From NCBI GenBank assembly GCA_033391075.1, contig JAWPMV010000001.1, positions 1,860,001 to 1,924,000 of the forward strand: a DNA stretch of 64,000 nucleotides, in the 5' to 3' direction. Below the pieces are notes generated by a model, which was not told the origin of the DNA, searched no databases, and saw nothing but the letters and a program-made list of their open reading frames with translations. The DNA is from Bacteroidia bacterium (lineage in GTDB: Bacteria; Bacteroidota; Bacteroidia; J057). This document shows positions 1-64,000 of the stretch, one piece after another. Positions within the stretch are counted from its first letter, which is position 1. Each line of letters starts with the position of its first letter. The translations under genes were made by a program, and so were the position numbers.

Positions 1-1080
1 TGCTAAGAAGTCCAGTTTTTCCTGACAGAGTCCCAAATGGTACATATTGGCGGGAAGATGAGGATCAGCCTCTACTTTCGCCAACTCTGCCATTTTCATA
101 CTTTTTTCAAAGTAGTCAGAAGCTGTTTCATAGTCGAGTTGCTGGCGCATTTTACAGAGTCCGAGATAATGATATACCCGCATCATCAGCAAAGAGGTGT
201 ATCGAGACTTGACACTCGTTACCTGATTCTGGTCGAAACCTGACTGGGCTTCAAAATTCCCTTCTATTTTCAATAAAATGCTTGATGCTTTCGAGTATTG
301 ATTCGAAAAGATGAGACTTCTTGCATAATCTGCTGCAAACCAGGTGTTGCGGGGATATTTTTTGCTTAGTCGAGCCTTGAGCTTCAAGGCTTCCTCAAAA
401 GATTTCTTTTCCTCCAGATAAATATCACTGAGGTAAAACAAGGCCTCTATCTGTGTAAAATTCTGCGCATCAGAAGCTTTATGCAATTCTTCCAATCCCA
501 ACTTTTCATCCCCATCCGGAAAGAATACCATGAAAGGACGGACGTAGCTGTGATCTTCGGGATAAACTGCTGCATAATAATGATAGATTCCTGAGCTAAA
601 GTAAAATTCTGGTGCCTTTGTTCGGAAATCAAAGCCTTGTTCCAGATACTTCAAAGCTTTTCTTCCATTGTTTGCTGCCTTCACCCATTCTCGCTGAAGA
701 ATATGTAATCGGGTTTTAAAGGCATAGCCCATGTATTGGAAAAAAGTGTATTCCAGGGCATGATTCTCTCTCTTCTCAAAAGCTTCATTGAGTTCGAGGG
801 AAGTGTTTAATTGTTTGAGGATATACTCATGATAAGCAGGAGTAGTCGAAATATAACTCTGCCACCAGCGATTGAGTGCCAATAAGAAATAAGGACCTGG
901 GTGATCCTCGTATTTGTCTTTAAGTCTGCTGAAAATTTGCTCCCCGGCTTCAAACTCCAGATTGTAAACTTTATCCAATCCTTTCTTGACCTCTCCTCTA
1001 AAATACTGATCCTCAAAGACCTGAGCAGGACTTTGAATCGAAAAAAGGAGGAGATATATATAAATAAGCAGCTGACGCAT
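1..1080 (-). CDS. TPR-like secreted protein, C-terminus cut by window edge
   Basis: An open frame runs from the ATG at 1080 to base 1 with no stop, so at least 360 residues are present and the C-terminus lies outside the window. Residues 1-19 look like a signal peptide (hydrophobic LLIYIYLLLFSIQ, then SPAQ). The rest is helical with tetratricopeptide-like spacing of aromatic and small residues (for example ALEYTFFQYMGYAF and LEALFYLSDIYLEEKKSF-like helices). It resembles periplasmic or surface TPR proteins of Bacteroidota, which act as protein-interaction scaffolds. No catalytic motif is visible and the specific role is unknown. It is transcribed away from the T9SS gene at 1251. Confidence 0.75.
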   Translation of the reverse strand, partial: MRQLLIYIYLLLFSIQSPAQVFEDQYFRGEVKKGLDKVYNLEFEAGEQIFSRLKDKYEDHPGPYFLLALNRWWQSYISTTPAYHEYILKQLNTSLELNEAFEKRENHALEYTFFQYMGYAFKTRLHILQREWVKAANNGRKALKYLEQGFDFRTKAPEFYFSSGIYHYYAAVYPEDHSYVRPFMVFFPDGDEKLGLEELHKASDAQNFTQIEALFYLSDIYLEEKKSFEEALKLKARLSKKYPRNTWFAADYARSLIFSNQYSKASSILLKIEGNFEAQSGFDQNQVTSVKSRYTSLLMMRVYHYLGLCKMRQQLDYETASDYFEKSMKMAELAKVEADPHLPANMYHLGLCQEKLDFLA

Positions 1081-1250
1081 AGAAGCTTTTTATAGGTAAA
1101 CGAAAATTTGAGGATTTATTCCAAAAAATGCGCAAAATTTTTACAAAAAGAGGCAGGATTCAACAGATGTTGGATTAGAAGAGGAAGCGGAACCTCAATT
1201 GATATGAATAGTGGTAAATTTTAATTCGTAAAAAATACGATTTATTAGAT

Positions 1251-3584
1251 ATGCTTCAGGCCCGAGAACCGAAACAGATTCGGCAGCTCCTAATCCTTTC
1301 TCTCATACTTTACCTGTTTTCGTCTCATGTAATGGGACAGAATACCAAACGCATTCTTGACCCGGAAACTACTAAGGGCGACAGAGCCTTTCTTTATCCA
1401 GATCGTCTCACTAAAAATGATACCTGGTCGCCCGAATTTTCCTATAGCCTTTCCGATAGCCTCAATCCGTCTCAACCAATTACCTATCTCCAGGGAATTT
1501 GTTGGACGGGCTCGGAATATTGGATTGGTATATGGGGAGGGAGTTATCAGGGCAGCATTTTCCGGGTCGATGCTCAGGGAAGGCGTATTGGTGGATTTAG
1601 TATCATAGGGGTAACGGGGATTACAGGTCTTACTCGTGCAGGAGATAAGGTTTATGTAGTAAATGAGAGCGATAAGATATATGAAATCCATAAAGACACT
1701 CGACAGCGACTTTCAACTATCACTATCAATGGAAATGCCCGTCCGACTTTTCTCACCTTTTCACCGGAAATTGACAATGGAAACGGAGGCTTTTTTGCAG
1801 GAAATTTTGAAATAAATTCTCCTCTGTATGAGATTTCCATGCAGGGCGAATTATTAAAGATCATTCCACCGGAAATACATCAGCAGCGAGTGATGACCGG
1901 GGCTGCATATGATACAGTCAGTGCAGGTGGTCCTTATCTCTGGGTTTTTAATCAGGAAGAACCGGGCAATCCATCGGAAGCAGTCATAACGCAGCTGGAT
2001 GCTTCTAATGGACAGTATACCGGAATCTATAAAGACGTAACGGAGGACTATGGGGATCAATTTAGTGCAGGTGGAGGACTATTTATCTCAGAAAGTGTAG
2101 TCAATGGGAAATTGATTCTGGGAGGAGTTTTACAAAGCAGCCCTTCAGATTTCCTAGTTGGTTATGAACTCAATTTTCAAGTTCCCCGAATCGATGCCTC
2201 CATAAATAATGTAATCATCAATGAAGGGCTTACGCAAGTTCCCAGTCAGCATAGACCGGAATTCAGTTTCTCGGGAAGCCTGAGCAATAGAGGGATAGAT
2301 ACCCTGGATCAATTGCAAGTCAAACTAGAAATAAAAAGAGAGAATGAATCTGCCGTTCTATTTAGTGATCAGGTCAATTTGGACAAGCTGGCCTATCTAT
2401 CTGAGGCAAATTTTGAACTCGGACCCTGGAATGGGACAGAAAGCGGCAAATTCATCATTGAAACTCAGGTTCTGACCGGCCAACAGCAAGATGAGTCTTT
2501 GGTTAATAATAGCTTCGTTCAGGAATTGGTGATAGGAGATTCTATCATGGCTCTGGATGATGGGAGAGATGCAGGCGTTTTGGGCTTAGGTTTTGGGGCG
2601 GAAAATAAAACCTATTTTGGGCAGGTTTTTCCGGCTAAGGAAGAGCTTTTCGACTACCTGACTTCCATTACTTTTAAACTAAGAAATCCCAGAGAAGGCG
2701 ACCAGATTCAGGCTAGTGTATTCGATATAGATCCGGAAACAGATAGACCGATAGGCGTTCCAGTAGCTAGCACAATCACTTATCAGATTACCAAAATGGA
2801 TGAGGATAGTGGGGTAGTGTTAAACTTACCTTTGGCTGATGGTCCCTATCCTATTTTTCCGGGTAAATTCTTTGTAGCAGTAAAAGAAGGAGAAAGGCCT
2901 TTATCTCTGGTGTATAGTGACAATATTTACAGAGTAGAGGAAAGATTTGTGCGAACAGATACAGTCATAGCCGGAACTCCTTTCAATGGAGACTGGGTAG
3001 AAATAGAAGAAATATATGCAGATCCGGTAAAGCCTGCACTGATGATCCGGCCCAACTTTGGCCCTTGTGTACCAACTTATATGACAGGAAACATAAGTGT
3101 AAGCGGAGATAGAGGTTCGGGAGATGGAACAGCTACGGTCGAAGTAGAAGGTGCAGGTGGTTCTTATAGCTATCTCTGGGATGATCCTTCTGCTCAGAGC
3201 GGAGCTACTGCAACAGGCCTTCTTAAAGATCAGGAGTATTCCGTTACCATCACAGATACTACAGGTTGTACCTTAACACTCAAGAGTGATCCCATCCCCA
3301 ATTTGGTCAGCATAGACAATCTACCTGGAGCGGGTATTGTAAGTTTGAAAATTCACCCGAATCCGGCCTATGAGGATTTGATAGTAAACTTTGAATTAGA
3401 TCGTCCGGATCAAGTGGAAGTAAATTTGCTTGATTTAAAAGGGCAGTATTTATTCAGGGATGAGAAGCCAGGGGCTTTCCAGTATCAAAGGAGGATTTAC
3501 ATAAAAGATTATGCGAAGGGGATTTATATTCTGGAAGTGAAGACTAGTAGGGGGAGTTTTAGGGAAAGGATTATGTTGAGGTAA
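1251..3584 (+). CDS. T9SS-exported multidomain protein with SprB-type repeat
   Basis: The protein has 777 residues. The N-terminus has a hydrophobic export signal (about residues 12-29, ending VMGQ). Residues 60-310 have the repeated Gly/Trp-rich strands of a beta-propeller-like domain (GICWTGSEYWIG, GITGLTRAGDKVYVV). A CARDB-like Ig region follows. At about 625-690 there is an SprB-like repeat (SYLWDDPSAQSGATATGL, TITDTTGC). The last 80 residues are a T9SS type A sorting domain (IHPNPAYEDLIV, GIYILEV, RIMLR). It should be exported across the outer membrane and processed at the cell surface. No enzymatic motif was recognised; a role in adhesion or binding is an inference. Confidence 0.85.
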   Translation: MLQAREPKQIRQLLILSLILYLFSSHVMGQNTKRILDPETTKGDRAFLYPDRLTKNDTWSPEFSYSLSDSLNPSQPITYLQGICWTGSEYWIGIWGGSYQGSIFRVDAQGRRIGGFSIIGVTGITGLTRAGDKVYVVNESDKIYEIHKDTRQRLSTITINGNARPTFLTFSPEIDNGNGGFFAGNFEINSPLYEISMQGELLKIIPPEIHQQRVMTGAAYDTVSAGGPYLWVFNQEEPGNPSEAVITQLDASNGQYTGIYKDVTEDYGDQFSAGGGLFISESVVNGKLILGGVLQSSPSDFLVGYELNFQVPRIDASINNVIINEGLTQVPSQHRPEFSFSGSLSNRGIDTLDQLQVKLEIKRENESAVLFSDQVNLDKLAYLSEANFELGPWNGTESGKFIIETQVLTGQQQDESLVNNSFVQELVIGDSIMALDDGRDAGVLGLGFGAENKTYFGQVFPAKEELFDYLTSITFKLRNPREGDQIQASVFDIDPETDRPIGVPVASTITYQITKMDEDSGVVLNLPLADGPYPIFPGKFFVAVKEGERPLSLVYSDNIYRVEERFVRTDTVIAGTPFNGDWVEIEEIYADPVKPALMIRPNFGPCVPTYMTGNISVSGDRGSGDGTATVEVEGAGGSYSYLWDDPSAQSGATATGLLKDQEYSVTITDTTGCTLTLKSDPIPNLVSIDNLPGAGIVSLKIHPNPAYEDLIVNFELDRPDQVEVNLLDLKGQYLFRDEKPGAFQYQRRIYIKDYAKGIYILEVKTSRGSFRERIMLR

Positions 3585-3620
3585 ATCGAAGATTTTTTTT
3601 GTGGTTTTTTAGGGCTTGTT

Positions 3621-3722
3621 TCCATCTTTTTTAGAAAAAGATGGAGTCAAAAATCGCAGCGCCAAGAACCATCCGCACAAGCCGCCCCTTTTCCCGATTG
3701 GCGCTGCCGGGCCTGCGCGCCT
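3621..3722 (+). repeat. GC-rich stem-loop module, copy 1
   Basis: The A/T hairpin is TCCATCTTTTT (3621-3631) / AAAAAGATGGA (3635-3645), 11 perfect pairs with a TAG loop. The GC stem is GCAGCGCC (3656-3663) / GGCGCTGC (3700-3707), 8 perfect pairs around a 36-base loop. The loop contains CCGCAC, GCCCC-like and CCCGAT segments, all shared with copy 2. Confidence 0.75.
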
Positions 3723-3735
3723 GGGAGTAGGGAAA

Positions 3736-3829
3736 GGTGTTTGGGTATTAGTGTATTAAGGTGTTAGCGATTGTTATTACCAGGTTACACTTCAACTCTA
3801 ACACCCTAACACCCTAACACCCTAACACG
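3736..3829. repeat. Octamer inverted repeat, unit CTAACACC (site A)
   Basis: The right arm at 3798-3829 is four tandem copies of CTAACACC (the last ends in G). The left arm at 3736-3767 is a degenerate reverse complement (GGTGTTTGGG.. to ..AAGGTGTTAG). The two arms can form an imperfect hairpin of about 30 bp. It sits exactly between the two GC-rich modules. Confidence 0.8.
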
Positions 3830-3852
3830 CAAAAACTCCAATACGTTTTCCT

Positions 3853-3958
3853 CATGCGCGCCGGGGCCAGGCTGCTGCATCGGGTGCGGGGGCTGGACAG
3901 TGCGGCTGGTTTGCAGCAGCTTGATTTTTTGTTTCTTTTTCATCTAAGGAAAAAGAAA
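3853..3958 (-). repeat. GC-rich stem-loop module, copy 2 (inverted)
   Basis: On the minus strand this has the same order of parts as copy 1. The A/T hairpin uses arms TTTCTTTTTC / GAAAAAGAAA (3932-3941, 3949-3958). The GC stem is GCTGCTGC / GCAGCAGC (plus-strand 3871-3878 and 3913-3920). The loop again contains CCGCAC, a C-run and CCCGAT. The stem sequence differs from copy 1, but pairing is kept. Confidence 0.75.
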
Positions 3959-4180
3959 AAAGACTAATAAAAACACTTAAGCTTACAAAGCCGTTCCATA
4001 GTTCTAAGCAGTTTCGCCAGGAAAAATCTACAATTGGAACCAATTTCAACACGAATAGTAAATTTTTTTCCAACTTTACATCCAAATTGCGGTCTTTACG
4101 TAAAATGATTTGATGTTCAAGCTTTATAGCTAAAACATTTTTTGTAAATTGAAGATAATAACCGCTAAAGAGAGAATATT

Positions 4181-4375
4181 ATGAAGTTCGACAAAAACTG
4201 GATACTGAAGAGTTACATGAAGCTTCCCCTTGCTGGTAAAGTGATCGTACCTTTCGCAGCTCTGTTTCTGATCAGTGCTTTGATCAAGTCTGTCAAAACC
4301 GCTCTGATGCTCGGACTTATTGGCCTGGCAGTATATGTGGTGCTAAAAGCAGTCGACAAAACAGGTTCGAAATAA
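4181..4375 (+). CDS. Small membrane protein, 64 aa
   Basis: A short basic N-terminus (MKFDKNWILKSYMK) is followed by one or two hydrophobic segments, about residues 20-35 and 41-58, and a charged tail. The short length, ATG start and a strong terminator immediately downstream support a real gene. No family was recognised. It is likely an inner-membrane protein. Confidence 0.65.
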   Translation: MKFDKNWILKSYMKLPLAGKVIVPFAALFLISALIKSVKTALMLGLIGLAVYVVLKAVDKTGSK

Positions 4376-4399
4376 GGAAGACTCTTCTTTTGAAACCCA

Positions 4400-4440
4400 A
4401 AACCCGCTTAGAAGTTTTTTCTGAGCGGGTTTCGCTTTTA
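4400..4440 (+). terminator. Rho-independent terminator
   Basis: The arms AAACCCGCT (4400-4408) and AGCGGGTTT (4424-4432) pair perfectly and are followed by CGCTTTTA. It ends the transcript of the 64-residue membrane protein. Confidence 0.85.
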
Positions 4441-4455
4441 TCGAAGATAAGGTGA

Positions 4456-4542
4456 GTGTTAGGGTGTTTGAGTTTTAGTGTGTTAGCGAAATGAATTCCC
4501 ATTCTAACACCCTAACACCCTATTACTCAAACACCCTAAAAC
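4456..4542. repeat. Octamer inverted repeat, unit CTAACACC (site B)
   Basis: The left arm (4456-4486, GTGTTAGGGTGTTTGAG..) is an imperfect reverse complement of the right arm (4504-4542), which starts with two CTAACACC copies and ends CAAACACCCTAAAAC. It lies between two converging genes. The unit is the same as at site A, 700 bases upstream. Confidence 0.8.
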
Positions 4543-4547
4543 GGTTA

Positions 4548-4862
4548 CTACCTAAGTTTCACTGCCGTTCCATAAGCCAGAATCTCAGCGGTTCCCGCCA
4601 TAATCATAGCTGTATTGAAACGTACATTTACCACTGCATCGGCACCTAGCCTTTCTGCATCAGCAATCATACGCCCAATAGCTTCTTCACGTGCCTGAGC
4701 TTGTAGTTTGGTGTATTCATTGATCTCTCCTCCGACGAGATTCTTTAATCCGGCAAATATATCTCTACCGACATTTCGGGCTCTAACCGTACTACCGCGC
4801 GCAACGCCCAAAGACTCGCTGATTTCTCTTCCGGGGACAGATTCGATGTTTGTAAGTATCAT
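4548..4862 (-). CDS. YbjQ/UPF0145 family protein
   Basis: The 104 residues cover the whole length of the YbjQ/UPF0145 family. Characteristic segments are the N-terminal strand ILTNIESVPG, the GLKNLVGGEINEYT segment, the helix AREEAIGRMIADAERLGADAVV and the final strand AYGTAVKL. Family members form small oligomers; a heavy-metal-binding name is often used but the function is not established. It is a cytosolic protein and probably a single-gene transcript. Confidence 0.85.
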   Translation of the reverse strand: MILTNIESVPGREISESLGVARGSTVRARNVGRDIFAGLKNLVGGEINEYTKLQAQAREEAIGRMIADAERLGADAVVNVRFNTAMIMAGTAEILAYGTAVKLR

Positions 4863-5049
4863 GGGAAAAATTTTGTGGTGAAAAGAAGTTCTATTAATAA
4901 TGACTCCTTTAATTTTTTAAGGTCTAAAAATAGCCTGTAATAGCTAAAAATCAGGAAAAGCAGAAAAAATTAAAAATTTTTGTTCAGGATTTGTGAAATC
5001 TGAATGAAGAATGCGTCTTATTAGTAAGAACAGACACAGAAAAAGAAAA

Positions 5050-5517
5050 ATGATGAAGTATTTGATATATCTCTTGTTGTTGTTACCCTTTTCCGCCCTT
5101 GCTCAGGATGCTGAGCCGGTCAGGAAAGAAGTTAAGCTCCTGGTAAAGCAGATGGGTGGTAAGGGGATTGTATATGGAAAATTTGTAGGATTCGCAGGAA
5201 CTACTCCTAATGAATTCAAAGCTTTCCAACAATTCGTAAAGATTGCGGATAAAGAAGAGATTATGTTTTATTTGGATGATGATGACCCCACGATGCGTGC
5301 CTATGCTTTCTGGGCTTTGGCTGTGAGGTTTCCCAAAGAAGCAAGTTTTCAGTATAAAGAACTTAGTTCAGATGATACAGAGATTCAGACCATGATGGGA
5401 GGCTGTATTATCAATATAGATAAGGTGGGATCTTTTCGATCATCCATCCTCAAATCTCCCATGGCGGATCTTTTCAAAGAGGAAAGTATTTTGAAATTGC
5501 CCGGCTCGAACTTTTAG
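5050..5517 (+). CDS. Secreted hypothetical protein, HEAT-like
   Basis: The start was placed at ATG 5050 because a clean signal peptide begins there (MMKYLIYLLLLLPFSALAQ). An in-frame ATG at 5011 would add a charged stretch before it. The mature part (about 135 residues) has EIMFYLDDDDPTMRAYAFWALAVRFP, which reads like one HEAT/armadillo-type helical repeat followed by DDTEIQTMM. It is probably periplasmic. No enzyme motif is visible and the function is unknown. Confidence 0.7.
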   Translation: MMKYLIYLLLLLPFSALAQDAEPVRKEVKLLVKQMGGKGIVYGKFVGFAGTTPNEFKAFQQFVKIADKEEIMFYLDDDDPTMRAYAFWALAVRFPKEASFQYKELSSDDTEIQTMMGGCIINIDKVGSFRSSILKSPMADLFKEESILKLPGSNF

Positions 5518-5588
5518 AAATATTGCAAAATCAATACGGCTTAGCACATCTTGAAAACGTTTCAGCACGACGCATGAAACACAAGTTT

Positions 5589-5618
5589 AAAAAAGGCGCC
5601 TTTCGAGGTGTCTTTTTT
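5589..5618 (+). terminator. Rho-independent terminator
   Basis: A6, then GGCGCC, a TTTCGA loop, GGTGTC and T6. The stem pairs with two G-U pairs on the plus strand. It lies between converging genes and serves the secreted protein at 5050. Confidence 0.75.
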
Positions 5619-6672
5619 AGTCTTCCTCCTCATTGAAATAGATCTTGTAGAAATACATGCCCCTTTGCTCGTCATAGCCTCTTTCCATAAATTCTGCAGA
5701 TTCGGCGGTATTGCGGGGATTGAGCTTGATCTCTATTTTATTATCCAGCTTGATGATGCTTTTAAATTCTTTCTTCATCTGCCGCACGGCATATTTTGAG
5801 ATGGGGAATCCTTCTGAAGCAGGGGCAAAGCCGGTTTGTTCTTCGATATTCTGGAGGTAGTGGTCGAAAGCTTCCTTATGCTGCGGAAGTTCCATGGTGG
5901 TCTGTTTGAATTCCTCTACATCCAGCTCATCATTTTTGGAGAAATAATTCATGGAGCGATTGAGGAAGACCAATTGATCTTTACGGTCCTGATCCGAAGC
6001 CAGGATTTCATCGCAAAAATCCTTGGTGACATTCAAAAAAGTGGAAGTTTGATAGCTATTGTCCTGGATACGGGAAACCTGAAGGAAATCATCCATCCAG
6101 TAATGTGTATCCTCTGTACTTTTATCCACCATCATCAAACTAAAGCCATCATTCTCATAGGTTTTAAAAATCAGCACCCCTTTATCCAGTTTTTTGACAG
6201 GAACTCCTTGCTCGGCATGCATCTTTAATTGCTCTTCCTCTTCTTCAAATTTCAGATAGAGCTCTTTGTATTCAGATTTGAAGATCCCAATAGCTTCAAG
6301 GGGTTGACCATCAACCTCACATTCTCTAAAATGCGCTACATACAATTCTCCCCCCTTGATATGGGGATGAACGGAAATCTCATACAAATGCTGGAGGATA
6401 GGATAGCTCAATTCCAGAAACTTCTCTTTGTTTTGGGTGAAAAGTTCCTTCACATAGCGATTCATAGGGTTGAGAGAAAGATCTGAATCGTGGGTGAATT
6501 TGAAAAATTCCTCAGCTTTGAAAGGAGTCAGAAAATAATCCTGCAAGGTCAATTGCATCTCCTCATCGAGTTCAAAAAGTTCCTTTGAGGCTATGACTCC
6601 TTCATTGCGAACCTTGTTTCCAACTTTGTGTATGGCTAGTGTAGTAAGTCTGGCTTGTGTCAGGTCAAACAT
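5617..6672 (-). CDS. NdpA/37-kDa nucleoid-associated family protein
   Basis: The 351 residues match the length and layout of the NA37/NdpA family (YejK of E. coli), which binds the nucleoid. Family-like features are the N-terminal strand ARLTTLAIHKVGNK, the segment LYVAHFRECEVDGQPLEAIGIFKSE, the central Lys/Glu-rich region KKLDKGVLIFKTYENDGFSLMMV-like strand, and the C-terminal FEIKLNP-type strand (NKIEIKLNPRNTA). The ATG at 6672 gives the usual family N-terminus. It is cytosolic. A role beyond nucleoid association cannot be read here. Confidence 0.7.
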   Translation of the reverse strand: MFDLTQARLTTLAIHKVGNKVRNEGVIASKELFELDEEMQLTLQDYFLTPFKAEEFFKFTHDSDLSLNPMNRYVKELFTQNKEKFLELSYPILQHLYEISVHPHIKGGELYVAHFRECEVDGQPLEAIGIFKSEYKELYLKFEEEEEQLKMHAEQGVPVKKLDKGVLIFKTYENDGFSLMMVDKSTEDTHYWMDDFLQVSRIQDNSYQTSTFLNVTKDFCDEILASDQDRKDQLVFLNRSMNYFSKNDELDVEEFKQTTMELPQHKEAFDHYLQNIEEQTGFAPASEGFPISKYAVRQMKKEFKSIIKLDNKIEIKLNPRNTAESAEFMERGYDEQRGMYFYKIYFNEEED

Positions 6673-6772
6673 ATCGCTTCCTCTGAATTAATTCTCTCAA
6701 TTTTTTATTCGGATAGCGAAGATAGGAATTAGCCTAAATATTTAAGCACAAACTTATCCACTAGCTGTTGAA

Positions 6773-7504
6773 TTACTTTTTTGATGGGCGATTCCACTTT
6801 TGAATGAGATTGATTCCAAAGAGATAGGAATATTCTCTGCCTTTTACCCCAAGAACTGCAGGACTTAAAGAACCAAATATTTCAAGCCCTAAATTCTGTC
6901 TATTTGAAAAGGAGTATCTCGCTCCTAATTCTATCCATCCAAAGGGAGTAAATTCCCAATCGGCAAAAGCTGATGAAATAAGAAATTCATCAGAAAGAGA
7001 GGGACCAATTTGAGTGCCCGGGCTTTCTAACAAAAATCGTTGCTGGAGGCGATCCTGTTGACCCAATTGATAGAATTGGAGCGCGAACCTAACTCCCCAT
7101 CTGATCTCGAAGAGCGAACGATTGATTTGGTGGACAAATGAGGGATTAAGTTCGAGTTGATAGCTGCCATAATTTCTTTGATAGCTAATTTTTTCTACAA
7201 AATTTGCCTGCCTGAAAGCCAGGTATCTGGTTTTTTCGTAAAAAAAACGATTGTAACTAAGTCCGAACTCAAGTTGAATACTGGAAGAAGAATTTTTCAG
7301 ATGCTGTCCAATTCCTGCCCCTATGACCAGACCTGGCCGTAAGCTTATGGAAGTAAATTGTTGGTCATTGAAGGGCTTACTTTCGGTAAGTGCTTTACTC
7401 GCATGACCCATGCTCCGGAGAGAATAAGTTAAATAGCGATAATTTTGGGAGTGTATGGCAGAGATACTAGTTGTAAGCAAGAGGAGAATGAGTAGTGATT
7501 TCAT
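6773..7504 (-). CDS. Outer-membrane beta-barrel paralog 3 of 3
   Basis: The protein has 243 residues with a signal peptide (MKSLLILLLLTTSISAIHS, then QNYRYL). Short alternating strands rich in Tyr, Phe and Gly and an end in KWNRPSKK suggest an outer-membrane beta-barrel. It is the last of three tandem minus-strand genes that share QNYRYL, RSMG, LRPG, GAGIG, GLEIFGSLSP and a Y-x-FGI-x-LI-x-W-x-RP C-terminus. The spacing to the next copy is 30 bases, so the three are probably one transcript. The function is not known. Confidence 0.75.
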   Translation of the reverse strand: MKSLLILLLLTTSISAIHSQNYRYLTYSLRSMGHASKALTESKPFNDQQFTSISLRPGLVIGAGIGQHLKNSSSSIQLEFGLSYNRFFYEKTRYLAFRQANFVEKISYQRNYGSYQLELNPSFVHQINRSLFEIRWGVRFALQFYQLGQQDRLQQRFLLESPGTQIGPSLSDEFLISSAFADWEFTPFGWIELGARYSFSNRQNLGLEIFGSLSPAVLGVKGREYSYLFGINLIQKWNRPSKK

Positions 7505-7534
7505 GGCCTTGAAGCTTGATGGCTAAAAACAGAA

Positions 7535-8263
7535 TTACTCTTTTGATGGACGATTCCATTTTTGAATCAGAATGATACCAAAAAGATAGGAATACACATG
7601 GCCTTCCCCTCTAAAAACAGAGGGACTTAAAGAACCAAAAATTTCCAGCCCCAAATCCCGGGATTCATTGAGCCAGTATTTTGTTCCAAATTCAATCCAG
7701 TTAAATAGCTTCCCATTCCAATTGGCAAAGTCTTGTTGGAACCTAATATCTTCAGAAATGGGATTTCCTATTCTGTCGGGAGGAGTAAAGGCATTAGTTG
7801 TACTTATATAGTCCACCTCTCCATAACTGTAACTTTGCAGGCTCATTCTATATCCTAATCTTACTTCAAAGGGACTATTTCCTATTGGGTAGACAAAAGA
7901 AGGGCTTAACTCTAATTGAAAACTGCTGTATTTCCTTCGAATGCTCGTAAGGGAAATGGATTCATCTAGCTGGTTTAGCGCTGTAAGCAATTGATCATTG
8001 AAATGAAGATTATAGCTAAGGCTTATATCTGCCTGAAAGCGTATGGGAGTTTTATTCAAGTGGGTTCCCAGGCCAGCTCCAAGAGCCAGACCGGGCCTTA
8101 ATTGTTCGAAGGAAATTTGTGCATTATTAAAGCGGTTTTCTTCAGGAAAAGCTCTGTTTGCCTGGCCCATACTTCGGACTGAGTAGCTGAGGTAGCGATA
8201 ATTTTGTGCCTGAGCTGTAACGAAAGTACAGGCAACAAATAGCAAAAGTAGGTGAGATTTCAT
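7535..8263 (-). CDS. Outer-membrane beta-barrel paralog 2 of 3
   Basis: This 242-residue protein is the closest paralog of the 6773 gene. It has the signal peptide MKSHLLLLFVACTFVTAQA, then QNYRYLSYSVRSMGQANRAF, the LRPGLALGAGLG segment and the C-terminus GLEIFGSLSPSVF to KWNRPSKE. The strand pattern suggests a small outer-membrane barrel or surface protein. It sits 27 bases from copy 1 and 30 from copy 3. Tandem duplication is evident from shared order and length. Confidence 0.75.
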   Translation of the reverse strand: MKSHLLLLFVACTFVTAQAQNYRYLSYSVRSMGQANRAFPEENRFNNAQISFEQLRPGLALGAGLGTHLNKTPIRFQADISLSYNLHFNDQLLTALNQLDESISLTSIRRKYSSFQLELSPSFVYPIGNSPFEVRLGYRMSLQSYSYGEVDYISTTNAFTPPDRIGNPISEDIRFQQDFANWNGKLFNWIEFGTKYWLNESRDLGLEIFGSLSPSVFRGEGHVYSYLFGIILIQKWNRPSKE

Positions 8264-8290
8264 GGGGCTAAACTTGAGGAGTGAATCTAA

Positions 8291-9019
8291 TTATTTTGTG
8301 TCAGGTCGATCCCATCGCTTTATCAAATGAATCCCGAATATGTAATCATACTCCCATGCTTCCCGACCCCAGATAGATGGGCTGATTCCCCCAAAAACCT
8401 CAAGTCCTATATCCTGATTTTTTGAGAACCAGTATTTTGCACCGAATTCCACCCAGCCAAAAATTTCATCACAACAATTATTAAAATTTCCAAATGAACT
8501 GAATCTGTCTTCAGTTTTTTCACCCAGGACATTGGGTTCTGGCAGCGAATAAAAAGTCTGAGTAAAGCCAGCTTGGCCAAATCTGGAAATGATGTATCCG
8601 GTTCGGAGGCCTAAACGAAGGTCAAGAGGCAATTTGGGAAAGGCGTAAATCACGGATGGACTTATCTCTAAAAGAACGCGCTTTTCACTCCTCTCGGATA
8701 GATTTACAGATATAGTCTCTGAATTAAAAGCTGCGGTATAAGAAGTAAGATTGTAGTCTAATGCATAATAACTCAGGGCAGCCCCAAATTGTAGAGAAAG
8801 CTTAGAATTAGGGACCTTTTTGCCTATACCTGCTCCTATAGAAAAGCCCGGCTTTATTTGTAAGTCTGTAACCTGATTTTGCCCCAGGAGACCCTGATCA
8901 GAGGAAAATTTGGCACCAGTTCCTTTACTTCTTAGGGAAATATCCAGGTATCTATAATTTTGCGATTGGGCTGTAGAGAATGCGAATGTTAGTAAGAGAA
9001 TGAGTACAGGTGTTTTCAT
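8291..9019 (-). CDS. Outer-membrane beta-barrel paralog 1 of 3
   Basis: This 242-residue protein is the most diverged of the three. It keeps the signal peptide (MKTPVLILLLTFAFSTAQS), QNYRYLDISLRSKG, IKPGFSIGAGIG and GLEVFGGISPSIWG, and ends in KRWDRPDTK. It has an extra CCDEIFGW segment where the others read NWNGKLFNW or EFTPFGW. It would be transcribed first, 19 bases downstream of the NAD(P)HX repair gene, so it may share that gene's transcript. Confidence 0.75.
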   Translation of the reverse strand: MKTPVLILLLTFAFSTAQSQNYRYLDISLRSKGTGAKFSSDQGLLGQNQVTDLQIKPGFSIGAGIGKKVPNSKLSLQFGAALSYYALDYNLTSYTAAFNSETISVNLSERSEKRVLLEISPSVIYAFPKLPLDLRLGLRTGYIISRFGQAGFTQTFYSLPEPNVLGEKTEDRFSSFGNFNNCCDEIFGWVEFGAKYWFSKNQDIGLEVFGGISPSIWGREAWEYDYIFGIHLIKRWDRPDTK

Positions 9020-9038
9020 ACTTGTGTATTTATGTAGG

Positions 9039-10571
9039 TTATGTGAAAAAGTCTAAATTTCGGGCGATATCACTAGCAAGCATGCCTTCCTGTCCTAGCT
9101 TCTCTGCAGCTTTATCTCCAGCTTTCCCATGCAAAAACACACCCATACAAGCCGCATATCTCCCTTCATAGCTTTGACTCAAAAGTGCACCAATGATCCC
9201 GGATAAGATGTCTCCAGAACCCGCCGTAGCCATACCCGGATTTCCATTGGTATTGACAAAACTATGCCCATCCGGACAGCCAATAATGGTGCCTGCGCCT
9301 TTAAGAACCAGATTACATCCAAATAGTTTTACAAATCCTTCCGCAATTTCCAATCGCTCATCAAGCATCTTCCTGCTTACTTCTTTGCCACTCATTTCCA
9401 GTAGCCGCTTCATCTCTCCGGGATGAGGAGTTAATACAGAATCCTCTGAGAAGCATTTGAATAGTTTGGGAAAGCGAGTCAATAGATTTAATCCATCTGC
9501 ATCCAGAATATAAGGACAGCGAAGTTTTGGAAGTAATTCTTTAAAAAAAGCAGCAGTCTCTTCTTTCTGACCCATACCCGGCCCAATGACCAGGGCATCT
9601 TTCCCTTTGAGTATATCTTCCAAAGAACTCGCATCTTCCTCCACAAGTGTATCCTCCCGAGAACTTGCACGAAAGATGAGCTCTGGGGCCAATTGGTTGC
9701 ATGCATGTCTGCAAGACTCCGGAGCAAAAACTGTAACCAGCCCAGCTCCGGCTTTAAGAGCAGCAAATCCCGCCAAAGCAATAGCACCAGCATATGCTTT
9801 ACTTCCCCCTACCAATAATACATGGCCAAAGCTTCCTTTATGAGAATTCTCTGCCCTTTTTTGGTAATGAACTTTCAGCCATTCCTCTTCCAATAAGTAA
9901 CGTTTGATTCCCAACTTCTCAATAACGGAAGGCCAAAGCCCGATATCAAAAACTTCGGTTTTTCCGCAATACTCAGCTGCCGGATAAACGAATTGACAAA
10001 CTTTGGGCAATTGGAAAGTCAAGGTATATTCAGCCGGGATTGGGTCATTGATAATTTTTCCTGAGTCTGCACTAAGACCGCTAGGCAGATCAATGGCTAC
10101 CGTATTCAGCTTTTTTTTGCGGAAAAAGCTAATCATCTCGGCAATTTTTCCACCTAGCGGCTTACTTAGCCCTGTCCCCAACAAACCATCCACCAGGATA
10201 GGATTATTCAATGTCTTAAGGCTGACTTGCATCTTCTTTTTGTCCTCCCAAAGCTCATACTCAATCGGCATTTCTGCGAGGATGTCGAAATTGATTTTTG
10301 CATCACCGATGTATCGGGAAGGATCATGGCTCAGGATCAATTTGAAGGTTCTGCCATTGAGGTATAAATGACGGGCGATTACCAAGACATCTCCGCCATT
10401 ATTTCCCGGGCCTGCCAGTAGCACAAAGGCTCTGTTTTCGGGATAGGTGGAAAGGAGAAATTCGGTGCATTTTCGACCGGCTTCTTCCATGAGGATAATA
10501 CCGGGATAATTGTGTTCTTCAATTTGAATCCGGTCGGCTTCCCGGATTTGCTCTGAATTTGCTAACAACAT
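9039..10571 (-). CDS. nnr: Bifunctional NAD(P)H-hydrate epimerase/dehydratase
   Basis: This enzyme repairs hydrated NAD(P)H. The N-terminal domain (about 1-215) epimerises R- and S-NAD(P)HX, and the C-terminal domain (about 225-505) dehydrates S-NAD(P)HX using ADP or ATP. Visible motifs are GPGNNGGD at 54-61 and AIDLPSGLSADSG in the epimerase part, and DADGLNLL, LTPHPGEMKRLL and NPGMATAGSGDILSG in the kinase-fold dehydratase part. The 510-residue length is normal for the fused enzyme. It is cytosolic. Downstream genes are the three barrels and the upstream neighbour is a TlpA-like protein 18 bases away. Confidence 0.95.
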   Translation of the reverse strand: MLLANSEQIREADRIQIEEHNYPGIILMEEAGRKCTEFLLSTYPENRAFVLLAGPGNNGGDVLVIARHLYLNGRTFKLILSHDPSRYIGDAKINFDILAEMPIEYELWEDKKKMQVSLKTLNNPILVDGLLGTGLSKPLGGKIAEMISFFRKKKLNTVAIDLPSGLSADSGKIINDPIPAEYTLTFQLPKVCQFVYPAAEYCGKTEVFDIGLWPSVIEKLGIKRYLLEEEWLKVHYQKRAENSHKGSFGHVLLVGGSKAYAGAIALAGFAALKAGAGLVTVFAPESCRHACNQLAPELIFRASSREDTLVEEDASSLEDILKGKDALVIGPGMGQKEETAAFFKELLPKLRCPYILDADGLNLLTRFPKLFKCFSEDSVLTPHPGEMKRLLEMSGKEVSRKMLDERLEIAEGFVKLFGCNLVLKGAGTIIGCPDGHSFVNTNGNPGMATAGSGDILSGIIGALLSQSYEGRYAACMGVFLHGKAGDKAAEKLGQEGMLASDIARNLDFFT

Positions 10572-10589
10572 CCATACAAGTTCTGCAAT

Positions 10590-11990
10590 TTATTTCAAAG
10601 CTGCTTCTATTTGCCTGATGACCAATTGAAAATTGCCGGGGCGAGGAGCATAGGCAGAAATGAGCTCTCCGCTTTTGGATATAAGTACATATCTGGGTAT
10701 GCCACGTATTTGATAGGCCGAACGCAGGGCGGATTCCCATCCACCTGCAAAAAGATGTTTGCCCTTAGGACTCATTTGGTCCCGAGTGTTTTTCCAACGC
10801 TCCTCCTTTTCATCCATAGAAACATACAACATCTCAAAATCCTCTTGCTCAGAAAAATGTTCCTCCAAAGCCTGGCTACTGGCTGCTTCTTCCAAACAGG
10901 GTTTACACCAACTTGCCCAAAAATCTATATAGAGAACCTTTCCTTTAAAATCATCCAGTTTTAGCCATTTCCCATGCTCATTTTTCAGTTGAAAGTCAGG
11001 TGCTTGTGATCCGGCTGAGAGCTTCTCCTTTTTCTTCCTATAATTCTGGATAGTTTTCCAACTTTCACTTTTCCCATAGCTCAGTCTGAATTCTTCCCAG
11101 GAGTCAGCGATTTCTGGCAAACGTTCTGCATCTATAGCATCTGCCAAATAGGAAGCCCAAAGGATTTCCTCCACCTTTCCCTGGTACATTTCTTTGAGTT
11201 TCTCAATCTCTTCCCGTAGGCCAGGATTATCATTCCCTGCTTTTCTCAATTCAAAACGGACCCAATCTTTGAGAACTGCCCGATGAGTATTCAGATGCAA
11301 ATAGCGATCTTCTTCAATAGGGATAGTGCCAAGCCCGCTCATAAATGTTAGGGGTAAAGGAGGCAGATCCATACTCCGAGATTTTATTTGGTAAAATCCA
11401 TGATAATAGATCAGGTCCGAGCCTTTTTTAGCCCGAAACTCTTCCAATTTTTCTCCTACCAATTGCATATTGAGTTTTGCCTCTTTCATATAAGCCCTCA
11501 TATGATCTACTTTCTCATTGTATATGCGGGAAACATAAATGGAAAAACTATCGGGATCATTTTGAGAGAAATAGCGGAAAAACTCTGCCATGGCGAGGGA
11601 GTCTTGAAAACGCAGGTAGTGATCCGCCAGAAAAGTATTTGCAAATGCAGCACTTCCCCTAAATCGAATACTTTTGTCAAAATTTGTCGCATCTAATTCT
11701 AGCTGCAATTCCTCCCCAGGCGACATAAATAGCATAGCCTTCTGATCTCCATGCCATAAGCGTAAATTTTTGGCCTCTGCTAAAGGAATTTTTACAGAAA
11801 ATTTACCTTCCTCATCCAGAACTGCAGGAAAAGCAAGTGTAGATCTGTCCAGAAAATTTTGGGTATAAACCAGTTTTACATGGTCGTCTATTCTATGGCT
11901 GATTTGACCACTGATTCGGATAGAATCCTGGCTATGCAAAAGAAGAAAAGGGAGAAAGATGAGCAAGGAGCCAATGAAGCTTCTTTTCAT
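10590..11990 (-). CDS. TlpA/ResA-like thioredoxin-domain protein
   Basis: The protein has 466 residues. An N-terminal signal peptide (residues 1-20, ending LLHSQ) is followed by a DUF4369-like beta domain (ISGQISHRIDDHVKLVY), a long helical middle, and a C-terminal thioredoxin fold. The active site is WASWCKPC (Cys362, Cys365), with cis-Pro432 in RGIPRYV. Such proteins reduce or handle disulfides in the periplasm, often for cytochrome maturation or stress. It precedes the NAD(P)HX repair gene by 18 bases and is probably cotranscribed with it. A smaller relative is at 62464. Confidence 0.88.
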   Translation of the reverse strand: MKRSFIGSLLIFLPFLLLHSQDSIRISGQISHRIDDHVKLVYTQNFLDRSTLAFPAVLDEEGKFSVKIPLAEAKNLRLWHGDQKAMLFMSPGEELQLELDATNFDKSIRFRGSAAFANTFLADHYLRFQDSLAMAEFFRYFSQNDPDSFSIYVSRIYNEKVDHMRAYMKEAKLNMQLVGEKLEEFRAKKGSDLIYYHGFYQIKSRSMDLPPLPLTFMSGLGTIPIEEDRYLHLNTHRAVLKDWVRFELRKAGNDNPGLREEIEKLKEMYQGKVEEILWASYLADAIDAERLPEIADSWEEFRLSYGKSESWKTIQNYRKKKEKLSAGSQAPDFQLKNEHGKWLKLDDFKGKVLYIDFWASWCKPCLEEAASSQALEEHFSEQEDFEMLYVSMDEKEERWKNTRDQMSPKGKHLFAGGWESALRSAYQIRGIPRYVLISKSGELISAYAPRPGNFQLVIRQIEAALK

Positions 11991-12044
11991 AGATAAGCTT
12001 TACTAAGCTTAAATGTACGGAATTTGGAAGGCGGAATAAAAAGT

Positions 12045-12740
12045 TTAAACGTCAAAAATTAATCCCTTGTTTTGGAGATCATCGTAAATGCCTTTATCAA
12101 ACTTGAATAGCCTTGCAGCTCTATGGGCTACATTTTCTTCCCACTCATCCAGTTTTACCAGCAAATTCATGCGCTGAATCTTTCTTCTGAAATTGGACTT
12201 GTCAAGTTCGATGCCGAGGATGGCTTCGTACAATTTCTGTAATTGTAAAAGGGTGAATTTTTCGGGTAGCAATTCAAATCCAATAGGACGATTTCGAACT
12301 TCCCGTCTCAATGTATAAATGGCTTCGTTCAAGATTTCCTGGTGATCAAAAGGAAGCTCAGGACAATCAGACAATAAAAACCATTCCGCAGCCGAGGCAT
12401 CTTCTCCTGGAGTTAGGGTATAATTCCCCGGTTTCACCAAAGCATAGTACGATAGAGTTATCACACGCTTATCTGGATAGCGCTTCACTTCCCCAAATGC
12501 TCTTAGTTGTTTCAGGTAAAGATTTTCTATACCTGTCATCTCATTCAGGATGCGATTGGAGGCCTCATCTATTCCTTCTGAATACAAAATAAAACCCCCA
12601 GGAAGGGCCCATGAACCAAAATTAGGTTCAATAGCTCTTTTGATCAGAAGGATTTTTAAATCGTGACTTTCAGCTTCGAAACCAAACACAACACAGTCAA
12701 TAGAAAGGGGTTCGATTTTATCCAGATGGCTATGGGACAT
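12045..12740 (-). CDS. Nudix-fold transcriptional regulator (NrtR/AraR type)
   Basis: The protein has 231 residues. The N-terminal Nudix fold (about 15-150) has a degenerate Nudix box: GFILYSEGIDEASNRILNEM keeps the first Glu, but the REUxEE core reads RILNEM, so catalysis is unlikely. The C-terminal winged helix (about 160-225) has the NrtR hallmark FTLLQLQKLYEAILG followed by DKSNFRRKIQ. Known relatives in Bacteroidota control arabinose or xylose genes (AraR type). It is divergent from xylose isomerase, so control of xylose use by a sugar-derived ligand is the likely role. Binding to the intergenic palindrome is inferred. Confidence 0.85.
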   Translation of the reverse strand: MSHSHLDKIEPLSIDCVVFGFEAESHDLKILLIKRAIEPNFGSWALPGGFILYSEGIDEASNRILNEMTGIENLYLKQLRAFGEVKRYPDKRVITLSYYALVKPGNYTLTPGEDASAAEWFLLSDCPELPFDHQEILNEAIYTLRREVRNRPIGFELLPEKFTLLQLQKLYEAILGIELDKSNFRRKIQRMNLLVKLDEWEENVAHRAARLFKFDKGIYDDLQNKGLIFDV

Positions 12741-13045
12741 ATTGGGAATCTGATATTGATATGTGCAAATAATAGGAAAAAAAATGAATTCTTCAATTTT
12801 GTTGAAAAGGCATTAGCGGCAAGCCCCCATTATTTTCAGGCTGTAAGTACCTCTCTTTTCCAAGTTCATTTCCGGAAAACAAAGGGTCCCCGAGATTGAA
12901 TTATAGTTGATTTATATGCGTTGGATAGAGTAAGTGAAACTTTTTTCGCCTAAATCCTTTGACTTCCGGAAAAAAGCCCGTAGCTTAGTGTCAGATTGAC
13001 CATAAGGAAAATCTACTTCTCTGATTATTACTTACTCTAAGTCTC
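12741..13045. promoter_or_regulatory. Divergent control region, Nudix regulator / xylA
   Basis: This 305-base stretch without a gene separates the regulator (minus) from xylA (plus). It contains the imperfect palindrome at 12984-13006 and an 8-bp inverted pair GAGTAAGT (12928-12935) / ACTTACTC (13030-13037). The rest is AT-rich with no credible reading frame. Confidence 0.6.
12984..13006. promoter_or_regulatory. Candidate operator palindrome upstream of xylA
   Basis: CTTAGTGTCA and TGACCATAAG flank a GAT spacer, and 8 of 10 positions pair as a palindrome. It lies 40 bases before the xylA start and in the region shared with the divergent regulator. Size and symmetry suit a dimeric winged-helix regulator. 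Confidence 0.5.
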
Positions 13046-14401
13046 ATGTCTAGCTCTACGAAAGTAAATCACCACAAAATTGTAACGGGTACAAAAGAAT
13101 ACTTTCCTTCCATATCCCGGATTCCTTTTGAAGGAAGAACTTCCAGCAATCCGTTGGCCTTTAAATTTTATGATGAAAACAGGGTAGTGGCAGGTAAAAC
13201 GATGAAAGAGCATCTACGTTTTGCTGTTGCCTATTGGCATAGCTTCTGTAATGATGGAGGAGATCCCTTTGGTTCAGGGACGAAGGTTTATCCCTGGTTG
13301 GCAAGTGCTGATCCCATTCAGCAGGCCAAGGATAAAATGGATGCGGCCTTTGAGTTTATCACCAAAATGGGCATTCCTTATTACTGTTTCCATGATGTAG
13401 ATTTGATTGATGAAGGAGACAGCCTGGAGGAATATCAAAGACGTATGGAGATCATCACGGATTATGCCCAGGCTAAGCAAACGGAATCCGGAGTTAAACT
13501 GCTTTGGGGAACGGCAAATTTATTTAGCCATCCGAGATATATGAATGGTGCCTCCACCAATCCTGATTTTCATGTCCTGACCTATGCTGCATTTCAGGTG
13601 AAAGCAGCTTTGGATGCGACTATCAAACTGGGAGGAGAAAACTATGTGTTTTGGGGAGGAAGAGAAGGTTATATGAGCCTTTTGAATACAGATATGAAAC
13701 GTGAATTGGACCATTTAGCTCAATTCCTTCGTGCAGCCAGAGATTATGGTAGGGCCAATGGATTTGAGGGGACCTTTTTCATAGAACCTAAACCAGCTGA
13801 GCCCAGCAAGCATCAATACGATTTTGATACGGCAACCGTTCTTGGATTCTTGAGAGAATATGACTTGTGGGACGATTTCAGCATCAATATCGAAGTGAAC
13901 CATGCTACCCTGGCAAATCATACGTTCGAACATGAACTAGCAGTAGCAGCCAGTGCAGGGAAACTGGGTTCCATAGATGCAAACCGCGGGGATTACCAAA
14001 ATGGCTGGGATACAGATCAATTTCCAGTTGATATTTATGAACTCAGCCAGGCCATGTTGATTTTTCTGGAGTCAGGAGGATTGCAGGGAGGAGGAATAAA
14101 CTTTGATGCAAAAACCAGAAGAAATTCCACAGATCTTGAAGATTTGTTTTATGCACACATAGGAGGAATGGATATAATGGCGAGGGCTTTACTTATTGCA
14201 AATGACATCCTCGAGCATTCAGATTATAAGAAATTGCGGGAAGAAAGATATGCCTCTTTTGATGCCGGAAAAGGGAAAGAGTTTGAACAAGGAAAGCTGG
14301 GACTTTCAGATCTTAGCAAGCTTGCTACTCAGTTAGGAGAGCCAACTTCCAGAAGTGGGAAGCAAGAGTTATTTGAGAATATTATCAATCAGTATATATA
14401 A
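13046..14401 (+). CDS. xylA: Xylose isomerase
   Basis: It converts D-xylose to D-xylulose using two divalent metals, in the cytosol. The 451 residues fit the long class II form. Catalytic and metal residues are visible: His116-Asp117 in [12 protein letters not shown], the VFWGGREGY segment (201-209), Glu247 and Lys249 in FFIEPKP, Glu283 and His286 in IEVNHATLA, and the metal Asp cluster in SIDANRGD and DTDQFP (310-326). No xylulokinase or sugar transporter lies next to it in this window. The divergent Nudix-fold regulator probably controls it. Confidence 0.97.
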
Positions 14402-14483
14402 AGAAAAGCTTAGATAAGAAACATGATTATGGCTCAAGTCCATAATGCATTAAGATGTAGTATTTAGTATCCAAATTTCCGTG

Positions 14484-14515
14484 ATGGCTGTCTTAGGGCA
14501 GCCATTTTCCTTTTT
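14484..14515 (+). terminator. Terminator after xylA
   Basis: ATGGCTG (14484-14490) and CAGCCAT (14499-14505) form a stem followed by TTTCCTTTTTA. It lies 83 bases after the xylA stop. Confidence 0.75.
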
Positions 14516-14603
14516 ATCTCTCAAATTTCTCTCTAAGTTGCATTATCCTTCATTCTGCTGATATACAGCCAACATTTTTTCCTAGTTTTCCGTTTTAACT
14601 GTC

Positions 14604-16781
14604 ATGTATCAACCTCTGCAACAAACACTCCTCCCATTCCTTTTCCCTCTCTTATTGATTATAAGTCCGGGGCTTTTTGCACAAGCTCCACCTGACTCTA
14701 TCGTTCAGGATAGTCTTGATAAAGAAGATGAAATAATCAGCAAGCCATTTCGGTACAAAGGTTTCTACAAAAAAGAAGATGCCTATATGGATACAAAGCG
14801 CATTTCGAAATACGTGGAAATGCGTGATGGGACTCGTATTGCAGTTGATATATTGATCCCTACAGAAGGTCCTGAGCAGGACTCATTCCCTGTCCTTCTT
14901 CAATTTACTCCCTACAATAGAGCCTATATGGTTCCCCGGATGGGACCAATAAAACATGCGATTTCCAGCATGGCTAAATTTGGATGGGGACCTGAATACG
15001 ACCAAAGCAAAATCATCCCTTATGTTCGGTTTATGTTGAGAAGAGGGTATATAGTGGTTAATGCAGATATGCGGGGAACGGGAGCTTCTTTTGGTAGTCA
15101 AATGCCCATGGCGCCCATTCTGGCAAAAGATGGCAAGGACATGGTTGACTGGATTGCCGAACAGGAGTGGTGTGATGGAAATGTAGGCATGATGGGACCA
15201 TCCTATTTAGGTTGGATTCAATTTATGACAGCTGCTGAAAAGCCAGAGGCTCTGAAGTGCATTATGCCAGAGGTCATGTTTTTCGATGCCTATTCTGCTG
15301 CAAATTGTATGGGAGGAATTCAGGCAAGCAGATTTCTGCAGTCCTTTAGTAACCTTCTGAAAAATTTAAATAGAAATAAGTATAAGCTTCGCAAAGGACA
15401 GGTGCCTGCATTGCCGGTAGAAGATGAGGATGGAGATGGGAAATTGGTGGATGAAAGACCTGTCAAGATGGATTCCCTGAGTCTTTTTACCAATGCGAGG
15501 ATTAAGTATCCCGATGGGAAAAAGCGGGAGAATCATAGCTATATCCAGGCAATCAAGGATCATTATGACAATGTTCTGGTGGAGGATTTGGTGAAAAATG
15601 GAGCACGTTATTGGGATAGTGAGGGACCCAAAGGATATGAGGAATACTCTTATACACATGGAAGTCCCGGATATTATGCCGATAAGATCGCTGAAAGTGA
15701 GATTCCTATTTATCATTCCGGAGGCTGGTTTGATATCTTCTCCCGAGGTACCTTGAAAATGTACAGTACCCTTGCAGAGAGTAATCCTTCCAAATTGATG
15801 ATTGGTCCTCGCTGGCATTTACCAAGTACTGGCAGGGGCTATAAAGAACACATGGGGTATGAGGCTCGCTATATGTATCAGCAGGCCATCGAGCAATTGC
15901 GTTTTTTCGATCATTACCTCAAAGGAGTAGAAAACGGAATTGAGGAGGAAGCTCCGATATTTATGTATGTGATGAATGGGAAGTGGAGGGAAGAATATGA
16001 ATGGCCGATCGCGCGTAGAAGAGAAACTGCTTTTTATTTCCAGGATAATCATGGACTGGATAGCATGTCAACTTCTGAAGGCAAGGATCTTTATCAGGTA
16101 GATTTTGAGGCACGTTCTGATTATGGCAAAGACAGCCTGAGTCGATATACCATTACTTCCGGTATTCCTAAAGAAAGAATGGAGCGTACTGAGCTCGATA
16201 AGAAGTGTTGGACCTATGATACTCCTGCTCTGACTGAAGATACAGAAGTAAGTGGGCATCCAATTGTCCAGCTTTGGCTTTCTTCCAATCAGGACTATGG
16301 TGACATTTTTGTTTACCTCGAAGAAGTGGACTCCAGTGGAAGATCCTTTTATGTAAGCGAAGGGAAATTGAGAGCAGGCTGGCATAAAGAGCATGACCCC
16401 AACATTCAGAGCAATTACAAAATGGCTGTTAAACCTGTCCTTCCCTGGCATGGTTTTAAAGAAGACCAATATGAAGACAAGGCCCTGGCCAATGGAAAGA
16501 TCATCGAGATGCGGCTGGATTTAACTCCTACTGCCTGGTTATTTAAAAAAGGCAGCAAGGTTCGTATTTCCATCGCAGGAGCTGATAGGGGAAATTTTGA
16601 GCCCAATCCCGGACTGTGTCCGGAAGGAAAGTGGGAGCATTGTCCAGAGACAAGTCTGAGCATTCACCGATCAGCCGAAATGCCTTCGCATATCCTATTG
16701 CCTATCATTCCCCCCAGGCCTGAGCCCGAGGAGGAAGAAGAAGAAAGCAAACCCAAAGAAGTAAGTGCTGGTGGAAACTAG
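14604..16781 (+). CDS. CocE/NonD (X-Pro dipeptidyl-peptidase S15) hydrolase
   Basis: This 725-residue exported hydrolase has a signal peptide at 1-26 (ending LFAQ). The alpha/beta-hydrolase domain (about 65-440) has YVEMRDGTRIAVDILIPT, the nucleophile Ser200 in GMMGPSYLGW, and GWFDIFSRG. It is followed by the beta-jellyroll of the family (about 480-700, SGHPIVQLWLSSNQDYGDIFVYLEEV). The C-terminus is a short Glu-rich tail (PEPEEEEEESKPKE). Family members cleave acyl or peptide bonds (cocaine esterase, glutaryl-amidases, X-Pro peptidases); the substrate here is unknown. It acts outside the cytosol. Confidence 0.92.
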   Translation: MYQPLQQTLLPFLFPLLLIISPGLFAQAPPDSIVQDSLDKEDEIISKPFRYKGFYKKEDAYMDTKRISKYVEMRDGTRIAVDILIPTEGPEQDSFPVLLQFTPYNRAYMVPRMGPIKHAISSMAKFGWGPEYDQSKIIPYVRFMLRRGYIVVNADMRGTGASFGSQMPMAPILAKDGKDMVDWIAEQEWCDGNVGMMGPSYLGWIQFMTAAEKPEALKCIMPEVMFFDAYSAANCMGGIQASRFLQSFSNLLKNLNRNKYKLRKGQVPALPVEDEDGDGKLVDERPVKMDSLSLFTNARIKYPDGKKRENHSYIQAIKDHYDNVLVEDLVKNGARYWDSEGPKGYEEYSYTHGSPGYYADKIAESEIPIYHSGGWFDIFSRGTLKMYSTLAESNPSKLMIGPRWHLPSTGRGYKEHMGYEARYMYQQAIEQLRFFDHYLKGVENGIEEEAPIFMYVMNGKWREEYEWPIARRRETAFYFQDNHGLDSMSTSEGKDLYQVDFEARSDYGKDSLSRYTITSGIPKERMERTELDKKCWTYDTPALTEDTEVSGHPIVQLWLSSNQDYGDIFVYLEEVDSSGRSFYVSEGKLRAGWHKEHDPNIQSNYKMAVKPVLPWHGFKEDQYEDKALANGKIIEMRLDLTPTAWLFKKGSKVRISIAGADRGNFEPNPGLCPEGKWEHCPETSLSIHRSAEMPSHILLPIIPPRPEPEEEEEESKPKEVSAGGN

Positions 16782-16782
16782 G

Positions 16783-17409
16783 CTAACTTTTGACAATTAG
16801 CTCTTCTTCGATCTTTTGCACGACGAAATCAAAATCTTCTGTGTGGTTGACGTAGTCCAACTCATCAGTTTCGAGGATCAATAGTGGTCCTTCTCTATAT
16901 GCACCTATCCACTCCTCATAATTTCTATTGAGGTTTTCCAAATATTTGATACTAATGGAGATCTCATAATCTCTTCCCCTTTTTGCAATTTGATCAACCA
17001 GGGTAGGGACTCCCGCTCGCAAATAGATGAGGAGGTCCGGAGCCTTGATCATATTACTCATCGATTTGAAGAGTGCAAGATAGGTTTGGTAATCCCGGGT
17101 TTCCAGCAAGCCGGATTCATTGAGGTTCTTGGCAAAAATAAAAGCGTCCTCATAAATGGTCCGATCCTGTATAATACTGATCGGACTATTTTGAATTTCG
17201 ACTACCTGATTGAATCGGCTGTTGAGAAAAAAGATTTGTAGCGGAAAAGACCATTTGGCCATGTCCTGGTAAAAGTCGCTGAGGTAAGGATTATCATCCA
17301 CAGCTTCCAGGTGAGGTTTCCAGGAATAATGTTGTGCAAGTTTCTGCACTAATGTGGTTTTTCCTACACCTATATTCCCAGCTATCGCAATATGTTGTGG
17401 CTCTTTCAC
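16783..17409 (-). CDS. Deoxynucleoside kinase
   Basis: This 208-residue enzyme phosphorylates deoxynucleosides in nucleotide salvage. The P-loop is GNIGVGKTT (11-19), the ERS/DRS-type motif is QDRTIYEDA, and the LID-type arginines are in KRGRDYE. The length fits the bacterial dGK/dAK-like family. Specificity (dA, dG or dC) cannot be read. It is cytosolic, transcribed towards the CocE gene (stop codons one base apart), and divergent from dihydroorotase, a nucleotide-synthesis neighbour. Confidence 0.93.
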   Translation of the reverse strand: MKEPQHIAIAGNIGVGKTTLVQKLAQHYSWKPHLEAVDDNPYLSDFYQDMAKWSFPLQIFFLNSRFNQVVEIQNSPISIIQDRTIYEDAFIFAKNLNESGLLETRDYQTYLALFKSMSNMIKAPDLLIYLRAGVPTLVDQIAKRGRDYEISISIKYLENLNRNYEEWIGAYREGPLLILETDELDYVNHTEDFDFVVQKIEEELIVKS

Positions 17410-17441
17410 AATAATATTTGTAGTATGTAGCTCTGTTTTAA

Positions 17442-17511
17442 GAAGATGTTATCCCTAAGGATAATCAATTACCCGCAAACACCATGATCATCCCTAATCG
17501 AGGACATCTTC
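17442..17511. promoter_or_regulatory. Nested inverted repeats in the kinase/pyrC divergent region
   Basis: GAAGATGT (17442-17449) pairs with ACATCTTC (17504-17511), and inside it TTATCC pairs with GGATAA around CTAA. The region drives two nucleotide-metabolism genes in opposite directions. A regulatory role is inference. Confidence 0.35.
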
Positions 17512-17588
17512 ACATGGAATTCACTAGGAATTAACATGAGGACGAATTTATATATTCTTAGTGAAATATGATGAGATAAGTTGAAGTA

Positions 17589-18926
17589 ATGACAAGTTTA
17601 TTGATCAAAAATGCGCTGATCGTAAATGAAGGAAAGATTAGCGAGTCAGATATCTACTGTGAAAATGGCCTGATACATACGATAGCAAAAGATATCAAGA
17701 AGGTTGCCGATAGAAAAATTGATGCAAAGGGGCTCTATTTGATCCCCGGTGTAATCGATGATCAGGTACATTTTCGGGAACCAGGCCTAACCCATAAAGC
17801 TGATTTACAAACGGAATCCAGAGCGGCTGTTGCTGGCGGGATTACGAGTTTTATGGAAATGCCCAATACCAAGCCCCAGACCCTGACACAGGAACTACTG
17901 GAGCAAAAGTATCAACGGGCAGCAGAAGTTTCCGCTGCGAACTACTCTTTCTTCATGGGAGCATCCAATGACAATTTGGATGAAGTGCTCAAAACCGATC
18001 CCTCGACTGTATGTGGAATCAAGGTATTTATGGGTTCCTCGACGGGGAATATGCTGGTTGATGATGCCGAAGTCCTGGAGAATATTTTCAAGAGTGCTCC
18101 GATACTCGTAGCCACGCATTGTGAAAAGGAGGAAATCATTCGGAGAAATCTAAAACTGTACAAAGAACAGTTTGGCGAAGATATCCCGGTGGCTGAGCAT
18201 CCTTACATCCGCAGTGTGGAGGCCTGTTATCAATCTTCCAAACTTGCGGTTGAACTGGCTCAAAAGCATGATACGCGCCTACATATTCTTCATATTTCTA
18301 CGGAGAAGGAACTGGAACTCTTCCGCAATGATATTCCTCTAAGTGCCAAGCAAATTACTGCTGAGGTTTGTATCCACCACCTGTGGTTTACAGAGGAATT
18401 TTACAAGGAAAAGGGAATGTTCATCAAATGGAACCCAGCTGTTAAGAAAGAAAGTGATCGTGAGGCCTTACGAGCTGCTCTCCTTGACGATCGCCTGGAT
18501 ATCATAGCTACAGACCATGCGCCCCACACCCTTGAGGAAAAGGACAATAACTACCTGAAAGCTCCATCGGGAGCACCTTTGGTACAACATGCCCTGGTTA
18601 CAGTATTAGAAATGGTAGAGCAAGGTGTCCTGAGTATGGAGAAAGCCATTGAGAAAATGTGCCATGCACCTGCTGAATGTTTCCAGTTGGAAAAGCGAGG
18701 ATATATTCGAGAAGGCTATTTTGCGGATTTGGTGTTGGTGGATCGAAACAATCCCTGGATCGTCAATCGCAAGAATGTCCTGTATAAGTGTGGTTGGTCT
18801 CCGCTTGAAGGAACCCAATTTAAATCCCGGGTGGTAAGAACCTTTGTAAATGCCGAGGAAGTATATGCAGAAGGAAAGTTTGACGATAGTATTCGTGGAC
18901 AACGCTTGAGCTTCGAAAGAGAATAG
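17589..18926 (+). CDS. pyrC: Dihydroorotase
   Basis: It closes carbamoyl-aspartate to dihydroorotate in pyrimidine synthesis. The 445-residue amidohydrolase barrel has LIPGVIDDQVHFREPG at about 51-66, the carboxylated-lysine segment GIKVFMGSSTGNM (about 142-154), metal histidines in VATHCE and LHILHIST, and the metal Asp in IIATDHAPHT. The usual HxH at strand 1 reads QVH, so the first metal His is Gln. I recall this DDQVHFREPG form from other Bacteroidota, so it is probably a lineage trait rather than decay. An allantoinase-like activity cannot be fully excluded. Confidence 0.88.
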   Translation: MTSLLIKNALIVNEGKISESDIYCENGLIHTIAKDIKKVADRKIDAKGLYLIPGVIDDQVHFREPGLTHKADLQTESRAAVAGGITSFMEMPNTKPQTLTQELLEQKYQRAAEVSAANYSFFMGASNDNLDEVLKTDPSTVCGIKVFMGSSTGNMLVDDAEVLENIFKSAPILVATHCEKEEIIRRNLKLYKEQFGEDIPVAEHPYIRSVEACYQSSKLAVELAQKHDTRLHILHISTEKELELFRNDIPLSAKQITAEVCIHHLWFTEEFYKEKGMFIKWNPAVKKESDREALRAALLDDRLDIIATDHAPHTLEEKDNNYLKAPSGAPLVQHALVTVLEMVEQGVLSMEKAIEKMCHAPAECFQLEKRGYIREGYFADLVLVDRNNPWIVNRKNVLYKCGWSPLEGTQFKSRVVRTFVNAEEVYAEGKFDDSIRGQRLSFERE

Positions 18927-18998
18927 CAAGAAAATAGGGCAAGGCTTTGTCTTTTTGCTGAATATTTTCGATCATTAGTTGAAACCGACCCTATTACT

Positions 18999-19658
18999 AT
19001 GCGTTTCTACATTCTCCTTGGAGTATCCGGCTCCCTTTCGACCTCTATGGCCGAACAGCTCCTCTCGACCAGTAATGAGTTGTTTTTTGCTTCTCCTGAT
19101 GAAAATATGGACTTAAGGAAGTTTGCGCGTATGCGTCAGCTCGCATTGAATTTCGAGCAGATGGATACAAAGGATGCGGTTAAGACACAGGCCTGGATAG
19201 AGAAGGTCTTGGATAAAATGGAAGAAGAAGATTGGAAGGAAGTAAGCCTGATTGTCATGACCGAAAAAGATAAATCGGGCATAAAATCCTCTCTCTTATC
19301 AGATTATTGTAATTCCTATCAAAGGATGGTGCAGCCTATGGATAAGGAAAAACGAATCCTCATCTGTGGAAGGCAGGAAGATCAGTCTGCGAAACCGGGT
19401 TCTGCTGTTGGAGGAAAGCATCATGATCAACTTCCTGGCCTGATTCGAGAACTAGCGCTTAGCCAAATTGGTCAAAAATTTCCCGTGAAATATAGTTCCA
19501 TTCTGCTAAATGCCGAGCAGCAGGAATCGAATCGTGGCGGTAACTCGGCTCGTCAAACGCATTACTCTCCGGAGCTGCTAGCTTGTGAACTGGTAAAACT
19601 ATTTCAGGCAGCTGATTTTGGTGAGGAGAAAGCTATTGTCTTAAAAGATTTAATCTAA
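18999..19658 (+). CDS. Hypothetical protein, weakly SDR-like
   Basis: This 219-residue protein starts 72 bases after pyrC on the same strand and ends at a strong terminator. The N-terminus (RFYILLGVSGSLSTSMAEQL) and later LNFEQMDTKDAVKTQAWIEK match the glycine loop and the acidic D-x-D region of short-chain dehydrogenases. The mid-part also reads like strand-helix-strand. The catalytic Tyr-x-x-x-Lys is not evident. It could be a degenerate SDR or an unrelated Rossmann-like protein. I do not recognise a named family with certainty. Confidence 0.6.
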   Translation: MRFYILLGVSGSLSTSMAEQLLSTSNELFFASPDENMDLRKFARMRQLALNFEQMDTKDAVKTQAWIEKVLDKMEEEDWKEVSLIVMTEKDKSGIKSSLLSDYCNSYQRMVQPMDKEKRILICGRQEDQSAKPGSAVGGKHHDQLPGLIRELALSQIGQKFPVKYSSILLNAEQQESNRGGNSARQTHYSPELLACELVKLFQAADFGEEKAIVLKDLI

Positions 19659-19682
19659 AAGGTATCCATTGGAGAGCTATAT

Positions 19683-19708
19683 GTGTTCTATCTAAAACAC
19701 CAGAACAC
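19683..19708. repeat. Short inverted repeat of the GTGTTCT type (site H)
   Basis: GTGTTCT (19683-19689) and AGAACAC (19702-19708) pair perfectly around ATCTAAAACACC. It lies just before the shared terminator of two converging genes. Its unit matches the arms at 34197-34239. Confidence 0.55.
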
Positions 19709-19715
19709 CTACCAA

Positions 19716-19747
19716 AAAACCCTCACCAATGGCGAGGGCTTTTTTAT
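19716..19747 (+). terminator. Terminator, probably bidirectional
   Basis: CCCTC (19720-19724) and GAGGG (19734-19738), with A6 before and T6 after, form a stem that works in both directions. It lies between converging genes. Confidence 0.8.
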
Positions 19748-19782
19748 ATTATAAGCACTTTCGTTCTAAATCGATTTCGGAC

Positions 19783-20595
19783 TTATTCTAAGAGAGATAT
19801 ATCTGTATATAATTTCTCTGTATAGATACTATTGTCCTCATAGGCATAGATTACCCGGTGTCCGGCTTCAAGGTAAAGAGGAGTAGAATCTTCTCCTGAT
19901 TTAAAGTTGATGGAACCACTTTCCACCAAAACCTCAACAATGCTAGGACTGCCGGTTTGACTCACTCTAAATCTTCCCGATTCTACTTCTAAAATAGACT
20001 CGGATACTTTGATAAAGAGGGGATGCCCTTGCTCATTGGCTTTAATATCAAAATCTGCTTCTCCTTTCAATTCGATTTTACGATTGAAGCCTCCGAAATG
20101 AGCAGGATAGCTGAGTTCACTATTTGCACGCAGGAATACCTGGCCGGCTTTAGGCAGTTCAAGTTGAAGGTCTTGATCCATGGGACTTTGAGCCATCAAC
20201 AATTCAGGATTAGCTCTTTCCCAAACAGAATCGAATTTAGATTCAAAGAGGAAATAGATACAAGTCAAAAAGAGAAGTGTAGCAGCTACCCGTATGCCAA
20301 ACATCACATATCCTTTTGGAAAGGGGTTAGGGGCAAAGTCATGAGGAACATATTCCTCAACTTCCTCTAGTCTGGATTCCCAGGGAGCGTTTTGGGGAAG
20401 AAGTTCCTTGACCTTTTCCTGATCTCCATTGGTCCAGGCGCGCGACAAACTATCGTACAATTCCTGATTGGATTCCTCGCTTTTCAGCCAGCTTTCAACT
20501 TGTTGTTTTTGGAGAGTAGATGCTTCACCGGATAGGTAAGCGATCAATGGATTCTTCTTACTTCTACGCGTCATACTAGGAGTCCTTTTAGGCAT
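19783..20595 (-). CDS. FecR-family anti-sigma factor
   Basis: This 270-residue protein has the FecR plan. The cytosolic helical N-terminus (residues 10-60) has the LIAYLSGEAS..VESWL pattern. One membrane segment is at about 96-116 (MFGIRVAATLLFLTCIYFLF). The periplasmic FecR beta domain has LPKAGQVFLRANSELSYPAHF, KIELKGEADFDI, and VLVESGSINF. Family members hold an ECF sigma factor and respond to an outer-membrane receptor. Neither an adjacent sigma gene nor a TonB receptor is present. The nearest ECF sigma gene here is 36 kb away. Confidence 0.88.
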   Translation of the reverse strand: MPKRTPSMTRRSKKNPLIAYLSGEASTLQKQQVESWLKSEESNQELYDSLSRAWTNGDQEKVKELLPQNAPWESRLEEVEEYVPHDFAPNPFPKGYVMFGIRVAATLLFLTCIYFLFESKFDSVWERANPELLMAQSPMDQDLQLELPKAGQVFLRANSELSYPAHFGGFNRKIELKGEADFDIKANEQGHPLFIKVSESILEVESGRFRVSQTGSPSIVEVLVESGSINFKSGEDSTPLYLEAGHRVIYAYEDNSIYTEKLYTDISLLE

Positions 20596-20704
20596 TAAAC
20601 AGAAGCGGATATTTGGGTGCTTTTTTAGGTGCCTTTATTCAAAATAAGGAAAAGCACAAAAAGAAGCAAGATCGCTTCGTATATAATCTCCTAATTATCA
20701 GTAA

Positions 20705-21991
20705 TTAATAGCGGAAGATGATTCCCGCTTGTAATCCCTGACCTCTTCCACTATCGGGAAGAAGGAGTCCTAAAAGTTTATCGGATTGTAAAAAAAGCTG
20801 TAAATCCTGCTCTTTATTCAGGCCTATATTTCCTGCCAACATCAGCCCCGCATCGATCCCCTCAAATCCTCCAAATGAAGCATGTATGCCACCTTTTAAC
20901 CACTTATTGATATTGTGTTGAAATATGGTGTGGAACTGTAAACGATTGCTCATGGGCGAGTTTTGGAAGAAACCATATCGAAACAAAACCCCCAGGCTGC
21001 TACGGTTGGATAGCTGATAATTAAGGCCTATTTGAGCAAAGCCGGGAAGATAATTACTACTATTGACCTCCACGGTATCCGGGAAGAATAATCGCTCCAG
21101 ACTGTCCGAACTAAAGATGCTGTTTTCCCCGGAAAAGTCGAGATTTCCAATGTCTTCTATCAACAATCCTTCATAGGTAGTATTTACGATATTCTGATTC
21201 TTTTCCACAGACCAGGATATAAAACCAAAATCAATCAATGAAGCCTGAGCCATGAGCTTCTCATTGATCTGATAACTGGCGCCAAGGTCTACTCCTGCCC
21301 CAAATCCTGCTGCTCCCTCTCCAGCCTTACGGTCCAGGTCAAAATTCGCCTGAACTTCTATAGCTGTTCCCAATTCCTCGGTAAAAAGAGAAAACTCCCG
21401 CAGGTCCAGGGATTGATAGTTATTCCCCAGCAGTAATTTTATTCTTCCTCCGTATGACCAATTTCCTTGCTTGCTGGCAGTTCCAAAAGAAAGCTCAGAA
21501 TAGGATTGAATGCTCAAGAGAACATCTTCGCTGCTTATTCTCTGACCCGTATAGGCTGCATTCCCCAAAAGTATCAGGCCCATAATGTCTTTTCCACCAA
21601 AACCGGCATAGGCCAGACTTCTTTGACGAAAGCCCATACTATACGGCTTTTTCTTGATTCGGAAATTCACCAAAAGATCTCCCTGGGCCAAGATGTTGAA
21701 ACGATTGTCATCACCCAAATCATCCAGAATATCAGCCTTTTCCCCTTCATCGAGGAAATCATCATTCAGCGGCCAATTTCCTAAACTCAAACTGGAGGAC
21801 GCCAGGTCATATGCTCCCCCCAGACCAATGCTCAGATGCTTGAAGTCATCTGTAGCCAGGAAGGCCGGTTGCTGCCATTGACCCAAACTGATCTTGGGGC
21901 TGTTGCTAAGTTGAACCCCTGTTTGTGCTTCCAATTGGAAATGGAGGAGGAGGAAGCAGCAAAGGAGGAAAAAATATATAGACTTATTCAT
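20705..21991 (-). CDS. DUF5723-like outer-membrane barrel protein
   Basis: This 428-residue protein has a signal peptide (1-22, ending LEAQ). Amphipathic strands rich in Gly, Asn and aromatic residues run to a terminal Phe-Arg-Tyr (GIIFRY), the usual end of an outer-membrane barrel. DUF5723-like features are GLGGAYDLASSSLSLGNW and NILAQGDLLVNFRIKKKPYS. Its start lies 6 bases after the stop of the 705-residue lipoprotein, so the two are cotranscribed and may work together at the outer membrane. Confidence 0.75.
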   Translation of the reverse strand: MNKSIYFFLLCCFLLLHFQLEAQTGVQLSNSPKISLGQWQQPAFLATDDFKHLSIGLGGAYDLASSSLSLGNWPLNDDFLDEGEKADILDDLGDDNRFNILAQGDLLVNFRIKKKPYSMGFRQRSLAYAGFGGKDIMGLILLGNAAYTGQRISSEDVLLSIQSYSELSFGTASKQGNWSYGGRIKLLLGNNYQSLDLREFSLFTEELGTAIEVQANFDLDRKAGEGAAGFGAGVDLGASYQINEKLMAQASLIDFGFISWSVEKNQNIVNTTYEGLLIEDIGNLDFSGENSIFSSDSLERLFFPDTVEVNSSNYLPGFAQIGLNYQLSNRSSLGVLFRYGFFQNSPMSNRLQFHTIFQHNINKWLKGGIHASFGGFEGIDAGLMLAGNIGLNKEQDLQLFLQSDKLLGLLLPDSGRGQGLQAGIIFRY

Positions 21992-21997
21992 GTGGTT

Positions 21998-24115
21998 CTA
22001 GGGAATATTACTTTTAAACTGACCGACCAGGCTCACATTCAGGCTATAGTCAGCAAAGATTTTCACAGACTGGTTTATAGGATCGGTATCCAGTCGAAAG
22101 TTTATTTTCAATTTCTCTGCAGCGCCCAGGATATCTGTGAGTTCCTGAGCTGTATATTCTTTTTCAATGAGGGTATTGCCGGCCAGGGTTTCTTCTACAT
22201 AACCTACCTCATTTATTCTTCCGGCTTCGATAACTTCTTCCTGCGCCAATACTGTGAGGACATTTTCTCCTTTATCCAACAAACTAATGCTGGCTATTGC
22301 CTCCATTGGAAATCGGTTCTCGATGACGATGCGAAGGATGCCTTGCGAAATTTGTTCAAGATCAAGGGTCTCAGGATTTAGCTCAACTTCATCCGAAAAA
22401 ACCAGGCCTTCAACCGAAGCATGGAAGGGGACTGAAACTTCCACAAAGGATTCGATCTTGCTATTATCAGTTCCGAAGTCTAAAAATGTATTCTGAAATC
22501 CTTGTCGATTTACCTGTACATCTATATCGTAGATGAGTTTGTCCAGGAGGATATTGCTGAAATTTCGGACATTGCTGTTTTCAATCGTAAAATCCAATTG
22601 GGTACTGGCAACTCCATTGGTATCGGGCAACTGAGGACGATTGATCGGAAGTGGGCCTGCGAGTAATTCATCATTTCTCAATTCGGTGCTTGTCCCTCTT
22701 TCGCTATTGATCCCTTCCAATTTGTTGATGGTGAGATCAGTATTAACGCCCATAGAGTTTTCGATGATCAGGGAAATCTCAGGTTCTTCAAATCGAATAT
22801 TTTCAAATTCAATATCCTTAAAGACATTAAGCTCATTCTCTCCCTGAAAACTCACTTTTCTATTACCCAGATAGCCTTCCACATATACCGGTTCGAGATC
22901 GGTCAGGGTAAATAGGACAAATACACTGTCCTGTTGATCAAGGGTAACCAGGGTGCCTGATTCGACCAGATTTATTTGAATGCCTTCAAGAATGGTATTA
23001 TAGGTGGTTCCATTGGAAGTCAGATCGATGGTAAATCCCTCCAAAGGCTGCTCTACAATCAGGGTAGAAGGAGTAGTCGGGGTGGCTGGAGGAATCTTGA
23101 TTTGAAGGCTGGGTTTTTCTCCCAGCTCATTGAAAGCTGATTCCAAAGCATAGGCAAAACTCACGGTATCTTCTACCGTGCTAATCGCATCGGCTTTAAT
23201 CTTACCGGATTTTACTTTCACTTTACTGATTCGGATATCGGCAAATTCCTCATCAAATCGATAAATGGTTTCTCGAATAGTATCCAGTAAAGTTTGCTGG
23301 GGAAAGACCGCGGTAGCTGTTTCTGCTTTCAGGTTTTGTACTACCAGGGTTAATCGGATGAAATCATTGGTGTCAATGGGAACATTGGTGCCTGCGGCGA
23401 TATCCACATTTATAAGCTCTCCCTCTAGTTGACTCTCGACTTCTTTGCCTGAGAGATCATAGCTTTCTGTAACACTCGTCCTGGCAGGAATTACTGCAAA
23501 TGTATCTGATACGATAGGCGGTCCGGGCAGACTTTTATTTCGTACTTCCAGGCGTACATTTTGAATGTCAAGGGGAAGCTGATTTTCCATTTTTAAGAGC
23601 AACTCTCCTTCGGCTACTCGAGCAAATTGAAAGAAGTCTGAGGCATCTATGGGGATCACTCCGGAACTCAAGCCATTATTCGCAGGAAGACTGGGAATGG
23701 TCTGTCCATGAGCTGCCAGGATGATTTGTCCAATGATATTGCCTTGAGCTACAAGTCCTCTGGCAAGTTCAGCCAGGGTGATGGTCTGTGTGATAGTATC
23801 AGAACTCAGTTCCAGTTCGTCGAGCTTGAATCCAAACTCGGCTTCCAGATCGGGAAAATCCACCAGTTCCTGAAGATTGGCTTCTGATAACTTCTCGCGG
23901 AAAGCAAGGCTCCAAAGGTTTTCATCATTCTCCACGATATTGCTATCCTGAAGTACCTGATCCAGTGTTATTTCTGTTTTGGCCAATGGAAGGATCAGAT
24001 CTGTATCCCAGTTCAGATCCGCCAGCGGATCCAGTTGACAAGCAGCCAGGCTAGCCAACGTAAGGACAGAAAAGAACGAAAGGAGCTTTGAGTTGAAACG
24101 ATTAAAGTAATTCAC
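21998..24115 (-). CDS. Large lipoprotein, 705 aa, beta-rich
   Basis: A lipoprotein signal is visible at the N-terminus (LLSFFSVLTLASLAAC, Cys26), followed by QLDPLADLNWDTDLILPLAK. This N-terminal pattern is common in Bacteroidota lipoproteins of unknown function. The body is beta-rich with repeated strand pairs such as IENSMGVNTDLTINKLEGI, FTIENSNVRNFSNILLDKL and IVIENRFPMEAIASISLLD, which look like LEA/Ig-type repeats. There is no enzyme motif. It overlaps an operon with the DUF5723 barrel (6-base gap) and the T9SS beta-helix protein upstream (45-base gap). Confidence 0.75.
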   Translation of the reverse strand: MNYFNRFNSKLLSFFSVLTLASLAACQLDPLADLNWDTDLILPLAKTEITLDQVLQDSNIVENDENLWSLAFREKLSEANLQELVDFPDLEAEFGFKLDELELSSDTITQTITLAELARGLVAQGNIIGQIILAAHGQTIPSLPANNGLSSGVIPIDASDFFQFARVAEGELLLKMENQLPLDIQNVRLEVRNKSLPGPPIVSDTFAVIPARTSVTESYDLSGKEVESQLEGELINVDIAAGTNVPIDTNDFIRLTLVVQNLKAETATAVFPQQTLLDTIRETIYRFDEEFADIRISKVKVKSGKIKADAISTVEDTVSFAYALESAFNELGEKPSLQIKIPPATPTTPSTLIVEQPLEGFTIDLTSNGTTYNTILEGIQINLVESGTLVTLDQQDSVFVLFTLTDLEPVYVEGYLGNRKVSFQGENELNVFKDIEFENIRFEEPEISLIIENSMGVNTDLTINKLEGINSERGTSTELRNDELLAGPLPINRPQLPDTNGVASTQLDFTIENSNVRNFSNILLDKLIYDIDVQVNRQGFQNTFLDFGTDNSKIESFVEVSVPFHASVEGLVFSDEVELNPETLDLEQISQGILRIVIENRFPMEAIASISLLDKGENVLTVLAQEEVIEAGRINEVGYVEETLAGNTLIEKEYTAQELTDILGAAEKLKINFRLDTDPINQSVKIFADYSLNVSLVGQFKSNIP

Positions 24116-24160
24116 AGACTATTTTTGTAATGAACGAAATTGAAGGTAAGGAATTGCCTT

Positions 24161-26446
24161 TTAGCGTAGGATCTGCAGGGGAATAGCTGCCGTAGCATCT
24201 TTACTCCTTAGTCTAAGTACATAGTAAGCGGGACTAAGGCTGCTTTCATCCACAAATACTTCCCCCTTTGCATCCAGTTTCAGCCTTTTGAGAGAAATGA
24301 TTCTTCCTTGTAGGTCTCTTAGTTCGTACAGAAATTCCTGATTGGCTCCCTCTTTCCAGCTTAACGTAAAGTAACCTTTGTTTGGTTGGGGAAAGAGTAA
24401 GAGCGAAGCTGAAATGTCATGTGGGATTCCGGTAGCAGGATCGTATTCATAAGCTCCCAAATCAACGCTTCCATTGAAAATACGGACTTGTCCTCGTTGA
24501 TCTGTTTGTGGGGCAAAGCTATTATCTCCTGCATCTATGGCAGGACTGCCACTTTGGAGTCGGAAACTATAAGAGGAACCTCCATAGTATTCGAATGGAT
24601 CGAGTAGGGGATCTACAGCGAGGATGGTAACGCTATTGATGAGATTTAACCAATTGGCGCTATCCTCATTCTGAACGATATTGATTCCTTCATTAAAGAA
24701 ATCTCCAAAAACATCATCTCCTTCGACCGCCTGATTATTGCTTACTATACTATTGGTCAGCATGAAGTCTGCTCCTGAGGCATTGTAGAGGGCTCCCCCA
24801 CGGTTGCCGGCTCGATTGAGCGCAAAGCTGCAATGGAGAATATTTGCTGTAGCTCCATTGTCGAAGGCTCGATTGTCTATCGCGCCTCCATCCAGAAATT
24901 CTGCTTCATTTTCCGCAAAGCTACAATTGATGATATCCATTTCTGCCGGCCCCAAGTCTCCATAATTGGCGATGGCGCCTGCGCCTGAGGCTTTGTTCCA
25001 GCGAAAAGCTGAATTTTCAACCCTTAGCTTGCCTTTATTCATAATAGCTCCTCCTCCAAAACTAGAGGGATTGCCTTTTTCAAAATTCAGATCTTTCAAC
25101 TGAACTTCTATGCCGGGATTTATATACAAAATTCGCAAACTGTCTCCACCATTTAGAAAAACAGGGTTTTGGGGATTTCCATAAATCACTTGATTCTGAC
25201 TGATTTCAAGGGTAGAAGCCAGTCTGATTACGCCATTTACATTGCCAAGTCTAAGGGTATCCCCGGTACAAGCTAAGTCCAGGGCTTGCCTGAGCGAACC
25301 ATAGCCATTGTCCTGAAGATTGCTGATCTGAAGATCCAGGCTTGCATTTCTTTCAAAGGAACCGATATCAGAAGTAGAAATCCTTGTTTGCCCTCTACTG
25401 TCAGTAAGGGGTGCTGCTGTATCATCGCCCGCATCTATGGCAGGGCTAGTACATCGCAGACTTACGGTAGGAAATATTCCGCCATTTAATCCAAAGGGCC
25501 CTAGCTCTGCATCAACATTAAATAAATCCGTGCCCGGACTACTTACTAGCACCAGGCTATTGGTCGTATCATCTATGAGATTATTGCCTTGACTACGCAG
25601 CGCTCCAAAGATATTGGGAATATCGATTCTCCCGATATTATCAGCTAGCAAGCTGTTTTTCAATTCCGCTGCTCCCGCCTGAGAAATATCAAGGCCTCCG
25701 CATCGACCTTCCACTTCATTAAAGGCTATGGTGCTGTTTTCGATGAGAATGCTGGCTTGCCCTCCCGCATCATTGACCAGATAAATAGCCCCTCCAGATA
25801 TCTTCGCTTTGTTTTCAGCAAAGGTACTATTGCTAATTTCTACACGGGTTTCTCCACTTCCCCTGGCATCTGCATAAATAGCCCCTCCAAATTCAATAAA
25901 GCCCGGTATGGGTTGTATGGCCAGGTTTCGGTAGAAACTACAGTTCTCTACATAAAGTTTTACCCCTTGCAGCCCAAAAGCTGCATTGTCTATGGCTCCT
26001 CCTGAGGTCGCTATATTTTCATGAAAGAGGCAGTTTTTCACCCTCAATACTCCACTATTGCTAATTGCTCCTCCATAAGGGGGATCATAGCCCGTCGCAT
26101 TTCCATTGTAGAATCGAAGGCCTTCAATGGAAACAGTATCAGCCTTTCCAATATTAAATAAGCGAGTGGAATCCTGGGTAGTTATGGCTAATTGATCAGC
26201 TCCTGGACCCAGAATCCATAGATTTTTTGTGATAAAAAGCTGAGAATCCAGAACAATTTCTCCGACGATGGAAAAATTTATCGTGTCCCCGCTTTGGGCA
26301 ATAGAAACCGCTTCTCTCAGACTTCCCCCTCCAGAATCAGCATTCGAACTGACGGGGAAAGAAGTTGCCCACAACTGAGTGGGTAGAAAGGAAAAAAAGA
26401 AAATGAAGGGAATCAGGTAGAATCCGGCTGGAATATATTTACTCAC
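24161..26446 (-). CDS. T9SS-exported right-handed beta-helix protein
   Basis: This 761-residue protein has a signal peptide (1-28, ending LWATS). Two similar halves each begin with a SLREA-type motif (GGGSLREAVSIAQSGDTINF, YGSLRQALDLACTGDTLRL). Each half has parallel beta-helix rungs (GGAISNSGVLRVKNCLF, GGAIMNKGKLRVENSAF) and a choice-of-anchor segment (SPAIDAGDD..TDSRGQ, SPAIDAGDNS..TDQRGQ). The C-terminus is a T9SS sorting domain (LFPQPNKGYFTLSW, YVLRLRS, PLQILR). It should be displayed on or released from the surface. Polysaccharide or surface binding is plausible but not shown. Confidence 0.88.
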   Translation of the reverse strand: MSKYIPAGFYLIPFIFFFSFLPTQLWATSFPVSSNADSGGGSLREAVSIAQSGDTINFSIVGEIVLDSQLFITKNLWILGPGADQLAITTQDSTRLFNIGKADTVSIEGLRFYNGNATGYDPPYGGAISNSGVLRVKNCLFHENIATSGGAIDNAAFGLQGVKLYVENCSFYRNLAIQPIPGFIEFGGAIYADARGSGETRVEISNSTFAENKAKISGGAIYLVNDAGGQASILIENSTIAFNEVEGRCGGLDISQAGAAELKNSLLADNIGRIDIPNIFGALRSQGNNLIDDTTNSLVLVSSPGTDLFNVDAELGPFGLNGGIFPTVSLRCTSPAIDAGDDTAAPLTDSRGQTRISTSDIGSFERNASLDLQISNLQDNGYGSLRQALDLACTGDTLRLGNVNGVIRLASTLEISQNQVIYGNPQNPVFLNGGDSLRILYINPGIEVQLKDLNFEKGNPSSFGGGAIMNKGKLRVENSAFRWNKASGAGAIANYGDLGPAEMDIINCSFAENEAEFLDGGAIDNRAFDNGATANILHCSFALNRAGNRGGALYNASGADFMLTNSIVSNNQAVEGDDVFGDFFNEGINIVQNEDSANWLNLINSVTILAVDPLLDPFEYYGGSSYSFRLQSGSPAIDAGDNSFAPQTDQRGQVRIFNGSVDLGAYEYDPATGIPHDISASLLLFPQPNKGYFTLSWKEGANQEFLYELRDLQGRIISLKRLKLDAKGEVFVDESSLSPAYYVLRLRSKDATAAIPLQILR

Positions 26447-26534
26447 ACTAATCAGGTTTGAACGGCAAATCGTCTGCTTTACACAGCTTACGAATGAAAG
26501 AACGAAATTTAGGGGCAGATGCGTATGGGAAAAA

Positions 26535-26575
26535 GATAAAAAAATATCCGGCTTCTCTTTACAGAAAAGCCGGAT
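26535..26575 (-). terminator. Terminator of the rpmG-DUF4295 transcript
   Basis: On the minus strand ATCCGGCTT and AAGCCGGAT (26546-26575) form the stem, followed by a T-run at 26537-26545. It ends the transcript 22 bases after the DUF4295 stop. Confidence 0.8.
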
Positions 26576-26596
26576 CTATAATTTCTTGTGTAAAGA

Positions 26597-26758
26597 CTAT
26601 TTCTGGTCTTTCAGAAAGTCTTTTACCATATCACTGGGAACAATATCCTCTTTGTAGGTATAGGCTCCGGTTTCAGGATTTTTTACCGCACGGATTACTT
26701 TGGTGAATCCTTTACTTTTTGATCTGTCGCGGTATCCAGCTACTACTTTCTTTGCCAT
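26597..26758 (-). CDS. DUF4295 small ribosome-linked protein
   Basis: This 53-residue basic protein (MAKKVVAGYRDRSKSKGF to VKDFLKDQK) matches DUF4295, a tiny Bacteroidota family nearly always encoded straight after rpmG. The gene is 35 bases downstream of rpmG on the same strand and followed by a strong terminator. Genomic linkage suggests a ribosome-associated role, but the exact function is not established. It is shorter than most gene-length cut-offs and is easily missed. Confidence 0.9.
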   Translation of the reverse strand: MAKKVVAGYRDRSKSKGFTKVIRAVKNPETGAYTYKEDIVPSDMVKDFLKDQK

Positions 26759-26793
26759 GGTATTATATCTTTATTTCCCAAAAAGGGGTTAAA

Positions 26794-26979
26794 CTATTTA
26801 ATCTCTTTGTGGATGGTGTACTTTTTCAGAATCGGATTGTACTTCTTCAACTCCAATCTTCCGGTTGTATTTTTCCGGTTTTTGGTAGTGATGTAGCGTG
26901 AAGTCCCTGGTTTTCCTGAGTCTTTGTGCTCTGTACACTCCAGGATTACTTGATGTCTATTTGCTTTACTCTTTGCCAT
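26794..26979 (-). CDS. rpmG: Large-subunit ribosomal protein bL33
   Basis: The 61-residue protein is [20 protein letters not shown] followed by [23 protein letters not shown]-type segments and [10 protein letters not shown], the standard bL33 layout. The internal ATG at 26979 is the correct start; an open frame extends far upstream but is not protein-like. The zinc Cys pairs of some bL33 forms are absent, so this is the zinc-free (C-minus) type. It pairs with DUF4295 downstream. In many Bacteroidota rpmB precedes it, but not here. Confidence 0.95.
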
Positions 26980-27220
26980 TTTCTTTTTATTTCGGTCTGC
27001 AAAATTAAGAAAAAATCTTGCTAAGAAAAACACATCGGTATAAAAATTGAAAGAAAAGAGGCAGCTTTTACTACCAAATGTGGTCTCATTAAGCAAATCG
27101 TAGTTTTTCCACTTCCCAAATACTTTCAAAAATAAATTATTTATACGTAATTTTATCCGTGTTAAATCCAATTCAACGGAATGCCGTAAAGAGGGTAAGT
27201 GATCCTGGATTTGAGAAAAT

Positions 27221-27787
27221 ATGAAATACCTACTCAACTTTAGCTTGATTCTTTGTCTGCTCCTGTTCGCATCATGCGAGAAGGGGAATGTGGAATTGGA
27301 TAATGCGGGGGATGAATTCCTCTTTGTAACCATAGACGAACTCAGACACGATATGCCTCCACGCAGCATGAAATTGCTGGAACTGGAAAAAGGAGCACAC
27401 AAGATCGTGATCCAGGACAAGGACGGTAAAAATCTCGAAGAAGATACCTTTGATGTTCAAAAAGGAGGTCTGCTCAATGCAGCTCGTCATAGTTATATTA
27501 TATGGACGGACCTGTATTGGGCCAGTTCTTATGAAAATTCGAAACTAAGAGAAACCAAACTTCAGGAAGAACCCCTGGAAATAGATGGGCAGGAATATAT
27601 AGGAGAGTTTGAAAAGCTGGATGCAGACAAACTCTATCTTGAATCTGCATGGGATTATGGCTTGGGAGAAGAATTTCCCGCTAGCCTATGGGGCTTAGAG
27701 TTCGCCCAGGAAAAATGGAGCATCAAGCGCAAAATTTTTCGGGAGAAAGAATTGGCGGAAGCTTATATGAAGTTGGTTAAGAGATAG
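27221..27787 (+). CDS. Hypothetical lipoprotein, 188 aa
   Basis: The N-terminus has a clear lipobox ([12 protein letters not shown], Cys19). The mature part has [37 protein letters not shown], which reads like a small beta-sandwich with an Ig- or carboxypeptidase-regulatory-like flavour, then a more helical end. No family was recognised. It is divergent from rpmG. Confidence 0.75.
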
Positions 27788-27793
27788 AAAGAA

Positions 27794-27874
27794 GTGTTTG
27801 TGTGTTAGCGTCTTTGAGTATTAGGGTATTTCATCTACCCCCGCTTACACCCTAAAACACTAACAGCCAAACAC
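27794..27874. repeat. Octamer-type inverted repeat (site C)
   Basis: The left arm (27794-27830, GTGTTTGTGTGTTAGCG..TATTAGGGTATT) is an imperfect reverse complement of the right arm (27844-27874, CTTACACCCTAAAACACTAA..CAAACAC). It lies between two same-strand genes. Confidence 0.7.
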
Positions 27875-27899
27875 CATCAACGTTAATAACGTTATCCTC

Positions 27900-28391
27900 A
27901 TGAGATCCGGATCAAAATCCTTTCCCACTCGAAATGGCATTTGCCAGATTTTCACGGATCGCATCGAATTCCATGGAGAGGGCTTGAGTGCTCGCCTTTC
28001 CAATTGGTTATATAAAAAAGGCTTTAAAAGAGTATCGATCCTCTATGCCTTACTCTTTTTTGTCTTTTTGCTGGCCCTGTTTATTTCCCTCTGGATCGTC
28101 AATTACTTTCTTGCATTCTTCTTTTTTGGAGCTTCAATGGTAGCCTTATTTGGGCTTTGGACCAATCGACAGGTATCCCTGACTCCTATGATCATAAGGA
28201 GAGATATTGTAGAAGTGAACTTTCAACAGGCGGTGGAGGGGAAAGCACGTGCAAGTATGGAAATCCTCTTTGAAGAAGAGGGGAAGAAGTTCAAAAAACT
28301 GGTTTCTCTCCCTAGTCTCATGCAAAATGGGGCTGCCGTTGCAAATTCTGCTTACTGGATATTGAGGGATGAAGGTCTGATTAAAGACTAG
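27900..28391 (+). CDS. Membrane protein, 163 aa, two transmembrane segments
   Basis: A cytosolic N-terminus (residues 1-45) is followed by two adjacent hydrophobic helices at about 48-68 and 71-92, then a soluble C-terminal half with strands (IVEVNFQQAVEGKARASMEILF). This plan looks like a small PH-like or regulatory membrane protein. No family was recognised with confidence. Its stop overlaps the stop of the converging DUF6702-like gene. Confidence 0.7.
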   Translation: MRSGSKSFPTRNGICQIFTDRIEFHGEGLSARLSNWLYKKGFKRVSILYALLFFVFLLALFISLWIVNYFLAFFFFGASMVALFGLWTNRQVSLTPMIIRRDIVEVNFQQAVEGKARASMEILFEEEGKKFKKLVSLPSLMQNGAAVANSAYWILRDEGLIKD

Positions 28392-28891
28392 AAGTTGAGT
28401 ACATCCTTGCTCCTCCCTTTAAACAATCGAAGACTTTTTTCTTTGCCCGCTACCTTTACGTGAACAATATTTTGCTGACCTTCTAATTCATCGATCAACA
28501 AGGTGTTATCAATAGAAAATTCGCTGGGGAAAGCTACATCTTGATATTCGATATAGGACCAAATGACATCATCTACTACTTCCTTTCCTAAAAAGCTTCC
28601 TTCAACTTTTTCTCCATTTATACGAATGTCAATATGCTTTCTCAGGTAATTGTCTATTATATCATCGGCTCCTGCTTTTTCATTTTCCAGGCCGATGTAT
28701 AAATCTTTTGCTCCGGCAGCTTCAAGTGCAGTTTCCAGATCATCGACAAAAATCTTGCAAGCGATCTCAAGACTCTTACTTTCTGAATTATAACCGATTT
28801 GACTTACACTTACATAAAAAGGATGAACAAAGCCGCTCAGAAGGAAAAAGGGAATGATATATAAGTAAGGGATTCGCAGAATCTTTTTCAT
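28388..28891 (-). CDS. DUF6702-like protein
   Basis: The start was placed at ATG 28891 (MKKILRIPYLYIIPFFLLSG); the longer frame would use a TTG. The N-terminal hydrophobic segment is followed by HPFYVSVSQIGYNSESKSLEIACKIFVDDLE, the hallmark of DUF6702, often found in Bacteroidota next to metalloproteases. The C-terminus has EGQQNIVHVKVAGKEKSL. It is probably periplasmic or membrane-anchored. Function is unknown. The partner M1-type peptidase is not adjacent here. Confidence 0.75.
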   Translation of the reverse strand: MKKILRIPYLYIIPFFLLSGFVHPFYVSVSQIGYNSESKSLEIACKIFVDDLETALEAAGAKDLYIGLENEKAGADDIIDNYLRKHIDIRINGEKVEGSFLGKEVVDDVIWSYIEYQDVAFPSEFSIDNTLLIDELEGQQNIVHVKVAGKEKSLRLFKGRSKDVLNF

Positions 28892-28974
28892 GCACAAAAA
28901 TAGTTATTTAATTTCGCTCAGACAGGAACAATCGACATCCCTGTCTTTTAAGCAAACGATCTGTATCTTTTTTT

Positions 28975-30888
28975 ATGACAAGTGCACTTGAAATCCTGAA
29001 TCGCTACTGGGGCTTTGAAAAATTCCGCCCCTTGCAAGAGGAGATAATACATGAGGTGCTTGCCGGAAAAGATAGCCTGGCATTGCTTCCTACAGGTGGC
29101 GGAAAATCTATTTGTTTTCAGGTACCAGCTATGATGCAGGACGGACTTACCATTGTGATTTCGCCCTTGATTGCGCTGATGAAGGATCAGGTTGAAAATC
29201 TGAACAAAAGAGGAATTGCAGCCACCTATATCAATAGTAGTTTGGGCTATAATCAAATAGACCAGAAACTGCAGGGGGCTATGGATGGAACCTATAAATT
29301 TCTATACCTGGCACCCGAACGCATTCAGAGTGATATGTTCCGAGCTCGTTTGCCCCAAATGCCGGTAAAACTTCTGGTAGTAGATGAAGCCCATTGTATC
29401 AGTCAATGGGGCTATGATTTTCGACCTGCCTATCTGAAAATTGCCAGCATCCGGGAGATTCTGCCAAAGGTTCCGACTATAGCGCTCACAGCTTCTGCAC
29501 CTCCGGAAGTGAAAAAAGATATCCTGGAGAAGCTGGAAATGAAAAAGCCTTCCATTTTCGCCCAAAGTTTTAAAAGAGAAAACCTCCGTTATTTTGTATT
29601 TGAGGAAGAAAATGTAGCTAAAAGAATCCTAAGTATCGCTCAGCGAACTCAGGGAACAGGGATCATCTATGCCCGGACCCGAAAATTAACAGAAGCTTTG
29701 GCACTCATGCTTCAAAAAGAAGGGATTACGGCTATGGCCTATCATGGGGGGATGAAAAACTCGGAAAGAAATGAGGTGCAGAATGCCTGGCTGGAAGATA
29801 GAGTTCGTATCATGGTTGCTACCAATGCCTTTGGGATGGGGATTGACAAAGCAGATGTTCGATTTGTAGTTCATTACAATTTGCCCTTCGATTTGGAAAG
29901 TTATTATCAGGAAGCGGGTAGGGGAGGAAGAGATGGAAAGACTGCCCTGGCAATTGTTTTCAATAATGCACCGGATTTAGGGGAAATACAGCGTTGGTCT
30001 GACAATAAATATCCCGATTGGAAAGAATTGAAATCTCATTATGCACTGCTATGCAACTATTTCCGCATTTCCAGAGAGGGCTTGTCAGATCAGAGCCAGG
30101 AATTCGATATGCGAGAACTGTCAAAGCATACGGAGCAGCCTGCCCTTTCGCTTTATAATTCTCTCAAAGTGCTGCATAATGAAGGCATACTTCATTTGAA
30201 TGAGGATAGCGATGATTTTTCCTATGTTCATTTTCTGGCCCAACCGGAAGATGTCATCATTTACAAAAAACAGCATCCCAGCATCGCTCCGGTAATCGAA
30301 TTTATGTTGCGTATGCTTGGAGGAGAAACCTATAGCCGAGAAGTTCGATTTCTCCTGGATAATTGGGGCCGGCAACTGGATTTGCCCCCTTTAGATTTGC
30401 ATCACCTGCTTATGCGTCTGATGCAGCATCGTATTTTGATCTACACGCCTGCTACAGACAAACCCATCATCCGCTTTTTGAGTCCCCGACACAATCTTTC
30501 CAAACAGGAACTCAATTGGGATAAATACACCTTTCTCCAGAAACAAAATGCTCGGCGACTGAAAGAAATGAAGACCTATGTACAGCAGACAGAATTATGC
30601 AGGAGTCTTTTTATTCAGCAGTATTTTGGGGAAAAGGATCATCAGCCTTGCGGAAAATGTGATGTCTGCATAGGTCGGAATAAAACAAAGGTCAATGATA
30701 AAGAGTATCAGGCCATTCAGCAAGCGATTATGGATCGTTTGAAGGCCGAGCATACTAGTTATCGCGACCTCTTATTGGAAGTTAAAGAGGGCTCCCCAGC
30801 TCAAAGAGAAAAAGTACTAAGGTACCTCATGGATAAAGGTCTGGTTCAGGTAAATGAGAAAGGAATCCTTTCACTTTCTGCTGGATAA
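28975..30888 (+). CDS. recQ: RecQ-family ATP-dependent DNA helicase
   Basis: This 637-residue protein is a 3'-5' DNA helicase for recombination and repair. It has FRPLQEEII (motif 0), Walker A TGGGKS (40-45), DEAHCISQWGYDFR (motif II), motif III LTASAPPEVKKDI, and YYQEAGRGGRDG (motif VI). The RQC zinc site has four Cys (CRSLF..CGKCDVC), followed by a winged helix. There is no clear HRDC domain at the end, so this is a short RecQ. Bacteroidota often carry more than one RecQ. It stands alone on the plus strand. Confidence 0.95.
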   Translation: MTSALEILNRYWGFEKFRPLQEEIIHEVLAGKDSLALLPTGGGKSICFQVPAMMQDGLTIVISPLIALMKDQVENLNKRGIAATYINSSLGYNQIDQKLQGAMDGTYKFLYLAPERIQSDMFRARLPQMPVKLLVVDEAHCISQWGYDFRPAYLKIASIREILPKVPTIALTASAPPEVKKDILEKLEMKKPSIFAQSFKRENLRYFVFEEENVAKRILSIAQRTQGTGIIYARTRKLTEALALMLQKEGITAMAYHGGMKNSERNEVQNAWLEDRVRIMVATNAFGMGIDKADVRFVVHYNLPFDLESYYQEAGRGGRDGKTALAIVFNNAPDLGEIQRWSDNKYPDWKELKSHYALLCNYFRISREGLSDQSQEFDMRELSKHTEQPALSLYNSLKVLHNEGILHLNEDSDDFSYVHFLAQPEDVIIYKKQHPSIAPVIEFMLRMLGGETYSREVRFLLDNWGRQLDLPPLDLHHLLMRLMQHRILIYTPATDKPIIRFLSPRHNLSKQELNWDKYTFLQKQNARRLKEMKTYVQQTELCRSLFIQQYFGEKDHQPCGKCDVCIGRNKTKVNDKEYQAIQQAIMDRLKAEHTSYRDLLLEVKEGSPAQREKVLRYLMDKGLVQVNEKGILSLSAG

Positions 30889-30994
30889 GCCCTGCTTTTC
30901 TGCCAAATCAGGCTTGGTATCTGCATAAAATGAATTTGGCCTCGAAAGATCGGGAGAGAGTGATTATCTTTCTGAAACCATTTGAAAAAATACC

Positions 30995-31522
30995 ATGCTA
31001 CTAAAGAATTATTTACCTCAGATTTCAAACCTTCTTGTATTCATTCTTATCAGTTCTATCCTAAGTTTTACCTCCTGCCAGTCTCCTGCGCCTAAAGAAA
31101 AAATGACTGAAAAAACAAAAGCCACTACCTCTACAGAAGGCTTTGATCAGGCATTAGCAGAAAAATATGGTGCGGATGAATATGGAATGAAGAAATATGT
31201 CATGGCCTTTTTGAAAAGAGGTCCCAATCGCGACCTGGATTCTCTAAAAGCAGCCGAATTACAAGCCGCCCATATGGCTAACATTGGTAAAATGGCAGAG
31301 GCTGGTAAACTCGTACTGGCAGGACCATTTTTTGGCAATGATGATCTGCGAGGGATCTACATTTTTGATGTCCCAAGCATTGAAGAAGCAAAGGCTTTAA
31401 CCGAATCTGATCCCGCTATTCAGGCTGGGAGTCTGGTTATGGAACTCAAAGAGTGGTACGGTTCTGCTGCTGTCGTTGGTATCAATGATGTACACCCCAA
31501 ATTATCGAAAACACCGATATAG
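30995..31522 (+). CDS. YciI-domain lipoprotein
   Basis: This 175-residue protein has a membrane-export segment with lipobox-like LSFTSCQS (Cys29). The mature part has the YciI-like fold: KYVMAFLKRGPNRDLDSLKAAELQAAHMANI, EAGKLVLAGPFF, GIYIFDVPSIEEAKALTESDPA. YciI domains are small ferredoxin-like dimers of uncertain catalytic role, sometimes muconolactone-isomerase-like. The extracytoplasmic location is unusual for the fold but is also seen in other Bacteroidota. Confidence 0.85.
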   Translation: MLLKNYLPQISNLLVFILISSILSFTSCQSPAPKEKMTEKTKATTSTEGFDQALAEKYGADEYGMKKYVMAFLKRGPNRDLDSLKAAELQAAHMANIGKMAEAGKLVLAGPFFGNDDLRGIYIFDVPSIEEAKALTESDPAIQAGSLVMELKEWYGSAAVVGINDVHPKLSKTPI

Positions 31523-31588
31523 AAGTTGATCTAGCCTTCTAGAACAAAACTATTGCCCAGCTCTATACCCTTATTAACATCACTTGAA

Positions 31589-34177
31589 ATGAAAACTATT
31601 AAACTACTACTATTAGTCAGTATTTGTTTCTGCATTCGCCTGCAAGCTCAGGTACCTAGTCCCGAGGATCATTATGGATTTCAAATGGGGGCTGATTATA
31701 AATTGGCGGATTACAGTCAAATGCTGGAATACTACGATAAGCTTGAAGCAAGCTCAGATCGGATCAAAAAGATTGAGATTGGTAAAAGTGTTTTGGGGAA
31801 ACCCATGCTGCTGCTCTTTATTTCCAGCAAGGAAAATCTGGCAAAACTGGATGAGTACAAAAGAATGAATGCCGGCATTGCTCGCGCAAGGATCGATCAG
31901 GAAACCGCTGTCCAATATTCCAAGGAAAGTAAGGCCATTATTTGGATCGATGGAGGGATGCATGCTAGTGAGGCTGCCCATGCCCAAATGACCTCAGAAT
32001 TGGCCTGGAAGGTCGCTACGGAGGAGTCAGATGAAATGAAAAAAATTCGTGATGAGGTTATTTTTCTCCTTATGCCTGTGATGAATCCTGATGGCCTGGA
32101 TATCATCGTGGATTGGTACAGAAAGAATCTTGGTTCTCCCTATGAAACTACCAGCCCTCCTTGGCTTTATCATCACTATGTAGGCCATGATAATAACCGG
32201 GATTGGTTCATGAATAATATGCCCGAGACCTATCATGTAAATGAGGTGCTCTACAATGAATGGTATCCCCAAATTGTCTACAATCAGCATCAGACGGGAC
32301 CCAGTTGGACGCGCATATTTGTTCCTCCATTTTCTGATCCGGTAAATCCTCGGATACATCCGGGTATTACTACAGGAACTAATCTCATTGGCTCTGCTAT
32401 GGCCAATCGCTTTGCCATGAAGAATATGTCCGGAGTGGTTTCTCAGTTTCAGTATAGTATGTGGTGGAATGGTGGGGGACGTACAGCACCCTATTTTCAT
32501 AATATGATTGGTATCCTGACTGAAACCAGTCACAGGACTCCTACGCCTCGCTACTATCCTCCGGATTCTGTGCCTTCCATGATAGGTGGGCGTAGAGGAG
32601 GAGTACTCACCAATGGAACCAAAGTATTTTATCCCTATCCCTGGGAGGCAGGAGAATCCCATTTCAGACAAGCCGTCGATTATATGCTGACAGGCTCTAT
32701 GGCGGTACTCGACTATGCAGCCGACCGCAAAGAAGAACTGCTTTACAATATGTACAAAATGGGCAGGGATGCGATAGATGCTGTAGTATTGGATGAATTT
32801 TATGCCTATGTGATTCCTACTCAGCAGTGGGACAATAGAGAAGCTGTGAATCTGGTGAATGTACTCCGTCAGGGAGGAGTAGAGGTGCATCAGGCAGAAT
32901 CGGATTTTATGGTGGGAGAAAAAGCATATAAAAAAGGTGCTTTCATCGCTTTTGCTGGCCAGGCTTTTCGCCCTTTTCTTGAGGATTTGATGGAAAAACA
33001 AAATTACCCGGATAAAAGAGAATATCCCGGTGGCCCTCCTGTACCTCCTTATGATTTGGCAGGTTGGACCTTGCCATATCAGATGGGCGTGACAGTAGAT
33101 AAGATTGATGAGAAATTTGAAGTGGAAAGCAAGGAAATCAGCGGACGTGCTGAATTGCCCAATGGTTCTCTTACAAAAGGAAGAAGAGGATATAGAATCA
33201 GTGGAAAAAATAATGCATCCTTCGAGGCAGTCAATCAAATTCTGGCTTCAGGCGGGAGTGTTTCTCGGGTAGTGGAAAGTGCTGGAGAGTTTAAAGCAGG
33301 AGATTTCATTTGCCAGGATAAGAATACGGATGTACGAGGATTGTCAGAATCCTTAGGCCTGGATTTTAAGGGCTTCACCGGAAAAATCAAGGTCAAAAGC
33401 CAGGAACTGAAAAAACCCAAAATTGGTCTGTATAAATCCTGGGTATCCAATATGGATGAAGGCTGGACACGCTGGCTTTTGACAGAATATCACTTTGATT
33501 GGGATACCCTGCATGATGCAGACATGAAGAATCGTGATCTTAGTGAATTTGATGCCATCCTTATTCCTCACCAAAGTCCTGCTAGAATTCTAAATGGACA
33601 TCGTGAAGGCTATATGCCTGAAGCATACACAGGAGGAATGGGACTGGAAGGTTCACTCAATCTAAAGAAATTTGTAGATGCCGGTGGAACCCTGATTACC
33701 TTTGATGCTGCCAGTGATTTTGCCATCGATCAATTGGGACTTCCGCTGACAAATCCCGTTCGAAATGTGTCGGATCGTTCCTTCTTCATTCCTGGTTCTC
33801 TGATTCGAACCACTATCAATACAGAGCATCCTCTGGCCTGGGGGATGCAGAAAGAAGTAGCAGCTTCTTTCAATCGCTCCCGTGCCTTCCGTATCAATGT
33901 GAAGCCCGCTAAAGGCGAAGGAGGGAATGAAACCACCGTAGCCAAAGCTCCACGACCTGAGGTCGATATCGTAGCTCGATACGCCAAGGATAAACTCCTT
34001 ATGAGTGGATGGGCCAATGGAGAGAAAAGATATATCGGCAATAAAGCCGCCATGGTTCAAGTCGCTTATGGTGAGGGTAATGTTATCCTATTTGGTTTCC
34101 GTCCTCAGTTCCGCGGACAGCCAAGAGCAACGTATAAATTGCTGTTTAATGCGATTTATTCCTCTGTGATGGAATAG
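31589..34177 (+). CDS. M14-family zinc carboxypeptidase
   Basis: The start ATG 31589 gives a signal peptide (MKTIKLLLLVSICFCIRLQA); an upstream TTG frame is less likely. The protein has 862 residues. The zinc HxxE is His125-Glu128 in DGGMHASEA, NPDGLDI marks substrate binding, and the third ligand region is YNQHQTG. The catalytic Glu is likely in ILTETSHRTPTP. After the catalytic domain (about 25-380) is a long C-terminal region with an amidotransferase-like fold (KIGLYKSWVSNMDEGWTRW). It probably degrades peptides outside the cytosol. Confidence 0.9.
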   Translation: MKTIKLLLLVSICFCIRLQAQVPSPEDHYGFQMGADYKLADYSQMLEYYDKLEASSDRIKKIEIGKSVLGKPMLLLFISSKENLAKLDEYKRMNAGIARARIDQETAVQYSKESKAIIWIDGGMHASEAAHAQMTSELAWKVATEESDEMKKIRDEVIFLLMPVMNPDGLDIIVDWYRKNLGSPYETTSPPWLYHHYVGHDNNRDWFMNNMPETYHVNEVLYNEWYPQIVYNQHQTGPSWTRIFVPPFSDPVNPRIHPGITTGTNLIGSAMANRFAMKNMSGVVSQFQYSMWWNGGGRTAPYFHNMIGILTETSHRTPTPRYYPPDSVPSMIGGRRGGVLTNGTKVFYPYPWEAGESHFRQAVDYMLTGSMAVLDYAADRKEELLYNMYKMGRDAIDAVVLDEFYAYVIPTQQWDNREAVNLVNVLRQGGVEVHQAESDFMVGEKAYKKGAFIAFAGQAFRPFLEDLMEKQNYPDKREYPGGPPVPPYDLAGWTLPYQMGVTVDKIDEKFEVESKEISGRAELPNGSLTKGRRGYRISGKNNASFEAVNQILASGGSVSRVVESAGEFKAGDFICQDKNTDVRGLSESLGLDFKGFTGKIKVKSQELKKPKIGLYKSWVSNMDEGWTRWLLTEYHFDWDTLHDADMKNRDLSEFDAILIPHQSPARILNGHREGYMPEAYTGGMGLEGSLNLKKFVDAGGTLITFDAASDFAIDQLGLPLTNPVRNVSDRSFFIPGSLIRTTINTEHPLAWGMQKEVAASFNRSRAFRINVKPAKGEGGNETTVAKAPRPEVDIVARYAKDKLLMSGWANGEKRYIGNKAAMVQVAYGEGNVILFGFRPQFRGQPRATYKLLFNAIYSSVME

Positions 34178-34196
34178 GAGGTGCGCAGGTATTCTA

Positions 34197-34239
34197 GTGT
34201 TCTTGTGTTCATGGGGAATTTTCTTGAACACAAGAACAC
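34197..34239. repeat. Perfect 15-bp inverted repeat, GTGTTCTT type (site D)
   Basis: GTGTTCTTGTGTTCA (34197-34211) and TGAACACAAGAACAC (34225-34239) are perfect reverse complements with a 13-base loop. It lies 19 bases after the M14 peptidase stop. Neither side has the poly-T run of an ordinary terminator, apart from TTTT downstream at 34242. Confidence 0.8.
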
Positions 34240-34322
34240 GTCTTTTCCAACCTTTCCCTTTCAAATAGGTCTATTTTTTGAGCTATCTTATAGCGGATGA
34301 TCAAAAGCTTTTAGACAGTCCT

Positions 34323-35120
34323 ATGAAAGGCCTTGTGGGTGTATTAGTATTTATTCTCTTTCTCTATCTGGCAATATGTGCAATTATGTATGTATTCCAG
34401 GAGCGCTTGCTTTTCTTTCCGGAAAAACTGGCCAAGAACTATGATTTCCATGGGACCTATTATTCAGATTTTGAGGAGCTTTTTATTCCGGTAGAAGAAG
34501 GAATAAGCATCAATGGACTCTTATTCAAAAGTCCAGAAGATAAAGGCCTGGTTTTTTTCCTTCATGGAAATGCAGGTGCACTTAATAGTTGGGGAACAGG
34601 AGCTGATTTATATTTGGATCAGGGCTATGATGTCTTTTACCTGGATTACAGAGGCTATGGAAAAAGTGAAGGAGAAATCAAGAGTGAGAAGCAATTTGTG
34701 GAGGATGCCCAGAAAGCCTATGATCTGATGAAAGAGCGCTATGCCGAAGATCAAATCATCCTTTCAGGTACTTCTATCGGATCCGGCATAGCAACCCAAT
34801 TGGCTGCTCGCAATCATCCTAAGTATCTTGTGCTTACCTCTCCCTATCAGGGTTTGCAGGAACTGATTCAGGAAAAATATCCCTTTATCCCCTCTTTCCT
34901 CATCAAATACAAACTTCAAAGCCATAGCTATCTCTCTCAAATCAATTGCCCCATTTCCATTTTTCATGGAAAGCAAGACAAATTGATTCCTTCCAGGCAT
35001 GGGGAAAAGCTGGCAGCCCTTGATAAAAAAGTTGAGCTGCATATCATCGATGGCTACGGCCACAACGATCTTCTGATCAGTCCCGAATATCAGCGTGAGA
35101 TGCAAGGTATTTTAAACTAA
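34323..35120 (+). CDS. Membrane-anchored alpha/beta hydrolase (BEM46/ABHD13-like)
   Basis: The ATG at 34323 is preferred to an upstream TTG because the membrane anchor begins here (MKGLVGVLVFILFLYLAICAIMYVF). The 265-residue protein has LLFFPEKLA, the oxyanion HGNAG, DYRGYGKSEG and the nucleophile Ser in ILSGTSIGSGIA. The Asp is in FHGKQDKLIP and the His in DGYGHNDL. The family includes BEM46-like hydrolases; the substrate is unknown. It is probably inner-membrane-bound with the catalytic domain outside or inside according to anchor orientation, which cannot be read. Confidence 0.9.
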   Translation: MKGLVGVLVFILFLYLAICAIMYVFQERLLFFPEKLAKNYDFHGTYYSDFEELFIPVEEGISINGLLFKSPEDKGLVFFLHGNAGALNSWGTGADLYLDQGYDVFYLDYRGYGKSEGEIKSEKQFVEDAQKAYDLMKERYAEDQIILSGTSIGSGIATQLAARNHPKYLVLTSPYQGLQELIQEKYPFIPSFLIKYKLQSHSYLSQINCPISIFHGKQDKLIPSRHGEKLAALDKKVELHIIDGYGHNDLLISPEYQREMQGILN

Positions 35121-35254
35121 ACTTTCTTCTGCCAGAGTACACATACAGGCTTTCAAAGTTTGGACAGAAGCCGGGATGGAGCCATAGGCTAAAATCGAAT
35201 AATTCAGGGATCCTTTACCTCTACTACTCAAACATAATTTTGACAGCTTTTGTA

Positions 35255-35277
35255 CCATTTTTTTTGTAAAAAAATGG
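35255..35277 (+). promoter_or_regulatory. A/T hairpin over the start of the M28 peptidase gene
   Basis: CCATTTTTTT (35255-35264) and AAAAAAATGG (35268-35277) form a perfect 10-bp stem. The closing arm contains the likely ATG start at 35274. It recalls the A/T hairpin of the 3.6-kb module (CCAT..T-run / A-run..ATGG). It could limit translation; this is inference. Confidence 0.45.
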
Positions 35278-36113
35278 CAAAACTCCCCAAAAATATAAAG
35301 GAGATAATCGTGAGACTAATAGACATAATCGCCCAATTAGAAAAAATCAAAGACAGAGAAAGATATGACTGGATCATAAAATACCTCATGTCTCAGCAAA
35401 TCAAACCCTCCATACATAGTTACAAAACAGGAAAAAATATTTTCATCAAATCTCGCAGCTATCCCTTCATCGGCATAGGTTCGCATTATGATACAGTACC
35501 TCTTACGCCTGGAGCCAATGACAATGCTTCTGCTATTGTGGTTTGCCTGGAACTCGCACAGCGATTAAAGAGGAATCCCCTCAAGAATCTGGGTTGTGAG
35601 ATTTATTTTTTCGATGAAGAAGAAAAAGGCCTTCTGGGATCTATGGCCTGGATTGAAGAGAAAGGCCTCAAAGGCATGTTAGGATTTTTGAATATGGAAA
35701 TGGTAGGAAGTGGCGATCAGTTTGCCATTTGGCCCGTTAGAGAGGAGAAACAGACACCATTATTGAGGACCTTTGAACAAAATGCGAAGAAGTTGGGAAT
35801 TCCTACACATCGGATCGATCGAATTGTGATGAATACTGCCGATCACGAAAGTTTCAATATCGCCGGTATGGAAGATGCCTTTACTATATCCTGTATTTGC
35901 GAAAAGGACCTGGAAGTAGCATATCATTACTATCGAGCCCTGGAATTTGAGGTCTCTCATCAAACTCTCTACGAAATTATGTCTCAGGCTCCCATTTTCG
36001 AACACTATCATCAAGCCAGCGACCGAAGTGTAAATCTTTCCGAAACTAGTCTGCAAATGACAGTCGATGCCATTTGGGAAAGCCTCCAGGATATGGATGC
36101 AAATTATCGCTGA
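35274..36113 (+). CDS. M28-family metallopeptidase
   Basis: The ATG at 35274 was chosen; a TTG at 35250 would add MYHFFCKK-like residues encoded by the hairpin arm. The 279-residue cytosolic-looking protein has the M28 zinc ligands in order: His in GSHYDTVP, Asp in GANDNASA, the Glu pair in FDEEEKG, and a late His in TADHESFN. No signal peptide is seen. M28 aminopeptidases remove N-terminal residues. It is followed 30 bases later by the AlkD-like gene. Confidence 0.88.
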   Translation: MAKLPKNIKEIIVRLIDIIAQLEKIKDRERYDWIIKYLMSQQIKPSIHSYKTGKNIFIKSRSYPFIGIGSHYDTVPLTPGANDNASAIVVCLELAQRLKRNPLKNLGCEIYFFDEEEKGLLGSMAWIEEKGLKGMLGFLNMEMVGSGDQFAIWPVREEKQTPLLRTFEQNAKKLGIPTHRIDRIVMNTADHESFNIAGMEDAFTISCICEKDLEVAYHYYRALEFEVSHQTLYEIMSQAPIFEHYHQASDRSVNLSETSLQMTVDAIWESLQDMDANYR

Positions 36114-36143
36114 TCACAAGCAGCTTTTCACTAACTTCAAATC

Positions 36144-36875
36144 ATGAAGGTCATCAGTAGAAAACCCATAGTCCGGGCAGAAGTGGAAGCTTCCCTATTA
36201 GCCTATGAGTCTGGAGGTTTATCTTCATTGGTAAAGGAATTGGATGAAAGGCTTTTACAGCTTAAAGTCCGCTTCCCGTTATTGGAGTATGCATCTGAAT
36301 TGCTATTTGAAGCCATAGAAGATGAGGTGCAAATCCCTTTTTGTGATAGAATTTCAGCTTTGGCGCGGGAAGGGGGAAATGTGGTTCTGGGAAAAATGCT
36401 GCAATTAAGATTGGAATTGCACTATCAGGAATCTCTGGAAAAAGCTGCATACTATATAGCAAGCGGTCGAGCCTGGTATGTGAGTGATTTGATAGGCGAA
36501 AGGGTATTTGGAGTGGCTTTGCTTAACTTCCCGGAAAGGAGTCTGAAAGCGATACATAAACTAGCGACTCATCCCAGTCATTGGGTCTTGCGCGCTTTAG
36601 GAGCAGGCAGTCATTATGCAGTTAAAAAAGGACTGGAAAAAGATTGGGCAGAAAAGCTGTTCCAATTTTTACTTACGCTCGCTGCTCACCAAGACCGGGA
36701 AGTAAGAAGAGGCATTGGCTGGGCGGCGAAGACAAGTGCGAGATTTCATCCGGAAATCATTGAGCTTTATAAGGAAAAAATTGAAGATCAGGCAAAAGTG
36801 GATAATTGGTTTCGGAGAAAAGTAAATATGGGACTGGAAAGAAACGCCTATTATGCCCAGAGAGATAGAGGTTAA
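36144..36875 (+). CDS. DNA alkylation repair (AlkD-like) HEAT protein
   Basis: This 243-residue all-helical protein has HEAT-like repeats typical of the DNA alkylation repair family (PF08713): SDLIGERVFGVALLNFPERSLKAIHKLATHPSHWVLRALGAG, then FLLTLAAHQDREVRRGIGWAAKTSARFHPE. AlkD-type enzymes are DNA glycosylases for alkylated bases, but many relatives lack proven activity and the catalytic Asp is not certain here. The gene overlaps the radical SAM gene by 23 bases, so the two proteins are likely made together. Confidence 0.7.
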   Translation: MKVISRKPIVRAEVEASLLAYESGGLSSLVKELDERLLQLKVRFPLLEYASELLFEAIEDEVQIPFCDRISALAREGGNVVLGKMLQLRLELHYQESLEKAAYYIASGRAWYVSDLIGERVFGVALLNFPERSLKAIHKLATHPSHWVLRALGAGSHYAVKKGLEKDWAEKLFQFLLTLAAHQDREVRRGIGWAAKTSARFHPEIIELYKEKIEDQAKVDNWFRRKVNMGLERNAYYAQRDRG

Positions 36876-37758
36876 ATCTGTGCTCAACAAGAGCAAGAAG
36901 CGCGACAGCTGGTTTTTGAGTGATTATTCCTTCAATCCCTATAGCAGCTGTGCCTTCAACTGTTTGTACTGTTATATACGAGGAAGCAAATACGGTGAAA
37001 ACCTGGAGACAAGCCTGGCTGTCAAAATAAATTCGATCGAAATCCTGGAAAAACAATTGGCCAGCAGAGCAAAAAAGGGGCAATATGGGTACATCGTACT
37101 TTCCTCTGCTACCGACCCTTATCTGAAACTTGAAAAAGAGTATAAACTTAGCCGCAAAGCTCTTGAACTCATCCATGCCTATCGCTTTCCTGTTCACATG
37201 ATCACGAAGTCGGATCTCATCTTGAGGGATCTGGATATATTGGAGAAAATAGATCGCGATGCACATATACCGGAAGGCCTGCAAGCTCATATCAGAAATG
37301 GCTGTATCATCAGCTTTTCTTTCTCCTTCCTCAATGATGAATATGGAAAAATATTTGAACCCGGTGCTACCCCCAGCTCCCAAAGATTAAAGGCTTTGCA
37401 AGAAGTACTGTCCCAGGGCTTTCTGGCGGGAGTCAGTTTGATGCCTTTGCTACCTTTTATTTCCGATACAACAGAACATTTGGACCTTCTCTTTTCCACC
37501 TTCAAAGAAAGCAAAGTCCGCTATGTGCTTCCTGCAAGCACTACACTCTATGGAGAGGGAAAAGCTGATAGCAAAACCCTGATGATGCGAGCCATTCGCA
37601 AACATTTTCCTAAGCTCGAAAAAAGGTATTTAAAATATTTTTCTGATGGACCAGAAATGCCTGTTTATTATCGAAATGCATTTTACCAGAAAATGAAAGA
37701 TATTTGTCAGGAGTATCAAATTCATGATGCCATTTTAAAAGCGTCTCGATTTTCATGA
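36853..37758 (+). CDS. SPL-family radical SAM protein (DNA photolyase-like)
   Basis: This 301-residue protein has the radical SAM cluster Cys33-Cys37-Cys40 in CAFNCLYCY, followed by SSATDPYLKLE, TKSDLILRD and FSFSFLND. This is the layout of the spore-photoproduct-lyase-like (Rv2578c/SplB) group. The family splits UV-induced thymine dimers in spores, but relatives in non-spore-formers have unknown substrates. The gene overlaps both the upstream AlkD-like gene (23 bases) and the downstream hydrolase (ATGA). A DNA-repair link is a reasonable inference from context. Confidence 0.85.
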   Translation: MPREIEVKSVLNKSKKRDSWFLSDYSFNPYSSCAFNCLYCYIRGSKYGENLETSLAVKINSIEILEKQLASRAKKGQYGYIVLSSATDPYLKLEKEYKLSRKALELIHAYRFPVHMITKSDLILRDLDILEKIDRDAHIPEGLQAHIRNGCIISFSFSFLNDEYGKIFEPGATPSSQRLKALQEVLSQGFLAGVSLMPLLPFISDTTEHLDLLFSTFKESKVRYVLPASTTLYGEGKADSKTLMMRAIRKHFPKLEKRYLKYFSDGPEMPVYYRNAFYQKMKDICQEYQIHDAILKASRFS

Positions 37759-38624
37759 AAAAGTTGACTATCCTATTCATTTTTAGTCTTTTGATTGCGG
37801 CCTGTACTCCAGGTATTCCCGAGCGAATACAAGGGGCTGCTACTTTAGGTCCCAATTCAATAAACTATGAACTGAGTGGCAAAGGCAAAACTCTGGTGCT
37901 TATTCATGGTGGGGGAGTTGATTACCGCATGTGGGATCGACAGATAGATGCATGGGAAAATGAATTCCAGATTCTCCGATATGATATTCGGGGACATGGG
38001 GAATCCACTTTCGAAGATAATGGCCCTCCGGATGTAGAAGATCTCATTAGCCTAAGCAATGAACTGGGAATAGAAAAGTTTAGCCTCGCTGGATTGTCCC
38101 TGGGGGGCATTTTGGCAACCGATTTTACCCTGGCCTATCCCAATAAAGTCGAAAAACTGATTTTACTATCTCCAGGACTCAGTGGAGTACAAGAACAGGA
38201 TACTACTTACCTGAAACCGCTTAAGGAAATGGTTCAGGCGCTTCAGGAAGGAAATAATGAGAAGGCCATTGAATCCATTGTAGATATGACCTTCAAAGGT
38301 AAAAGAAACGAAAGAGTAAAAGGCTTTGAGGAAGAACAGGATTATTTGAGAGAAACTTTTGCAAATTATATGGCTAGCCCCAATTCTGCTCGTCCTATTC
38401 AACTCATCAACCCGGCTCCTCTAAATCGACTTAGAGATATTCAATGTCCTACCTTGATTATAGAAGGAAAGCAGGACCTGGATTATATGGCGAAAAATGC
38501 ACAAATTCTGCATGACTCCATTCCAAATTCATCCCTGATAGAGTTGCCAAATGCTGGCCATATGGTAAATGTAGAGGCAGAAGCAGAGGTCAATAATGCC
38601 ATTCGTGATTTTCTGAAAAAATGA
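37755..38624 (+). CDS. Alpha/beta hydrolase lipoprotein
   Basis: This 289-residue protein has the lipobox FSLLIAAC (Cys17). The hydrolase fold has HGGGVDYRMW, YDIRGHGES, the nucleophile in SLAGLSLGGILA, and AGHMVNVEAE for the His. It overlaps the radical SAM gene by four bases (ATGA) and the next gene (VOC) by four more. The enzyme is exported as a lipoprotein. The substrate is unknown. Confidence 0.88.
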   Translation: MKKLTILFIFSLLIAACTPGIPERIQGAATLGPNSINYELSGKGKTLVLIHGGGVDYRMWDRQIDAWENEFQILRYDIRGHGESTFEDNGPPDVEDLISLSNELGIEKFSLAGLSLGGILATDFTLAYPNKVEKLILLSPGLSGVQEQDTTYLKPLKEMVQALQEGNNEKAIESIVDMTFKGKRNERVKGFEEEQDYLRETFANYMASPNSARPIQLINPAPLNRLRDIQCPTLIIEGKQDLDYMAKNAQILHDSIPNSSLIELPNAGHMVNVEAEAEVNNAIRDFLKK

Positions 38625-39037
38625 AACTCCCGGAAATAGATATACGCTTTTTGGACCATGTGGCAATTCGGGTAAAAGACCTGGAAGTATCAGCCAATTG
38701 GTATGAGCAAGTTTTAGGCTTGAAAAGAAAGGAAGTCCCGGAATGGCAGCCTTTTCCCATTTTCCTTTTAGCCGCTAAAACAGGAATAGCCTTATTTCCT
38801 GCCGAAGAGGAGGAACCCCTTTTGGATCAAACTTCTCGAAATGTAAAAATAGACCATTTTGCTTTTCAAATTCCCTATGAGAATTTTGCATCTGCTCAGA
38901 AAAGGTATGAAAAACTGGGGCTGGAGTATGAGGTACAGGATCACCATTATTTCCATTCTATCTATACACGAGATCCAGATGGACATAAAGTAGAGCTGAC
39001 AGCTTTGGTGAAGGGAAAGGAGAACTTTTATTTATAA
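38621..39037 (+). CDS. VOC-family (glyoxalase/bleomycin-resistance fold) protein
   Basis: This 138-residue protein has the vicinal-oxygen-chelate pattern: FLDHVAIRVKDLEVSANWYEQVLG with His14, a second metal region IDHFAFQIP, and DPDGHKVELTAL at the end. Members bind a metal and act as lyases, isomerases, dioxygenases or drug-binding proteins; the substrate cannot be read. Its ATG overlaps the stop of the hydrolase gene, and the GNAT gene follows after three bases. Confidence 0.9.
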   Translation: MKLPEIDIRFLDHVAIRVKDLEVSANWYEQVLGLKRKEVPEWQPFPIFLLAAKTGIALFPAEEEEPLLDQTSRNVKIDHFAFQIPYENFASAQKRYEKLGLEYEVQDHHYFHSIYTRDPDGHKVELTALVKGKENFYL

Positions 39038-39040
39038 ACT

Positions 39041-39499
39041 ATGATCATCAATTTTAGAAAAGCCCAAAGGGAAGATGTCAAACACATTGTCGCAATGCTG
39101 GCCAATGATAAGCTGGGAAAACTCAGAGAGGATTATCGCGATCCTTTACCGGATACTTATTATCAAGCTTTTGAGGCAATTGATTCCGATTCCAATCAGG
39201 AATTGATGGTTGTCGAAAATACGGAATTGGAAGTGATCGGTACCTTGCAACTGAGTTTTATTCCCTATCTCACCTATCAGGGTGGCGTCAGGGCTCAAAT
39301 CGAAGCCGTTCGTATCCGTGAGGATATGCGGGGAGGAGGAATAGGAGAAATGCTCTTTCGATGGGCCATAGATCGTGCACGAGAAAAAAGGGCACATGTT
39401 TTACAATTAACCACTGATAAAAAACGTCCGGAAGCCAAACGGTTTTATGAGAAATTGGGCTTTCAGGCATCTCATGAAGGGATGAAATTGCATTTTTAA
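39041..39499 (+). CDS. GNAT-family N-acetyltransferase
   Basis: This 152-residue protein has NFRKAQREDVKHIVAML, the strand AVRIREDMRGGGIGEMLFRWAI with the acetyl-CoA loop RGGGIG, and the end AKRFYEKLGFQASHEGM. It completes a compact run of five genes from 36144. The acceptor substrate is unknown. The C-terminus is KLHF. Confidence 0.92.
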   Translation: MIINFRKAQREDVKHIVAMLANDKLGKLREDYRDPLPDTYYQAFEAIDSDSNQELMVVENTELEVIGTLQLSFIPYLTYQGGVRAQIEAVRIREDMRGGGIGEMLFRWAIDRAREKRAHVLQLTTDKKRPEAKRFYEKLGFQASHEGMKLHF

Positions 39500-39558
39500 G
39501 CAGTATTTTAACAAATTGATTTTCTCAGCTTCTCGTGAATAAACCCTAATGAAAGACT

Positions 39559-40599
39559 ATGAGATCTACTACGGCTATTCTTACAGCATTCCTGCTGTTT
39601 CTTTTATCCTGTACAGAGCAAAAACAAAAGGCCTCGACTGTTGATTCCTATCTGGATTATACCGGCATGGAGGATCAGTTTACCGGAGGGATAAAAATGA
39701 TTCCCATTCAAACTCCCGTTGGGGAGTTCAAGGTTTGGACCAAAAGGGTGGGTAATAATCCAAAAATGAAAGTGCTCCTTCTTCATGGTGGACCTGGAGC
39801 TACGCATGAGCTATGGACCTGTGTAGATGGCTATTTCCCAAATGAAGGAATTGAATATTACTATTACGATCAATTGGGCTCTTTCTATAGTGATCAACCA
39901 ACGGATAGCAGTTTGTGGGAAATCGATCGTTTTGTAGAGGAAGTAGAGCAGGTTCGGAAAGCCCTGGGAATGAATAAAGATAACTTCTACATCATGGGGC
40001 AATCCTGGGGAGGTATCCTGGCTATGGAATATGCCTTCAAATACCAGGAAAACCTCAAAGGTCTGATTATTTCCAATATGGTGGCCAGTATCCCGGAGTA
40101 CAATGCTTATGCGAAAGAAGTATTAGGCCCTCAGATGGACCCAAAAGTTTTTGCTGAAATATTGGAGATAGAAGAAAAAGAAGACTTCGCAAACCCTCGA
40201 TATGCAGAACTTCTTTTCGAACATCACTACACCGAGCATGTATTGCGAATGCCGCTGGATGAATGGCCTGAAGCCATCAATCGAACTTTCGATCATTTAA
40301 ATCCCGTTGTGTATATCTATATGCAGGGTTACAGCGAATTTGGAATTACAGGAAATGCTACTCTCAAAGACTGGGATAGAAAAGCAGATCTACCTCAAAT
40401 TAGCGTGCCTACTTTAACCATCGGTGGAGCCTTTGATACTATGGACCCCAAACAAATGGAATGGATGGCTGGCGCTGTGAAAAATGGTCGTTATCTCCAT
40501 TGCCCGAATGGCAGCCATCTATCCCAATATGATGATCAGAAAACCTATATGGAGGGTGTGATCAAATTTATCAAGGATGTGGATCGTGGGAAGATGTAG
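39559..40599 (+). CDS. Prolyl-aminopeptidase-type alpha/beta hydrolase lipoprotein
   Basis: This 346-residue protein has a lipobox (FLLFLLSC, Cys18). The oxyanion motif HGGPGATHELW and the nucleophile Ser in MGQSWGGILAM are typical of proline iminopeptidases (S33). YYDQLGSFYSDQP is a standard segment after strand 4. The final His is in CPNGSHLSQYDD and the Asp is in FDTMDPK. Such enzymes remove N-terminal proline, here outside the inner membrane. A DhaA-like or lactonase use of the fold is possible. Confidence 0.88.
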   Translation: MRSTTAILTAFLLFLLSCTEQKQKASTVDSYLDYTGMEDQFTGGIKMIPIQTPVGEFKVWTKRVGNNPKMKVLLLHGGPGATHELWTCVDGYFPNEGIEYYYYDQLGSFYSDQPTDSSLWEIDRFVEEVEQVRKALGMNKDNFYIMGQSWGGILAMEYAFKYQENLKGLIISNMVASIPEYNAYAKEVLGPQMDPKVFAEILEIEEKEDFANPRYAELLFEHHYTEHVLRMPLDEWPEAINRTFDHLNPVVYIYMQGYSEFGITGNATLKDWDRKADLPQISVPTLTIGGAFDTMDPKQMEWMAGAVKNGRYLHCPNGSHLSQYDDQKTYMEGVIKFIKDVDRGKM

Positions 40600-40651
40600 G
40601 TTCAAGTTAGCATATCAAGCCTAAGTACATTTCTAAACTTGATCCTTGAAC
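40600..40651. repeat. Nested inverted repeat, CTTGAAC type
   Basis: GTTCAAG (40600-40606) pairs with CTTGAAC (40645-40651) and, inside, ATCAAG (40614-40619) pairs with CTTGAT (40638-40643). It starts at the last base of the hydrolase stop codon region. Layout resembles the other intergenic inverted repeats, but with a different unit. Confidence 0.6.
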
Positions 40652-40688
40652 TTTTGATAGAAAATATTAACAATTACTACTAGAACCA

Positions 40689-41903
40689 ATGCAAGCAAAA
40701 GAATTTGAAGTTGTCATATTAGGAGCCTCTGGTTTCACCGGAAAACTGGTAGCCGAATACCTTCTCCAGAAATACGGCCTGGGAAAAGAACTGAAATGGG
40801 CCATAGCTGGAAGGAATGAAGAAAAACTCAAAGACATACGAAAGGAGCTGGGGAATGAAGAAATCCCAATCATTGTTGCAGATAGCCTGAATAAAGAGGC
40901 GGTTTATAGCCTCACAGCACGAACAAAGGTCTTGTGTACAACTGTAGGTCCCTATGCAAAGTTTGGAGACCTGGCAGTAGAAGCATGCATTGCCAGTGGA
41001 ACTCATTATTGCGACCTAAGCGGGGAAGTTCAATGGATACGGAAAATGATTGACACCCATTATGAGGCTGCAAAAGCTGCAAAAGTGAAGATCACCAATT
41101 GTTGCGGCTTTGATTCTGTACCCTCGGATATGGGCGTATATTTTTTGCAGCAGGAAGCCAAAAAGAAATTTGGTGCCTATTGTAGCCAGATAAAAATGGG
41201 ATTGAAAGCTGTGTCTGGAGGGATGAGCGGAGGAACCTATGCAAGCCTGAGCAATGTAATGGAGGAAGCTCAAAAAGATCCCAGCATCGGCAAGGTCCTG
41301 GTCAATCCCTATGGATTGAATCCTCAGGGAGAAATGAGTGGACCTGATCGGAAGGATCTAAGAGCAGTGAAATATGATGAAGATTTCAAAAGCTGGAAAA
41401 GCCCCTTTATCATGGCAGCTATCAATACCAAAATAGTCCGAAGGAGCCATGCACTTGCTGATTATCCTTACGGAAAAGATTTCCGTTATGATGAGTTTAC
41501 CTTAACGGGTGATGGATTTGGAGGCAGAATGAAAGGCTTTGGCTCTGTGATTCCATTAGTTATCATGGGAGCTGCTAAACCCGGATCTTTCCTCAAAAAA
41601 ATCGTAGATAATCGTCTCCCCAAACCTGGAGAGGGACCCAATAAAGAGCAGAGAGAAAATGGCTTCTTCAATTTTCGCATCATGGGGAAAACAGAAGATG
41701 GCCAGACCATAGTAGGAAAAGTAACAGGAGATCGTGATCCTGGCTATGGCTCTACCTCCAAAATGCTGGGAGAAGCTGCTGTTTGTCTGGCGAAAGATCA
41801 ATTGCCTGAATCTTATGGAGTCATTACTCCTTCTATATCTATGGGAGATGCCTTTTTGAAACGCCTGACTGAGAATTCGGGATTGGGATTTCAAGTCTTA
41901 TAA
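40689..41903 (+). CDS. Saccharopine-dehydrogenase-like (SCCPDH/enoyl reductase) oxidoreductase
   Basis: This 404-residue protein starts with a Rossmann fold, FEVVILGASGFTGKLVAEYL (Gly-rich NAD(P) loop at 11-17), and AIAGRNEEKL. The conserved TTVGPYAKFGD and THYCDLSGE segments define the saccharopine-dehydrogenase-like group, with ITNCCGFDSVPSDMG. Relatives include mammalian SCCPDH and mycobacterial trans-acting enoyl reductases. A true lysine-pathway enzyme is unlikely. The exact substrate is unknown. A 20-bp perfect palindrome covers its stop codon. Confidence 0.9.
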   Translation: MQAKEFEVVILGASGFTGKLVAEYLLQKYGLGKELKWAIAGRNEEKLKDIRKELGNEEIPIIVADSLNKEAVYSLTARTKVLCTTVGPYAKFGDLAVEACIASGTHYCDLSGEVQWIRKMIDTHYEAAKAAKVKITNCCGFDSVPSDMGVYFLQQEAKKKFGAYCSQIKMGLKAVSGGMSGGTYASLSNVMEEAQKDPSIGKVLVNPYGLNPQGEMSGPDRKDLRAVKYDEDFKSWKSPFIMAAINTKIVRRSHALADYPYGKDFRYDEFTLTGDGFGGRMKGFGSVIPLVIMGAAKPGSFLKKIVDNRLPKPGEGPNKEQRENGFFNFRIMGKTEDGQTIVGKVTGDRDPGYGSTSKMLGEAAVCLAKDQLPESYGVITPSISMGDAFLKRLTENSGLGFQVL

Positions 41904-41955
41904 GACTTGAGTGTTCTGGTATTCTGGTATTCTCGGGTTCTTGAACATAGAATAC
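41891..41955. repeat. Palindrome over a stop codon plus inverted repeat (site E)
   Basis: TCAAGTCTTA (41891-41900) and TAAGACTTGA (41901-41910) form a perfect 20-bp palindrome containing the TAA stop. Next come GTATTCT (41927-41933) and AGAATAC (41949-41955), with GTTCTTGAAC inside. The GTGTTCT / TATTCT units resemble sites D and H. Confidence 0.65.
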
Positions 41956-41960
41956 TTTTG

Positions 41961-42002
41961 CCAAAAAAGTTAACAAAATCCTTAGGTTGTTAACTTTTTT
42001 GG
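41961..42002. terminator. Perfect 14-bp inverted repeat, likely terminator
   Basis: CCAAAAAAGTTAAC (41961-41974) and GTTAACTTTTTTGG (41989-42002) are exact reverse complements around 14 bases. The T-run within the right arm could end transcription of the upstream gene. As it lies 62 bases before the next start, an operator role is also possible. Confidence 0.6.
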
Positions 42003-42064
42003 TAAAAAACTATTATATTTAGTATTGATTACTATCATACAGAATACATACTAAGTAAAATATC

Positions 42065-42502
42065 ATGACTGACACCACCACTACGAAAATCCCCATCTGG
42101 TTTTGGGTCGTTTCAGCCCTTGCTTTGCTCTGGAATTCTTTTGGAGCTATGGCCTATCTCGGTCAGGTGAGAGCGACTCCCGAAGTTCTTGCCAGCCTCC
42201 CGGAAGCCGAACGCTTACTCATCGAAAATAGACCCAGCTGGGTTACTGCGGCCTTTGCCATTGCCGTATGGACTGGCGTATTAGGATCTCTTTTCCTTTT
42301 GGTAAAGAAGGCATGGGCTACTCCCGTTTTTATGGTCTCCTTGGGAGCAGCTTTGCTACAAACTTTTTACAATTTCTTCCTCACGGATGCTATTGAATCA
42401 ACGGGAGCTGGAGGGATTGGATTTGCCTTGACGATTATTTTGATTGGTTTTGGCCTGGTTTGGTTTTCCCGGAAATCCCAGACAGAAGGCTGGATATCCT
42501 GA
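42065..42502 (+). CDS. Four-helix membrane protein, 145 aa
   Basis: Four hydrophobic segments are visible at about 10-32, 56-78, 84-105 and 113-134, with short loops. The N-terminus MTDTTTTKIPIWFWVVSALALLWNSFGAMAY is of a type seen in many Bacteroidota membrane proteins of unknown function. The C-terminus is cytosol-like and polar (SRKSQTEGWIS). It is followed by its own terminator. No family name is certain. Confidence 0.75.
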   Translation: MTDTTTTKIPIWFWVVSALALLWNSFGAMAYLGQVRATPEVLASLPEAERLLIENRPSWVTAAFAIAVWTGVLGSLFLLVKKAWATPVFMVSLGAALLQTFYNFFLTDAIESTGAGGIGFALTIILIGFGLVWFSRKSQTEGWIS

Positions 42503-42530
42503 TTTGATGATTTGACATATACATACAATC

Positions 42531-42558
42531 ACCCGGGTCGATTCGGCCTGGGTTTTTT
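42531..42558 (+). terminator. Terminator after the four-helix protein
   Basis: ACCCGGG (42531-42537) and CCTGGGT (42547-42553) pair with one G-U, followed by T6. It also lies just before the ATG of the next gene at 42569. Confidence 0.75.
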
Positions 42559-42568
42559 ATTCCCTGTT

Positions 42569-43057
42569 ATGAAAAATATTAGCTACTATGCGCTTTTCGT
42601 TTTGCTGCTTTTTGCTTGTAAACAGGAGCGGAACGAATCCTTCGATGATGATGCCAGACTGAAGATAAAAGCCGAGGTGAAAGAAATGCTGCATGAATAT
42701 CACAAAGCTATCTCTCAAGGCGGACTGAAAGCAGAATTTGCTTATCTGGATTCCAGCGATCAGTTCTTTTGGGTGCCCCCGGGATATCAGTCAGCCCTGG
42801 ATTTTGATTCCGTAAAGAATATCCTTTTGCGAAATGACCTGGCTATGGAACAGGTCGATTTTCATTGGGAAGAACTGGAACTCTTTGTCTTATCCCCGAA
42901 AATTGTAAACTTCACAGGGATAGTCGGAGGTCAAATGTTGGATACAGCTGGTAATAATTCCCCTGTAAACATCATTGAATCCGGTACCTGTATCCAACGA
43001 GAAGATGGCTGGAAGCTACTTTGCGGTCAATCGGCTCTTTTATCAAATCCCTTTTAA
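42569..43057 (+). CDS. NTF2-fold (SnoaL/DUF4440-like) lipoprotein
   Basis: The ATG at 42569 gives a lipoprotein signal (MKNISYYALFVLLLFAC, Cys17); an upstream TTG frame is rejected because the terminator stem lies in it. The 162-residue protein has a helical start (IKAEVKEMLHEYHKAISQGGLKAEFAYL) and strands with DSSDQFFWVPPG and GTCIQREDGWKLLCGQS, the DUF4440 pattern. The substrate or ligand is unknown. The sugar isomerase gene follows after 10 bases. Confidence 0.82.
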   Translation: MKNISYYALFVLLLFACKQERNESFDDDARLKIKAEVKEMLHEYHKAISQGGLKAEFAYLDSSDQFFWVPPGYQSALDFDSVKNILLRNDLAMEQVDFHWEELELFVLSPKIVNFTGIVGGQMLDTAGNNSPVNIIESGTCIQREDGWKLLCGQSALLSNPF

Positions 43058-43067
43058 GGATCTATTT

Positions 43068-43994
43068 ATGGCTAAGCTCAATCGAAGAAAATTTATCCAG
43101 CAAGGAACAGCAGCTTCTGCTTCCCTTTTTCTGGCAGGAAGTACAATTGCCTGTTCAACAGAAAAATCCTCCACTCAAAAAGAAGAAAAAGAAATGATGG
43201 TTGAAGTTGCACCCATTGCGATTCAATTATGGACGATAAGAGAATTGATTGAAAAAGATGCAAAAGGAAGCATTATGAAACTGGGAGAAATCGGCTACCA
43301 GGCAGTTGAAACGGCCTTCTTCCCGGATCATATCTCTATTGCGCAGGGAGCAGACATGATAAAGGCAGCAGGTCTTAAGGTTTGCTCTGTGCATGTTGAA
43401 AAGCCGGAAGGAGATGAGAGGAAACGAATATTGGAAATGGCAGAAGCCTATGATTGTCAGTACATGATCTGGCATGGCTGGCCAGAAGAACCCAAATACA
43501 AATCTTTGGAGGGAATCCGGGAATTGGCAGATCAATTCAATGAAGGCAATGCCTTTTGTAAAGAAAATGGCTTGAAATTCGGCTTACACAATCACTGGTG
43601 GGAATTTGAACCAATGGAAGATGGAAGTCTGCCCTTTGTAAAGTTGAGAGAGTTGCTGGATGAGGATATATTCTTTGAGATTGACACCTATTGGGCGAAA
43701 GTGGCAGGGCAGAATCCAGCAAATATCGTTGGAGAGTTTGGGGAAAGAGCAGCCTTTCTCCATATCAAAGATGGGCCTGGCGTTTGGAATGAAGCCATGG
43801 ATAAAGACGAACCAGATCCTATGGTTGCAGTAGGGCAGGGGGCTCAAAATTTCCCCGAAATCGTAAAGGCCGCCAAAGGAAATACAAAGTGGATGATCGT
43901 GGAATTAGACAATTGCGCTACGGACATGATGACTGCAGTTGAAGAGAGTTATGCCTATCTCACCCAAAATAATCTGGCAAAAGGAAATGTATAA
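43068..43994 (+). CDS. Sugar phosphate isomerase/epimerase-like TIM barrel, Tat-exported
   Basis: The start is ATG 43068. The N-terminus has a twin-arginine signal (NRRKFIQQGTAASASLFLAG) and a lipobox-like STIACS. The 308-residue barrel (AP endonuclease 2/xylose-isomerase-like, PF01261) has APIAIQLWTIRELIEKD, GYQAVETAFF, LKFGLHNHWWEFEP and HIKDGPG. Metal residues are suggested by His in LHNH, Asp in EIDTYWAK and Glu in VELDN. The fold handles sugars outside the cytosol in many Bacteroidota. Substrate is unknown. Confidence 0.88.
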   Translation: MAKLNRRKFIQQGTAASASLFLAGSTIACSTEKSSTQKEEKEMMVEVAPIAIQLWTIRELIEKDAKGSIMKLGEIGYQAVETAFFPDHISIAQGADMIKAAGLKVCSVHVEKPEGDERKRILEMAEAYDCQYMIWHGWPEEPKYKSLEGIRELADQFNEGNAFCKENGLKFGLHNHWWEFEPMEDGSLPFVKLRELLDEDIFFEIDTYWAKVAGQNPANIVGEFGERAAFLHIKDGPGVWNEAMDKDEPDPMVAVGQGAQNFPEIVKAAKGNTKWMIVELDNCATDMMTAVEESYAYLTQNNLAKGNV

Positions 43995-44000
43995 GTTGGA

Positions 44001-44417
44001 TTGAATAAATTGGAAATTCGTAAGATCGATGCAGAAGATTGCTGGCCGATAAGGCAAAAAGTCATGTGGCCGGATCGAAGCCTTGAATATGTGAAACTCG
44101 AACATGATGAGAAAGGCTTACACTTTGGCCTCTTTGAACAAGAAAGACTTATTTCAATTATTTCTTTATTCATTGATGGAGATAGCGCACAATTTCGAAA
44201 ATTTGCCACCCTGGAAGAGGAGCAAGGCAAAGGATACGGAAGCAAACTGCTGGTTTTTCTCCTGGAAGAAGTCGAGAAATATCCTGTAAACAACATTTTC
44301 TGCAATGCACGTATTGAGCGAAGCGCTTATTACGAAAAATTTGGTTTGAAAAAGACAAAGGATATGTTTGAGCGAGGCGGGCGAAAGTACGTAATCATGG
44401 AAAAAGAACTCAGATGA
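44001..44417 (+). CDS. GNAT-family acetyltransferase, TTG start
   Basis: This 138-residue protein begins at TTG 44001, as no in-frame ATG precedes EIRKIDAEDCWPIRQKVMWP. The acetyl-CoA motif is LEEEQGKGYGSKLLVFLL, and NARIERSAYYEKFGLKK ends the fold. It is 6 bases after the isomerase stop, and the next gene starts inside its stop codon (ATGA). The acceptor is unknown. Confidence 0.85.
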   Translation: MNKLEIRKIDAEDCWPIRQKVMWPDRSLEYVKLEHDEKGLHFGLFEQERLISIISLFIDGDSAQFRKFATLEEEQGKGYGSKLLVFLLEEVEKYPVNNIFCNARIERSAYYEKFGLKKTKDMFERGGRKYVIMEKELR

Positions 44418-45349
44418 AAAGCTTGCACATCCTGAATGGAGATTCGACCCTCAGGCTCTTTGAAAAAAGTGGCTTGCAAGGGGAGGCGATCGTGTGGCGG
44501 GAGATCATGTGTGAAGGACCAACGCTAACCAATGTTCATAACCCGGATTTCTGGGAATTGAGGAAGTCCTTTCTTCAAAACTATTCTCCTAAAGCACATG
44601 AGAAATACTATCCTAAGCTCTATGAGGAATTCTATCATCTCAAAGTTGAAAATTGGGAGGAAATCACTCTTTGGTTTGAGTACGATCTTTTTTGCCAGCT
44701 CAATATGTTGGCTGTCTTGACTTTATTGGCTGGCAAAGAGGTGGGGAGCTACCCCAAACTTTCTCTGATCTGTGTAGGGAAGGAGGGTGAAGAAAAAAAA
44801 ATGAAAGGCCTGGGAGAATTCCCGGCTGAAGAGTACCCCGATCTTTTCAAGAAAAGACGTACACTTTCATCCCATGATCTGGAGTTTGCCCGGGAAGTCT
44901 GGAAGCTGTATAGTTCGGGTAAACAACAAGCTATCATTAGCTTTCTGGCAATCCATTCGAATCCTGCTTTTCCCTATATACTTCCCGCTATGAAGGCACA
45001 CTTGCAACGTTATCCTCAAAAGATACATGGGCTAAATGAAATCGAAGCCTTTGTTCTCGAAAGTCTGAATCAGGAAGCCCAAAGTATGCATCAATTGGTG
45101 GGGAGATTATTGAGGAGAGAGAACTATTACGGCTTTGGAGATTTACAATATGTTGAGATGGTAGAAGAACTTTCTCCTCTTTACACTCAATTCGGGGGAA
45201 AACTGGAACTGAATGAAAAAGGCCAATCGATTGCCCAGGCCCAGGAAAGTTTTATGCCTTTTAGGAAAAGAAATCCTCAGTATGGACAAAATCAACTCTC
45301 TGATTATTACTGGGAAGCTGATGAGATACTTGAAAATGACGGGGAATAG
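44414..45349 (+). CDS. DUF1835 domain protein
   Basis: The 311 residues begin MKSLHILNGDSTLRLFEKSG and EAIVWREIMCEGPT, the N-terminal signature of DUF1835. The C-terminal half has helices and an HTH-like segment (LNEIEAFVLESLNQEAQSMHQLVGRLL, MVEELSPLYTQFGG). Function is unproven. The start overlaps the GNAT stop (ATGA) and the nucleotidyltransferase follows without a gap. Confidence 0.82.
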   Translation: MKSLHILNGDSTLRLFEKSGLQGEAIVWREIMCEGPTLTNVHNPDFWELRKSFLQNYSPKAHEKYYPKLYEEFYHLKVENWEEITLWFEYDLFCQLNMLAVLTLLAGKEVGSYPKLSLICVGKEGEEKKMKGLGEFPAEEYPDLFKKRRTLSSHDLEFAREVWKLYSSGKQQAIISFLAIHSNPAFPYILPAMKAHLQRYPQKIHGLNEIEAFVLESLNQEAQSMHQLVGRLLRRENYYGFGDLQYVEMVEELSPLYTQFGGKLELNEKGQSIAQAQESFMPFRKRNPQYGQNQLSDYYWEADEILENDGE

Positions 45350-45916
45350 ATGTTGGTAGAAAACCTAAAGTCTATAATCAAATCAGATCAATGGATGATG
45401 GATCGCCTGGAAGCCCTGCTTTACTTTCAGATAGAGGATGCATGGATAGGAGCTGGATTCATTCGCAATCGAATATGGGATCATTTCCATGCATTCCCTC
45501 CAAATGATCAACTCAATGACATAGATGTCATTTATTTTGATGCGAGCATTTTAGCACCAGAAAAGGAGGCTGAAATGGAAGCTTATCTGCGATCAAAATA
45601 TCCCCATGATAATTGGTCCGTAAAAAACCAGGCACGTATGCACCTCAAGCATGGACATCAAGCTTACAGTAGTTGTGAAGAAGCTTTAAGTCATTGGGTG
45701 GAGACACCGACTTGTGTGGCGGCAAAGCTTTGGCCTGATAAGAATAGCTTAGAAATCCTGGCTCCTCATGGGGTGCATGATTTGATGGAGTTAAAGGTCA
45801 GACCAAATCCCACTTATGGACCCAATAAAGCAGCAGTATACAACCAAAGAATCAGGCAAAAAAAATGGGCCACTATGTGGCCCAAATTAGATATTCAGTT
45901 TATGTCATCTGCTTAG
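45350..45916 (+). CDS. Nucleotidyltransferase-family protein (COG3575)
   Basis: This 188-residue protein starts at the base after the DUF1835 stop. It has AWIGAGFIRNRIWDHFH, then NDIDVIYFD, the metal-binding D-x-D of the nucleotidyltransferase fold, and DNWSVKNQARMH, as in PF06042. The C-terminal part has APHGVHDLMELKVRPNP and an RQKKWATMWPKL tail. Members of this family lack a proven substrate. Its stop codon overlaps that of the converging gene. Confidence 0.87.
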   Translation: MLVENLKSIIKSDQWMMDRLEALLYFQIEDAWIGAGFIRNRIWDHFHAFPPNDQLNDIDVIYFDASILAPEKEAEMEAYLRSKYPHDNWSVKNQARMHLKHGHQAYSSCEEALSHWVETPTCVAAKLWPDKNSLEILAPHGVHDLMELKVRPNPTYGPNKAAVYNQRIRQKKWATMWPKLDIQFMSSA

Positions 45917-47058
45917 CCGACGGCCAGCATTGTATCTGCATTTTCTTCTCCTTTAGATCCCTTCAATTTTAGCGCTGGATTTTCCTTTGCCACCTCTTTG
46001 AGGTTGATGAGCAGTTCTTTCATACTCTTTTTGAGTTTACTTCTGATAAAAGGAGATATTAGCCTGCCCAGGATGTTTTTGGGTTTGAGATGGGCCTCAA
46101 AACGGACATTGGTTTTGCCCTCTTCTGATTCTTCGAGGATAAAATAATTGGTCGCATCCTTCATAAAAGGAACTTCGACGGTTTTTTCTCCATATACCCA
46201 TTTCCCTTCCCCAAAATCACTTTTCACTGTTTCAAATTCGATAAATTGTCCATTGAGTATGCAAGAGTGCTTGCTACCTACCCGGTTCATTTTACCTTCA
46301 TCATACTCCAGTTTGTCGAGGTCTTTACTATAGGTCAAGCGATAATCAAAATTGCTGATAAGTTCGAAAATCTCCTGACGAGGGCTATCGATATCTGTTT
46401 CCAGTACCAGGGGATTATCTGTCTGGTCTTCCAGCAGGATTTCCGGAGGATCGGCGATATAGCCTTTCAAAGGTTTAAGACTCAAATAGGAGAAGTCAAC
46501 CTTGCCGGCATCCTTATACGTATAGCTATCAATAATAGGGGGAAGTTCTTCATCAATGGCATCTCCTTTATCCAATCCCCAGGCTTTGTATACCTCTTCA
46601 GAGATTAGGGCATAATCATCGATGGGAACATTGTTCTTCATCAGACGATGGGCCAGGATGATGTCTTTGCCAAAGGGTTTTTGACTGTCTTTGACAGAGA
46701 TGAAATTGAATTCTCCGCCATGAACGATAAATTTCAGGGTCAGGTTCATCGCATTGCTGCAAGAACCACAGTTACAAATCCTTCTCTTCTCGTAGAGTCT
46801 GAGATGATTGTGGAAGAGGATAAACATTTTTCGGATTTGCTTGATTAAAGCATCCGGTCCGGGTAAATCCTGATGTTTGTAGTAAAAGAGGGCATCTCCC
46901 TCAATTTCGGCCAGGGTCATATCAATTTCGTTCGCATCGATCAATATTTCCAGCAGTTCAGCAATAATATGCTGACTATGCTCAAGTTCCGTTTGATTTA
47001 CGAAATCGGTAAAACCACTAATGTCAGGTAAAAATATAAGCGATTTAGATGAAGGCAT
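45913..47058 (-). CDS. DUF2652 (cyclase-like) - SRPBCC fusion protein
   Basis: This 381-residue protein has an N-terminal DUF2652 domain that resembles a class III nucleotide cyclase: the metal Asp12 in PDISGFTDFV and Asp55 in EIEGDALFYY. Three close Cys (95, 97, 100; CNCGSC) follow. The second part (about 215-350) is an SRPBCC/polyketide-cyclase-like lipid-binding fold (ETDIDSPRQEIFELISNFDYRLTY, KNILGRLISPFI). Cyclase activity is not established for DUF2652. The protein is likely cytosolic. Confidence 0.8.
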   Translation of the reverse strand: MPSSKSLIFLPDISGFTDFVNQTELEHSQHIIAELLEILIDANEIDMTLAEIEGDALFYYKHQDLPGPDALIKQIRKMFILFHNHLRLYEKRRICNCGSCSNAMNLTLKFIVHGGEFNFISVKDSQKPFGKDIILAHRLMKNNVPIDDYALISEEVYKAWGLDKGDAIDEELPPIIDSYTYKDAGKVDFSYLSLKPLKGYIADPPEILLEDQTDNPLVLETDIDSPRQEIFELISNFDYRLTYSKDLDKLEYDEGKMNRVGSKHSCILNGQFIEFETVKSDFGEGKWVYGEKTVEVPFMKDATNYFILEESEEGKTNVRFEAHLKPKNILGRLISPFIRSKLKKSMKELLINLKEVAKENPALKLKGSKGEENADTMLAVG

Positions 47059-47203
47059 TTAAATGATTTAACAATAAATAAATGGTGCCTATAGATTGTC
47101 CGCCTAAATATGTGTGTACATCTATATACGGAATTTCTTTTGCCTAGTTTGATCTTTGGACTTTTATTAAGCAATAATCAAAAAGGAATTCCCATAAACA
47201 AGT

Positions 47204-47905
47204 CTAGGTGTCCTTTTCCGGGACATAATTGGGTTGCTCGAGATTCAGAACTGCTCCTTTATAAATATTCCAGGAACTCATAGCCATCAAGACATGGCCG
47301 ATATCGATATGATTGAACCATTTGCTGACGGCCCATTGATTGATAAAGATGAGGGCTCCTAAAGCGGACCAGAGAACAGCATAAAGAAACTGCAAACTTC
47401 CTTTGTGCCCTGTCCGGAAATAGACATACATCTGAAAACTAGCCATCACCACTAGCAGACCATAAGCTGAGTGTCCGACTACAAAGTAAAAATTGAGGGT
47501 CCAGACAGAAATAATCATGAAGAGGATCAGTTCGAAGATATTCAGCCAGGTGAAAAAATCGCCTAAGCCTTTTCGGATTAAAGGTTTGGCATAAAGGATA
47601 CAAGCACGTTCACCAAAAGCAATGGCAAACATACTCATGAACCAGCCGGGAATTTTCCACTCTATACTTAAGGCATATACAAAGCTATGGCCGATCAAGC
47701 CTCCCCAGAAAGTAGCCAGACCCATAAGCAGGAAAAAGGCCCGATAGAAAAAGTGGATACGGTTCCTGATTTCCATGCGCATCAGCTCCCAATAGGCATA
47801 AAAGCAAACGGCACTCACCAGCACGTCTGTAATCATCGTAACCGGTTCGTCGATGCGTATATTGAAAATCTCTATGCTGGGATTTTTATGAATGCCAGGA
47901 TTCAT
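47204..47905 (-). CDS. Seven-helix membrane protein (DUF6962-like)
   Basis: The ATG at 47905 starts MNPGIHKNPSIEIFNIRID; a longer frame would run into the intergenic repeat. About seven hydrophobic segments are spaced through 233 residues (for example ITDVLVSAVCFYAYWELM, FFLLMGLATFWGGLIG, LILFMIISVWTLNFYFV, LLVVMASFQMYVYF). His residues near helix ends (IGHSFVY, FNHIDIGHVLMA) recall the DUF6962 and haem-like patterns. Function is unknown. Confidence 0.72.
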   Translation of the reverse strand: MNPGIHKNPSIEIFNIRIDEPVTMITDVLVSAVCFYAYWELMRMEIRNRIHFFYRAFFLLMGLATFWGGLIGHSFVYALSIEWKIPGWFMSMFAIAFGERACILYAKPLIRKGLGDFFTWLNIFELILFMIISVWTLNFYFVVGHSAYGLLVVMASFQMYVYFRTGHKGSLQFLYAVLWSALGALIFINQWAVSKWFNHIDIGHVLMAMSSWNIYKGAVLNLEQPNYVPEKDT

Positions 47906-47923
47906 GGGGAAAAGAATTAATGC

Positions 47924-47991
47924 GTGTTTTAGTGTTATAGTTTGGTAGTGGAAGAATTTAAAAAAACTACAACCCCCTAACACTAAAACAC
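47924..47991. repeat. Octamer-type inverted repeat in a divergent region (site F)
   Basis: The left arm (47924-47949, GTGTTTTAGTGTTATAG..GTAGT) is an imperfect reverse complement of the right arm (47966-47991, ACTACAACCCCCTAACACTAAAACAC). Unlike the other sites it lies between divergent genes, upstream of both. Confidence 0.75.
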
Positions 47992-48042
47992 TTCCTCAAA
48001 TTTACACAGTCTTCGTATCTTTCTCCTAAATACATTCATGCT

Positions 48043-49557
48043 ATGAAACGATTACTGCTAGTCTCCACATTTCTGCTGATTTGCTTCTTTACATTTTCTC
48101 AGGATCATTCCCTCAAAATAAAAGAACTGGATGCCTATATAGAGACCAGTCGTCAGGATTGGAAAATCCCGGGCATTGCAGTAGCTGTGGTAAAAGATGG
48201 AGAACTTTTACTGGCGAAAGGCTATGGGGAGCGTGAAATAGGCTCTGGGAAGGCAGTAAATGCCCAAACCATCTATAATATCGGTTCGACTACCAAAGCC
48301 ATTACAGCGGTCGCTATGGCGATATTGGTGGAAGATGCCAAGCTGAAATGGGATGATAAAGTGATTGATCATATGCCGGAATTTCAGCTGTATGATCCAT
48401 ATACCACCCGAGATATGAGGGTTCGTGATCTTTTTTCTCACAATCTTGGACTCCCCAATGCAGATTACCTCTGGGCTAATACCTATATGCGGCCAGCAGA
48501 AATCCTCTATCGGATGAGGTATCTGGAACCTGCCTATTCCTTAAGAGCTGGTTATACCTATCAAAATATCATGTATCTGGCTGCAGGAGAATTGGTCGCA
48601 AAAGTCAGTGGGCAAAGCTGGGCTGATTTTATTACGGAGCACATTTTTAAGCCTCTGGGAATGAATAATACCTATGCAACCAAAGCCAGAAGTCAGCAAG
48701 AAGAAAATCGGTCCATCGCTCACCATTATAAATTCAGGACAAGTGAAATCATTCCCATTCAGGATTTTAATGCCGATTCGATAGCAGCAGCAGGAGCCAT
48801 TTGGTCTAGCATAGAGGATATGGCTAAATGGGTACAATGCATGTTGAATAAAGGGGAATATGATGGGGGCAAAATATTACGAGAACATAGCTGGGCCGAA
48901 TTATTCAAGCCACATGCGCTCATTCCCCGAAATCAATTTTATCCTACCACCCGACTAACGCAACCTAAATGGACCTCTTATGCGCTGGGCTGGTTTCAGC
49001 ATGACTATCAGGGAAGAGCGATTGATTTTCATACAGGAAGTTTGCCGGGTACTATGGCGATGATTGGACTTATGCATAAAGAAGGCATCGGTTACTATTT
49101 TCTGGGAAATCTGGATCATGCCGAGTTGCGCCATGCCCTGATGTACAAAGTATTTGATACCTTTTTAGAGGAGGATGCGGATGGTAGAGATTGGAGTCAG
49201 GCGATGATAGAACTTTATGATCCAGTTTCAAGGAAAAAGCTTTCTCCAGGAGAAAGTGAGGAAAAAGAATTTAGTCCGAAATATAAACCCGCCAGATATA
49301 CGGGCCTTTTTGGTTCAGATTTATGGGGAAAAGTTCGAGCAACTTTGAAAGAAGGGGAGCTGTATTTTCAATTCGATGAGAAGCCTTTACAAAAGATGGA
49401 ATCCCTGGGAGGCCATGTCTTTAATCTTCTCTCAGAAGAAGCATGGAGGGGGCCACAACGGATGCATTATCAGGTGGATGTCTTTGGGGAGATCATTTCT
49501 CTGAAAATAGGACCCTATGAATTTAAAAAAGGCAAGGCGATAGATTTTAGGAAGTAA
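48043..49557 (+). CDS. Serine hydrolase of the beta-lactamase/ester-hydrolase (class C) family
   Basis: This 504-residue exported protein has a signal peptide (1-20, ending TFSQ). The catalytic S-x-x-K is Ser82-Lys85 (GSTTKAI), the second motif Y-x-N is 173-175 (YQN), and HTGSLPG (about 336) provides the third motif. The C-terminal region (about 420-504) is a DUF3471-like beta domain (YTGLFGSDLWGKVRATLKEG). Relatives include esterases and D-aminopeptidases; antibiotic hydrolysis is not implied. Confidence 0.92.
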   Translation: MKRLLLVSTFLLICFFTFSQDHSLKIKELDAYIETSRQDWKIPGIAVAVVKDGELLLAKGYGEREIGSGKAVNAQTIYNIGSTTKAITAVAMAILVEDAKLKWDDKVIDHMPEFQLYDPYTTRDMRVRDLFSHNLGLPNADYLWANTYMRPAEILYRMRYLEPAYSLRAGYTYQNIMYLAAGELVAKVSGQSWADFITEHIFKPLGMNNTYATKARSQQEENRSIAHHYKFRTSEIIPIQDFNADSIAAAGAIWSSIEDMAKWVQCMLNKGEYDGGKILREHSWAELFKPHALIPRNQFYPTTRLTQPKWTSYALGWFQHDYQGRAIDFHTGSLPGTMAMIGLMHKEGIGYYFLGNLDHAELRHALMYKVFDTFLEEDADGRDWSQAMIELYDPVSRKKLSPGESEEKEFSPKYKPARYTGLFGSDLWGKVRATLKEGELYFQFDEKPLQKMESLGGHVFNLLSEEAWRGPQRMHYQVDVFGEIISLKIGPYEFKKGKAIDFRK

Positions 49558-49774
49558 AACCTATCCATCTGGATGTCTTCTTCTTCGAACAGATTCTCTA
49601 GTTTGAGGGGAGGCTTGAATTGAAGCATTTCTGGAAAGTTGCTGGTGAAGGCAGTAAGAAATTTCTGGAATGCAAGCTGATTTGGATATACTCAAGGAAT
49701 TTGAAAATATTATTACGATTTTCTTACTGAAATTAATAGGAGATTGATAAACGAGCTATATAAACCTACTGAAG

Positions 49775-50608
49775 ATGTCTAAACTAATCTTTCTCGTAAT
49801 TCTAGTTCTCATGGGACTCCAATCTCATGCACAAGAGCTAGGGTTCATGACCTATAACCTCCGCTATGACAATCCCAATGATGGAGAGAATCGCTGGGAC
49901 CTGCGCAAAGAATTTCTTCGAGATCAGCTGAAATTCTTTGAACCTGATGTCATGGGTATACAAGAAGGCCTCAAGCATCAATTGGACTATCTGAATATAG
50001 AATTGGATGCTTATACCTATATAGGTGTGGGGAGAGATGATGGAAAAGAAAAAGGAGAGTACACCGCTATTTTTTATAAAGAAGATGAGCTAGGGCTTAT
50101 CAAAGAATCTACTTTCTGGTTATCAGAAAATCCGGAGGAGATATCTGTAGGATGGGATGCGGCTTTGGAAAGAATTTGTACCTATGCCTTATTTGAGGAA
50201 AAGGCAAGTGGGAAGAAATTCTATGTATTCAATACGCATTTCGATCACAGGGGAGAAAAGGCCCGCAGAAAAAGTGCCCAATTGATCCTGAAGCAAATCA
50301 AAGCCCTGAACGTAGAAAATTTTCCCGTTGTTTTGATGGGAGATTTGAATCTGACTCCAGATACAAAAGCGATCAAAAGCATAGCGAACAAGCTTGACGA
50401 TAGCCGGCATGCTGCCAGGATTGCCTTTGGTCCCGATGCAACTTTTACAGGCTTTGATTTCTCCAAAGCCCCCCAGAGAAGAATAGATTATATCTTCACT
50501 TCTCCTGCTAATATGGAGGTGAAGAAATATGCCGTATTGACTGATTCAAGGGATCAGAAATATCCCTCGGATCACTTTCCGGTCTATATAAAAGTCCAAC
50601 TGAAATAA
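49775..50608 (+). CDS. Endonuclease/exonuclease/phosphatase-family protein, exported
   Basis: This 277-residue protein has a signal peptide (1-19, ending SHAQ). Motifs of the EEP fold are MTYNLRYDNPNDGENRW, the metal Glu in VMGIQEGL, FNTHFDHRG, VVLMGDLNLTPD, and the final DYIFTSPANMEV and PSDHFPVYI. The dependence on one metal and the Asp/His set fits phosphodiesterases. Exported Bacteroidota members are often sphingomyelinase- or nuclease-like. The substrate is unknown. Confidence 0.92.
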   Translation: MSKLIFLVILVLMGLQSHAQELGFMTYNLRYDNPNDGENRWDLRKEFLRDQLKFFEPDVMGIQEGLKHQLDYLNIELDAYTYIGVGRDDGKEKGEYTAIFYKEDELGLIKESTFWLSENPEEISVGWDAALERICTYALFEEKASGKKFYVFNTHFDHRGEKARRKSAQLILKQIKALNVENFPVVLMGDLNLTPDTKAIKSIANKLDDSRHAARIAFGPDATFTGFDFSKAPQRRIDYIFTSPANMEVKKYAVLTDSRDQKYPSDHFPVYIKVQLK

Positions 50609-50653
50609 GGAGTGACGCTGCTTGCTATAGGAAGGATATCCTAAGAGGACATC

Positions 50654-50869
50654 TCAGCTTACCTTCTCATGCTCAAAGTCCAGAATATCTCCCGGTTTGC
50701 AATCCAGGGCTTCACAAATGGCATTGAGGGTAGAAAAACGAATGGCTCTCACATGCCCTTTTTTGAGCAGGGATAAGTTCTTCATGGAAATATTCACTTT
50801 CTCAGAAAGCTCAGTAAGGCTCATTTTGCGCTTTGCCAGTTCTACGTCCAGACGTACAATGATTGCCAT
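50654..50869 (-). CDS. XRE-family HTH regulator (YozG-like)
   Basis: This 71-residue protein is essentially one helix-turn-helix domain: IIVRLDVELAKRKMSLTELSEKVNISMKNLSLLKKGHVRAIRFSTLNAICEALDCKPGDILDF (spanning residues 3-65). It starts two bases after the stop of the DUF2975 gene, the usual arrangement for this regulator with a DUF2975 membrane partner. It may bind the TTACGATAA repeats upstream of the operon. Confidence 0.92.
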   Translation of the reverse strand: MAIIVRLDVELAKRKMSLTELSEKVNISMKNLSLLKKGHVRAIRFSTLNAICEALDCKPGDILDFEHEKVS

Positions 50870-50871
50870 GT

Positions 50872-51507
50872 TTATACCGTTTGCGATTCGAGTTCCTGTA
50901 ATTCTTTTCCTTTATTGAAAACCTCAGCCAGAGCGAGAAATATTAACCCCATAAATACAGCACTGTATTTGATTTCCCATAGAGAGGGATAGGCTATTGT
51001 TGTTCCATTTATTAACTCAAATTTGTCATGAAAATAGACACAAGAGAATAGTATGATCAGGTATTCATAAAAACCCAGACTAACGGCCAGGAACCCTATT
51101 TTTCTAATACGAGCTGGGTTTTTAGACGAAAAAGACTCCCCATCTTTAAAACTTTTGAAGATTTTACCGAGAAAAAATAGGATAAAAAAATAGAAACTCA
51201 AATATATGCCGGCATGTATATACCCCAGACTTTGAGACCAGCTTCTCTCCTTTACCAGGATCTCCAGATTTGCTTTTTTGACTTCTATGTACTGAACCTG
51301 AAAGTTTTCATCCAGGCTATGGGGTTTATAGTAAGAAGAAGGATTCTCAAGCTGTACCGGAACCTCAAAAAAAGCAGTAAAATTCTCAGGTAATTGTCCT
51401 GTGAAAGCAAGGAGAGCAATGAATAAGACATAGGGAATGACTAGGCCAAAGAACCCCATGCCTAAATTGGAGCTGTAATAAAGAAAGTTTGGCAGAGACT
51501 TTTTCAT
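50872..51507 (-). CDS. DUF2975 membrane protein
   Basis: This 211-residue protein has about four membrane segments: residues 16-36 (GFFGLVIPYVLFIALLAF), about 99-121, about 145-167 and 180-200. A predicted outer loop between the first two carries ENPSSYYKPHSLDENFQ. It is cotranscribed with the XRE regulator, a pair widespread in Bacteroidota and Firmicutes. The function is unproven; a membrane-sensing partner of the regulator is a common suggestion. Confidence 0.88.
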   Translation of the reverse strand: MKKSLPNFLYYSSNLGMGFFGLVIPYVLFIALLAFTGQLPENFTAFFEVPVQLENPSSYYKPHSLDENFQVQYIEVKKANLEILVKERSWSQSLGYIHAGIYLSFYFFILFFLGKIFKSFKDGESFSSKNPARIRKIGFLAVSLGFYEYLIILFSCVYFHDKFELINGTTIAYPSLWEIKYSAVFMGLIFLALAEVFNKGKELQELESQTV

Positions 51508-51521
51508 AAGGGTCTCGATAA

Positions 51522-51566
51522 TAGCGTAAATTATTTTACGATAAAAGTAAAATATATTACGATAAT
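51522..51566. promoter_or_regulatory. Clustered half-sites upstream of DUF2975-XRE operon
   Basis: TTACGATAA occurs at 51536-51544 and again at 51557-51565, exactly 21 bases (two helical turns) apart. CGTAAA (51525-51530) and TTTACG (51535-51540) form an inverted pair around TTAT. The cluster lies 15-58 bases before the DUF2975 start and is a candidate operator for the XRE protein. Confidence 0.55.
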
Positions 51567-51695
51567 TTCAAAACCTCTCTTTGTATTAGCACCTTCTCTC
51601 GGCTAATCACTTGCACGAAAGAGCCGAAATGAGCAAATTAGGAATTGCTGATTTATCTGGCTTATCAAGCGCCAGATACAGAGGATATCTATACT

Positions 51696-52223
51696 ATGAT
51701 CACTTACAGAACCGCCACCAAAGAGGATGCTCGTCGTATAGCTCAATTGCATGCATTGAGCTGGCAGCAGAATTATAAGGGGATTTTGAATGATCAGTAT
51801 TTGGATCAGGAGGTCCGCAATGATCGAATGAAAGTTTGGGATAAACGCCTGAACGAACCTCGGGAAAATCAGCATATCATTCTGGCTTTTGATGAAAATA
51901 TTCTCTGCGGATTTGCCTGTGCCTATGCAGACAAAGATCCTAAATGGGGAGCCTTATTGGATAATCTTCACATCTTTGGCGATTGGAAAGGAAAGGGGAT
52001 AGGTGCTGAGCTCATGAGACAATCAGCTGCATGGGTGCATCAAAGAAATCCTGATTCCAATTACTACCTTTGGGTGCTGGAGAAAAATGAGGGCGCTACC
52101 CGCTTTTATAAGCGTTTGGGAGGCGAAATCGTAGAGACAACCCTCGATGATATGCCAGGAGGAGGTCAGGCAAGTATACACCGCATTGTCTGGACAGATC
52201 TGCAGCCTTTACTCAAGAAATAG
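51696..52223 (+). CDS. GNAT-family N-acetyltransferase
   Basis: The ATG at 51696 gives MITYRTATKEDARRIAQLHALSW, the usual GNAT start; an upstream frame adds non-typical residues. The 175-residue protein has LDNLHIFGDWKGKGIGAELMRQSAAWV with the acetyl-CoA loop KGKGIG, then YLWVLEKNEGATRFYKRLGGE. The acceptor is unknown. It is divergent from the DUF2975-XRE operon. Confidence 0.9.
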   Translation: MITYRTATKEDARRIAQLHALSWQQNYKGILNDQYLDQEVRNDRMKVWDKRLNEPRENQHIILAFDENILCGFACAYADKDPKWGALLDNLHIFGDWKGKGIGAELMRQSAAWVHQRNPDSNYYLWVLEKNEGATRFYKRLGGEIVETTLDDMPGGGQASIHRIVWTDLQPLLKK

Positions 52224-52295
52224 TAGGGGCAAAGTATCAGCTATCCGACAACAATTTCCTGACCCTTGTATTATATTATAGGAAAAGAAGTTGAG

Positions 52296-52484
52296 ATGAG
52301 AAAGATAAGTGTAGAAACCTATAATCATGCTCCTGATCAATATGAATTGAGGAAGGGAAGTAGTGAAGGTGCTCCTTTATGTCCCTATGGGAATTCCTAC
52401 CAATGGATCGGATTTGATAAGAATAAGGGCGAATATGTCCGCTTTACAAAGAGACTTTTTAAACGATTGGTAAATGCTCAATAA
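52296..52484 (+). CDS. Small hypothetical protein, 62 aa
   Basis: The ATG at 52296 begins MRKISVETYNHAPDQYELRK. The rest has GAPLCPYGNSYQWIGFDKNKGEYVRFTKRLFKRL and ends VNAQ. Charged and aromatic residues are well distributed and it lies between two same-strand genes with 42-base and 72-base gaps, so it is plausible as a real gene. No family was recognised. One Cys is present. Confidence 0.55.
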   Translation: MRKISVETYNHAPDQYELRKGSSEGAPLCPYGNSYQWIGFDKNKGEYVRFTKRLFKRLVNAQ

Positions 52485-52526
52485 GTAGCTTTGCCCAAAA
52501 GATGTACACTAAATCAATTGATAAAT

Positions 52527-52982
52527 ATGCTTAAATGGACCGATGTAATTCGTTTTGCTAAAAAAGGCAATCCCACTCCAGACAGAACCGTGAGAAAGAG
52601 CGAGGAGGAATGGAAAGCACAATTGACCCCTGATCAGTATACCATTACTCGATTGAAGGGAACAGAACGTGCGTTCAGTTCGGAGATGTGTGGCCTTTTT
52701 GAACCTGGTATTTATGCCTGTGTTTGTTGTGAAACGGAACTCTTCGATTCGGCAGAGAAATTTGAATCGGGTACGGGATGGCCCTCGTTTACCCAACCGC
52801 TAAAAGAGAATGCCGTTGCCTATCACGCAGATTTTACCCACGGCATGTACCGAATCGAAACCACCTGCAATACCTGTGAAGCTCATTTAGGACATGTCTT
52901 TCCTGACGGTCCCGGAGAAGGAGGATTGCGCTATTGTATGAATGCCGTCGCTTTGCAGAAAGTAGAGAAGGTGGAAGGATAA
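52527..52982 (+). CDS. msrB: Peptide-methionine (R)-S-oxide reductase
   Basis: This 151-residue enzyme reduces methionine-R-sulfoxide in proteins. The ATG at 52527 starts MLKWTDVIRFAKKGNPTPD; an upstream frame is discounted. Zinc pairs are CVCC (about residues 75-78) and CNTCEAHLGHVF. GWPSFTQP and the catalytic Cys in RYCMNAVAL complete the family signature. No signal peptide is seen, so it is cytosolic. It is followed by a large CACTACAA repeat. Confidence 0.95.
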   Translation: MLKWTDVIRFAKKGNPTPDRTVRKSEEEWKAQLTPDQYTITRLKGTERAFSSEMCGLFEPGIYACVCCETELFDSAEKFESGTGWPSFTQPLKENAVAYHADFTHGMYRIETTCNTCEAHLGHVFPDGPGEGGLRYCMNAVALQKVEKVEG

Positions 52983-52989
52983 TAAAGAG

Positions 52990-53100
52990 GTGTTATAGTG
53001 TTGTAGTGTTTTAGTTGGAGAGGTTAAGTTAGGCACTACAACACTACAACACTACAACACTACAACACTACAACACTACAACACTACAACACTACAACAC
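52990..53100. repeat. Octamer tandem/inverted repeat, unit CACTACAA (site G)
   Basis: About 8.4 tandem copies of CACTACAA occupy 53034-53100. A shorter, degenerate reverse-complement arm (GTGTTATAGTGTTGTAGTG, 52990-53008) lies 25 bases upstream. The array ends 12 bases before the likely start codon of the methyltransferase gene. Confidence 0.9.
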
Positions 53101-53112
53101 ATCTCCAATATT

Positions 53113-54018
53113 TTGCAAATATCCCTCCCATCCCCCCTCCTCCTCGACGCGGGTCTCGCCAGCCTGCTAGAAAGCAAAGGCCACAATCTGGATCATCCGC
53201 TCTGGTCTGCTTTTCTTCTGAAAGAAAATCCACAGGCCATTTTTGAAGCCCATTTGGAACATCTGCATGCAGGGGCTCAGATAATTACAACCGCTTCTTA
53301 TCAGGCTTCTCTCCCCGGATTTAAAGAAATAGGAATAGACAGACGGGAAGCCAATAAGCTTTTACAGCTCTCTGTTCAATTGGCTGTAGAGGCCCGGGAT
53401 ACCTTTCTCCAGAAACAGAATACAGACATTTGGATAGCAGCAAGCTTGGGACCCTATGGAGCTTATTTGGCAGATGGTTCCGAGTATAGAGGAAATTATG
53501 GAATTAGTCGAAAAGACTTAACAAGCTTCCATCGAGAAAGAGTAGAAGCTATGATGGAGACAGAAGCGGATATATTTGCTTGTGAAACCCTGCCTTCCCT
53601 GGAGGAGGCATTAGTTCTAGCCGAACTTATGCAGGAGTACAGGAAGGCGGCCTGGATATCTTTTTCTTGTCAGGATGGGGAAAGGACAAATGAAGGGCAA
53701 AAACTCCTGACATGTGCAGAGGCATTGGAGAGTTTCGAGGAAATATTTGCTATAGGAGTAAATTGTAGCCCACCCCAATATGTTCTCTCTCTCATACAGG
53801 AACTCAAAAAATCCCAAACAAAAAAGCAGATCATCGTATATCCTAATTCGGGAGAACTCTACCATCCGGAAGATAAGACCTGGTCAGGAAAAAGTAATCT
53901 CAAGACTTGTGCTTCCTGGGCCAGTACCTGGATAGAGGCAGGTGCCGACATAATAGGCGGCTGTTGTAGAATGCTCCCGGCCCATCTCAATGAAATGAAA
54001 ATAGCGCTCAAGGAATGA
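53113..54018 (+). CDS. mmuM: Homocysteine S-methyltransferase
   Basis: This 301-residue enzyme transfers a methyl group (from S-methylmethionine or SAM) to homocysteine. The likely start is TTG 53113; no earlier ATG is in frame and [12 protein letters not shown] is the family N-terminus. Zinc Cys are visible in GVNCSPPQ and GGCCRML (Cys284-Cys285). [12 protein letters not shown] and [10 protein letters not shown] are also family segments. It is followed by the macrodomain gene with an overlapping or near start. Confidence 0.93.
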
Positions 54019-54065
54019 GGCCATGGGACTCTTTTCCTATTTTTATTTTATTAATTAGCACAAAC

Positions 54066-54572
54066 ATGAAAATTGAATGTATCAAAGCTGATATTACCAC
54101 CATTGTGGTTGATGCCATTGTGAACGCGGCAAATACCTCGCTTATCGGAGGCGGTGGAGTGGATGGAGCTATTCATAGAAAGGGGGGAAAAGCGATTCTG
54201 GATGATTGCATCAAAATTCGTCAAAGACAAGGCGGCTGTAAGCCAGGAGAAGCTGTAATTACTACAGCAGGAAATCTTCCGGCTCAATTTGTCATTCATA
54301 CGGTAGGTCCAGTGTGGCAGGGGGGAAAAAAGGCAGAATCTGACAAGCTTGGTAATTGTTACATCAATTCCTTGCAACTTGCGGAAGAACATGCTTTGAA
54401 GAGCCTGGCTTTTCCCAACATAAGTACAGGCATCTATCGCTATCCTAAAGAGGCCGCTGCAAAAGTAGCGATCGAATCGGTGTCCAATTATCAAACAGAA
54501 TCCCTTGAAAAGGTGATTTTTGTCTGTTTTGATCAAGAAAATTTCGATATATACCATAACTTATTAAAATGA
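54066..54572 (+). CDS. Macrodomain protein (ADP-ribose binding/deacetylase)
   Basis: The ATG at 54066 gives [31 protein letters not shown]; the frame could start at 54015 but the added residues are not family-like. The 168-residue protein has [17 protein letters not shown] and [12 protein letters not shown]. Such domains bind ADP-ribose and remove ADP-ribose or O-acetyl-ADP-ribose. It is cytosolic. The alpha/beta hydrolase start overlaps its stop (ATGA). Confidence 0.95.
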
Positions 54573-55408
54573 AACTCTTGCCTTCCGGAATTGAGTCCAA
54601 ATTTGTCCAGGTAAAAGACCTGAATCTCCACTATCTGGAAGCAGGCGAAGGAGAAGTCCTTCTACTGTTACATGGATGGCCAACCTCTTCCTGGTTGTAT
54701 CGGGATCTTATGCCGAAACTGTCGGAGAATAATCGAGTTATTGCCCTGGATCTTCCCGGTTTTGGTTTGTCAGATAAAAGGATAGAAGATTCCTTTAGTT
54801 TCAATTACTATCTCAGGCATATTGATGGATTTCTTGAAGCGCTCTCTATTGACAAAATCAGCCTTACGGTTCATGATTTAGGCGGACCAATCGGGATGCT
54901 TTGGGCAGTTAGAAATCAGGAGCGACTGCAAAAGTTGGTCCTGCTCAATACCCTGGTATTTCCGGAAATGTCCTGGATGGTCAAGCTATTTGGCTTGGCA
55001 ACGGTCATGCCTTTGGTCAATACCTGGCTAGCAGGACCTGCAGGGATTCGATTTTCAATGCGCTTTGGGGTGCAGCAGAAAGAAAAATTAACGCCTGAAG
55101 TTCTGAAGCCTTATCAGGAACCATTTGTAGATCGGAAGGATCGAAAAGTTTTATTGAAAGCGATTCAGCGGATGAGCCCAAAAGGATTCAAAGAGATTGC
55201 TCAAAAACTTCCCGAACTCAAACATCCAGTCCGATTGATCTATGGAGAAAATGATCGTATTCTGCCAGATGTAGCTCAAACTATGGCTCGGGTGAAAGAA
55301 ATTCTCCCTCAATCGGAAATGAGTTCTATCCCAAATTGTGGACACTTTCTACAAGAAGAAGTGGCTGAAGAGATTGCCGATGAGATGCTGAAATTTATGA
55401 AAGCCTAA
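54569..55408 (+). CDS. Haloalkane-dehalogenase/epoxide-hydrolase-like enzyme
   Basis: This 279-residue alpha/beta hydrolase has [10 protein letters not shown] (oxyanion), [10 protein letters not shown] and an Asp nucleophile at 103 in [10 protein letters not shown], not Ser, which points to the dehalogenase/epoxide hydrolase branch. The late His is in CGHFLQEE. Signal peptide is absent, so it is cytosolic. It overlaps the macrodomain gene (ATGA) and the kinase-like gene follows after one base. Confidence 0.9.
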
Positions 55409-55409
55409 G

Positions 55410-55934
55410 ATGAAAAGGGTGATGATCATCGGTTCGGGAGGAGCAGGAAAAAGTACGTTGGCCATGAAAATGGAAGAAATTACGAGACTTCCTTTAACCC
55501 ATTTGGATAAAGTCTTTTGGCAATCCAATTGGCAAGAGCCTGATAAGAAGTGGTGGAGTAAAAAAGTGGAGGAATTAGCAGAGAAAGAAAGTTGGATACT
55601 GGATGGGAACTATGGAGGAACGATGGATATCCGATTGGAACGGGCAGATACCGTGATTTTTATGGATTATCCCTCCTGGCTCAAGGTTTGGCGGGTACTT
55701 AAGCGATTTTGGATGCATAGGAATAAAAATCGACCCGATATGCCCGATGATTGCCCGGAGCAAATTGACTGGCCATTTGTCCAATACGTCGCAAACTATA
55801 ACAAAAGTCGCAAGCCGGGCATAATGAAGAAACTGGCCAATCTACGAGCTGACCAAAAGGCCATCATCCTGAGAAATGATAAAGATACCCAGGCATTTAT
55901 TCACTCTTTAACAGAAGTATATGCTAAGTCCTGA
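55410..55934 (+). CDS. P-loop kinase (DNA topology modulation/FlaR-like)
   Basis: This 174-residue P-loop protein has GSGGAGKST at 8-16, HLDKVFWQSNWQEPDK, WILDGNYGGTMDIRLERAD and MDYPSW, the layout of the FlaR-like adenylate-kinase-related group. Enzymatic function is unproven. It overlaps the MmcQ/YjbR gene by 14 bases. Confidence 0.9.
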   Translation: MKRVMIIGSGGAGKSTLAMKMEEITRLPLTHLDKVFWQSNWQEPDKKWWSKKVEELAEKESWILDGNYGGTMDIRLERADTVIFMDYPSWLKVWRVLKRFWMHRNKNRPDMPDDCPEQIDWPFVQYVANYNKSRKPGIMKKLANLRADQKAIILRNDKDTQAFIHSLTEVYAKS

Positions 55935-56268
55935 ACAGGTACGAAACATGGCAATAAGATTTGAGGAAGTAAAAGAGGAAGGCCATTTTGAAAAAACTTC
56001 CTTTCGTATCCGAAAGAAGATTTTTGCCACCATGGATGAAAAAGATATGCATGTGGTACTTAAGCTTAACGATATCGACCAATCGGTCTTTGTGGATTAT
56101 GATGATTCCATTTTTCCGCTTCCCGGTGCATGGGGGAAAAAGGGTTGGACGAAAGTGAATTTGAAAACTGTGAGGGAGGATCTCTTCCAAGATGCCCTGA
56201 CGACAGCTTACCGTACCGTAGCACCTAAAAAGCTGGCAGATAAATACAAACCTAAAGAAGAAGAATAA
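55921..56268 (+). CDS. MmcQ/YjbR-family protein
   Basis: This 115-residue protein matches YjbR-like DNA-binding-fold proteins: VRNMAIRFEEVKEEGHFEKTSFRI, KKIFATMDEKDMHVVLKLN, and GKKGWTKVNLKTVREDLFQDALTTAYRTVAPKKL. These proteins have a double-wing (CyaY-like) fold with a putative DNA- or ligand-binding role. Its start lies within the upstream kinase gene by 14 bases. Confidence 0.9.
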   Translation: MLSPEQVRNMAIRFEEVKEEGHFEKTSFRIRKKIFATMDEKDMHVVLKLNDIDQSVFVDYDDSIFPLPGAWGKKGWTKVNLKTVREDLFQDALTTAYRTVAPKKLADKYKPKEEE

Positions 56269-56336
56269 AAATTCCCTTTCCACTGTAACACTCCCTCCCA
56301 AGCAGTGTCTAAGTTCCAAATCCTAAAAAATCAGAT

Positions 56337-56756
56337 ATGGAACAAGTACAGCAAAAGAACTTCGAAATTGTAAGCATCGGGATAAAGGCTCATCCTGATG
56401 AAGTTTTTGATTATGTAGCCAATGGGAAGAACTTACCTGAATGGACCGACTTCTTCAAGGAGGCAGATAATAGCTCAGCCATTATTGTTACTTCTCAGGG
56501 AGAATTGAAAGTAGCTATGGAAACTGTCCTGAATAAAGAGTTAGGAGTAATCGATACCATTATAGAGATGCCGGATGGTACAAAGAATTATTCCTGGTCC
56601 CGGGTTAGTGGAAATAAGCATGGAAGAGAATCAGTCTTTAGTTTTACCCTTATAGCTCCTCCTTTACCTCCAGATGCTTTGGATAAATTTCTGGCCAAGC
56701 AAAAGTCTCAATTAGAGGAGGAATTGCGGAGCTTGAAATCAATTCTTGAAAATTAA
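56337..56756 (+). CDS. SRPBCC-family protein, 139 aa
   Basis: This protein has the START/SRPBCC layout: NFEIVSIGIKAHPDEVFDYVANGKNLPEWTDFF, strands with IDTIIEMPDGTKNYSWSRVSG, and a C-terminal helix (DALDKFLAKQKSQLEEELRSL). The fold binds a hydrophobic ligand or lipid. No signal peptide is seen. It sits alone upstream of the sigma gene. A terminator follows. Confidence 0.82.
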   Translation: MEQVQQKNFEIVSIGIKAHPDEVFDYVANGKNLPEWTDFFKEADNSSAIIVTSQGELKVAMETVLNKELGVIDTIIEMPDGTKNYSWSRVSGNKHGRESVFSFTLIAPPLPPDALDKFLAKQKSQLEEELRSLKSILEN

Positions 56757-56767
56757 GTTATCCTTCG

Positions 56768-56800
56768 GGGGCAGAGAATAGGCTGCCCCTGATTTTCACT
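56768..56800 (+). terminator. Terminator after the SRPBCC gene
   Basis: GGGGCAG (56768-56774) and CTGCCCC (56783-56789) pair perfectly, followed by TGATTTTCACTTT. It lies 11 bases after the stop. Confidence 0.75.
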
Positions 56801-56809
56801 TTCAGACAT

Positions 56810-57682
56810 ATGAAATTTTACGAAGCCAACATACAGGAATCGGATCAGGAATTGATAGCTGCCAGTTTGGAAGGAGACCAAATCGCGCTGGAAAAGCTCA
56901 TCAAAAAACACCAGGCATGGGTCTATAATATTGCCTGGAATATGGCAGATAATCCGGAAGCTGCAGCTGATATTACCCAGGAAGTCCTGATCCGAATGAT
57001 TACCAAACTATCGACCTTCAAACAAGAGAGCCAATTTCGGACCTGGCTATATCGGATGCTCAAAAATTACTTCCTTAACACCAAAAGAGATAAATATGAG
57101 CAAAATACCCTGGCTTTTGAAGATTTTGCAGCAGGTCTAAATGGAATCCGGGATGAAAAGTTGAGCGATTACACGTTTGAGGTAGAGGAGAAATTGTTGG
57201 TGAAAGAGGCCAAAATGGGCTGTATGAAGGCCATGTTGCTTTGTCTCAAACCGGAACAGAGGATGATCTATATTTTGGGTGAGTTATTTGAGTTTCCCGA
57301 TAGGCTGGGAGGTGAGATCATGGAAATCAGCCGAGCAAACTTTCGCATAAAACTTCATCGGGCTCGCAAACAACTTTATACCTTTATGGATGGCCAATGT
57401 GGCTTAATCAACAGAAAGAATCCCTGTCGGTGTGCGAAGAAGACGATGGGTTTTATAAAGAAAGGCTATGTCAATCCTGATAAGCTTTTATTTGAGCAAG
57501 AAAGGGTAAATCGGATTGAGGCCCTTGTCCCGCAGAAAACCAAAGACCTGGAAAAAGAAGGAATGCCCGCCTATCAGAAAATATTTCAGGAGCATCCTTT
57601 CTTAAAAGGACCCGAGTTTCTAGAGGAAGTAAAAGCCTTGCTTCGCTCCAAAGGCATAGGTGGAACCTTTAACCTGAATTGA
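56810..57682 (+). CDS. ECF sigma factor with Cys-rich C-terminal extension
   Basis: This 290-residue protein has sigma region 2 (KKHQAWVYNIAWNMADNPEAAADITQEVLIRM, FRTWLYRMLKNYF) and region 4 (GCMKAMLLCLKPEQRMIYILGELFEF). Beyond region 4 is a tail of about 85 residues with three Cys (GQCGLINRKNPCRCAKK) and a helical end. Similar tails occur in some Bacteroidota ECF factors and may bind a metal or redox signal. No anti-sigma gene is adjacent. The gene is flanked by SRPBCC and NTF2 genes. Confidence 0.9.
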   Translation: MKFYEANIQESDQELIAASLEGDQIALEKLIKKHQAWVYNIAWNMADNPEAAADITQEVLIRMITKLSTFKQESQFRTWLYRMLKNYFLNTKRDKYEQNTLAFEDFAAGLNGIRDEKLSDYTFEVEEKLLVKEAKMGCMKAMLLCLKPEQRMIYILGELFEFPDRLGGEIMEISRANFRIKLHRARKQLYTFMDGQCGLINRKNPCRCAKKTMGFIKKGYVNPDKLLFEQERVNRIEALVPQKTKDLEKEGMPAYQKIFQEHPFLKGPEFLEEVKALLRSKGIGGTFNLN

Positions 57683-57712
57683 GTCCTGAAAATATATCCG
57701 CATCTTTGGAAC

Positions 57713-58174
57713 ATGAATGTTTATATCAATATTTTTCTCATCTCTCTCTCTTTGATTTCCTGTCAGTCGGCAGAAAGGGAACTATCTGCCCTTTCGAATA
57801 CAGAAAAAGAAATCCTGAATCTGCGAAAAGCTTCTAATGAAGCCATTCAAAAAGGGGATCTTGAGGCAATTTCTTCCTTTTGGGTAAAGGACATCCTGAT
57901 TAGTACGGGTGCAGGAACCCTTTTGGCAGGAAGTGAGGAAGTAAAAGCTTATCTCGCAGCTGTTTATGAAAAGACTCCGGATATCGTTTTTGTACGTATG
58001 CCCTATGAATTGAAGGAGAATAGGCAGACACAGATGGCCTGGGAAGAAGGAGAATGGAAAGGCTACCTCAAAACAAATCCGGATGAGATTCTGGCATCCG
58101 GAAAATATGCTGCAGCCTGGTCTAAAATTGGCGAGGATTGGAAAATTAAATCACAATTGTTTGTGGGACTTTGA
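57713..58174 (+). CDS. NTF2-fold (SnoaL/DUF4440-like) lipoprotein
   Basis: This 153-residue protein has a lipobox (FLISLSLISC, Cys17). The NTF2 fold has EKEILNLRKASNEAIQKGDLEAISSFWVKDI, GAGTLLAGSEEVKAYL and GKYAAAWSKIGEDWKIKSQLFVGL. The wide pocket usually binds a small molecule, but the ligand is not known. It starts 30 bases after the sigma gene and is likely cotranscribed with it. Confidence 0.85.
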   Translation: MNVYINIFLISLSLISCQSAERELSALSNTEKEILNLRKASNEAIQKGDLEAISSFWVKDILISTGAGTLLAGSEEVKAYLAAVYEKTPDIVFVRMPYELKENRQTQMAWEEGEWKGYLKTNPDEILASGKYAAAWSKIGEDWKIKSQLFVGL

Positions 58175-58198
58175 GTATTATTGAGGAAACAAACACTT

Positions 58199-58699
58199 AT
58201 GAAAAAGATTCTATTTATCCTTGGATTCTCCCTCCTTTTCTTTCCTGCATTTTCCCAAAATGCCAACACCCTCCAGCTTGAAGAAGGGATGAGTTCCCCT
58301 CCTGCCAATTTATTGGACTATGACTGGATAGCCGGCTCCTGGAAAGGAAAAGCCTTTGGTGGAACTGTCGAAGAAGTCTGGACCCATGCTTCTGGGGGCT
58401 CTATGATGGGAAGTTTCAAATTGGTCGTAAATGGAGAAGTTGGTTTTTACGAATTGATGACCCTTACACAAGAAGGAGAAACCATTCACATGAGACTCAA
58501 GCATTTCCATGGCAACCTGAAAGGTTGGGAAGAGAAAGATGAAACCGTTGATTTTCCCTTGGTCAAGGCTGAAAAAGACAAGCTCTATTTCAGTGGGCTT
58601 ACCTTTGAAAAAATCAGCGATAAAGAAATCAATGTGTATGTACTGATTGGAGGGGACGATGGAGCTGAGGAAGCCAAATTTAGCTATACAAAAGAATAA
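58199..58699 (+). CDS. DUF6265 family secreted protein
   Basis: The ATG at 58199 starts the signal peptide MKKILFILGFSLLFFPAFSQ; an upstream TTG frame is rejected. The 166-residue protein has LLDYDWIAGSWKGKAFGGTVEEVWTHASGGSMMGSFK, the hallmark of DUF6265, and ETIHMRLKHFHGNLKGWEEKD. The fold is probably a lipocalin-like barrel. It follows the NTF2 lipoprotein after 24 bases. Confidence 0.85.
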   Translation: MKKILFILGFSLLFFPAFSQNANTLQLEEGMSSPPANLLDYDWIAGSWKGKAFGGTVEEVWTHASGGSMMGSFKLVVNGEVGFYELMTLTQEGETIHMRLKHFHGNLKGWEEKDETVDFPLVKAEKDKLYFSGLTFEKISDKEINVYVLIGGDDGAEEAKFSYTKE

Positions 58700-58716
58700 G
58701 CAGATGTTTTGTGGTT

Positions 58717-58738
58717 GGGACAGATGGTAATCTGCCCC
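58717..58738 (+). terminator. Weak hairpin after DUF6265 gene
   Basis: GGGACAGAT (58717-58725) and ATCTGCCCC (58730-58738) pair with one mismatch. There is no T-run straight after, so termination is uncertain. Confidence 0.4.
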
Positions 58739-58835
58739 AGTTGATAAAAAAATTGGCAATACTAATTTTATTTGTATTTATTTTAATATTTTTAGTATAT
58801 TAGTTATCCTTATTTTAAACCAAAGCATACACCAC

Positions 58836-59270
58836 ATGAAATACACACTAGAAATTCTAATCGACCGATCCCGAGACCAGGTGATTGAACTTTTCGACAA
58901 TCCCGACAACATGAAGCACTGGCAAGAGGGCTTTGTGAGTATGACCCATATGAGTGGAACTGCAGGAGAGATTGGAGCCAAGTCAAAGTTGTTTTACAAA
59001 ATGGGCAAGCGTGAAGTCGAAATGGTAGAGACAATTACCAAAAGAGATATGCCCAGGGAGTTCACCGCTACTTACGAAACTCCTACGGTCTGGAATGAAG
59101 TCAGCAATCACTTTGAAAAGGTAGGAGGGAGGCAAACCAAATGGATTTCCCATGTTGATTTCAAATTCCGGGGCTTTATGAAATTGATGGCTTTTTTTCT
59201 GCCGGGTGCATTCAAAAAACAGTCCTTCAAATTTATGCAGGACTTCAAAACATTTGCAGAAGCTCAATAA
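58836..59270 (+). CDS. SRPBCC-family protein, 144 aa
   Basis: This protein has the SRPBCC pattern: KYTLEILIDRSRDQVIELFDNPDNMKHWQEGF, METITKRD-like strands (VEMVETITKRDMPREFTATYETP), and a C-terminal helix with FLPGAFKKQSFKFMQDFKTFAEAQ. It probably binds a lipid or hydrophobic ligand. The upstream region is strongly AT-rich and a strong terminator follows. Confidence 0.85.
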   Translation: MKYTLEILIDRSRDQVIELFDNPDNMKHWQEGFVSMTHMSGTAGEIGAKSKLFYKMGKREVEMVETITKRDMPREFTATYETPTVWNEVSNHFEKVGGRQTKWISHVDFKFRGFMKLMAFFLPGAFKKQSFKFMQDFKTFAEAQ

Positions 59271-59275
59271 AAAAT

Positions 59276-59307
59276 AAGCCCGCCCTCATAGGGCGGGCTT
59301 TCTTGAT
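59276..59307. terminator. Bidirectional terminator
   Basis: AAGCCCGCCC (59276-59285) and GGGCGGGCTT (59291-59300) are perfect arms. T-runs occur on both strands nearby. It lies between two converging genes. Confidence 0.9.
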
Positions 59308-59328
59308 ATGCTACATTCGACTCTGTAC

Positions 59329-60186
59329 TTAACTCACTGATTTTAGTTGCTGTTCACTCGGAGCTTGAAGGGCAGACATCACTTCTATGCCTTCGAATAA
59401 ATCATTTTCTTTTGCTCTGCCTCCATTTACGGTAGAGAAAACCCTATAGAATTGTTGTTCGCCCCATAATGACATATGATCACTTTGGCTGATGATATTT
59501 TCATCGTACATCTCCATTTGTGTCCGATGACATTGTATGGCATTCCAGGTCTGCTTCCAGTATGCACGGGCATCTATATAGGTGCTGATGTACCATGCTG
59601 GAAAAGCGCTAACTTCCCGTATTTCTTCATCTACCCGAGAGGTCAATTTTTTCAAACTCTCCTGGTATAAATCCCATTTTTTCTGAGTCCATGCCAGGTA
59701 GTATAATTTGGAAACCGTATGTGGGCGATAAGCAGCTGTCAGGAAAGTTGGATCAGCGGCTTTCTGTATTGCAGCTGTTGTGAATTGTGAAATGGCTACA
59801 TGATCCGGATGCCCATAAGCTCCATCCGGCCCGAAAGTAACAACTACTTGAGGTTGAAGCCTGCGGATATGCATAGCAATACGCGAGATGATTTCCTGAG
59901 GATCGCTTTTATCCAGATCACCATCCAGATAATTGAGGAAGGAAACTTCTGTCATCTGCAATTCCCGGGCTGCATTCCTGAGTTCTTGTTCACGAACTTT
60001 TCCTACGATGTCAATGCCAGGCTTTCCGCCATTTACTCCAAATCTGCCCCTTTCCCCACGAGTTGCCATCAGAAGATAAGTCTCTACTCCTTCAGCTGCA
60101 TATTTTGCTAGTGCGCCCCCCATCATCAAAGATTCATCATCAGGGTGGGCAAAAACGGCCATCAATTTTTTTCCATCGGACTTCAT
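59329..60186 (-). CDS. PIG-L-family deacetylase (LmbE-like)
   Basis: This 285-residue protein has the metal-binding motif AHPDDESL (His14, Asp16, Asp17) and GHPDHVAISQFTTAAIQ. Family members deacetylate N-acetylglucosamine conjugates or thiol cofactors; here bacillithiol-like or sugar substrates are possible but not shown. The RGERGRFGVNGG segment is characteristic. No signal peptide is seen. It stands alone on the minus strand before the YHS gene. Confidence 0.92.
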   Translation of the reverse strand: MKSDGKKLMAVFAHPDDESLMMGGALAKYAAEGVETYLLMATRGERGRFGVNGGKPGIDIVGKVREQELRNAARELQMTEVSFLNYLDGDLDKSDPQEIISRIAMHIRRLQPQVVVTFGPDGAYGHPDHVAISQFTTAAIQKAADPTFLTAAYRPHTVSKLYYLAWTQKKWDLYQESLKKLTSRVDEEIREVSAFPAWYISTYIDARAYWKQTWNAIQCHRTQMEMYDENIISQSDHMSLWGEQQFYRVFSTVNGGRAKENDLFEGIEVMSALQAPSEQQLKSVS

Positions 60187-60321
60187 AATCTGTGTTTTAT
60201 GTGTTTGTTTATTGTATGTCTCAAATCTATGAACTCGACTTCATATCTGTTTGGGTAGATGATTCTCTGGTAGGAGATTATTAGTAATCGGGACCTTCTG
60301 GCTAGTTGAGTAAAATAAAGA

Positions 60322-60351
60322 AGCGGGAGCTTCTTATAAGAAACTCCCGCT
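60322..60351 (-). terminator. Terminator of the YHS gene transcript
   Basis: AGCGGGAG and CTCCCGCT are perfect arms and, inside, TTCTTATAAGAA is palindromic. On the minus strand the stem is followed by TTCTTTATTTT. It lies 18 bases after the YHS gene stop. Confidence 0.75.
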
Positions 60352-60368
60352 AAACAAGGATTGTTGAC

Positions 60369-60839
60369 TTAATGAGTGGATTGGAGCTTTTTCCAATTCT
60401 TGTTTGCTGAAGCCTTAAGTTTGGCTTCATCATTTTTCCATAGTTCCAATGCATCTACTTCCATGCTATAGAGAAAGAGATACAATTTCCCATCCTGAAC
60501 CAGGAATTTATTGGGATCTGTTCTGAATTTGGCTCCTACTCCGATTCCAGTCGCGCACCAACCTCCAAACTCTGGGAGATAGTTTCCAGGATTCTTGTCA
60601 AAACTTGTCTTTTGGTCAGCACTAGTGAAATAATAAGCGATGCCATCATGCTCACTTTTGAAGTTCTTGGAACCTCTCTGTGCCAATCCCAGGTCTACAT
60701 AGGAAACCGGACTATAACCTGCTAAGGCTATTTTACTGTCATCAACATTGTACTGTGTTTTGTAATCCTGCGCCTGTATGCTAAGGCTGCTAGCGAGAAT
60801 CAAAGCGATTCCCAGGATAATGCTTTTATAAACATTCAT
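60369..60839 (-). CDS. YHS-domain secreted protein
   Basis: This 156-residue protein has a signal peptide (1-23, ending SIQAQ). The YHS domain is represented by KIALAGYSPVSYVDLGLAQRGS, YYFTSADQKTSFDKNPGNYLPEFGGWCA. YHS domains often bind copper or other metals. The Cys in GGWCATG is the only visible one. It is probably periplasmic. The NTF2 protein gene lies 21 bases upstream on the same strand. Confidence 0.88.
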   Translation of the reverse strand: MNVYKSIILGIALILASSLSIQAQDYKTQYNVDDSKIALAGYSPVSYVDLGLAQRGSKNFKSEHDGIAYYFTSADQKTSFDKNPGNYLPEFGGWCATGIGVGAKFRTDPNKFLVQDGKLYLFLYSMEVDALELWKNDEAKLKASANKNWKKLQSTH

Positions 60840-60860
60840 TATTTGAAAAATTAAGGGTGA

Positions 60861-61208
60861 TTAATGTTGGAAATATTGTTCTTCGACCACTTTGCCGTCT
60901 TTCCAGTTTCGGCGAATGATCTCATGCCAATCAACTTCGCTTCCATCTTTCATTTCAAAATTGAAGTGAAATTCAGACATGGATACATCTTCTCCACTCA
61001 CGGAGTTGATATGTTTGATTCCTTTTACAGCAGCGATTGAGTTGACAAATCCCGTCATTTTCTCAATCATTTCTGCTTTGTTTTGGGTTTTGCTTCCGTC
61101 TACTTCATGTGTCTTTACGGTATTGCCAAAGAATTTTTCTACGGCTTCGACGATTTGGCCCTGAGCCACCATTCCGTCGAGTTCTGATAAGAGGTTTACA
61201 ACTTGCAT
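60861..61208 (-). CDS. NTF2-fold (SnoaL-like) protein, 115 aa
   Basis: This small cytosolic protein has LLSELDGMVAQGQIVEAVEKFFGNTVKTHEVDGS, a SnoaL-like helix-strand pattern, and VSMSEFHFNFEMKDGSEVDWHEIIRRNWKDGKVVEEQYF. No signal peptide is present. Its start is 83 bases from the AraC gene's stop. The gene precedes and is probably cotranscribed with the YHS gene. Confidence 0.88.
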   Translation of the reverse strand: MQVVNLLSELDGMVAQGQIVEAVEKFFGNTVKTHEVDGSKTQNKAEMIEKMTGFVNSIAAVKGIKHINSVSGEDVSMSEFHFNFEMKDGSEVDWHEIIRRNWKDGKVVEEQYFQH

Positions 61209-61291
61209 CTGTATTTGATTTAAAGGTCTTGTTAAATAATTACCTTACAAATCTCGGCCTTTGAGGGAGGCAAACAGCTACAAGAAATTCG

Positions 61292-62335
61292 CTAATACTT
61301 GGACTTTTTTTGTTGAAAGGCAGTGGGGGGCATGCCCGCATATTTTTTGAAGAAAGAAGAGAAATGATTGGCTTCTTCAAATCCCAGGGCATAGGCTACT
61401 TCTTTTACCGGCAACTCCATCAACATCAATTTGGCGCTTCTGATCAATTCTGTACGGATCAATTGACCCACGCTCATATTGAGCTTCTCTTTTACCTTAC
61501 GGGATAAAGCCTTGATGCTGATCGCCTGTTTGTCAGCATAAAAGGCGGTAAGATGTTGTTCCTTGTGATGGTTTCTGATGAGTTCTAATAAATCTTCTAT
61601 GAAGTGATCTCTTTGATCGGGGGAGAAATGCTGGCGAAATTCTCCCGGACTGAGTTGGGTTTTTTGTTTAAAGAAGCGATTGAAATAGGCGGGATCTCTA
61701 AAACCCATGTCATAAGCAATTTCTTTAATGGGTTTATCTGTAAAGGCTACATCCTTCTGACTTTCCAGCAGAAGTTTGTTTTGACTGAGGTTTTTTAGGC
61801 TGAGTCCCAGGCGGGATTTAAAGATTCGATGAAGCTGGTATCGATCAGTAGGGATAGAACTCAGGATTTGATCGATCTTGAGATGTTCATGAAAGTGCTC
61901 ATCGACAATATCCTTTACATCAAATATGATGGAGTACTCTTCTCTTTTTGCATTAAATGGATTTTGCCAGTACCATTGTTCGGTTGAAAGATCCAGGATA
62001 TTGAAGGGATCACCTCCCAGCAGGTTTTGCAATATCTCTGAATTTTCCTGTTCAAAGTCAATGTATCCCAAGGAGATCAGATGTTTGAAGAGTACCCTGA
62101 ATTCTCGGGATTGAGAAACAGAATTTTGGGGGAAATCCAGTTTGGCAACTTCATATTCTCCAGGAAGAAATTTTATCCATTGCCCCGGGGAAAGAAAGAT
62201 GAGTTTATTCTCAAAATCTGTATAGTTCTTGAAATCAACTTCAATGATCCCTCTTCCAGATTTAATCCAAATCAGAACATGCGCATCAAAAAAGATGGCT
62301 TCATTTATTTTGGGATGGAAGATTTGCAGATTCAT
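61292..62335 (-). CDS. AraC-family regulator with two tandem HTH domains
   Basis: This 347-residue protein has an N-terminal cupin-like part (about 10-75, DAHVLIWIKSGRGIIEVDF, LSPGQWIKFLPGEY). Two complete AraC DNA-binding domains then follow: 147-238, with KEIAYDMGFRDPAYFNRFFK, and 246-341, with KEVAYALGFEEANHFSSFFK. Each ends in LSP or PPTAF-type residues. Having two such domains in one chain is unusual. It is upstream of the NTF2-YHS pair on the same strand and may control it. Confidence 0.88.
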   Translation of the reverse strand: MNLQIFHPKINEAIFFDAHVLIWIKSGRGIIEVDFKNYTDFENKLIFLSPGQWIKFLPGEYEVAKLDFPQNSVSQSREFRVLFKHLISLGYIDFEQENSEILQNLLGGDPFNILDLSTEQWYWQNPFNAKREEYSIIFDVKDIVDEHFHEHLKIDQILSSIPTDRYQLHRIFKSRLGLSLKNLSQNKLLLESQKDVAFTDKPIKEIAYDMGFRDPAYFNRFFKQKTQLSPGEFRQHFSPDQRDHFIEDLLELIRNHHKEQHLTAFYADKQAISIKALSRKVKEKLNMSVGQLIRTELIRSAKLMLMELPVKEVAYALGFEEANHFSSFFKKYAGMPPTAFQQKKSKY

Positions 62336-62463
62336 AATCCTTCCTCCAAATGTTCAGAAAAAGAAAGGAAAATTCAAATGAGAATGGAAGAATCCTGTTA
62401 GCAGATCCCTTTGCCCCTATATTTCGTATATTGAACACGGATTGAAAAAATCGCAAGTAGTAT

Positions 62464-62985
62464 ATGATTATTAGACCAGCCTTAGGATTCTTTCTCATTT
62501 CCCTTATGATCTTTGCTACCTCTTTTCTCCTGCCTAAAGTGGAGGAAAGAAAAGTTGCCCTGGAAAATAATTGGGAGATTATGCGACCTGATTCAGTTGT
62601 TAAAGACTTTCAGGATGTGATTGCCGGATTCAAAGGGAAAGTTGTTTATGTTGATTTTTGGGCAAGCTGGTGCGGCCCCTGTATGCAGGACTTTCGGATG
62701 GCAGCCCCAGTCAAAGAAGCCTATATGGATGAAGACATTGTCTTCCTTTATATTTCACTGGATGAATCCCTTCATTCATGGGCAAGAGCTAATCAAAGAC
62801 TTCAGCTTGATAAGAACAGCTTTGTCGTTCCCGATTTATATTCCTCTGCTATCGTCAGCAACTTTCGCGTAACTACCATCCCTCGTTATCTCATTTATGA
62901 TAAAAATGGGAATATGGTAAAAGATAATGCCCCTCCTCCCGGAAGTTCCATGGGGATACGCTTGATTGATAAATATCTCAAATAA
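62464..62985 (+). CDS. TlpA-like thioredoxin-domain protein
   Basis: This 173-residue protein has an N-terminal membrane anchor or signal (LGFFLISLMIFATSFLL, residues 7-23). The thioredoxin active site is WASWCGPC (Cys70, Cys73), with cis-Pro140 in TTIPRYLI. It likely acts in the periplasm on disulfides. It is much shorter than the paralog at 10590, lacking the DUF4369-like part. It is divergent from the AraC gene. Confidence 0.9.
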   Translation: MIIRPALGFFLISLMIFATSFLLPKVEERKVALENNWEIMRPDSVVKDFQDVIAGFKGKVVYVDFWASWCGPCMQDFRMAAPVKEAYMDEDIVFLYISLDESLHSWARANQRLQLDKNSFVVPDLYSSAIVSNFRVTTIPRYLIYDKNGNMVKDNAPPPGSSMGIRLIDKYLK

Positions 62986-63148
62986 TCGAGTCTAATTTAT
63001 TGCCTTTATAATGCTTCTCATAAGGAGAGAGCATGATCCCTTATACCAGGATTCTTCTTCTTCTCTACAACCTTTCCTAAATCTATTAGTCTTTATAACA
63101 AAGAGACACTTCGAAGCACTATCACGAAAACTAGACATCAAACACAGA

Positions 63149-64000
63149 ATGAAACAAGTCATACAGGCTATCTTTCTCTTTATTATATCCAGTCTTTCCT
63201 GCACACAAATGCAAAAAGTCTCCGGACAGCAAAGCGAACAGTTTTCTAAAGAGATCAAAGAACTTCAGCAATATTTTCACATCCCCGGAATGGCAGCGAT
63301 TGTCATAGAAGATGGAGAAATCATCACAGAAGAATATTTGGGTTTAGCAGATGTAGAAAAGGATATCGCGATGGACGCTGAGACGGCAATTCCTATGGCC
63401 TCATTAACCAAAATATTCTCTGCCTCCCTTATTCATCAATTGGCTGAGGAAGGCAAACTCTCTCTGGATGATCCCATAAATATGTACCTGGATGAACATC
63501 CATTTTCTGAGGATATCAGCATTGCACACGTACTTTCTCATACCTCACAGGGAAATCCTGGCGAGCAATTTTATTATAGTTATCGCTTTGGAGCCCTAAC
63601 AGCCGTTATCGAAAAAGCATCAGGAAAGAGCTATGAGGATGTCTTTCAGGAGAGAATTCTGAATCATTTAAGAATGGAAAACAGCATTCCTCATTTGTCC
63701 GAAGCCTATGTAAAAGAAAAAAAGCTCAAAGTTGCGAAGCCTTACGCATGGGAAGGGGAGATTCAAGCAGGAAGATTTGAGTATGGCTTCTCTAGTTCAG
63801 CTGGCCTGTTATCGACCTTAAGGGATATGGCTAGGTTTGACAAAGCACTCAATGAGAATAGCCTGATTTCGGCTCATGCAAAGTCTGAGCTATTTCGACC
63901 TTTATCTCCTCATCTGCCTTATGCCAAAGGGATATTTAAGAGCAAGATGCTGGATGAAGAAATCTACTGGGGCTATGGCCAATACGATCATTTTTCCAGT
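63149..64000 (+). CDS. Beta-lactamase-family serine hydrolase lipoprotein, cut by window end
   Basis: An open frame of 284 codons runs from ATG 63149 to the window end without a stop, so the C-terminus is missing. The lipobox is SSLSC (Cys18). The catalytic S-x-x-K is Ser85-Lys88 (ASLTKIF). The second motif reads YSY at 143-145 where Y-x-N is usual. LDDPINMYL and VLSHTS are family segments. It is related to the intact serine hydrolase at 48043. Substrate is unknown. Confidence 0.88.
   Translation, partial: MKQVIQAIFLFIISSLSCTQMQKVSGQQSEQFSKEIKELQQYFHIPGMAAIVIEDGEIITEEYLGLADVEKDIAMDAETAIPMASLTKIFSASLIHQLAEEGKLSLDDPINMYLDEHPFSEDISIAHVLSHTSQGNPGEQFYYSYRFGALTAVIEKASGKSYEDVFQERILNHLRMENSIPHLSEAYVKEKKLKVAKPYAWEGEIQAGRFEYGFSSSAGLLSTLRDMARFDKALNENSLISAHAKSELFRPLSPHLPYAKGIFKSKMLDEEIYWGYGQYDHFSS

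Follow-up and report, generated by a model that had tools for sequence, protein, structure and literature searches.

Background and overview

Among the described families, the REP/BIME/REPIN repeats come closest to the locus considered here, and two other classes provide further points of comparison, namely MITEs, a minisatellite-bearing representative of which is reportedly present in Porphyromonas gingivalis, and intrinsic terminators, in which a GC stem is followed by a T-run. REPs measure 20-40 bp according to PMC3733652. In Escherichia coli, Y and Z REPs are two subfamilies that are joined as inverted pairs, and the TnpA-Y1 genes of subclass 2.6 in Bacteroidetes are flanked by atypical secondary structures without GTAG, as both are described in PMC6006769. 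Openly accessible main texts on REP/RAYT repeats hold no recognisable description of the family reported below, and searches with its motif strings led to unrelated papers.

The locus is a composite of two inverted structured modules, denoted m1 and m2, within a 64-kb window (the whole stretch of DNA that was analysed) of a genome of 9.49 Mb in 5 contigs, denoted G000; L-numbers refer to stretches fetched from genomes. These modules probably constitute non-autonomous mobile DNA of a REP/BIME-like type in Bacteroidota. One of the two possibilities raised in an earlier, sequence-only reading of the window was a mobile REP-like DNA unit, and this is the best reading in view of the copy number, the arrangement and the site differences between congeners.

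The composite in the window

The sequence-only reading described two inverted modules with the same order of parts that enclose a repeat hairpin. The presence of two structured inverted modules is confirmed, and the enclosed hairpin, a CTAACACC/GGGTGTTA repeat, is found between them (Table 1). The gene located 5' of the composite encodes a protein of 777 aa with a Por_Secre_tail sorting domain (profile match), a domain typical of Bacteroidota. Both copies, of approximately 104 nt, consist of an A/T hairpin, an A-rich linker, a GC stem with a C-rich loop and a GGCC..GCGCGC tail, in this order, and the linker of the modules in general mostly ends in ATC. When read on the plus strand, the m2 linker is a T-run that follows the stem. 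Within the window, the covariance model matches only m1 and m2.

Table 1. Features of the composite (positions are those of the window)
Feature	Position	Strand	Description	Evidence
Whole composite	3606..3975	none	m1> spacer <m2, tails facing; lies in the gap that follows gene 1251-3584	
Module m1, whole	3619..3720	+		covariance model E 1.6e-27 in own genome; m1 alignment
m1 A/T hairpin	3620..3646	+	loop TAG	alignment-derived structure; inverted repeat
m1 linker	3647..3655	+	TCAAAAATC	m1 alignment
m1 GC stem-loop	3656..3707	+		A-U/C-G switches among 38 copies
m1 stem arms	3656-3665, 3698-3707	+	GCAGCGCCAA, TTGGCGCTGC; 10 bp	
m1 loop	3666-3697	+		
m1 tail	3708..3720	+	CGGGCCTGCGCGC	m1 alignment; cross-genome comparison
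Central spacer	3721..3855	none	G-rich half, CTAACACC repeat half	hairpin-capable
Module m2, whole	3856..3961	-		covariance model E 3.4e-26; m2 alignment
m2 tail	3856-3870	-		
m2 GC stem-loop	3871..3920	-	arms 3871-3879 and 3912-3920	inverted repeat; alignment-derived structure
m2 linker	3921..3932	-	CAAAAAATCAA on the minus strand	m2 alignment
m2 A/T hairpin	3933..3957	-	loop CCTTAGATG	alignment-derived structure

The composite folds into one long hairpin, owing to the homology and opposite orientation of m1 and m2. The folding energy of the composite as single-stranded DNA is -86.2 kcal/mol vs a mean of -52.4 (sd 4.3) in 100 shuffles (z -7.9), and as RNA the z value vs shuffles is -7.1. Among 18 composites, the spacer ranges in length from 0 to 145 nt and is also variable in content, and thus lies outside the constant unit. 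Co-evolution of the partners within a composite was considered and rejected, given that the energies in cis and in trans are -67.8 and -67.2 kcal/mol (p 0.24, 18 composites).

A second hairpin of this kind, CTAACACC/GTGTTAGGG, is located at 4453-4543 of the window, after a 64-aa ORF, with no modules. This octamer repeat seems to belong to a distinct family, G-rich and telomere-like, that is also represented in spacers, for example by the GGGTGTTT repeats in L050.

Copy number and spread among genomes

According to the sequence-only reading, many hits of a covariance model in this genome and in other Bacteroidota would speak for a structured family, and such hits were obtained. A blastn search of G000 with 3600-3980 gave at least 67 matches (in the best 40 of 168 candidates), by which chance or low complexity is ruled out as the origin of the modules. 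The covariance model of the module (R1) gave at least 100 matches at E<=0.001 in the same genome (the best 100 of 6293 candidates), and a model of m1 with both helices (R2) gave at least 88 (in the best 150 candidates). The consensus structure on which R1 was built is poor (8 pairs), and finding copies was the sole use of this model. When applied to the window together with 58 fetched stretches, R1 yielded 107 matches at E<=0.001, of which the window accounts for two. The window and 37 further places in G000 contain 70 module instances, 62 of which (38 m1 and 24 m2) make up the alignments, the 8 truncated or rearranged copies having been left out. In G000, m1 and m2 are two subfamilies, each with its own copy population. 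It is nearly certain that the modules form a structured repeat family.

The family is patchily distributed. R1 detects 53 modules in G010; modules are present in 5 of the 13 genomes of the same family, own genome included (G000, G001, G002, G004 and G010; R2), and R1 matches are found in 10 of 40 related genomes, again including the own one. In more distant relatives, the A/T hairpin and the linker are joined to other large stem-loops. Across the phylum, an m2-like hairpin pattern matches 8 of 395 genomes (0 for the reversed control), G000 itself being without a match. The loop and tail combined with any stem were found on four contigs of a species-genome collection, which are equal in length to contigs of G001 and G002 and add no new evidence.

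Pairing, covariation and conserved sequence

In the 38 aligned m1 copies, 97.0% of cells pair, and 38 cells are changed on both sides vs a shuffled mean of 14.2. The covariation score of this alignment, which was not fitted to the structure, is 0.145 vs 0.065 shuffled and at most 0.045 for slid partners. In particular, two positions of the m1 stem switch, from A-U to C-G in 12 of the 38 copies and from C-G to A-U in 11. The GC stem of the 24 m2 copies hardly varies, and in 11 of these copies three pairs of the m2 A/T hairpin vary jointly, maybe in part through one event or a register shift. A cross-genome alignment of 34 modules (one row partial), taken from 28 selected stretches in five genomes, was fitted to the structure, which inflates the counts obtained from it. 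Of its cells, 95.3% pair; double changes occur in 19 of the 20 pairs, and covariation scores 0.730 vs 0.189 shuffled and at most 0.185 slid. Covarying stems are thus present well beyond the two copies on which the sequence-only reading was based.

The stems were also compared between families without any alignment. The commonest stem is GCAGAGCC/GGCTCTGC in m1 and GCTGCTGC/GCAGCAGC in m2 of G000, GAAGCGAG/CTCGCTTC in G010, GCGGATTT/AAATCCGC in G002 (one copy), AGTCGCCT/AGGCGACG in G001 (7/8 paired) and CGGGGAAT/ATTCCCCG in G004. With its own partner, each of these pairs at 7-8 of 8 positions, and with arms of other families at 0-4 of 8. Complete 8/8 pairing is observed in 50/70 m1, 22/25 m2 and 22/23 G010 modules vs 0.6%, 0.6% and 0% of shuffles; at a threshold of at least 7/8, the counts are 61/70, 24/25 and 23/23 vs 11%, 9% and 5%. 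Single copies elsewhere pair at 8/8 in one of three cases in G001, in all four in G004 and in the one case in G002. The stem-pairing counts and the cluster counts given below are based on 104 of the 107 R1 matches, the three weakest, which are palindromes read backwards, having been left out; for stem pairing, 10 modules with no recognisable linker (9 in G000 and 1 in G001) were also set aside.

The loop CAGCC..CC.CCCC..CCCGATG and the tail GGGCC..CGC are conserved in the m1-type modules of G000, G001 and G002, and are more distant in the modules of G004 and G010. Within a genome the stems resemble one another, and between genomes they are unrelated, while the loop and tail stay recognisable. 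Judging from these comparisons, the proposal that selection acts on module structure is strongly supported. The sequence-only reading went further and posited selection on structure rather than on sequence; this second part is incorrect, as the loop and tail have a conserved sequence in the m1-type modules of three genomes, and the stems are the parts that differ. The paired changes that it noted between the two stems do preserve pairing, but the copies are members of two subfamilies rather than alleles, and the m1 stem has 10 bp, not 8.

Covariation would be equally expected of a trans- or cis-acting structured RNA family, such as a regulatory leader or a small RNA that is multicopy by chance, and in 19 of 23 G010 modules the end with the A/T hairpin is no more than 60 nt away from the next called gene. 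Nevertheless, we regard this explanation as highly improbable. A search of the whole window with 4227 Rfam families gave 0 matches at the gathering score, and the matches at relaxed E-values (miRNA families on simple repeats, PhrS, rli40 and trpB) were rejected as none of them is credible. Furthermore, modules occur in both orientations and in every type of gap, and the tail-to-tail pairs and reversed hairpin loops (see below) point to DNA. Strong covariation in intergenic repeats should not be taken as necessarily indicating an RNA gene.

Several variants of the modules were observed in addition. A third module type, m3, with the linker CAAAAACYGGC and the stem GCAAGAT/ATCTTGC, is present in G000 (L169 2314-2414, L170 2694-2789 and L174 2298-2392), where it is paired tail to tail with m1-like modules having the hairpin CAAACTTTTTTTAG... 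A G010-like module with the stem GAAACGAGC/GCTCGTTTC is found in G000 as well (L175 5075-5175), so stem types can be common to lineages. In some m2 copies of G000 (L035, L039, L046, L059 and L165), a longer TCAGGACAGGCATCGC-like piece replaces the A/T hairpin before the linker, and a comparable replacement is seen in G001 (L116). Half of an A/T hairpin (5' arm and loop) precedes the intact one by approximately 25 nt in both m1 (L025, L038, L047 and L056) and m2 (L029, L033, L034 and L040), and could have arisen by slippage or by insertion beside an older end. Many m2-like modules of relatives (L009-L022, L100, L113 and others) have a hairpin loop CTTGAT that is complementary to ATCAAG after the linker, which might form a possible pseudoknot; the m2 modules of G000 retain this complementarity with one bulge (CTTAGAT). 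Finally, TTACTT directly follows CCGCAC at the right end of 6 of 34 G010 modules, and the same letters occur in the left hairpin of the element, GTTACTTTTTTT.

Arrangement and genomic placement

The examined modules of G000 form 61 clusters, 30 of which contain an inverted pair, with the tails facing each other and the A/T hairpins outside in all 30; the other 31 are single modules or same-direction arrays. These counts include weak matches (marked '?'), that is, twelve copies in ten clusters that mostly are m3, have GC-ending linkers or are rearranged. Five unpaired clusters (L035, L047, L051, L055 and L058) have a short m2 remnant alongside, and L059 contains an extra opposite-direction match that overlaps the palindrome. 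In the arrays of L165, L168 and L173, each repeat comprises a module and about 130-195 nt of other sequence. A called ORF is overlapped by 5 of the 61 clusters; otherwise, modules are located in gaps between genes.

This placement bears on the possibility that the modules are transcription terminators or insulators that are kept for ending transcripts, either as their only function or as a second role. When a module is read from the tail side, a T-run (GATTTTTTG) comes immediately after the GC stem, and a second T-rich tract comes next; transcription arriving from either side would be stopped by an inverted pair. Among the G000 clusters with genes on both sides, 29 are in tandem, 16 in convergent and 11 in divergent gaps, vs 37, 6 and 9 of the gaps in the window; convergent gaps are thus somewhat over-represented (16/56 clusters vs 6/52 window gaps, p 0.03). 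Unpaired modules in tandem gaps of G010 and G000 oppose transcription 25:9 (25/34, p 0.009), or in 22 of 30 cases (p 0.016) when four modules with a partner remnant are excluded. The orientation count covers 35 G010 modules, 32 of them scored, and 28 of the 31 unpaired G000 clusters, 27 of them scored, the three clusters without a called flanking gene having been left out. The gene calls rely on a simple codon score that misses small genes, including the 64-aa ORF at 4181-4375, so the gap of the composite in the window was called convergent.

The bias against transcription fits a terminator, or else insertions that are best tolerated where they end transcription. Termination as the explanation of the modules is, however, doubtful: divergent gaps hold 11 of the 56 G000 clusters and 5 of the 32 scored G010 modules, 9 of the 34 modules in tandem gaps are oriented the other way, and a terminator needs neither a conserved 32-nt loop nor the GGCC..GCGCGC tail and A/T hairpin. 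Moreover, a terminator consensus scan missed the G010 module of L148 and, in the window, detected only part of the m2 stem (3904-3921), near shuffle level.

The GC skew of twenty 20-kb samples and other fetched stretches places the origin/terminus near 6.7-6.8 and 2.8 Mb. There is no replication-strand bias among the clusters of G000 (30 leading vs 27 lagging, p 0.79, from 92 chromosomal matches), and lagging-strand insertion of the IS608 kind, which predicts such a bias, was rejected.

Site differences between congeners and module ends

Three collinear sites of the congeners G010 and G002 differ in module presence. At site (i), G010 has a module in a gap of 374 bp, the counterpart of which in G002 is 90 bp long and without a module, and the two gaps do not align. 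At site (ii), the module of G010 is contained in a 161-nt gap (L152 2477-2637), and the same genes are 1 nt apart in G002 (L093 604, 606). At site (iii), on the far side of the second gene of site (ii), G002 has a 162-nt gap (L093 1473-1634) containing a module whose stem is GCGGATTT/AAATCCGC, and G010 has another ORF and no module. Site (ii) favours a gain in G010 and is the only one of the three that points to gain over loss; the extra 160 nt at this site also bounds the size of the inserted piece. No usable collinear site in G002 was found for L156, L160 and the first module of L146. Viewed as one gene row (L093 1-3105 in G002, L152 1874-5103 in G010), the two genomes have modules at neighbouring but different junctions, with the unrelated stems GCGGATTT and GAAACGAA.

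Flanking target duplications had been suggested as a sign of mobility in the sequence-only reading, and no signal of this kind was detected at 34 of the 35 G010 modules (longest flank repeat 5.15 vs 4.98, sd 0.17, in controls; p 0.19), where the fuzzy left end could hide a short one. The loop of the A/T hairpin is reversed from TAG to CTA in 4 of 62 scored m1 modules and from CCTTAGATG to CATCTAAGG in one m2 module, which suggests that these loops might derive from DNA-level hairpin inversion.

Search for a mobilizing enzyme

No transposase-like family recurs beside the modules in a comparison of neighbour genes. Ten neighbour gene clusters present in three or more loci were displayed, and seven of these are interpreted as read-through of the modules themselves, whereas three are ordinary-looking enzyme or transporter families found in 3 or 4 loci, so that some of the positions may be old. 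At L026 and L038, an autonomous element flanked by modules was rejected, given that the gene between the two composites (L026) and the gene between a composite and a single module (L038) look ordinary.

Canonical REP/REPIN repeats are moved by a RAYT (Y1 HUH transposase), for instance one of the Bacteroidetes subclass 2.6, and the modules share with them the high copy number, the intergenic location, the inverted pairs and the arrays. Y1_Tnp (PF01797) is encoded in 26 of 40 related genomes and in 74 of the 99 genomes of a class sample; it is matched in 8 of 10 module-bearing vs 18 of 30 other genomes (p 0.45). G000 itself encodes one weak match, a 154-aa protein with DHVH (L061 5630-6094), whose neighbours we take to be genes for a ComEC-like membrane protein and an enoyl-CoA-hydratase-like protein, and there is no module within the 12 kb examined around it. 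In the profile search, Y1_Tnp was absent from the module-bearing genomes G001 (89% complete) and G021 (95%).

The linkage to a RAYT-like gene that the sequence-only reading envisaged did not materialize. In 75 stretches around Y1_Tnp genes (flanks of up to 1.5 kb; L141 and L204 overlap the same gene), no module was detected at E below 0.5 with a model derived from G000 modules, the best two values being 0.58 and 0.96, and motif scans of these stretches showed no convincing module, with a widened scanner that recovers 10 of 12 known module loci. The RAYT-type Y..NP motif is present in 14 of the 75 stretches, four of which have the subclass 2.6 motif as given in PMC6006769; 23 are unclassified, including the one from G000. 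Inspection of the alignments revealed no GT[AG]G foot: the linker before the stem is an A-run that mostly ends in TC, a T-rich sequence precedes the A/T hairpin, and GGGTAG is confined to a subset of m1 copies, where it is located beyond the tail. Even with a Y1_Tnp gene in G000 and a loose fit to the subclass 2.6 description in PMC6006769, movement of the modules by a RAYT is unlikely on the tests done, and we consider it quite improbable as the overall explanation, although such an enzyme might act in trans.

A model for the proposed mobile element

Under the mobile-element reading, an enzyme acting in trans would recognise the folded strand by its helices, loop and tail, and would copy or move the module into intergenic sites. 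Each lineage would have amplified a founder with its own stem, which would account for the similarity of stems within a genome and their dissimilarity between genomes, and the copies oriented to end transcription would have been preferentially kept. Mobility is supported by the high copy number, the patchy spread in the family (5/13), the tail-to-tail pairs, the arrays and the compensatory changes in two helices. Conversely, no mover was found in the searches described above, there is no target duplication and no strand bias, and the site differences amount to only three sites in two species.

A more specific proposal, which we put forward tentatively, is that the modules represent a class of mobile DNA with a mover other than RAYTs, in which the loop and tail stay constant and the stem serves as an address that can be swapped, each genome lineage having a stem of its own. 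Such a pattern would be expected from an arms race between the stem and the mover, or between the stem and a host defence or a rival parasite. At least two stem types (among m1, m2 and m3) coexist in G000 as partners within an inverted pair, so that either a single mover would have to accept dissimilar ends or two would have to act together. Most work on REP-like repeats considers them alongside their RAYT, and a large family without a visible RAYT gives a handle for finding the mover, which is expected to bind the constant loop, the tail and the hairpin geometry, with a specificity that may track the stem.

Comparison with known systems

When read from the tail to the hairpin, the modules resemble intrinsic terminators in having a GC stem followed by a T-run, but differ from these in the long conserved loop, the conserved tail, the extra A/T hairpin and the presence in divergent gaps. 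They share with MITEs the non-autonomous character, the inverted repeats, the internal short tandem repeats and the occurrence in Bacteroidota, whereas the lack of a target-site duplication signal, the structured ends and the frequent single modules and arrays set them apart. The structures associated with TnpA-Y1 subclass 2.6 come from the same phylum and are likewise repeated without GTAG, according to PMC6006769; however, the four 2.6-like genes have no module within the flanks of up to 1.5 kb on each side, and in other species these structures may be identical with the modules. In contrast to REPs, for which PMC3733652 gives 20-40 bp, the modules are approximately 104 nt long, with two hairpins and a 32-nt loop; they also lack the GTAG/GTGG foot and a linked RAYT in the 75 stretches, and their stems are wholly different between genomes. 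Otherwise, the modules parallel REP/BIME/REPIN as short palindromic, intergenic, high-copy repeats that form inverted pairs of two subfamilies as well as arrays, with one long hairpin possible.
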